Shown piece after piece: positions 1-33,797 of a DNA stretch of 33,797 nucleotides. Below the pieces are notes generated by a model that worked only from the letters and a program-made list of their open reading frames with translations, had not been told where the DNA came from and made no database searches. Both the position numbers and the translations under genes were made by a program. The stretch comes from Bacteroidales bacterium. Lineage in GTDB: Bacteria > Bacteroidota > Bacteroidia > Bacteroidales > JAGONC01. Location: the NCBI GenBank assembly GCA_023133655.1, contig JAGLWB010000199.1:1-33797 (forward strand). The letters are read 5' to 3'. Position 1 is the first letter of the stretch, and each line of letters starts with the position of its first letter.

Positions 1-7
1 GCGCGAC

Positions 8-28
8 GTTATTCGTTATTCGGATCCG
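8..28. repeat. Short heptamer array (cgttatt cgttatt cggatcc)
   Basis: Two exact 7-nt units plus a degenerate one at the left edge. It is the reverse complement of the cgaataa units at 27002-27015. Confidence 0.5.
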
Positions 29-68
29 CCTCAGGATCGTACAGTATGACTGATAATATTGACAACCA

Positions 69-1031
69 TCAGAACCATAGTCCAATACCTGCATCAAGAA
101 ATAAAGCAACAGTACAAAGCAACCCAAATACCAGGTTCAGCTGTGCTGTAGCACCATCAAGGGCAACAAAATCAAGTGGGCTCTTAGGGGTTTTCCTCGA
201 TAATGCTTTCGCCCAAAGTTTTAACGCTATTGGAAAAGAAAGTATCGTAATGAGGAATGTAAATGGTAATGCGGGAATCTCTCCGATGATAATTCTAGGT
301 AAAAAAACCAACCCAATAATAATAAAAAATGGGGCAAAAATCAACAAGGCATAATATACCAATGATTTTTTATCACCCAGTAAAGAGGCAATGGTAAAAA
401 TATTTTGTTTCTTATCACCTTCAATATCGCGCCAATTGTTTGCATGAAGGATAGCAATTACCAAGGTGGCCATGGGGACTGCCCAGATAACCGGGATCCA
501 GGAAAAAGTGCCTGACTGCACAAACCATGCACCCAGAGAACCCAGGATGCCAAAATTTAAAAATACCGAAAGGTCTCCTAGCGCATGATACTTTAACGTA
601 AGTTTACCTCCAACCGTATAAAAAACACCTACCAACACCCCCAAAATGCCAATAACAAGAAGAAGAGGGCCGGTTAGCCAGACAAGAATCAACCCAATAA
701 CAGTACCAACAGATAACAATAGAATAGCAGCTATCAATGCTTCCCGGGTTGATAAAATACCTTTAACTACGCCCCCACTTACGGGCGATGGAATAGTATC
801 AAGGCCTTTTTTAAAATCAGCAACATCATTCAGAAGATTAGCTCCCGAATGGAGGATAACCATCGCAAAAAAGGCAAGCAAAAACAATCCTGGTTTAAAC
901 GAATATCCACCATAAAAAACAGCCAGGAAAGTACCAAAGATCACAGGCATGGTTGAGGCCGGTAAAGCAAAAGGACGAATGGATATCATCCATTTCTTAA
1001 AAGTAGTCATCTTTTCATTCTTGTCATCCAT
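69..1031 (-). CDS. menA: UbiA-family prenyltransferase, probably 1,4-dihydroxy-2-naphthoate prenyltransferase
   Basis: 320 aa, multi-TM. Contains the UbiA Asp-rich motif NLLNDVADFKKG and the second motif NNWRDIEGDKK. Confidence 0.85.
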   Translation of the reverse strand: MDDKNEKMTTFKKWMISIRPFALPASTMPVIFGTFLAVFYGGYSFKPGLFLLAFFAMVILHSGANLLNDVADFKKGLDTIPSPVSGGVVKGILSTREALIAAILLLSVGTVIGLILVWLTGPLLLVIGILGVLVGVFYTVGGKLTLKYHALGDLSVFLNFGILGSLGAWFVQSGTFSWIPVIWAVPMATLVIAILHANNWRDIEGDKKQNIFTIASLLGDKKSLVYYALLIFAPFFIIIGLVFLPRIIIGEIPALPFTFLITILSFPIALKLWAKALSRKTPKSPLDFVALDGATAQLNLVFGLLCTVALFLDAGIGLWF

Positions 1032-1233
1032 AATTATTTATCTTTTCTATTTTAACTTCTAATTACAAAAAAAACAAAAGTACAATATTATTAATTTCTG
1101 CAAACTGATAAATAACCCAAAAAATAAAACCATCATTTTTCAGAATAAGTTTTATTTTTGACAAAGAATTGCGCGCTTCTCATAAATATACTATTTTGTT
1201 TTTCAAAGCGTTTCATCAATAAACCTGAAGAAA

Positions 1234-2736
1234 TTGAACGTATATACGCAAAAAAAACGATGGAAATTAAGCCTTTTCGCGACAGCAGCTTTTATTGTAG
1301 CTGGCTCGCTCTGGTATTCCAATATTTTGGTCAGAAAGATTGCGGCAGAGCAACGGCAGAATATCAGGATCTGGGCTGATGCCATTCAAAGCAGAGCTGC
1401 TCTTGTTAAGCATACTGAAGATTTTTTTGAAACATTGAAGGATGAAGAAAGAAAAAGGGTTGAGCTGCTTGCTGAAGCAACAAAAAGACTTATTTATGCT
1501 GAGGATGATGAAGAATTGACATTTTACTCTGAGATCATTTCCGGGAACACAACAATCCCTGTTATACAAACAGATATTTATGGCAACATCAAGGGTGTGA
1601 ATAATATTGATCTTGATACGGCTGTCGTTAAAGTCCTGGAAGGTGAACTCAGGCAAGAATTTACCGTTTACGAGCCTGTAAAAGTAAGTGCATATGGAAA
1701 TATCAGTTATATATATTACAAAAATTCACATACCTATACTCAGTTACGCAATTACCTGGAACACCTGATTGAGTCATTTTTCTCAGAGGTTGTCTTGAAT
1801 GCAGCCTCTGTTCCCGTTATCATTACCGACAGCACAAAAAATAATGTCATTGAATACGGAAATATCGATTCTGCCAGGATCCAGAATCCGGTTTTTGTTC
1901 AAAATACAATTGTCGAAATGGCCGGGCAAAATGACCCGATCATTATTGATCTGGCCGAACAAGGAACAAGATACATCTTCTATAAAGATTCATACTTGCT
2001 AACCCAACTTCGTTATTATCCCATCATACAATTCAGCATTATCGGCCTGTTTCTCTTTATTACTTATCTTTTATTCAATACTGCCAGAAAGTCAGAACAA
2101 AACCAGGTATGGGTTGGGATGTCGAAAGAGACAGCCCATCAACTTGGCACACCACTGTCATCAATTATGGCATGGATAGAGTTGTTAAAACTTAAGCAAC
2201 TTGATAATAAAATCGTTCAGGAAATAGAAAATGATGTAAATAGGCTACAGATCATCAGCGAGCGATTTTCAAAAATTGGATCGATCCCAAAACTTGTTCC
2301 TGAAAATATTATTGCTATCCTTTACGACTCGACTGAATACTTGAAAACACGTACATCAAAAAAAATCACCTACCGTATCAATCATCCAAAAGACCATAAC
2401 ATCACGGCTCCGATTAACTTGCACCTGTTTGAATGGGTTATTGAAAACCTGTGTAAAAACGCCATTGATGCCATGGGGAGTATGGGTGTTATTGATATCA
2501 ATATCACCGAAGATCTAAAAAAAGTCTTTGTTGATATTTCAGATACAGGTAAAGGCGTTTCCAGGTCCAACCAAAAAACTATTTTCAATCCCGGAGTAAC
2601 AAGCAAGAGAAGAGGATGGGGGCTGGGATTGTCTCTTTCAAAACGAATCATTAAAGATTATCACAAAGGAAAAATATTTGTTAAATCTTCGGTTATTGAC
2701 AAGGGAACAACCTTCAGGATTGTTCTCAATAAATAA
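1234..2736 (+). CDS. Membrane sensor histidine kinase
   Basis: N-terminal TM, periplasmic region, second TM, H-box-like KETAHQLGTPLSS, N-box ENLCKNAIDAM, G-boxes DTGKGV and GWGLGLSLSKRI. The track start is TTG, so the exact start is uncertain. Confidence 0.85.
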   Translation: MNVYTQKKRWKLSLFATAAFIVAGSLWYSNILVRKIAAEQRQNIRIWADAIQSRAALVKHTEDFFETLKDEERKRVELLAEATKRLIYAEDDEELTFYSEIISGNTTIPVIQTDIYGNIKGVNNIDLDTAVVKVLEGELRQEFTVYEPVKVSAYGNISYIYYKNSHTYTQLRNYLEHLIESFFSEVVLNAASVPVIITDSTKNNVIEYGNIDSARIQNPVFVQNTIVEMAGQNDPIIIDLAEQGTRYIFYKDSYLLTQLRYYPIIQFSIIGLFLFITYLLFNTARKSEQNQVWVGMSKETAHQLGTPLSSIMAWIELLKLKQLDNKIVQEIENDVNRLQIISERFSKIGSIPKLVPENIIAILYDSTEYLKTRTSKKITYRINHPKDHNITAPINLHLFEWVIENLCKNAIDAMGSMGVIDINITEDLKKVFVDISDTGKGVSRSNQKTIFNPGVTSKRRGWGLGLSLSKRIIKDYHKGKIFVKSSVIDKGTTFRIVLNK

Positions 2737-2753
2737 CCAATATCGACCATCTT

Positions 2754-3872
2754 ATGGCTGGTATATATATTCATATCCCCTTCTGTAAGCAAAAATGTCA
2801 CTACTGTAATTTCTTTTCACAGGCTTCAACTAAACATAAGCAAGCTTTTATTTTAGCCCTACTGACAGAAATTGAACTTCAGAAAGACTACCTCAACGGA
2901 GAAGAAATAAAAACAATTTATTTGGGGGGGGGTACCCCCTCATTGCTTTCAGACAAGGAAATAAAATTGATCTTCAAAAAAATAAGCAACTTTTTTGAAA
3001 TATCCACTGCGGTTGAAATTACCCTTGAAGCAAATCCGGACGACCTCAACAAGGAGTATCTTTCAAAACTTAAAGGAACAAAAGTAAATCGATTAAGTAT
3101 TGGGATTCAATCATTTCATGATGATGACCTACAATACCTCAACAGGGCTCACCGGGGACAGCAAGCTCTAAATTCGATACAGGAAGCCCGGTTAGTTTTT
3201 GAGAACCTGAGCATTGATCTCATTTACGGCATCCCGACACTCAACCATAAAAAATGGATCGAAAACCTTAATACCGTTTATCAATTAAATATCCCTCATG
3301 TTTCTGCATATGCATTGACTGTAGAACCTAAAACAGCACTTGCTTTTTTTATAAAAAAGGGGAAATATGCCACGGTGAAAGACCAGTCTGTTATTGATCA
3401 TTTCCATATACTTTGTGATGTAATGGAAAGTTATGATTACGAACATTATGAAATATCTAACTTTTCAAAAAAGAAATATCATTCGCTTCATAACACAAGC
3501 TATTGGTCGGGCAGTAAATACCTGGGGCTTGGCCCATCAGCCCATTCTTTCAATGGCGTGTCGCGGCAATGGAATATTGCTAATATATCTCAGTATATCG
3601 AAAGCCTCCAACACCAAAATATTCCATTTACCAGGGAAATATTATCGAAGCAACAGAAATACAACGAATATGTGATGACCTCACTCCGTACCATTAGGGG
3701 AACTGACGCTAACTATATATTACAAGAATTTGGCAATGACCTCTATGATCATTTCCTGAAGGAAGTAGCTGTTTTTCTAAATGATAAAAAAATCAACCGG
3801 GCCGTTTCAACGTTTACATTAACCCGTGAGGGAAAACTTTTTGCTGACCGGATAACAGCAAGTCTTTTCTAA
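2754..3872 (+). CDS. hemW: Radical SAM family heme chaperone HemW (coproporphyrinogen III oxidase-like)
   Basis: CKQKCHYCNF (CxxxCxxC) at the N-terminus, YLGGGTPSLL, RLSIGIQSF, LDLIYGIP-like motif, HemN C-terminal domain. 17 nt downstream of the kinase. Confidence 0.88.
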   Translation: MAGIYIHIPFCKQKCHYCNFFSQASTKHKQAFILALLTEIELQKDYLNGEEIKTIYLGGGTPSLLSDKEIKLIFKKISNFFEISTAVEITLEANPDDLNKEYLSKLKGTKVNRLSIGIQSFHDDDLQYLNRAHRGQQALNSIQEARLVFENLSIDLIYGIPTLNHKKWIENLNTVYQLNIPHVSAYALTVEPKTALAFFIKKGKYATVKDQSVIDHFHILCDVMESYDYEHYEISNFSKKKYHSLHNTSYWSGSKYLGLGPSAHSFNGVSRQWNIANISQYIESLQHQNIPFTREILSKQQKYNEYVMTSLRTIRGTDANYILQEFGNDLYDHFLKEVAVFLNDKKINRAVSTFTLTREGKLFADRITASLF

Positions 3873-3879
3873 TAAACTG

Positions 3880-4974
3880 CTATAAGCCTATTTTCAAATA
3901 TACCGGTTGGTGATCCGAAAACTTAAATTCCGTTTGAATGGTATTCACTTCAATTATGTCAACATTTGGGGAGACAATAAAATAATCAATGATGGTGGTT
4001 TTAGTTTTGCCTTTATAGTATGATGTTGACACGTCTCTGTTTGTGGGGGTTGTTGAATCATATGCCCATTTCCATCCCTCCGGGAAAAAATCCTTTTCAG
4101 TAACCGGAGGTATTATTTTCATGACATCGCCGGTTGTAATCTGCACGGGATTAAAACCGGATGGATTTATATTCCAGTCACCTCCCGAGATAACATAATT
4201 ACCCTTTTGATATTCATCCAGCATACATTTTTTTAGCATCTCCATCTGAACTCTTTTTGCAGCGCCACTTTCATCATACGCAGAATTATGTGTATTTATA
4301 ATCACCAGATCCTTATCGCCTACCTTATAGCGTGAAAGAATATAACACCGGCTAAAAAAAAATAGTCTTTTCGGCCAAGCTGCATCCGGGGGAAAGCTGT
4401 AACGAAAAGCTTCCGTTGAATGGTATAGACTAAACACCACCATCCCGCTTTCAACCCGGCCCATAGGAGCATACACGGGAACCGGCACATACCAAACATC
4501 GTAATTTTTTGCGAAGGTGGTATTATAATTGCCCAGTAACCTGGAAATATGTTCAACCTGATTGGTAAAATAACCTCTTTTCGAAAAAACATCTACTTCC
4601 TGTAACAGCACAAAATCAACAGGTTCAATTCTTTCAAGGGTGTTCAAAATACCAGCCATGTATAATTCGGCAGTGTTGGGGTCAGGCCTGACCGTTTTTC
4701 CTCCTTCATAAAAAAAATCCATCTCTTTCCCAAGGCCGGCATAACCAATGTTCCATGTGATTAACAACAGGGTATTCTTTTCAATATTATTTAACCGGTT
4801 AACACCTGTTTCATATAATTTTTCGCAATTTGCCGGCTTATAAAACAAAATCTGGTTTATAATAATCAGGCCAAGAAGGGCCAAAAGAACAAATGCTACT
4901 AACCCTACAACAATCTTATATACTATTTGAAAGATGCTTCGCATATATTCTAACGACTCATGAACCCTTGCCAA
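3880..4974 (-). CDS. Endonuclease/exonuclease/phosphatase family protein
   Basis: N-terminal TM, then TWNIGYAGLG, FVLLQEVD, NTHNSA, SGGDWNINPSG and SDHQPVYLKI, the EEP fold motifs. Confidence 0.82.
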   Translation of the reverse strand: MARVHESLEYMRSIFQIVYKIVVGLVAFVLLALLGLIIINQILFYKPANCEKLYETGVNRLNNIEKNTLLLITWNIGYAGLGKEMDFFYEGGKTVRPDPNTAELYMAGILNTLERIEPVDFVLLQEVDVFSKRGYFTNQVEHISRLLGNYNTTFAKNYDVWYVPVPVYAPMGRVESGMVVFSLYHSTEAFRYSFPPDAAWPKRLFFFSRCYILSRYKVGDKDLVIINTHNSAYDESGAAKRVQMEMLKKCMLDEYQKGNYVISGGDWNINPSGFNPVQITTGDVMKIIPPVTEKDFFPEGWKWAYDSTTPTNRDVSTSYYKGKTKTTIIDYFIVSPNVDIIEVNTIQTEFKFSDHQPVYLKIGL

Positions 4975-5107
4975 TATATTATAATTTCATACAACCCGAT
5001 ATGCCTTATTTTACGCAAATATACACATACTGTATAAAAAAAATCGTACGAATAATTGCCATAATCACTAAAAAATATTTTTTTCAAAGGAAATATTTTA
5101 TTTGTTG

Positions 5108-5115
5108 TATTTTTG
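5108..5115 (+). promoter_or_regulatory. Possible Bacteroidota -7 box (TATTTTTG) upstream of the GH3 gene
   Basis: Exact match to TAnnTTTG, 23 nt upstream of the track start at 5138. No convincing -33 TTTG at the expected distance. Confidence 0.35.
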
Positions 5116-5137
5116 TTAAAACTATAACTTCTACCTT

Positions 5138-6682
5138 ATGCCGTTGATGGGTGTCATCATAAAAAAAGCTATTGAATTCAGGAGTAAAATTCCAAAAGAC
5201 ATCAAGAGAGTTGATGGTTTTAGTGCCCAAACCAAAGTTCTTCGAAAATTGCTACGGAAAGCACAGTTTACCTATTTTGGAGAACATTATAACTTTTTTG
5301 ATCTTCTGAAGCAAGATGATCTTATCAAAACATTTAAAGAAAACGTTCCTATTCATGATTATAACGCCATTTTTTCAAATTGGTGGTATCGGTCATTAAA
5401 TGGCGAAGCCTATATAACCTGGCCGGGGAGGATTAAGTATTTTGCTTTGAGCTCAGGAACATCAGAAGCCTCCAGTAAATACATCCCGGTAACAAGTGAT
5501 ATGTTACGGGCAATAAAGAAAATCAGTATACGCCAACTTTTGTCAATGGTCAATTACGATTTCCCGCCCAATTTTTTTGATAAGGGAGTGCTGATGCTTG
5601 GAGGAAGTACACACCTGCATTATAACGGCACATATTACGAAGGGGATCTTTCAGGAATTTCAGCCAGTAATATTCCATTTTGGTTTCAGCATTTTTATAA
5701 ACCGGGAAAACGAATATCAAAAGAACGGGATTGGACAACTAAACTGGATGAGATAGTTAAATCAGCACCCAACTGGGATATTGGGATTATTGTTGGCGTA
5801 CCTGCCTGGTTACAGATCCTGTTAAAAAAAATTATTGATCATCATCATTTAAACACCATACATGATATATGGCCTAACCTTTCTATTTACGTTCACGGAG
5901 GGGTTTCTTTTGATCCATACGTTAATAGTTTCGAAAAGCTTTTAGCGCACCCACTTACATATATGGAAACCTACCTGGCATCCGAAGGATTCATTGCCTA
6001 TCAAAGTCGCCCTAACACCCATTCGATGGAATTGGTCCTGGACAATGGTATATTCTATGAATTTGTTCCTTTTAATGAGGAAAACTTCGATAATGAAGGT
6101 AATATTTTGGCCACTCCTTCAACGCTGACTATTGATGAAGTTAAAGAGCATGAAGAATATGCTTTATTGTTATCGACCAATGCCGGAGCCTGGCGATACC
6201 TTATCGGTGATACGATCAAATTTACATCTATCGACCTAAAAGAAATTGTGATTACAGGCAGAACAAAACATTTTCTGAATCTATGTGGTGAACATTTATC
6301 GCAGGAAAACATGAACCGTGCTATCAAAATGCTTGAAGATAATTTCAATATTGGGATTGATGAATTTTCTGTTACCGGAATCAAGTATGGTTCTATGTTT
6401 GCACATAAATGGTATCTTGGAACAAATGACCCCATTAATCCCAAGGTAGCAAGAAATAAGATTGACGAATACCTGAAAGTTCTTAATGATGACTATCGTG
6501 TAGAGCGAATAGCAGCTATTAAGGATGTGATCGTTGAAATTTATCCGGCAGATGTATTTTATGATTGGATGAAACTTTGTGGAAAAGAAGGAGGACAAAA
6601 TAAATTTCCCAGGATTCTAAAAAATGAACCATTGAAAAAATGGGAAGAGTATCTCAGCAACTTACAAGATCAAGGTAATTAA
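5138..6682 (+). CDS. GH3 auxin-responsive promoter family protein (ANL-type acyl-adenylating enzyme)
   Basis: Whole-length resemblance to bacterial GH3 proteins: YFALSSGTSEASSKYIPVT, YLASEGFIAYQ, YRYLIGDT-like (WRYLIGDTIKFT), GRTKHFLNLCGEHLS. Confidence 0.85.
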   Translation: MPLMGVIIKKAIEFRSKIPKDIKRVDGFSAQTKVLRKLLRKAQFTYFGEHYNFFDLLKQDDLIKTFKENVPIHDYNAIFSNWWYRSLNGEAYITWPGRIKYFALSSGTSEASSKYIPVTSDMLRAIKKISIRQLLSMVNYDFPPNFFDKGVLMLGGSTHLHYNGTYYEGDLSGISASNIPFWFQHFYKPGKRISKERDWTTKLDEIVKSAPNWDIGIIVGVPAWLQILLKKIIDHHHLNTIHDIWPNLSIYVHGGVSFDPYVNSFEKLLAHPLTYMETYLASEGFIAYQSRPNTHSMELVLDNGIFYEFVPFNEENFDNEGNILATPSTLTIDEVKEHEEYALLLSTNAGAWRYLIGDTIKFTSIDLKEIVITGRTKHFLNLCGEHLSQENMNRAIKMLEDNFNIGIDEFSVTGIKYGSMFAHKWYLGTNDPINPKVARNKIDEYLKVLNDDYRVERIAAIKDVIVEIYPADVFYDWMKLCGKEGGQNKFPRILKNEPLKKWEEYLSNLQDQGN

Positions 6683-6686
6683 AATT

Positions 6687-7331
6687 ATGGTAGCTGTTTT
6701 TTTTGAAGGTATTGTACTTGGGTTGATTGTTTCGATAACTGTTGGGCCTGCATTTTTTGCGATTATTCAAACAGGCGTTCAACGAGGATTCTACCAGGGG
6801 TTTTTTATGGCTCTGGGGATCTCGTTAAGTGATATCACCCTGATTGCTATTTGTTATCTGGGAGCTTCATTTATTTTCGATAACCCCGAAAATAAATTAT
6901 ACATTGGTTTAATTGGTGGTATTGTTCTCTTAAGCTTCGGTTTTTTTACTTTCACCCGAAAGCCTGAAATTCTGTTAAGAAGAAGCAGTAAATACAAAAC
7001 CCCCACGAAAAGGCCCGGCCCATTAACCTATTTTTTCAAGGGTTACTTTTTAAATGTGATAAACCCTTTTTTATTTCTTTTCTGGCTTACAGCTATGGGA
7101 TGGGTATCATCAAAAGCTGAAGAAGGAAAGCTACTGCAATATGCATTGTCTTTTTTTGCAGGCACCATTGGAACAGTTTTCCTTATCGATTTATTAAAAT
7201 CATTCATTGGCAACAAAATCAAAAAATACTTGCGACCCAGAACCATGCTTTGGCTTAACCGGGTTGTTGGCATTCTATTAATTAGCTCAGGCGTAATATT
7301 GATTGTCAAGACTATGGTTACCTGGTTTTAG
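6687..7331 (+). CDS. LysE/RhtB-family amino-acid exporter
   Basis: 214 aa, about 6 TM. N-terminal GLIVSITVGPAFFAIIQTGVQRGFYQGF and the NPFLFLFWL motif. 4 nt after the GH3 stop. Confidence 0.85.
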   Translation: MVAVFFEGIVLGLIVSITVGPAFFAIIQTGVQRGFYQGFFMALGISLSDITLIAICYLGASFIFDNPENKLYIGLIGGIVLLSFGFFTFTRKPEILLRRSSKYKTPTKRPGPLTYFFKGYFLNVINPFLFLFWLTAMGWVSSKAEEGKLLQYALSFFAGTIGTVFLIDLLKSFIGNKIKKYLRPRTMLWLNRVVGILLISSGVILIVKTMVTWF

Positions 7332-7375
7332 TTTTAACCTGATTAATTCATAAACTTTATGTGAAAAGCTATCAA

Positions 7376-7437
7376 TAGCCCCGCCTTTCAAGGCGGGGAT
7401 TAAAAAGCAAATAACACAGCCCTAAAGGACGGGGCTA
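7376..7437. repeat. REP/MITE-like palindromic element
   Basis: Hairpin ccccgcctt-tc-aaggcgggg, then an imperfect hairpin agccctaaaggacggggct, bracketed by complementary outer ends TAGCCCCG (7376-7383) and CGGGGCTA (7430-7437). Confidence 0.6.
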
Positions 7438-7508
7438 GTGAAATTCTATTAATCAACAATTTGTGCATAATTCAAGTTAAAAAGATTTTTAAAATTAATT
7501 CGGATATT

Positions 7509-8054
7509 ATGAAAGAACAATTAAGAAAGGGCTGGTGGTTTTTGACCATCAAGGGCATTTTATTTATTCTGTTTGGTTTGACAGCTTTACTTTATCCCGG
7601 GGAAGTTATTACCACCATTGTATTATATTTAGGATTGATCATCTTTGTTGAGGGCATTCTTTTTATCATCGGGGCTATTTATAATAAAAAACGACAAAAA
7701 GCCTGGGAGCTTTGGATGTTGGAAGGAATTATGGATGCTATTATCGGGCTGCTTTTTATGATTTACCCAGGTCTTACAATGAAAATTTTTATTATTATTA
7801 TCGGAATCTGGGCCATAATGCTTGGTGTGTACCAAATAATAACTTACTTTACAGTGGAAGCACATCCCGGCAACAAATTTTTTTACCTTATAAACGGGTT
7901 ATTAGCTCTTCTGATGGGGGTTTTTATGATATCAAATCCTTTTGAAGGCGGAAAATTTATAACTGTTACTGTAGGTATATTTTCATTGATTTTTGGGGTC
8001 ATGCTTACAGTTACATCAATAAAAATGAGAGAGACTGTAAAAAAAAAAGGTTGA
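7509..8054 (+). CDS. HdeD/DUF308-family membrane protein
   Basis: About 6 TM. Internally repeated WWLMEGI/LYPG-type motifs (LFGLTALLYPGEVI, IGLLFMIYPGLTM, MGVFMISNPFEGG). ATG at 7509 is preferred over the upstream track start at 7461. Confidence 0.75.
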   Translation: MKEQLRKGWWFLTIKGILFILFGLTALLYPGEVITTIVLYLGLIIFVEGILFIIGAIYNKKRQKAWELWMLEGIMDAIIGLLFMIYPGLTMKIFIIIIGIWAIMLGVYQIITYFTVEAHPGNKFFYLINGLLALLMGVFMISNPFEGGKFITVTVGIFSLIFGVMLTVTSIKMRETVKKKG

Positions 8055-8083
8055 ATAGAAGCTTCGAAGCAGTATTCCCTTAA

Positions 8084-9847
8084 TTATGGCAATGTCTTAT
8101 CGAGTATCTGCATATCTTTTATATTAAGCTGGAGTGTAATATTCCCGTTCCACTCGTTTTCTTCAATATGATAGCAAATATTAAAAGGAAAGTCTTCATC
8201 AATAAAACTTATAAAATCCCCCTGTTGGAAAGCAATGGCCGGATAGAAAAAACTCCTTATCTGTGGTTGGGCTACTGTTAATTTAAGATGGTTCTTACCT
8301 ACTATCCTCCCATACCCTGTATCAGCAACACCCTCAGTAAGGAAAACCGGTTTCATATTGCCCGGGCCGAATGGGGCGAACTGCCTTAAAATCCGATAAA
8401 ACTTCGGAGTAATTTCGTTCAGGTTAATTTTTAGATCAATTTCAATCTCCGGTGTTAACAATTCCTCAGAAATAGTTGACATCACATATTCTTCAAACCT
8501 GATCATGAATTTTTCAAGGTTTTCTTCTTTAAGTGATAGCCCTGCAGCATATTTATGTCCTCCAAAATGCTCTAACAGATCATTACAGGCGTCAATAGCA
8601 TCGTAGATATCATAATCTTTAACCGATCGGGCTGATCCGGTAATTAAACCATTAGCTTTTGTTAACACAATAGTTGGTCTGTAATATACTTCCGTTAATC
8701 TGGAAGCAACAATACCAACAACCCCCTGATGCCATGATGGGTCATACACAACGGTAGTTGTTTTCTTGATTAGTTTTTCATCGTTAGCAATAAACTCAAG
8801 TGCCTGTTGAGTGGCCAGTGCATCAAGGTGCCTTCTTTCGGTATTAAACAGGTCAATCTGATCGGCTAATTCTGTGGCATACGACATATTTTCGCTGATC
8901 AATAATTGAACAGAATTTCTTCCACTTTCAATTCTTCCGGCTGCATTGATTCTTGGGCCAATTAAAAAAACAAGATCGGTAATACTTAGTTCCCGGTTAA
9001 AGAAAAAGACATTGGGATTGTCAGAATCAACATTTCGAACAACATTGCTATGCTTTAAAATAGCTTCAAAGGCAGGCCTGGGTTCTGAATTTATTAATTT
9101 CAGCCCATGGTACGCTAATGTCCTGTTTTCGCCTGTAATAGGAACAATGTCAGCCGCAATGCTAACCACAACAAAATCGAGGTATTTTTCCAGGTTTTCA
9201 AAGGGGAGATTTTTTTTGGCAGAATATGCCTGAATCAGTTTAAACCCCACACCACATCCTGATAACTCTTTATACGGGTAATTGCAATCATCCCGTTTGG
9301 GGTCTAAAACTGCACTGGCAAGAGGTAAATTATCTCCTGGACGATGATGGTCACAAATGATAAAATCAACATTATGTGTTTTTGCATAAGCGACTTTCTC
9401 AACCGCTTTAATCCCACAATCAAGGGCAATAATCAGTTTGAAATTGTTCTGATCAGCATAATCTATACCTTGATAAGAGATCCCATAACCCTCTGAATAG
9501 CGATCAGGGATATAAAAATCAATTTGAGAACTGAACTGCTTTAAAAAAGTATAAACCAGTGAAACAGCAGTAGTACCGTCCACGTCATAATCACCATAGA
9601 TAAGGATTTTTTCATTGTTATTTATCGCTTGCTCAATACGGGCAACGGCTTTGTCCATATCTTTCATCAAAAACGGATCATGGAGAGAAGCAAGGACTGG
9701 CCTGAAAAATGCTCTTGCTTCATCAAAATTATAGATACCGCGTTGAACGAGCATATTTGCAATATTATTATTCACCCCAAGCCTTTCAGCCAGGTGGTTA
9801 ACCCGTTCATAATCACCCGGTTTCTTTAACTCCCACCGTTTCTCCAT
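8084..9847 (-). CDS. recJ: Single-stranded-DNA-specific exonuclease RecJ
   Basis: YGDYDVDGTTAVSL, DCGIKA, CDHHRPG, GPRINAAGRIESGR, GHKYAAGLSL: DHH/DHHA1 motifs. Confidence 0.95.
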   Translation of the reverse strand: MEKRWELKKPGDYERVNHLAERLGVNNNIANMLVQRGIYNFDEARAFFRPVLASLHDPFLMKDMDKAVARIEQAINNNEKILIYGDYDVDGTTAVSLVYTFLKQFSSQIDFYIPDRYSEGYGISYQGIDYADQNNFKLIIALDCGIKAVEKVAYAKTHNVDFIICDHHRPGDNLPLASAVLDPKRDDCNYPYKELSGCGVGFKLIQAYSAKKNLPFENLEKYLDFVVVSIAADIVPITGENRTLAYHGLKLINSEPRPAFEAILKHSNVVRNVDSDNPNVFFFNRELSITDLVFLIGPRINAAGRIESGRNSVQLLISENMSYATELADQIDLFNTERRHLDALATQQALEFIANDEKLIKKTTTVVYDPSWHQGVVGIVASRLTEVYYRPTIVLTKANGLITGSARSVKDYDIYDAIDACNDLLEHFGGHKYAAGLSLKEENLEKFMIRFEEYVMSTISEELLTPEIEIDLKINLNEITPKFYRILRQFAPFGPGNMKPVFLTEGVADTGYGRIVGKNHLKLTVAQPQIRSFFYPAIAFQQGDFISFIDEDFPFNICYHIEENEWNGNITLQLNIKDMQILDKTLP

Positions 9848-9957
9848 GGTTTGGTTTTTTGTATCTGTAAACTTACTGATTAATTTTTATATCCGAAAAA
9901 AAATCAACATGTTTTTGATATTAATCGGGAAAAAATGAATTTGTTACCCTTTTTTGT

Positions 9958-11199
9958 TCAAAAAGTGGATCGCATCGCTTTTACAGGATCAAGTTTTGCC
10001 GCTGAATAAGCGGGAATAAATCCAAAAACCAAACCAATAGACCCGGAAACAAGCATGGCGATGAGGATATTTTCACTGGTTAAGATCAAATCCATACCAA
10101 TAGCATCTTCGGCGAGTAATGCCCCAATAAACACCAGGCCCAACCCAATAATGCCACCAAAGAGTGAAAGAAAAACTGATTCAAAAACGAATTGTAAAAG
10201 AATGAAATAATTTTTTGCACCAAGCGATTTTTGTATGCCAATCTGACTGGTCCGTTCTTTCACAGAAACAAACATAATATTGGCAATACCAAAACCTCCG
10301 ACCAACAATGAAAAACCTCCGATAATCCATCCAACCAATGATATCACGGCAAATATATCTTCAATAAAGGAAGTTAACATACTGATCTCGTTTATATCAA
10401 AATTATTTTCTGCCTTAGGTTTCAGCTTTCGAATCGAACGCATAATTCCGGTCAGCTCATCTTTTAATGCGTCGACCGAAACATCAGGTAATGCTTTAAC
10501 CATGATTGTCATACCAACTTTTCTGACATCAACCATGGTCCTGGCCAGCTGGACAGGAATCAACACAACATCATCGTGTGAGTTGCCAAATCCATCAGAT
10601 CCTTCCTTTTTAATAATTCCAATCACCTCCAGCTTCCTGCCTATCACGTTGATTTTTCGTCCAATCGGGTTAAACCCTTCAAACAGGTTTTCGGCAATAT
10701 CATGTCCGATAATGGCTATAGGGTTACCCGCATGCGACTCAAGTGTTGTGAAGTACCGGCCATCACTTATTTCAAAATAGATAACCTTATCATAATCATG
10801 GGAAGCGGCTTGTACCGAAGCATTTTCAATATGATTGCTTTTAAATTTAACTGTTTTTCTTAACGAGAACATAATTGCTGCCGCTTCAGTAGTAGAACTC
10901 CTGCGCTGTATCTCTTTCAATTCGTTGACCGAAGGTTGTGGGCGGTTATAATATTTCCACCAGGGGGTATTAGCCGTGCCTATTAACGGCCATTTAGTAA
11001 TAAATACGATATCATCTCCCAATGATTCAAGGCTGTTCTTTAAAGAAATCTCCATCGAATCAAAAACAGTAAAGACTGAAATAATTGAAAAGATTCCGAT
11101 GGTTATGCCCAGTAATGATAAAATTGTTCGAATTTTATTGACAATAATAGCATTTATTGCAAACAAAAAACTCTCGATGACCAGTTTAATAAACAGCAT
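9958..11199 (-). CDS. ABC transporter permease (MacB/FtsX-like)
   Basis: N-terminal NKIRTILSLLGITIGIFSII, periplasmic MacB_PCD-like region, C-terminal FtsX domain (GGFGIANIMFVSVKERTSQIGIQKSLGAK). Confidence 0.9.
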   Translation of the reverse strand: MLFIKLVIESFLFAINAIIVNKIRTILSLLGITIGIFSIISVFTVFDSMEISLKNSLESLGDDIVFITKWPLIGTANTPWWKYYNRPQPSVNELKEIQRRSSTTEAAAIMFSLRKTVKFKSNHIENASVQAASHDYDKVIYFEISDGRYFTTLESHAGNPIAIIGHDIAENLFEGFNPIGRKINVIGRKLEVIGIIKKEGSDGFGNSHDDVVLIPVQLARTMVDVRKVGMTIMVKALPDVSVDALKDELTGIMRSIRKLKPKAENNFDINEISMLTSFIEDIFAVISLVGWIIGGFSLLVGGFGIANIMFVSVKERTSQIGIQKSLGAKNYFILLQFVFESVFLSLFGGIIGLGLVFIGALLAEDAIGMDLILTSENILIAMLVSGSIGLVFGFIPAYSAAKLDPVKAMRSTF

Positions 11200-11379
11200 A
11201 AATATGTACTAATTTTATCCTTTTCGTTAAATCATGTAAAACTACAACAAAAACTGAAAAATAAATAATGTAGCTTCTTTGTTTCTTGAATTGATTTTTA
11301 ATAAAATTGCAAAATGTAATTGCTAACGGGTAACAACCTCATTGATACTCCAACAAACACTTAGATAAAACTTAAACCT

Positions 11380-12906
11380 ATGACAGGTGATAAAAAAATT
11401 AAACGTGCACTTATTTCGGTTTACTATAAAGCTGGTCTTGATACAGTAGCAAAAACCCTGAATGAACTGGGTGTTCAAATCTACTCAACCGGAGGTACTC
11501 AACAATACATAAATGACCTGGGGATAGAGGTCACTGCTGTTGAATCAATTACCGGGTATCCGTCTATTCTCGGAGGACGTGTAAAAACATTGCATCCAAA
11601 AATTTTTGGGGGAATATTAAGTCGAAGAGAACACGCTAAGGATCGACAAGATATGCTTAACTATGAAATTCCTGGCATCGATTTAGTCATTGTCGACCTT
11701 TATCCATTTGAAGAAACAGTGGCCTCCACAAATGATGAAAATAAAATCGTTGAAAAAATTGACATCGGGGGTATATCACTGATTCGTGCGGCTGCAAAAA
11801 ACTATAATGATGTTTTAATCGTTCCTTCCTCTGGTTTGTATGGAACTTTATTAAATCTGCTAAAAGAAAAAAAGGGGGCTACTTCATTATCGGATCGGAA
11901 ATATTTTGCAACCGAGGCTTTTAATATTTCGTCTCATTACGATACCATGATCCTTCATCATTTTCATAAAGAGAGTGAAACTAATATTTTCAAAAAGAGT
12001 ATAATAACTTCGACCCCTCTTCGCTACGGTGAGAATCCGCATCAGGAGGGACTGTTTTATGGAAAACTGGAAGATGTTTTTAAACAGCTTCATGGGAAAG
12101 CTATTTCGTATAATAACTTAGGCGATCTGGATGCTGCCATTAACCTGATCGAAGAATTTGATGAGGTTACTTTTGCTATTTTAAAGCATAACAATGCTTG
12201 TGGGATTGCCAGCCGGCCACAGTTACTTGATGCATGGAAGGATGCTTTGGCTGGTGATCCGGTTTCAGCTTTTGGTGGGGTTTTGATTACCAATGATATT
12301 GTTGATCTGGTTACGGCTAATGAGATCAATAAACTGTTTTTCGAGATAATACTGGCACCGGGTTATGAAAAAAACGCCCTTGACCTGCTCAAGAGTAAGA
12401 AAAACAGGATTATCTTGCAAAAAAACTCTTACGTTTTTCAAGCAAAACAGTTTAAATCGGTACTTAATGGGGTAATAGAACAAGCAAAAGATATGAAAAC
12501 GGAGGGAGTAAAGGATTTAAAAGTAGTGACAACTGTTGCCCCGTCTGAAAAAGAAAAAGATGACCTGATTTTTGCCAATAAAATCGTGAAACATACAAAA
12601 TCGAACGCTATTGTTCTGGCAAAAAACAAACAACTGATTGCCAGTGGAGTGGGACAAACTTCCAGGGTTGATGCCTTGAAACAGGCTATAACAAAAGCTA
12701 CGTCATTTGGTTTCGATCTCAAGGGAACCGTAATGGCTTCCGATGCTTTTTTCCCATTTGCCGACTCAATTGAGATTGCTTATAATGCAGGCATCACAGC
12801 AGTTATTCAGCCAGGAGGATCGATAAGAGACCAGGAATCAATCGACTATGCTAATAAACAGCACATAGCAATGGTTTTTACAGGAATCAGACATTTTAAA
12901 CATTAA
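11380..12906 (+). CDS. purH: Bifunctional AICAR transformylase/IMP cyclohydrolase
   Basis: KIKRALISVYYKAGLD, STGGTQQYI, GGRVKTLHPKIFGGIL, LRYGENPHQ, KHNNACG, SDAFFPFADSIE, IQPGGSIRD. Confidence 0.96.
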   Translation: MTGDKKIKRALISVYYKAGLDTVAKTLNELGVQIYSTGGTQQYINDLGIEVTAVESITGYPSILGGRVKTLHPKIFGGILSRREHAKDRQDMLNYEIPGIDLVIVDLYPFEETVASTNDENKIVEKIDIGGISLIRAAAKNYNDVLIVPSSGLYGTLLNLLKEKKGATSLSDRKYFATEAFNISSHYDTMILHHFHKESETNIFKKSIITSTPLRYGENPHQEGLFYGKLEDVFKQLHGKAISYNNLGDLDAAINLIEEFDEVTFAILKHNNACGIASRPQLLDAWKDALAGDPVSAFGGVLITNDIVDLVTANEINKLFFEIILAPGYEKNALDLLKSKKNRIILQKNSYVFQAKQFKSVLNGVIEQAKDMKTEGVKDLKVVTTVAPSEKEKDDLIFANKIVKHTKSNAIVLAKNKQLIASGVGQTSRVDALKQAITKATSFGFDLKGTVMASDAFFPFADSIEIAYNAGITAVIQPGGSIRDQESIDYANKQHIAMVFTGIRHFKH

Positions 12907-12998
12907 TTACTGTTAATAATACACCAGATTAACGATCTTTGCATCATAATATTAATCAATCAACTCTGATTATAGGGTAGATATTATTTTTATTGAAT

Positions 12999-14021
12999 AT
13001 GGGATTATTTTCTTTTCTAACCAAAGAAATAGCCATTGACCTGGGAACAGCTAATACCATTATTATTTTTAACGACAAAGTAGTAGTTGATGAGCCCTCC
13101 ATTGTTGCTATTGAAAGAAACACAGGTAAGATCATTGCCGTTGGAAAAAAAGCCATGATGATGCATGGCAAAACACATGAAAATATTAAAACCATCAGGC
13201 CTCTTCGCGACGGTGTTATTGCTGATTTCCAGGCTACAGAATTTATGATCCGTGAGTTGATAAAAATGGTCGGTATTAAGTCTACTCTTTTCCCGCCGGC
13301 GTTAAAGATGGTGATATGTATACCCTCTGGAATTACAGAAGTGGAAGAGAGGGCTGTTAAAGACTCAGCTGAACAGGCCGGTGCAAAAGATGTACGACTC
13401 ATCCATGAACCAATGGCTGCAGCAATAGGTATCGGTATTGATGTACTGGAACCAACAGGTAACATGGTTATCGACATTGGAGGTGGCACAACAGAAATAG
13501 CGGTAATTGCCCTGGGTGGAATCGTTAATAGTAAATCGATAAGAATTGCCGGTGATGACCTGAGTCTTGACATCCAGGAATACATGCGAAAACAACATAA
13601 CATTAATATTGGGGAGCGGTCGTCAGAAAAAATTAAAATTGAAGTCGGATCTGCAATGACCGAAATTGACAACCCACCCGAAGATTATGCTGTTCACGGC
13701 AGGGATATGCTAACCGGAATTCCGAAAGAAATAACCGTTAATTACGCAGAAATAGCACAATGTCTCGATAAAACACTAGCCAAAATCGAAGCTGCTGTCC
13801 TAAACGCCCTGGAGATGACACCACCGGAGCTGTCAGCAGACATTTTCAGAACAGGTATATATCTTGCCGGTGGAGGGTCGTTGCTCAGGGGATTTGATAA
13901 ACGGTTACAACTAAAAACAAAGTTACCAATACATATTGCAGATGATCCACTTAGAGCCGTAGCTCGTGGAACAGGAATTGCCCTTAAGAACTTCAACAAA
14001 TTCCCGTTCCTGATCAAATAG
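12999..14021 (+). CDS. mreB: Rod shape-determining protein MreB
   Basis: EIAIDLGTANTIIIFNDKVVVDEPSIVA, IDIGGGTTEIAVIALGGIV, YLAGGGSLLRGFD. ATG at 12999 is preferred over TTG at 12993. Confidence 0.96.
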   Translation: MGLFSFLTKEIAIDLGTANTIIIFNDKVVVDEPSIVAIERNTGKIIAVGKKAMMMHGKTHENIKTIRPLRDGVIADFQATEFMIRELIKMVGIKSTLFPPALKMVICIPSGITEVEERAVKDSAEQAGAKDVRLIHEPMAAAIGIGIDVLEPTGNMVIDIGGGTTEIAVIALGGIVNSKSIRIAGDDLSLDIQEYMRKQHNINIGERSSEKIKIEVGSAMTEIDNPPEDYAVHGRDMLTGIPKEITVNYAEIAQCLDKTLAKIEAAVLNALEMTPPELSADIFRTGIYLAGGGSLLRGFDKRLQLKTKLPIHIADDPLRAVARGTGIALKNFNKFPFLIK

Positions 14022-14030
14022 GTCCGCTTC

Positions 14031-14861
14031 ATGAGAACTCTTTTCACTTTTCTATGGAAGCATTATTTTTTCTTTTTGTTCCTTATACTGGAAATCATTT
14101 CCTTTATATTTATCGTTAATCATTCTTACTACCAACGTGCAACCATCATTAGTTCTGCGAACGGAATATCCGGGTATGTATACAACACAGCTAACTCAAT
14201 CACCGGTTATTTCGGGCTAAAAAAAGCTAATGAGGGACTGGCAGAAGAGAATGCAAGACTTCGATCGCTCGAATCAGTTGTTTTGCTCGCTACCGACACG
14301 CTGCAACACTTCAGAAACGATAGCACACACAAACAACTATACCAATACATTTCTGCTAAAGTTATAAGTAATTCCACATCAAAAAGAAATAATTATCTCT
14401 TACTTAACAAGGGCCTGAGCCAGGGAGTTGGTAATGACATGGCTGTGATAACACCCAAAGGGGTGGTTGGAATTGTAAAAGATGTCTCTTTGAATTTTTC
14501 TTCCGTGCTTTCCGTTTTGCATAAACAAACACGTATCAGTGCTAAACTAAAGAAAAACAATCAGCTTGGTACCCTGATATGGCAGGGTACAAATTACCGG
14601 ATTGGAACACTGAAAGACATTCCGACTCACATACAATTAAATTTAGGTGATACTGTAATCACCAGTGGTTTTTCACACATCTTTCCTGAAGGGATACCCA
14701 TTGGGAGCATCAATGAATATTATATTGAAGGAGGCAACAATTTTTACACTATAAAACTGGATTTCTTTGTTGATATTAATAATCTTTCATATGTGATGGT
14801 GGTCAATAATCTGATGAAAAAAGAACAAGACTCGCTTGCCAAAAAGTCAATGATCGATTAA
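14031..14861 (+). CDS. mreC: Rod shape-determining protein MreC
   Basis: TM anchor, coiled coil, NNYLLLNKGLSQGVGNDMAVITPKGVVGIVKDV, SGFSHIFPEGIPIGSI. Directly after mreB. Confidence 0.93.
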   Translation: MRTLFTFLWKHYFFFLFLILEIISFIFIVNHSYYQRATIISSANGISGYVYNTANSITGYFGLKKANEGLAEENARLRSLESVVLLATDTLQHFRNDSTHKQLYQYISAKVISNSTSKRNNYLLLNKGLSQGVGNDMAVITPKGVVGIVKDVSLNFSSVLSVLHKQTRISAKLKKNNQLGTLIWQGTNYRIGTLKDIPTHIQLNLGDTVITSGFSHIFPEGIPIGSINEYYIEGGNNFYTIKLDFFVDINNLSYVMVVNNLMKKEQDSLAKKSMID

Positions 14862-14877
14862 TGCAGATAATATTATT

Positions 14878-15381
14878 ATGCTAAGCAAAAACATATTGCG
14901 CTTCATCATATTGTTATTGGTACAGGTACTTATTCTGAACCATATTCACTTCAGTGGATATATAAATCCTTACCTGTATGTATTATTCATCCTTTTATTA
15001 CCTTTTCAAACCCCTAAATGGTTATTGCTGGTGGCTTCTTTTTTAATGGGGCTGAGTGTTGATCTGTTCTCAAATACACCCGGCATGAATGCAGCAGCAT
15101 CAGTATTCATGGCCTATGTCAGGCCAGGGGTGATCAGGCTGCTTAAATCCGGGAAAAACTATGAAGCAGGTATGTCGCCAGGCATCCGTGATTTAGGTTT
15201 CCGGTGGTTTTTTTCTTATTCACTGATTCTTATATTAGCTCATCATTTTGTACTTTTTTACCTGGAGATTTTTCGAATGTCAGAATTCTTTACAACATTT
15301 TTCAGGGTTGTTTTAAGTACAATATTTACCCTGATCCTGGTCATAATAACTCAATACCTCTTCCATACCGGGAAAAGGTGA
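14878..15381 (+). CDS. mreD: Rod shape-determining protein MreD
   Basis: Small multi-TM protein with FLMGLSVDLFSNTPGMNAAASVFMAYVRP. Position after mreC. Confidence 0.88.
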   Translation: MLSKNILRFIILLLVQVLILNHIHFSGYINPYLYVLFILLLPFQTPKWLLLVASFLMGLSVDLFSNTPGMNAAASVFMAYVRPGVIRLLKSGKNYEAGMSPGIRDLGFRWFFSYSLILILAHHFVLFYLEIFRMSEFFTTFFRVVLSTIFTLILVIITQYLFHTGKR

Positions 15382-17181
15382 TCATTGCGACATTTTCTCC
15401 CATCCGATTTTTTTCATATTACGGTAAATAAAAAGGAGACAGAATATCCCGGCAGCAAAATAGAGAATTGCTGAGGTGTATTCTCTGAAAATAAGTTGGC
15501 CAATGCCAAAAAGCGTAAACATAACCATGCCACTCCCTGCTATCCAGTTAAAAAACAGATACCTATACCCTTTATCCGGTTTAACATCAGGCAATGTTGA
15601 AGCTATTTTTTCCCACCCCGGGCCGCCCGGATGTACCTTTTTGTAAAACTGCCGAAGCTTTTCATCATCAGTAGGCCTGGTCAGAAAAGTTACCGTTAAC
15701 CAAACAATCGTTGACCATGCAACAATGATAAGCAGGGTCACTTCAAAACTAATACCATAGTACCAAAGAAACGGATAAACTACATAAGGGGCCAGCATGG
15801 CCGCTATCTCCGACCAGGCATTGATCCTCCACCAGTACCACCTAAAAATAAGTACCAATCCAATACCTCCACTGCAAACCAGAACAAACTTCCAGGCGTC
15901 GCTTATCTTGTCAAATTGCGTGGTGACGATTAACGATAAAAACAGAAGCAGAAAGGTGGTAATCCTCGAAACTTTCACGTAATAACGTTCATCCCCATCC
16001 GGTTTAACAAAGGGCCTGAACAAGTCGTTTATGATATAAGATGTCCCCCATACTGTTTGTGAAGCAATGGTCGACATATAAGCAGCCAGGAATGCTGCCA
16101 TCAGTAAACCAAGCAGGCCTGAAGGCATTAAGTCGCGAATGACCATAACATAGGTAGCACCCTTATCCGGTTCATGAGGATACAATACCAGCGCTACCAA
16201 GGCTACAATAATCCAGGGCCATGGACGAAGCGCAAAATGAGCTATCTGGAACCACAATGTGGCCAACAGGGAATGTTTTTCGTTTTTTGCCGACATCATC
16301 CGCTGTGCAACATACCCCCCGCCCCCAGGTTCAGCACCAGGATACCAGCTTGCCCACCATTGAACACCGAGATAGGCAACAAATGCTGTAACACTTAGTC
16401 GTAAAACCCCTGAAACAGTACCTCCAACATCACTTTTGCCAACGTTGGGTGTATATTTAAAAATCCATTCCGGCAGTTGTTCCTTCAGCCCGGTTATTCC
16501 ACCAATGTCAGCAGCATTAACGGCATAAACTGCCAGGGCAATACACCCCGCCATGGCCATTAAAAATTGGAAAGAATCGGTCAACGACACTCCCCATAAC
16601 CCTGATAATGATGAATATATAGCAACAAATAACATAATACCCCCTACCATCAGTAAATGAGCGCTGAAAGTGATACCCAATAAGGTGATCTCTTCCAGCC
16701 CGAAAAACAGCAGATCAGGAAACATCACCTGCAAAATCTTTACCATGGCAAGGTTCACCCAGGAAATAACAACGATATTCATAATTATTCCGATATAAAC
16801 AGCCCTGAACCCCCGTAAAAAACTGGCTTCCCGGCCTGAATAACGAATCGCAACAAACTCACAGTCGGTAAGTATGCCTGCCCGTCTCCATAATTTAGCA
16901 AAGAAAAAAACAGTCAACATACCGCCAAAAAGCATATTCCACCACAACCAGTTTCCGGCAATTCCATTTTCAGCCACTAACTCCGTAACGGCTAATGGCG
17001 TATCAGCAGCAAAAGTGGTAGCTACCATGCTGGTTCCGGCAATGTACCAGGGTAGTTTTCTTCCGCTCAAAAAGAAATCTCCTGTACTGCGGCCGGCACG
17101 CTTCGCCATATAAATAGCAATAGAAATACTTACAAGGAAGTACAAACCGATGATAGACCAATCTAATCCGGATAAATGCAT
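15382..17181 (-). CDS. Sodium:solute symporter (SSS) family protein
   Basis: About 14 TM. DFFLSGRKLPWYIAGTSMVATTFAADTPLAVTELV, and LMAAFLAAYMSTIASQTVWGTSYIINDLFRPF typical of SSSF. Confidence 0.9.
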   Translation of the reverse strand: MHLSGLDWSIIGLYFLVSISIAIYMAKRAGRSTGDFFLSGRKLPWYIAGTSMVATTFAADTPLAVTELVAENGIAGNWLWWNMLFGGMLTVFFFAKLWRRAGILTDCEFVAIRYSGREASFLRGFRAVYIGIIMNIVVISWVNLAMVKILQVMFPDLLFFGLEEITLLGITFSAHLLMVGGIMLFVAIYSSLSGLWGVSLTDSFQFLMAMAGCIALAVYAVNAADIGGITGLKEQLPEWIFKYTPNVGKSDVGGTVSGVLRLSVTAFVAYLGVQWWASWYPGAEPGGGGYVAQRMMSAKNEKHSLLATLWFQIAHFALRPWPWIIVALVALVLYPHEPDKGATYVMVIRDLMPSGLLGLLMAAFLAAYMSTIASQTVWGTSYIINDLFRPFVKPDGDERYYVKVSRITTFLLLFLSLIVTTQFDKISDAWKFVLVCSGGIGLVLIFRWYWWRINAWSEIAAMLAPYVVYPFLWYYGISFEVTLLIIVAWSTIVWLTVTFLTRPTDDEKLRQFYKKVHPGGPGWEKIASTLPDVKPDKGYRYLFFNWIAGSGMVMFTLFGIGQLIFREYTSAILYFAAGIFCLLFIYRNMKKIGWEKMSQ

Positions 17182-17381
17182 AGGGGTATTAATTTTCAGA
17201 TTTCATTCACCTAACCTCATAGAAAAATCAAAAATAGGGTAATTTTTAAACCTAATCCTGTAATGGAATCCAAAATTTTAACAACTTTTTAACTTTAAAA
17301 CACCATAATATCTCCAAACCACCCCGTCAGAAATAAAAATAATACCTTATTATTGCAGCGAAAAACTCCAAAAACCTACTT

Positions 17382-18491
17382 ATGAAGAAGCTAATATCAT
17401 TAACTGTATTAATCGCCCTTCTTTCGTCATGTACCATGGAACAGGAAAAAGGATATGTAATCAATGGAAGTATTGAAGGAATATCCAATGGTAAAGTCTA
17501 TGTTGTGACACGGAAAGAGGGCGCGTGGGTGAACCTTGATTCGGCAACAATTGCCGAAGGCATATTTCAATTAAAAGGAAGTGTTGATTTCCCGGTTCTG
17601 TATTCACTACAGTTCGAAGGGATCAGAGGCGCTGTACCTGTTTTCTTTGAAAACGCCGACATATCTGTTACCGGCAAGGTGGAGGAATTGGGTGAAGCTA
17701 AAATTGTTGGGTCTGAAGCACAAGCTGAGTTTAATGCATATATGCAATCCATTGATAAAACCACTCAACAAAAATATGACATTTATGCGCTGTACAGGAA
17801 AGCAAAAGAGGCTGAAGATGCAGAACTTAGTAAATCCTTAGAAAAAGAAATGGACGATCTTGAAAAAGAAGAAAAAGAGTTCATTATTAATTATGCGATG
17901 GAAAACAATAAGAGTGTTGTATCTGCCTACCTCATCAGGCGAAATTCCTGGATGTTTGATCTGGAAGAGCTGGAAAGCCTCACAGATAACTTCGACCAAT
18001 CCCTCGATGCATCCGATTATGTCAGTGAATTAAAAGCCAGAGTCAAGATACTAACAAGAGTTGCTGTTGGAAAGCCTGCAGTCGGGTTCACCATGAACGA
18101 CACGTCAGGCAATCCTGTGTCGCTCTCTTCTTTTAAAGGCAAATACTTGCTGGTTGATTTCTGGGCCTACGGGTGCGCGCCCTGTCGTGCTGAAAACCCC
18201 AATGTTGTAGCCATGTATCAGCTGTTCAAGGACCAGGGGTTTGATGTTCTTGGTGTTTCATTCGACACAGAAAAAGAACAATGGATGGCGGCTATTCATG
18301 AGGATAACCTTACCTGGACTCACGTTTCGGACCTGCAAGGCTGGGGAAATGCTGCCGGGAAAATTTACGGGATAAATTCAATACCTTCAAATGTCTTATT
18401 AGACCCTGAACAGACCATCATTGCTAAAAACCTGAGGGGTGACGACCTGAATAAGAAACTTGAAGAAATTTTCAGGGATGACATCCCTTAG
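17382..18491 (+). CDS. TlpA-like thioredoxin-fold lipoprotein with N-terminal DUF4369-like domain
   Basis: Lipobox-like LSSC, DUF4369-like N-terminal region, C-terminal redoxin: LLVDFWAYGCAPCRAENPNV, YGINSIPSNVLLDP. Confidence 0.88.
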   Translation: MKKLISLTVLIALLSSCTMEQEKGYVINGSIEGISNGKVYVVTRKEGAWVNLDSATIAEGIFQLKGSVDFPVLYSLQFEGIRGAVPVFFENADISVTGKVEELGEAKIVGSEAQAEFNAYMQSIDKTTQQKYDIYALYRKAKEAEDAELSKSLEKEMDDLEKEEKEFIINYAMENNKSVVSAYLIRRNSWMFDLEELESLTDNFDQSLDASDYVSELKARVKILTRVAVGKPAVGFTMNDTSGNPVSLSSFKGKYLLVDFWAYGCAPCRAENPNVVAMYQLFKDQGFDVLGVSFDTEKEQWMAAIHEDNLTWTHVSDLQGWGNAAGKIYGINSIPSNVLLDPEQTIIAKNLRGDDLNKKLEEIFRDDIP

Positions 18492-18494
18492 AAT

Positions 18495-20651
18495 TTACTC
18501 GTGTATGGTCAATTCGTCAATTAGATTTTGTGCTCCTGCATATTTGTCAATTACAAACAGCACATAACGGATGTCAACGCTGATGGTCCGTTGTAGTTCC
18601 GGTTCAAAGGCAATATCGCCACTCATGGCTTCCCAGTTGCCATCAAAAGCAATACCAATCAGTTCTCCATCACCATTGATAACCGGACTTCCTGAATTAC
18701 CCCCGGTGATATCGTTATTGGTCAGAAAACAAACTATTAGCTTGCCATCTTCACCGTACCGGCCATAATCTTTGACATTATAGAGTTCTTTCAGCTTTTC
18801 AGATACAATAAACTCATCGTTGGATGGATCTTCTTTCTCCATCACCCCCGATAAATGTGTTACATAATCATAATGGACTGCATCGGCCGGAAAATAATCC
18901 AAAACCTCACCATAGGTTAGTCTCATGGTAAAATTTGCATCAGGGTAAAATACCTTATCAGGCATCATCTCCCTAAGGCCGGCAACATATAAACGTCTTG
19001 CTTTTTTCAGCTTATCCTTTGCTTCCTTTAGGCCTGTATTGAGGCCAATAAAAGCGCCATAAAATGACTGCGTGGTTTGATTAGCCAAATCTTTCTCAAA
19101 TTTCTTTGCGGAGGGTTTTGAAAGAAAAGCTTCAAATTTCTCTTTAGTGGCAAAAATGGATTTTTCAAAAACATCAGCGGCAAAAGCGTCAAAATCACCT
19201 TTGTGTTTTTTCATGATCAGTGTTTCGAAAATATCCGGCTGCTTTTCTTTTGGAACATAATCATACAACATTTTTAATCCGGCAGCATACAGCTTTTGTT
19301 CAGTAGCAGGATTATAATCTTTAAAATGCTGTTCGGCCTGAGCATAAAACGGCGCAAGTTGTTCTTCGGTAAAATCTTTATTTTGCAAAATAGCCTCCAG
19401 CCCCTTGGCCTTAATCGGGAAAAGCATTAATTGTGAAATAAAGAAAGGGCCCTGGTAGTACCAAAGTGACTCCTGGGATTTGCTATCTGAAAGGGTTTTA
19501 TATGCATCTGCGAAATCCTGCATAACCGAACCATACTTCTCTTTTCTGGCTGTATCAGCTTCCACCCATAACCTGAATTGGTCTTCAATAGCGTTTTTCT
19601 TATCATACACTTTCAGTCGCTTCAAGCCCCTGCTTTCGCCAATTTTATTTTTCCACATGTTAGATATCATAAAATATTTTGAGGCATATTGAATTCTCAC
19701 TATAGGATCTGCATCCATATCCACTTTCATTATATCCAATGCTATATCGCCAAGGTTAATAATGGCAGAATTGGTTTCGTTAAGCGTTTGTTCAACACCG
19801 TAAGAGGTTCTGTATCTATCGGTTCCTCCCGGATAGCCCCAAATCATAGCAAAATCTTCTTTGTGTACTCCTTTGAGAGAGATGGGAATATGATATTTAG
19901 CTTTTAAAGGGATGTTCTCTTCAGCATAGTCGGCAGGAGAACCGTCGGGGGCAGTATAAACCCGAAACATACTAAAATCTCCGCTATGACGTGGCCACAT
20001 CCAATTATCCGTATCGCCGCCAAATTTTCCTATTGATGAAGGAGGGGCGCCAACCAGGCGTACGTCCCTGAAAGTTTCATATACAAAAAGATAATACTCA
20101 TTGCCATTAAAAAAACTCCGGACCTGTGCATCATATTTATCCTCTTCAGCAGCTTCATCTTCTATTATACCGGATATTTTTTTTATTGCGTCCTTGCGCT
20201 CCGATTCCGACATTTCATCCGTTACTTCAGCCAGTACCTTTTCTGTTATATCTTCCATTCTGATAAAAAATGTTGCTAAAAGGCCTTCATTGGTTAATTC
20301 TTCTTCCCTGCTCATGGCCCAGAAACCATCTGTCAGGTAATCATGATCTATTGAGCTGTGTTTTTGTATAACATCATACCCACAATGATGATTTGTCAGC
20401 AACAAACCATCAGGTGAAACAACCTCAGCCGTACACATATTTCCAAAATTCACGATAGCATCTTTAAGACTGGAGTTGTTAATACTGTAAATCTCTTCGG
20501 CTGTCAGATTAAGGCCCATCTCCTGCATATCGGTATAGTTGAGCCTCTCAACAAAAATCGGCAGCCACATCCCCTCATCGGGTGGAGTAGTTGCATAATT
20601 ACTTAAGCTTATGGAAACAACCATAAGCGCTAACAAAAATATTCTTTTCAT
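18495..20651 (-). CDS. S46-family dipeptidyl-peptidase, DPP11-like
   Basis: Signal peptide, PDEGMWLP, LLLTNHHCGYDVIQKHSS, catalytic Ser in NDITGGNSGSPV, C-terminal AFDGNWEAMSGDIAFEPELQRTISVDIRYVLF. Confidence 0.92.
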   Translation of the reverse strand: MKRIFLLALMVVSISLSNYATTPPDEGMWLPIFVERLNYTDMQEMGLNLTAEEIYSINNSSLKDAIVNFGNMCTAEVVSPDGLLLTNHHCGYDVIQKHSSIDHDYLTDGFWAMSREEELTNEGLLATFFIRMEDITEKVLAEVTDEMSESERKDAIKKISGIIEDEAAEEDKYDAQVRSFFNGNEYYLFVYETFRDVRLVGAPPSSIGKFGGDTDNWMWPRHSGDFSMFRVYTAPDGSPADYAEENIPLKAKYHIPISLKGVHKEDFAMIWGYPGGTDRYRTSYGVEQTLNETNSAIINLGDIALDIMKVDMDADPIVRIQYASKYFMISNMWKNKIGESRGLKRLKVYDKKNAIEDQFRLWVEADTARKEKYGSVMQDFADAYKTLSDSKSQESLWYYQGPFFISQLMLFPIKAKGLEAILQNKDFTEEQLAPFYAQAEQHFKDYNPATEQKLYAAGLKMLYDYVPKEKQPDIFETLIMKKHKGDFDAFAADVFEKSIFATKEKFEAFLSKPSAKKFEKDLANQTTQSFYGAFIGLNTGLKEAKDKLKKARRLYVAGLREMMPDKVFYPDANFTMRLTYGEVLDYFPADAVHYDYVTHLSGVMEKEDPSNDEFIVSEKLKELYNVKDYGRYGEDGKLIVCFLTNNDITGGNSGSPVINGDGELIGIAFDGNWEAMSGDIAFEPELQRTISVDIRYVLFVIDKYAGAQNLIDELTIHE

Positions 20652-20670
20652 AGTGATCGTTTTAAGTTAA

Positions 20671-22368
20671 TTATTTAATATTCATTATCTCTTTGCCCTG
20701 GTGAAATACAATATCCACCGGTATACCCGAAGAGTTAAGCAAATCAAGATCAGCTTGTAATTGTGGCATAATAACGCCTTTTTCCTTAACCCATGTTTTA
20801 GCTTGATCATAATCGCCATTACCCTGAACATGCAAAATATCTTGCATCAAAGCTATCATGGCATCGTGCATTTTATCAAAATCAATAGTATATGTTCCAT
20901 CTTCATTTCTGGTGAAGGCTTCTCTCTCTTCAAAATAATTAAACCTCATCATATTTGCTTTTCCATGGGAACTGGCAGCTCCAAAGCGGCTGGACCGGAA
21001 TATCCCGGCAAAAAAGGTAACATAGTTATCCATAATTTCGCCTTCGGTGATCTCACCCATTTCGAAAAGTTGTGTAACGAGGTATAATCCCATGATATCA
21101 GCCTTGCCTTCTTCAATAGCCGAATACTGCTCTTTCAGGGCCTTTCTTACTGTACCTTCTCCGTCAAGTGTATTTTTAATGCCAAGGCCATGAGCCACCT
21201 CATGAAACATGGTATTTCCAAAAAAAGCATCAAAGGTAACATGCTGACGCTGTGCCGGATCGATCAGTACTTCCGAGATCGGAACAAGAATCATGTCAAA
21301 TTTGGCCCTCATGGCATTTTTTAACTGTAATTTCCGTGATCCGGCTTTTAGTTGTACCTCTTCATCATTGGGTAAATTGATGGCAATGGTTTTGCTGCCG
21401 GCATTACAGTCACCTGCATAATAGATTACATCATAAACATTCAAATCGGTATTGGCTCCGGGTACTTCGCTTTTATATTCCTCTTCAATAGGAACACCTT
21501 TCTGAAGGCCGGGTAATAATGATGCATATTTTGTGAGCCGCTCGCTCCATTCCGGATCTTTGATAAGAATAAATGCCTCTTGTGCTGCCTTGTAGCCATA
21601 AAGGGCATCCTCATAATTCTCTATAGGCCCGACTACAAAATCAATCTTTGAGGTTTTCATCTCCAGCCAGGCAAAGTCACTGGGTTGATAATCGTCGGTC
21701 AATAATGCTTCTGCACGAAGGGTTAAATATTTATTCAACCCTTCATTTTCGGCCAGGGAAGCAGCTTTCTTTAAAAAATCAGCGGCTTTTTGAACCTTAC
21801 TTGCGTAAGCTTCATGATACCAGACAGTGCGCAACGAACTATCTTCATTCCTTCTTATCAACGTATACAGGCTCGTTTTGAGGGAGTCGTCAAAAGCCTC
21901 AAATTCCTCTTTGGTCATGTCGGCAGGGTAAAAATTAGCACCTGCAGGTTTGGGGCCGATCTCAGCAATAAATGATGTATTGTTGTTCAACCTATCCCAT
22001 GGGCCGTAGTTAATTTTCGAAAAATCAACGGTGGCTTCATTGTCTATACGGCTGAAATACGCCTCTTTATTACCAATGGTTTGCTGCCAATAGATAGATC
22101 CCATGATATCGGCAACATCAAAAAGAATGGGGAGAATCTGTTTTTCCTTTTCAGTAAGATGGCTAATATCAGTTATTAGCTCAAAAGGAGCATAAATAAG
22201 CACTCTCTCTTTAACATAGTCAATCGAAACCGGATTTAACGCCTCCACCCGGGGGATGGTTCCGGAATACTGATTTTCTTTCTCTTCTTCTGTCATTTTC
22301 GGTGAACAGGCAGCCATAATCATAATGATTAGTAATGCTGCGCAAGGTAAAATAAGTTTTTTTTGCAT
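20671..22368 (-). CDS. Dipeptidyl-peptidase 3 family (M49) zinc peptidase, lipoprotein
   Basis: Lipobox MAACS. Metal-binding HEVAHGLG (HEXXH) and downstream EEGKADIMGLY (EExxAD). Length about 565 aa. Confidence 0.82.
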   Translation of the reverse strand: MQKKLILPCAALLIIMIMAACSPKMTEEEKENQYSGTIPRVEALNPVSIDYVKERVLIYAPFELITDISHLTEKEKQILPILFDVADIMGSIYWQQTIGNKEAYFSRIDNEATVDFSKINYGPWDRLNNNTSFIAEIGPKPAGANFYPADMTKEEFEAFDDSLKTSLYTLIRRNEDSSLRTVWYHEAYASKVQKAADFLKKAASLAENEGLNKYLTLRAEALLTDDYQPSDFAWLEMKTSKIDFVVGPIENYEDALYGYKAAQEAFILIKDPEWSERLTKYASLLPGLQKGVPIEEEYKSEVPGANTDLNVYDVIYYAGDCNAGSKTIAINLPNDEEVQLKAGSRKLQLKNAMRAKFDMILVPISEVLIDPAQRQHVTFDAFFGNTMFHEVAHGLGIKNTLDGEGTVRKALKEQYSAIEEGKADIMGLYLVTQLFEMGEITEGEIMDNYVTFFAGIFRSSRFGAASSHGKANMMRFNYFEEREAFTRNEDGTYTIDFDKMHDAMIALMQDILHVQGNGDYDQAKTWVKEKGVIMPQLQADLDLLNSSGIPVDIVFHQGKEIMNIK

Positions 22369-22447
22369 GATGGTATGATTTTACGGTTAGTAAGATTTGA
22401 GCTTACGAAAGTATATCTTTTTCCTCTCTTTTCAAAGGTTGATTCAC

Positions 22448-22455
22448 TATCTTTG
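22448..22455 (+). promoter_or_regulatory. Bacteroidota -7 box (TATCTTTG) of the gltX promoter
   Basis: Exact TAnnTTTG 22 nt upstream of ATG 22478. It lies inside the upstream extension of the track ORF, which argues for the shorter gltX. Confidence 0.55.
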
Positions 22456-22477
22456 CAGCTTAAATCAAGATAAATTT

Positions 22478-24007
22478 ATGGATCCAAAACAAATTCGTGT
22501 TCGTTTTGCACCAAGTCCAACAGGGCCACTTCATATAGGAGGTGTAAGAACGGCATTGTATAATTATTTATTTGCCCGGAAACATGGCGGTAAATTCATT
22601 TTAAGAATCGAAGATACCGATCGGGCCCGCTTTGTTCCTGAAGCAGAAAAGTACATCATGGAGTCGCTCGAATGGGCTGGTATCTCCTTTGACGAGGGGA
22701 TCAGAGAAGGGGGAGCGTTCGGGCCATACCGGCAATCGGAAAGAAAAGGTATTTATCGCCAATATGCTGAGAAGCTGGTTGAACCTGGTCATGCCTATTA
22801 CGCTTTTGACACCCCCGGGGAGCTGGAAAAAATGCGGAAAAAACTGGAAGAACAAAAAGCTGCAAACAGCAGTTATGGCATCGCTGTCAGGATGAGTATG
22901 ACAAACTCACTCACCCTTCCGCCGGAAGATGTTGCACAAAGAATTTCCGCCGGAAATCCCTACGTGATACGCTTTAAAATGCCTAATAATCAGGACATTA
23001 AAATATTTGATGAAATTCGCAACTGGGTCATTGTTAACACTTCAACACTGGATGATAAAGTGCTTTTTAAGTCGGATGGTATGCCTACTTATCACCTGGC
23101 AAATATTGTTGACGACCACCTGATGGAGATCACGCATGTTATCCGTGGAGAAGAGTGGCTCCCTTCACTACCGCTTCATGCATTGCTTTACAGAAGCTTC
23201 GGATGGGATGAGCCCCAATTTGCCCATCTTCCGTTGCTCCTAAAACCTGATGGCAAAGGCAAACTGAGCAAAAGGGATGGCGACCGGTTGGGATTTCCTG
23301 TTTTTCCGATTGAATGGAAAGACCCAAAGAGCGGTGAAGTTTCACCGGGATACAGAGAGTCGGACTTTTTCCCCGGTGCTTTTGTCAATATGCTGGCCTT
23401 CCTGGGATGGAACCCCGGTACAGAACAGGAACTGTTCTCAATGGAAGAACTTATTAGTGCTTTCTCCATCAACAGAGTCGGTAAGTCGGGATCACGTTTT
23501 GATTTTGAGAAAGCCAAATGGTACAACCATCAATACTTACAGCTTCAGCCAATAGAAGATCTTGTTGCACAGTACAAGCCTGTCTTAAAAGAGAAAAACA
23601 TTGAAGCAACTGATGATTATATTTCAAAAGTTTGTACGCTGATCAAAGAAAGAACAAATTTTGTTAATGAGTTCTGGGGCCAGTCATACTTTTTCTTTGA
23701 GGCACCAAAGGAATATGATCAAAAGGTTGTGAAAAAACGCTGGAAAGAAAACACCCCGGGAATCATGACAGGATTAACAGAGGTTCTAAGGGCTATTGAT
23801 AATTTCACTTCCGAAAACACCGAAAAAGCGGTCAAAGCATGGATTGAAGAGAAAGAGGCCGGCATGGGAGCCGTTATGAATGCCTTCCGTCTCTGTGTTG
23901 TTGGTGCCATGAAGGGTCCACATATGTTTGATATTATTGCATTGATTGGGAAGGAAGAGACGCTTTTGCGTATTGAGGCGGGGATTAGGAGGATGTCGAA
24001 CAGATGA
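22478..24007 (+). CDS. gltX: Glutamate--tRNA ligase
   Basis: VRFAPSPTGPLHIGGVRTALYNYLFA (HIGH), KLSKRDGDR (KMSKS-like). Start at MDPKQIRVRF; the track start at 22397 is judged too long. Confidence 0.96.
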   Translation: MDPKQIRVRFAPSPTGPLHIGGVRTALYNYLFARKHGGKFILRIEDTDRARFVPEAEKYIMESLEWAGISFDEGIREGGAFGPYRQSERKGIYRQYAEKLVEPGHAYYAFDTPGELEKMRKKLEEQKAANSSYGIAVRMSMTNSLTLPPEDVAQRISAGNPYVIRFKMPNNQDIKIFDEIRNWVIVNTSTLDDKVLFKSDGMPTYHLANIVDDHLMEITHVIRGEEWLPSLPLHALLYRSFGWDEPQFAHLPLLLKPDGKGKLSKRDGDRLGFPVFPIEWKDPKSGEVSPGYRESDFFPGAFVNMLAFLGWNPGTEQELFSMEELISAFSINRVGKSGSRFDFEKAKWYNHQYLQLQPIEDLVAQYKPVLKEKNIEATDDYISKVCTLIKERTNFVNEFWGQSYFFFEAPKEYDQKVVKKRWKENTPGIMTGLTEVLRAIDNFTSENTEKAVKAWIEEKEAGMGAVMNAFRLCVVGAMKGPHMFDIIALIGKEETLLRIEAGIRRMSNR

Positions 24008-24040
24008 CTGACGAATCTATATCAACAGGTGAGGAAGTCC

Positions 24041-24166
24041 GCAGTTGGTAGCCAGGAATCGGGAATCAGGAATCGGGAATCGGGAATCGGGAATCAGGAA
24101 TCGGGAATCAGGAATCGGGAATCAGGAATACATCGACAATCGACAATCGACAATTGACAATCGTGT
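24041..24166. repeat. Heptanucleotide array: gcagttg gtagcca, (GGAATCR)x10, ggaatac, (ATYGACA)x4
   Basis: Read directly. Units run in an uninterrupted 7-nt register from 24041 to ~24166 while the unit sequence changes from GGAATCR to ATYGACA. Confidence 0.95.
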
Positions 24167-24173
24167 AATCCTC

Positions 24174-24221
24174 TTATCGCTTTTTCCCGCTGATTTTCGC
24201 CCAGCTATCTCTTAACGGTAT
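24174..24221 (-). pseudogene. Relic of a glnS 3' end ([15 protein letters not shown]-stop)
   Basis: Minus-strand translation of 24174-24221 gives [15 protein letters not shown]-stop, versus [15 protein letters not shown]-stop at the end of intact glnS (24514...). 13/15 residues identical. Confidence 0.8.
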
Positions 24222-24255
24222 GCACGATAAACTTGGTGAGAAAGTCGGCAGTACT

Positions 24256-24320
24256 TTGTAATTTATTATTTATTACTGGTTATTTATCATTTCTGATTTT
24301 AATTTCTAATTTTTATTCCT
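24256..24320. repeat. Degenerate heptamer-period AT-rich array (ttattta/ttactgg/ttattta/tcatttc/...)
   Basis: 7-nt periodicity by eye. Partly the reverse complement of 24438-24498. Confidence 0.5.
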
Positions 24321-24437
24321 CTAATTCAAATTTCTCTCAGCAGTTTCTAAACTATGTGGATTATGTATTGAAATAAGCTTTTTTTACCATGAGGGGTGCC
24401 TTTAGTTCACTTAAGGTACAAGTATAATCAGGAGCAT

Positions 24438-24498
24438 TAATGAGAAATGATAAATTAGGAAGACTAATAAGAAATAACCAATAACCAATAAGAAATGA
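24438..24498. repeat. Heptamer-period array (aatgaga aatgata aattagg aagacta ataagaa ataacca ataacca ataagaa atgagga)
   Basis: Read directly. Includes the exact doublet ataacca ataacca. Confidence 0.65.
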
Positions 24499-24513
24499 GG
24501 AAGTTTTTTGCCT

Positions 24514-26208
24514 TTACCTCCCTTTTCCACTTATTTTTGCCCAGCTATCCCTCAGCGGCACGGTTCTGTTAAATACCAGTTTGTCTTCTTTTGAGTCGGG
24601 GTCAACACAGAAATAACCCAATCTGATGAACTGAAACTTTTCAAAAGGTTTCACATTTCGCAACGAGGGCTCTATAAGTCCGGTTACAGTTTTTAATGAC
24701 CCGGGATTAATAAATTCCTGGAAATCCTTATCAGGATGTCCCAGCGGATCTTCATCAAGGAAGAGCCTGTCGTAAAGTCTGACCTCAGCTTTCAATCCAT
24801 GTTGTGCGGAAACCCAATGCAAAGTACCTTTTACCTTACGATTACTTTGAGGCCCGCCGCTTTTTGTTTCCGGGTCGTATGTGCATTTTACCTCAATCAC
24901 CTCGCCAGTCGTTTCATCCTTAACCACCTCCTCGCATTTTATGAAATAGGCTCCTTTCAACCGCACCTCAGCTCCTGGTGCGAGCCTGAAAAATTTCTTC
25001 GGGGGATCCTCCATAAAATCATCCTTTTCAATAAATATTTCACGCGTAAACGGAACCTTGCGGCTGCCCATTGTTTCATCCTCCGGATTATTAACCAACT
25101 CCATCTCTTCAACTTTACCTTCAGGATAATTAGTGATCACCACCCTGAGTGGATTCAATACAGCCATTACTCTCAGCGTTTTTTTGTTCAGGTCATCCTT
25201 AACGCTGTGCTCCAGCAGTGCCACATCAATCATATTATCTCTTCTTGCAACACCTATTTTATCAGCAAAATACCGGATAGATTCGGGAGTATACCCTCTT
25301 CTCCTTAAGCCTGAAATGGTTGGCAACCGTGGGTCGTCCCACCCATTAACAAAGCCTCCTTCCACAAGCTCCATCAGTTTCCGTTTACTCATGATGGTAT
25401 AGCTCAGGTTGAGGCGGGCAAACTCGATTTGTTGCGGCCTGTATTTCGTTTCTATCAGATTATCAAGAAACCAGTCGTACAACGGCCGGTGCACTTCAAA
25501 CTCCAGTGTACATATTGAGTGAGTAATCCCCTCAATATAGTCTGACTGCCCATGAGCGAAGTCGTACATTGGATAGATACACCATTTATCGCCCGTATTA
25601 TGATGGCTGGCATGCAGGATACGGTACAGGACCGGGTCGCGCAAAAGCATGTTGGGTGATGTCGTATCAATTTTAGCACGCAGCACCTTTGAGCCATCCG
25701 GAAATTCTCCGGCTTTCATACGACGGAAAAGATTCAGGTTTTCTTCAACAGAACGGTTATAAAAAGGACTTTCTGTTCCCGGGGTTGTAACCGTACCACG
25801 CTGATCACCGATCACTTCAGCTGATTGATCGTCAACAAATGCCTTACCATTTATAATAAGCTTTTCGGCCCATTTGTAAAGCTGGTCAAAATAGTCAGAA
25901 GCATAGAAAAGTCTTCCTTCCCAATCGAAACCAAGCCATTTAACATCTTCAACAATAGAATCAACAAATTCTTCCTCTTCCTTTGTAGGGTTAGTATCAT
26001 CGAAGCGCAGGTTACACATGCCGTTATATTTTTTTGCCAGGCCGAAGTTAAGACAGATAGATTTAGCATGGCCTATATGCAAATAACCATTGGGTTCGGG
26101 AGGAAAACGGGTATGGACCCGTTTCTCATTTTTTTCTTCCTGTAGATCGTCTTCAATGATCGCCTCAATAAAGTTGAGTGCTTTATAGTTTTCGTCCTTT
26201 GTATTCAT
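24514..26208 (-). CDS. glnS: Glutamine--tRNA ligase
   Basis: [46 protein letters not shown]-terminal anticodon-binding region. ATG at 26208 or 26211; the track N-terminal extension runs through a repeat array. Confidence 0.96.
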
Positions 26209-26241
26209 CATGATGGGTTTAAACAGTTTGCAAAAATAGGA

Positions 26242-26276
26242 AAAAGCTACAAGCTGCAAGCTACAAGCTGCAAGAA
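26242..26276. repeat. Heptamer array aaaagct acaagct gcaagct acaagct gcaagaa
   Basis: Five in-register 7-nt units just upstream of the glnS start. A single copy of aaaagctgcaagaa recurs at ~26300. Confidence 0.9.
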
Positions 26277-26350
26277 ATTTCGGTGCGGTTATATGAGGTA
26301 AAAGCTGCAAGAAAGTTGAACTTTCGTTATTGATCCCGGGGAGGTAAACA

Positions 26351-26716
26351 TTAATCCACAATTTCTTCTGAAGAAAGGGAGACACACACCCGGTCCACCT
26401 TCCCACCCAGCGGCGGGTTGAGTTTTGCGATCTTAATTTCAGCCGTTTCTATCTGCGGAAATGTTTCCATGATCTTATCCAGTGTCCGCCGTGCCACATG
26501 CTCGAGGAGGTTGGATTTTTGTTCCATTTCCTGTTGTATGAGGAGGTAGAGGGATTGATAATTCACGGTTTTATGGAGGTTATCTGTTTTTTCAGCTTCC
26601 AAGGTATTTGCTTCGCAGAAGAAGTCGACGATAAATTTTGTTCCGATGATCTGTTCTTCTTTAAAGCACCCGTGGTGGGCGAAGAATTCCATTCCTTCGA
26701 TTGAGATTTGCGACAT
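26351..26716 (-). CDS. folB: Dihydroneopterin aldolase
   Basis: [69 protein letters not shown] at 26716; the longer track start (26890) reads through a heptamer array. Confidence 0.9.
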
Positions 26717-26780
26717 GGTGGTTTTTGGGGGTAAAAGTATCAAAAAATGTTGGTTATTTTTAGTTTTTGCTTCGTCTGAT

Positions 26781-26899
26781 GGTAGTGGACGGTAGGCGGT
26801 AGCCAGTAGCCGGTAGCCGGTAGTTGGCAGGCGGCAGTCACCAGTAGGCAGTCTGCAGTCTGAAATACATCGAAAATCGACAATTGACAATTGACAATC
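26781..26899. repeat. Heptamer array, 17 in-register units: ggtagcc/gccggta type, then gtctgca type, then gacaatt type
   Basis: Read directly. Register is preserved across ggtagtg gacggta ggcggta gccagta gccggta gccggta gttggca ggcggca gtcacca gtaggca gtctgca gtctgaa atacatc gaaaatc gacaatt gacaatt gacaatc. Confidence 0.93.
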
Positions 26900-26912
26900 G
26901 CCTAATTCTTTT

Positions 26913-26981
26913 GGCTCCAGAGGAGCCTAATGTTGGTAGAGAAAGGGTATCAAAGAAGTTATCACAAACCCCTTTAGGGGT
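26913..26981. repeat. REP-like element with two short palindromes (ggctccagaggagcc ... acccctttaggggt)
   Basis: Perfect hairpins at 26913-26927 and 26968-26981 around taatgttggtagagaaaggg. Confidence 0.5.
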
Positions 26982-27001
26982 GACATGGGTGAAAAGATAT
27001 C

Positions 27002-27029
27002 CGAATAACGAATAACGATATACGAATTG
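27002..27029. repeat. Heptamer array cgaataa cgaataa cgatata cgaattg
   Basis: Four in-register 7-nt units. Confidence 0.75.
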
Positions 27030-27054
27030 AATGAGGAACAGAGATTTGAGAATT

Positions 27055-27091
27055 AAAGAAGCCGTTCAGAAAAATCCAGAACGGCTTCTTT
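27055..27091. terminator. Strong bidirectional rho-independent terminator
   Basis: Perfect 13-bp stem aaagaagccgttc / gaacggcttcttt with an 11-nt loop. T-rich on both strands. Confidence 0.85.
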
Positions 27092-27190
27092 TGAGGCAAC
27101 GACCGTAAGTGAACCGTTTCCCCCTCTCTCCTTACAGCTTCAATGCTTATAGCGTTTTTTTCTCAATTTTTTCGTGACCAGAATGGCGCT

Positions 27191-27220
27191 GAATTGTGTC
27201 TGTAGCTTCTGGAATCGAAC
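27191..27220 (+). repeat. Left arm of an imperfect inverted repeat (partner 27452-27478)
   Basis: Reverse complement GTTCGATTCCAGAAGCTACAGACACAATTC versus GTTCGAATCCAGAATCAGACACAATTT: one internal substitution and a 3-nt gap apart from the end. Confidence 0.75.
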
Positions 27221-27451
27221 TATACCAAGGGTTTCAGGAGATTGAATGGAAAAAAATACCCGAAAACATCAACAATATTTTCTTGACATTCAAAACTATT
27301 GAAATTTTATTCTCAAACCTTCAACCATTGACAATTTTATTTCTGCTTTTTCTTTCCCTACAGTCATAGGGTTTTCCTCATTTGTATCCAGAGAGTGACA
27401 ACACAAAAAGAACGCTCAGGGACAAATATACAAAATTCTTGAAAACAGGCG

Positions 27452-27478
27452 GTTCGAATCCAGAATCAGACACAATTT
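27452..27478 (+). repeat. Right arm of an imperfect inverted repeat (partner 27191-27220)
   Basis: See the left arm. The arms are separated by ~231 bp without ORFs. Confidence 0.75.
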
Positions 27479-27500
27479 TTTGCCCTATTCGACGTCATTA

Positions 27501-27619
27501 AGCCTTCCCCCAAATGAAAAAACCTACCCCCATTGATAAAACCAGCCTACCCTGAAATAGTCAGCCTACCCACAAATAGCCTGCATACCCTCAAATAGTC
27601 ACCATACCTATGAATATTT
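27501..27619. repeat. Degenerate ~19-bp direct repeats (consensus ~ aGCCTACCCnnAAATAgtc)
   Basis: agcctaccctgaaatagtc (27544-27562), agcctacccacaaatagcc (27563-27581), tgcataccctcaaatagtc (27582-27600) and accatacctatgaatattt (27601-27619), each 19 nt. Two looser upstream copies from 27501. Confidence 0.75.
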
Positions 27620-27682
27620 CAACCATATTGTTTTAGAAACAATAGCGACATAATTTCGCTTTTGAATTTACCCACAGCCCAA

Positions 27683-27717
27683 AAACTTTAAACCTTGAAC
27701 CTTAAACTTTGAACCAA
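27683..27717. repeat. Heptamer array aaacttt aaacctt gaacctt aaacttt gaaccaa
   Basis: Five in-register 7-nt units ending 4 nt before ATG 27722. Confidence 0.85.
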
Positions 27718-27721
27718 AATT

Positions 27722-27970
27722 ATGTCTGAAAGAATAATTTTAATCACCGATGCCGACCTCAAAACCATCATCATCGAAGCAATCAGAGAGGTTGATGAAA
27801 CCAAACGAAAAGAGGAGCCGGAGAAGCTTCTAACGGTAAACAAAGTTGCCAGGAGAACAGGCCGCTCTCATGCAACGATCACCAAGCTAAGGAATGAAGG
27901 CGTTTTGAGATCGACTAAGGATGGGTTGATTTTGGGGTCGTCGTTGGAGGAGTATCTTTATTCTCAGTAG
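27722..27970 (+). CDS. Small helix-turn-helix (excisionase-like) DNA-binding protein
   Basis: 82 aa. C-terminal LLTVNKVARRTGRSHATITKLRNEGVLRSTKDGLILGSSLEEYL resembles HTH_17/excisionase domains of mobile elements. Confidence 0.65.
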   Translation: MSERIILITDADLKTIIIEAIREVDETKRKEEPEKLLTVNKVARRTGRSHATITKLRNEGVLRSTKDGLILGSSLEEYLYSQ

Positions 27971-28021
27971 CCGGTAGCCAGTAGCCAGTAGCCAGTCCGC
28001 AGTTGGCAGTCGGCGGTAATT
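27966..28021. repeat. Heptamer array agtagcc ggtagcc agtagcc agtagcc agtccgc agttggc agtcggc ggtaatt
   Basis: Eight in-register 7-nt units. The first contains the TAG stop of the upstream HTH gene. Confidence 0.9.
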
Positions 28022-28100
28022 TGAAAATATAGCCAACCGTTGAAATTCGGGCCGGGTTTGACGCTATCGAGTTGGGCCCGGTTTTTTTATTAATCATTGG

Positions 28101-29102
28101 TTAACCCGGATTAATTTGTCGAAATCTATTTTTCAGTTCAATCAGTCGTTCAATTAAATCAGGAAAAGACAATGGTTCACCATAAATTATGTATTCACAC
28201 ATTTTATTATAATCTGCTTTCCACTCAGCAATTACTTCACCAGGTGGTATAAAGTCAATTCTATCAGGACTATGTTTTGCATAATCCACACCACCTAGGC
28301 GAGTAAATTTTTCACGATGCTTAACAATTGATTTATAGAGTTCAAAGTCCTTTAAAGCTGCTTTACCATGTTCGGTATCCATCATTTTTTCAAGATCAAA
28401 TAAATGACGGCTTTTCCTTTCTGATTTCATTTTATCCCTGGGCCTCTGAAATTCTTCATGTAAGAGGAATGCTTTTTCCAGAAAAGTCTTTTTGGGTAAA
28501 ACAATGGGAATGTTTGCCGGATAATCAGCGAATTCTAGTTCTGAAAATGCTTCGCCCACCATTGATTGTATGGGACGAGCTTCAATCGGTTCCATCAGCG
28601 AACGGGCCCCAACTTCAATTAAAACCCGTGGATTCAAATAATCTGATTTTTCAGTTATTGAAGCGTAAAAAAGTTGTACTTCAACAGGATCAGTATCCGA
28701 GGCATCAAAATCCTTTACAGATAGTTCAAAATTCGAAATTCCCATATTTTTTAACACACTTTCAAGCTTTTTAAAAAACACAGTACTTATATACTTACAA
28801 GACGCTCTTCGTAGTTTTCGGATTTGCCCACTATTCAGGTCATTATCATATCCAAATAGTTTACGACCCATTGCCAGGTCAATATCTTCGGAGAATCGCT
28901 CAATCAGGTTCCACCCTTTACTCAACGAAGTGCCACCCTTGAAAACAATATGTTCTGAAAAGGGTAATGCGAAAATGGCTTTCAATGTCAGGGTGACCCA
29001 CCAATCTTTTTCGATGGCCGCAGGTGGCAAGTCTGTTTGGTTACTTACCTGGTTAAAAATCTCAAGCTTTCTCTGTTCGCTTAGATCAAAGAATTTTTTC
29101 AT
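28101..29102 (-). CDS. AbiEii/AbiGii-type nucleotidyltransferase toxin
   Basis: FKGGTSLSKGWNLIERFSEDIDLAMG (GG[T/S]xLS...DxDL nucleotidyltransferase motif) and IEKDWWVTLTLKAIF. Downstream of and overlapping an AbiEi-like gene. Confidence 0.85.
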   Translation of the reverse strand: MKKFFDLSEQRKLEIFNQVSNQTDLPPAAIEKDWWVTLTLKAIFALPFSEHIVFKGGTSLSKGWNLIERFSEDIDLAMGRKLFGYDNDLNSGQIRKLRRASCKYISTVFFKKLESVLKNMGISNFELSVKDFDASDTDPVEVQLFYASITEKSDYLNPRVLIEVGARSLMEPIEARPIQSMVGEAFSELEFADYPANIPIVLPKKTFLEKAFLLHEEFQRPRDKMKSERKSRHLFDLEKMMDTEHGKAALKDFELYKSIVKHREKFTRLGGVDYAKHSPDRIDFIPPGEVIAEWKADYNKMCEYIIYGEPLSFPDLIERLIELKNRFRQINPG

Positions 29103-29736
29103 AATTCAATTCTGCTTTTTTCGCAGCCAACATAATTTTTGCGATCCAGGCCGGAGCTAAACATGCATCATCCAATACTTTTTGCAGATCTTCTTTTTGC
29201 AAAAGTTTATGTATTCTTGCTAACTGTTCATTGGTTACATTATCCTTCCCAATTTCACGCAGGGCCTGAATGACCAGGCCACTTATCTCCCCTTCTGCCG
29301 ATAGGTTTTTGGGTGTTGTTTTTTTAAATTTTATAGTCCGCTTGCCAATTTGTATGCTTCTGGGGGCACCATCAGTAAGGAAAACCACTTTCAGAGGAAC
29401 TTGAGTTGAAAGACCTAATTTGTTGAGCGCTTGCAAACCGGTTGGGAAAATCCGGGCTTTGTCACGTTTAGCAATTGCCTTTGCAATTTCTTCTACAGGA
29501 GGATACAGAGTGCCAAGTTCTTTATCTTGTTTTGGATATAGATAAATACCATGTGCCAGATGAACAATCAGATCATCCTTAGCAAGTCTATGTAGAGCCT
29601 GCCTGATAGCATCTACACTTCCGGTATCAATAAAATCTTCAGGGAAAAAAACTTTACCACGTTTATGATTCTTGATTTTATCAAGAATCCTTTTATCAGT
29701 AGTATTTCTTGTTTTATCTTTAGGTCGAGCAGTCAT
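29086..29736 (-). CDS. AbiEi-type antitoxin/transcriptional regulator (DUF6088-like)
   Basis: GKVFFPEDFIDTGSVDAIRQALHRLAKDDLIVHLAHGIYLYPKQD winged-helix N-terminus, overlapping the toxin start. ATG at 29736 is preferred over GTG at 29757. Confidence 0.82.
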   Translation of the reverse strand: MTARPKDKTRNTTDKRILDKIKNHKRGKVFFPEDFIDTGSVDAIRQALHRLAKDDLIVHLAHGIYLYPKQDKELGTLYPPVEEIAKAIAKRDKARIFPTGLQALNKLGLSTQVPLKVVFLTDGAPRSIQIGKRTIKFKKTTPKNLSAEGEISGLVIQALREIGKDNVTNEQLARIHKLLQKEDLQKVLDDACLAPAWIAKIMLAAKKAELNYEKIL

Positions 29737-29752
29737 TTCAGCATCTTTTTCT

Positions 29753-29779
29753 GTCACAAATATAGCATAAATTTGTGAC
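29753..29779 (-). promoter_or_regulatory. Palindromic operator overlapping the -7 promoter box of the AbiE pair
   Basis: Perfect 9-bp inverted repeat gtcacaaat-N9-atttgtgac. The minus-strand TATATTTG (plus 29757-29764) matches TAnnTTTG. Confidence 0.65.
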
Positions 29780-30103
29780 GAAGTAATACTTTTTTTTTCA
29801 TTACTATCAACTCTATTGACAACTTCCCAATTATCAATTGTTTTATTGGCACCTCCTGCTCCATCATCTCCTCTACAATCATCACTTCAATCCTCCGGAA
29901 TGCTGTACTTCTGTAAGGATTCAACGTGTATAGCTATAAAATAAGGAGCTTTTACTACCATAAAACGCGGGTTTCCTTAGAGGAGTAAAGGAAAGAAGGG
30001 GAAATGCAATCAAAATAATTGGTTCAAAGTATAAGGCATTGCTAAGTCTAAGCTAAAGCGATTTCCAATTTTCTTCTTTCCATTGGTTTGATCGGTTTAT
30101 GTT

Positions 30104-30226
30104 ATGGATGGCATAGATATAGATTTGTGTAAAACATGTAAGCAGGGCCTGCTGGTAGTAGTTGAAAAATGGACAAAGGACCGCGCATCGCCATTGCAAA
30201 AGCATCTGGCCGGAATGACCGCATAG
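30104..30226 (+). pseudogene. Possible transposase C-terminal remnant with a CxxC motif (MDGIDIDLCKTCKQGLLVVVEKWTKDRASPLQKHLAGMTA)
   Basis: 40-codon ORF with LCKTCKQGLLVVVE in an otherwise ORF-poor interval. IS91-type origin is only a suggestion. Confidence 0.25.
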
Positions 30227-30625
30227 TACGGTTAACCGACATTTTCTTTCTTTTTGTTGGGCTTATGCACTGTCATAGCATTAGTATACTATGCCTGGAA
30301 ACCAGGAAAAACCGATAGCCGGTCATATAATCCGGCAGGAAACATCATCATTATCATCAATTCAAGAAAAATGGAACATATTAACACCAAATATCAATGC
30401 TTCAAATTGGCCAATAACACCTCAATCTGCGAAAAAGCCTATATTGAAATTACACAGGAAAAATTTCTTGTCTTTTAGCAACCCATAGTGCAAAGGTTTG
30501 GTTCAACACAGGGACAAACACAGTAGAGTCCCCCGGATCATACATGTGTTTGATCCCTGATTATTATGCCACGTTTTTTTTAAATCAATTAATCAAACAT
30601 GACTGCTAAAACTGATTTCATTAAA

Positions 30626-31906
30626 TCAAGATAAATCAGTGTTGTATGTTGGTTGATATTCTCTAATCCAACGCTTTTCTGCGTACTTTCTTACATTTTC
30701 ATCATCAGGTGCAAAAGTTTCAAGACAAAAAAAGTCAAAAGCCTCAACACCATATTTATTAAAGTGCTCTTGCATTAATTTTGAATGATGCTCTCCAAGT
30801 GCTAACTCACCTATATGAGTCTTTTTTCGGAACTCCATGTTTTGAGATTCACCAATATAGAAGTCTAATGTTTTATTATCTACAATGAGATAAACGCCAG
30901 AATCTCCATAGCTAATAGCTCCAGGTTTAATTGTGTATTTCGACAGTTCTATAAGCTTACCTGCAGTAGATGCTTTAATGCGTTTTTCTTCTTTTTTGGT
31001 TTCTTCAATATTTTTTTGCTCATTTTTAAGGTCTTGTTTAATCTGATTAACTACTTCATTATAAGTATCTATCTTGTAAATACTTACATCATTTATTGAT
31101 TTGTCTTTAAAAAATTCAATATGTTCTTTTAGTAATTTATAATCATTTGTATATCTGTTATAATTATCAATACAGGTATTTATTGTTCTCCAGAAATCAG
31201 GTTTAATGGGATCAAAGTGAGCTTCCTCCTCCATTAGATAAGGTGTAGAGACAATATACCTAATAGGACTGTATACATCACCATTTTTATTACGAAGTGT
31301 ATAATCCTCATATCTTACTTCCGATTTAGGAAAAAGGTGTCCCCTGTAAATAGCTCTCCAAACAGAACATTTTCCGTCATTTTCACTAAATAATCTTTCC
31401 CATTTAATTGTCTTAACACCATTTACCTCTGTAACATCATAGAAATGTTCAACAAATAAATCAAAAAGACTTATTTTGGATTTCAATTCATTGATAAAAT
31501 CTTGGATTTCATCTCTTAATGTTAAATAATCATTTATATTTTGTTTTTTGCTCCTAAATAGTTTCTCCTGCTTAATCTCAAAGTATCTTTCTGCTTCATA
31601 CAACTTACTATTGTATTCATCATCAATGTCAAATTCGTAATTTTTTAACAATTCATCGCGATTAGGATTATTTTCTAATAGCAACAAAAATAATCTATCC
31701 TCAGCCTGTCCTACAGGAATACGAAAAGCACGATTTCTATTATCTACTGCATCTTCTGGATAATTATGATAATATGCTTTCCGATATTCATCAAAATATT
31801 TCTTAACACCATATTTAGTAGGATTAATAAGCCAATCAAACTTTTTTCTATTGATCCTTGCTTTTTCAGCTATTTCTTTTAGATGTTGTTCCATGTCAAA
31901 AGCCAT
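30626..31906 (-). CDS. Protein with C-terminal GIY-YIG nuclease domain and a long N-terminal region of unknown function
   Basis: C-terminus SGVYLIVDNKTLDFYIGESQNMEFRKKTH...EKRWIREYQPTYNTD has the GIY and YIG elements, a following Arg, and the late Glu/Asn. Residues 1-~330 not recognised. Confidence 0.75.
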   Translation of the reverse strand: MAFDMEQHLKEIAEKARINRKKFDWLINPTKYGVKKYFDEYRKAYYHNYPEDAVDNRNRAFRIPVGQAEDRLFLLLLENNPNRDELLKNYEFDIDDEYNSKLYEAERYFEIKQEKLFRSKKQNINDYLTLRDEIQDFINELKSKISLFDLFVEHFYDVTEVNGVKTIKWERLFSENDGKCSVWRAIYRGHLFPKSEVRYEDYTLRNKNGDVYSPIRYIVSTPYLMEEEAHFDPIKPDFWRTINTCIDNYNRYTNDYKLLKEHIEFFKDKSINDVSIYKIDTYNEVVNQIKQDLKNEQKNIEETKKEEKRIKASTAGKLIELSKYTIKPGAISYGDSGVYLIVDNKTLDFYIGESQNMEFRKKTHIGELALGEHHSKLMQEHFNKYGVEAFDFFCLETFAPDDENVRKYAEKRWIREYQPTYNTDLS

Positions 31907-32063
31907 AATGTTTATTGTTATTAATCAGTTTGAATATGGTGCGTTTTGCATTTTGAAATGCTTTATTTTCAATTTAATCCTATTTTTTATTGCTATAATC
32001 TTTATATTTAGCACAATCGGCAAAATGCACTATGTTTTTGTTTTAGTCCGTTAATTCTTTTAA

Positions 32064-32978
32064 TCAATCTTCCATTAAACTTGCTAAATACTCCTGCTCA
32101 CTATAATATAGCATTATTCCGATATATATAGGTTCTAATTTCTGATTATTATTTTTAAATTTTTCAAATGATAATTCAATGTCTTGATTTTTTGTAGTCT
32201 CTATTTGTCTTTTTAGTTTAGTCAATTTCTCTTGATTTACATCAAACCATTTCTGTCTAAATTTGGGGATAAGACTTCTATAATCTAATCCTTTATTCAT
32301 TTCTTTCTTGATTTCATAATCATAGAAGTATTGATTTTTGACAATTTTATTTAACTCACTCCAATCTTCGTTTGCATCACATTCATAAAAGTTTTCAATT
32401 GTTTCAATTAATTCCGATAATATTTCCGATAATATTTCTTGAGGAGTAGTAGAACTTGAGCAAATATATGTATTTAATCTTGAAATTATTTCTTTGAATT
32501 CTGTTATATTTTCTTTTCTTTTTATTGTATCACTTGCCTTTTTTGATTTGTCTGAGTATCCTGTAATTCCTATTTCAATAAATTGTGAAAAATATTTCTC
32601 TAAAAATTTCGAGTAAAACAAAATACAATATTCTGTTACTTTTTCATTTTCAAATAGTTTATGATATAGATTATTACGTGAAGTATGACAAAAATTAATA
32701 ATAGATGCTTCACCTATGGATATTATCTCAAGTTTTTTTGCTTGCGTTACAATGTTGCTAAAACGGTCAAAATTGCTAACTATATTTTTATAATCACATT
32801 TATCTAATTCTTTCATTACTAACAAATGGTGCAATTCTGATGTAGTTTTACTTTTGAGTAAATTCTCGACAATATTATCAAATAGGATAAGACTAATTCT
32901 TTTGTATTCGAATGTGTCATTATTTGCAAGAGAAATTGCTTCTCCTAATTGTGCATAATATAAATTTTTACGTTCCAT
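32064..32978 (-). CDS. HEPN-like protein with an RX4H motif
   Basis: 304 aa, predicted mostly helical. FCHTSRNNLYHKLFENEKVTEYCILFYSKFLEKYF contains R101-N-N-L-Y-H106 (plus coordinates 32661-32678), matching the HEPN RNxxxH signature in a helix-rich context. Confidence 0.55.
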   Translation of the reverse strand: MERKNLYYAQLGEAISLANNDTFEYKRISLILFDNIVENLLKSKTTSELHHLLVMKELDKCDYKNIVSNFDRFSNIVTQAKKLEIISIGEASIINFCHTSRNNLYHKLFENEKVTEYCILFYSKFLEKYFSQFIEIGITGYSDKSKKASDTIKRKENITEFKEIISRLNTYICSSSTTPQEILSEILSELIETIENFYECDANEDWSELNKIVKNQYFYDYEIKKEMNKGLDYRSLIPKFRQKWFDVNQEKLTKLKRQIETTKNQDIELSFEKFKNNNQKLEPIYIGIMLYYSEQEYLASLMED

Positions 32979-33071
32979 TCAGGTTTACTTTAATGCCTTA
33001 TATTAAACAGCTAAAGTTTAACATATTGTTTATGTGTGTTTTTTCTAGTTGAGTTTTTCCTGAAATGTTCT

Positions 33072-33113
33072 TTAAGGCACATGCTTTACAAAGTTAAAGG
33101 CACATGCTTTACA
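33072..33113. repeat. Transposon-end direct repeats (t[ta]aaggcacatgctttaca x2)
   Basis: aaggcacatgctttaca at 33074-33090 and 33097-33113, 23-nt spacing, at the 3' end of the transposase fragment. Confidence 0.75.
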
Positions 33114-33696
33114 CTAAATTAGTGCTTAGCCTGGTTGATTTTTGTTTAACTCTAATATCATTTTCACTGAAGTATCCCAAAAATACATCTCTATAGAATA
33201 CTTTCCAAATTCCATTACCAATTTCTTCAGCCCCAACTTGTTTTCCTATTAGACCGTTAGTTATAAACACCCAATAATATGATTTCCATCTAACAGATTC
33301 ATTCATTGTAACATTCATTACTTTAATGTGCGATGGGTAGTCATAAGATTTAATCTTTTCAGGAAAAGGAATCGATGATCTAATATGGACTTTTTTTGGT
33401 GTTTCCATGTTCAATGCCTCATGCGGTCTTATGTTATTATACTCTCTTACAAACGAGTTTGATTTTCTTTGTTGAGACCTCATATCAAATCCTGCCGGTG
33501 ATACACATTCTGCTTTTAAATCTCTATGCATTCTCTCATGCCTTCCGTTTTGTTCAGGGTGTGCAGGGTCTAAGAATACAGGCATAATTCCTAAGTCAAT
33601 AAACCAGTTGTAAACAGAAAAATAAAGTAAACACTTTTTAGAAAAATAAAGGTAACACTTTTGAGTGAGTTTCAGTAAGATTTTGAGCATACTCAA
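33109..33696 (-). pseudogene. Truncated IS481-like DDE transposase (C-terminal part), fused in frame to IS-end sequence
   Basis: WFIDLGIMPVFLDPAHPEQNGRHERMHRDLKAECVSP is an rve/IS481 core C-terminus with the catalytic-Glu region. The N-terminal ~30 codons lie in the adjacent repeat-bearing IS end, and the first two catalytic Asp motifs are missing. Confidence 0.75.
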
Positions 33697-33797
33697 AACT
33701 CTACTGAAGATGAAAATATCTCAAGCAAAACGTGTTATCATGTATTACCGAATCAAGAAGTATTTAAGTGAGGGATTAACCATATCCAAGATTAGCA
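33609..33797 (+). mobile_element. Left end of an IS (IS21-like?), truncated by the window edge
   Basis: TGTAAAC at 33609. Two 23-bp direct repeats agaaaaataaagtaaacactttt (33616-33638) and agaaaaataaaggtaacactttt (33640-33662). An ORF start follows: MKISQAKRVIMYYRIKKYLSEGLTISKIS... (33710 onward), an HTH-like transposase N-terminus. Confidence 0.55.

Follow-up and report, generated by a model that had tools for sequence, protein, structure and literature searches.

Two adjacent genes near the end of a Bacteroidales contig, one encoding a protein with an RNNLYH (HEPN RX4H) motif and the other a protein that ends in a GIY-YIG nuclease signature, raise the question of whether they form one coupled nuclease module, as a first-pass annotation had proposed, or two genes that merely lie side by side. 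We analysed the whole 33,797-nt stretch (the window), which is contig C111 of a 3.76 Mb assembly in 428 contigs and gives sequence up to position 33797. The first-pass annotation had placed both genes on the minus strand, 157 nt apart, and the ORF listing agrees with it exactly (Table 1). Both frames begin with ATG, and their length is well beyond chance: across 500 dinucleotide-Markov versions of the stretch, no stop-free run exceeded 135 codons. The surroundings were also said to be AT-rich, and indeed the G+C content is 25.1% in the HEPN gene and 29.9% in the GIY-YIG gene against 39.3% for positions 1–30000, a difference (25–30% versus 39%) which fits recent acquisition of the patch.

Table 1. 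Features of the HEPN/GIY-YIG locus. Coordinates are those of the window; the last column gives the evidence on which each assignment is based.
Feature	Coordinates	Strand	Evidence
HEPN-family gene, 304 aa, RNNLYH with D34, N35, E38	32064..32978	-	ORF, invariant residues, predicted fold
GIY-YIG nuclease gene, 426 aa, C-terminal catalytic domain	30626..31906	-	ORF, Pfam, NCBIfam, PDB, motifs
Orphan N-terminal part of GIY-YIG protein (residues 1-335)	30902..31906	-	searches all negative
Intergenic gap HEPN/GIY-YIG, 157 nt	31907..32063	.	terminator/promoter scan
Truncated IS transposase, rve_3 integrase core, adjoins contig end	33109..33696	-	ORF + Pfam
AbiEi antitoxin (DUF6088), neighbour defence/TA gene outside pair	29086..29757	-	Pfam, PADLOC
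AbiEii nucleotidyltransferase toxin, neighbour gene	28101..29102	-	Pfam, PADLOC

The pair had been described as lying between an AbiE system and IS elements. The AbiE side of this description holds, with AbiEi and AbiEii both intact at 28101–29757 by domain and PADLOC matches and, beyond them, housekeeping genes such as that for glutaminyl-tRNA synthetase (read from ORFs). The IS side amounts to a truncated transposase fragment with an rve_3 domain, which flanks the pair on one side only, next to the contig end. A defence-like setting is borne out both by the nearby AbiE genes and by the defence genes found beside relatives of the HEPN protein (see below). Small open frames are seen at 29754–30205. 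Duplicated repeats of 20–24 nt occur at 33071–33113 and 33605–33663; those of the first region are 20 nt long and resemble an IS terminus, a 57-bp piece of the second region is found again on contig C197, and together the two regions look like the ends of two nested IS elements at the contig end.

The RNNLYH motif occupies residues 101–106 of the 304-aa protein. By itself the loose motif is weak evidence because an R[NDH]-to-H pattern is present in 4.4% of shuffled proteins, the fuller RN..YH form being found in 0.03%, and no above-threshold match to the protein was obtained in Pfam, PADLOC, PHROG or NCBIfam. The family was first reached through two relatives, a distant one from a further genome of the same class (L020) and one carried by a Paraburkholderia plasmid (L035; BLAST E 3e-9 in pairwise comparison). 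The remaining hits from L018 to L030 were rejected as chance, their ORFs reading, for example, as pseudouridine synthase, aspartate carbamoyltransferase-like proteins and coiled coils. The relatives, other than the single close one described below, share only about 16–28% identity with the window protein. D34, N35, V37, E38, H98, R101, N102, Y105 and H106 are invariant both across nine sequences from several phyla, where R27 is invariant too, and in a second alignment of ten sequences, and the R101/N102/H106 motif itself does not vary in the relatives. The active site of HEPN RNases, which yield 2',3'-cyclic ends, consists of Rx4-6H with a polar residue after the arginine and an acidic residue upstream (PMC3710099); here, the polar residue is N102, following R101, and the upstream acids are D34 and E38.

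An AlphaFold2 model of the HEPN protein, built on the ten-sequence alignment, reached a pLDDT of about 85–90 at residues 11–70 and of about 67–87 over the remainder of the HEPN core. Foldseek matched this model to 1wwp (probability 0.97, target-normalised TM 0.68, E = 0.73), which is listed as HEPN-T (PMC3710099), and with lower confidence to the HEPN toxins 8xdj and 6m6u. The E-values are not significant, and the fold call therefore rests on motif and fold together. With a HEPN core predicted and the catalytic residues conserved in distant relatives, the original reading of RNNLYH as a HEPN motif stands, and alignment and model support the assignment of the 304-aa protein to the HEPN superfamily, as a member of a family that carries no name in any library tested.

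A profile scan of the genomes of 84,980 species returned a sole close relative of the HEPN protein, on the Bacteroidales MAG contig JAQUBO010000139.1 (L044), which is 78% identical over all 304 residues. Comparison of the two genes gives dN 0.138 and dS 1.47 (dN/dS about 0.09), indicating that the protein has been kept by selection. In L044 the gene is the third of a tight operon (L044:2306-8915) that encodes, in order, a 1308-aa sacsin/HSP90-like ATPase matching PADLOC TmtA (Tiamat) at 1197 bits, a 589-aa AAA_11/AAA_12 SF1 helicase and the HEPN protein, whose start codon overlaps the stop codon of the helicase gene. An AAA_21/RloB pair lies farther upstream, and the sequence after the HEPN gene (L044:8917-9390) contains a GTTAGGC-type stretch, possibly a recombination site.

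The window gene could be viewed as the leftover of a TmtA–SF1 helicase–HEPN operon that lost its upstream genes as IS elements moved in, the GIY-YIG gene being an unrelated neighbour. In favour of such a history, the truncated transposase occupies the place where the upstream genes are expected, and TmtA and the helicase are both without a match elsewhere in the window's 428-contig assembly. However, the ~93 bp separating the HEPN start from the IS end show no similarity to the 3' end of the helicase gene, and the DNA similarity between the window and L044 covers 32066–32969, only the HEPN gene, and stops at the gene edge. Moreover, the gene has kept an intact frame and shows purifying selection, and other TmtA homologues have no detectable HEPN partner: neither helicase nor HEPN was detected with L060 or L061, while L062 has the helicase and no HEPN before its contig ends. 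The HEPN gene is thus an optional part of the TmtA module. The far side of the IS lies past the contig end at 33797, and on the evidence in view we regard loss of an operon as an unlikely origin of the window gene.

The more distant relatives are found in a variety of neighbourhoods. On a plasmid of Agrobacterium sp. T29 (L041, 395-4936) the HEPN gene comes directly after the Lamassu genes LmuA-LmuC-LmuB, and a few kb farther downstream there is a Shedu gene; Qat genes lie near the family member on the Paraburkholderia plasmid (L035); and one distant member is separated by a short gene from the AAA ATPase (PADLOC type PDC-S06) that it follows. In a Phycisphaeraceae MAG (L051; JANQFR010000072.1, 6436-10000) the HEPN gene stands between RtcB and RtcA (Pfam 2e-102 and 3e-80, respectively) with abutting or overlapping codons. 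The RNA ends on which the Rtc enzymes work are of the 2',3'-cyclic-phosphate type that HEPN RNases make (PMC3710099, PMC7790460), and so this context, from a single locus, independently points to RNA cleavage. On Rhizobium/Agrobacterium plasmids (L037:3195-5191 and L039:3195-5205) the HEPN gene overlaps an unassigned 240-aa gene by 4 nt and precedes a DUF982 gene, with a zeta toxin nearby; the HEPN, 240-aa and DUF982 genes form a possible three-gene module. That the family occurs alongside Lamassu and Qat genes, and in one locus is enclosed by RtcB and RtcA, suggests that it is a portable RNase component.

The 426-aa protein was said to carry a GIY-YIG signature at its C-terminus, and this was confirmed. 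The domain spans about residues 336–422 (337–422 in Pfam PF01541, which scores 31.1 bits, 3e-7, where the cutoff is 22.6), and the catalytic domain of I-TevI (PDB 1mk0) was matched at 6e-5. The motifs are GVYL at 337, YIGES at 350, EFRKKTH at 358, AEKRW at 409 and TYNTD at 420, of which GVY337, YIG350, the arginine of EFRKKTH and the glutamate of AEKRW align with the catalytic residues of I-TevI. The asparagine of TYN is at the expected place, giving a complete catalytic set.

The first ~330 residues had been called unassignable, and they proved so in every collection searched. The N-terminal ~335 residues have no relative in Pfam, PHROGs, PADLOC or NCBIfam; nothing was found in phages and plasmids (tblastn to E = 1), in viral contigs (several peptide sets), in the genome contigs collection or in 297, 395 and 393 genomes (partly overlapping) drawn from the same phylum, class and order. 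Hits at L014, L032, L033 and L034 were rejected as chance matches to unrelated proteins, e.g. murD. A coiled-coil-like stretch is predicted in this part on the strength of sub-threshold hits to DH_ALS2/THOC7, and the structure model of the whole protein (mean pLDDT 35) was unusable.

These features bear on whether the GIY-YIG gene could be selfish, encoding a nuclease of homing or mobile-element type that is carried independently and has no host function. Its catalytic domain is nearest to those of group I intron endonucleases, with matches to TIGR01453 (51.1 bits) and a PHROG homing endonuclease in addition to I-TevI, and IS material is close by. Homing endonucleases of the I-TevI type sit in an intron or gene whose uninterrupted allele is the target; an empty site for the window gene was not found. 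The TIGR01453 score is nevertheless below the cutoff of 56.05, and no intron (no Rfam match) was seen at 26000–33797. Furthermore, the domain is C-terminal, the opposite of the arrangement in I-TevI and in the ORFs of L053 and L065, where it is N-terminal. The homing-type label, which the first-pass annotation had entertained, applies to the ancestry of the catalytic domain and fails for the architecture, and a purely selfish nuclease is in our estimation rather improbable. Judged from its sequence, the protein belongs to a known superfamily by its catalytic domain and is outside the homing family by its architecture.

Do the two genes belong together? The 157-nt gap contains no terminator-like site, so co-transcription is possible, and sigma-70-type sites in it are not above chance. 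The shared strand, the low G+C of both genes and the gap with no terminator detected in it all fit a common transcript. Together with the AbiE genes next door, they also suit a single abortive-infection system in which the GIY-YIG protein senses or cuts foreign DNA and the HEPN protein cuts RNA. Against this, none of the 17 HEPN-family loci has a GIY-YIG ORF in its examined flanks, searched with the window protein and with a profile of twelve GIY-YIG domains. The closest relative is instead partnered by TmtA and the helicase, in a genome that contains no match to the window GIY-YIG protein, and the gap itself is unlike the tight overlaps of L044 and L051. The L044 contig ends 478 bp after the HEPN gene and the flanks of L047 and L048 are also cut, the three sequences stopping some 60–480 bp from it, so that in these three loci a GIY-YIG partner could lie farther downstream.

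The claimed two-gene module is thus not supported. Recurrent adjacency was not seen as far as the neighbourhood search extended, the closest HEPN relative has other partners and the N-terminus of the GIY-YIG protein has no relative. A pairing of this kind would be of consequence only given co-occurrence, which the loci searched did not show, and we consider a single coupled system the least probable of the alternatives weighed here. The comparative sequence evidence favours two independent genes over a coupled pair, and there may be a recent, local partnership between them. Our preferred explanation, which we hold to be probable, is that the small AT-rich patch next to the AbiE system received two accessory genes that act independently of each other. 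A bolder version, which we put forward tentatively and think unlikely to hold in full, is that the HEPN protein represents an uncatalogued portable effector family common to several sensor systems and to RtcB/RtcA, and that its GIY-YIG neighbour recognises foreign DNA through a domain that is wholly new.

For two independently acting genes, we infer RNase and DNase activities, their targets and a role in defence as follows. Two HEPN subunits would bring their R101-N102...H106 motifs together with the acidic helix bearing D34 and E38, and the dimer would cleave RNA of the cell or of a phage by a metal-independent reaction that leaves 2',3'-cyclic phosphate and 5'-OH termini, bringing translation to a halt during infection or stress. 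HEPN relatives sit with varied sensors, namely TmtA and an SF1 helicase, Lamassu or AAA ATPases, or else with the RNA-repair proteins RtcB and RtcA, and a protein paired with such differing modules behaves as a portable effector; the window protein stands without a recognised sensor in its own genome. The GIY-YIG protein would act as a single-chain DNA endonuclease, in which the I-TevI-like C-terminal domain cuts under the direction of a private N-terminal recognition part.

Comparison with known systems places the two proteins separately. AbiE (AbiEi/AbiEii) is an intact neighbour and a separate two-gene system that has no domain in common with the pair. In MNT-HEPN toxin-antitoxin modules the HEPN gene adjoins a minimal nucleotidyltransferase (MNT) antitoxin, whereas none directly adjoins the window gene, whose immediate neighbours are the IS fragment and the GIY-YIG gene; the sole nucleotidyltransferase seen in the vicinity is AbiEii, about 3 kb off and with its own AbiEi. 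The GIY-YIG protein has the same catalytic domain and residues as I-TevI-like homing endonucleases, but the domain order is reversed and there is no recognised NUMOD or DNA-binding C-terminus. Like CMoRE (PD-T4-3), a single-protein GIY-YIG phage defence, it is a single chain that combines GIY-YIG with an orphan and possibly recognition domain; unlike CMoRE, in which the domain is an N-terminal GIYxY-YIG (PMC12923530), its domain is C-terminal and its motif, GVYLI, lacks the third tyrosine. A homing-type catalytic domain may have been reused here behind an uncharacterised sensor.

With HEPN RNases (HEPN-T/1wwp and the toxins 6m6u and 8xdj) the window protein has in common the Rx4H motif with a polar residue after the arginine, the acid in an upstream helix and the helical-bundle core; it differs from them in matching no Pfam or PADLOC family above threshold and in a ~170-residue helical extension after the core. 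It is also homologous, at 78% identity, to the product of the third gene in the Tiamat locus of L044, whereas TmtA and the helicase have no match in the genome of the window. The presence of this unnamed HEPN family beside Tiamat-, Lamassu- and Qat-type genes, and once within an RtcB/RtcA operon, would connect immunity by RNA cutting with RNA repair in a way that is open to testing.
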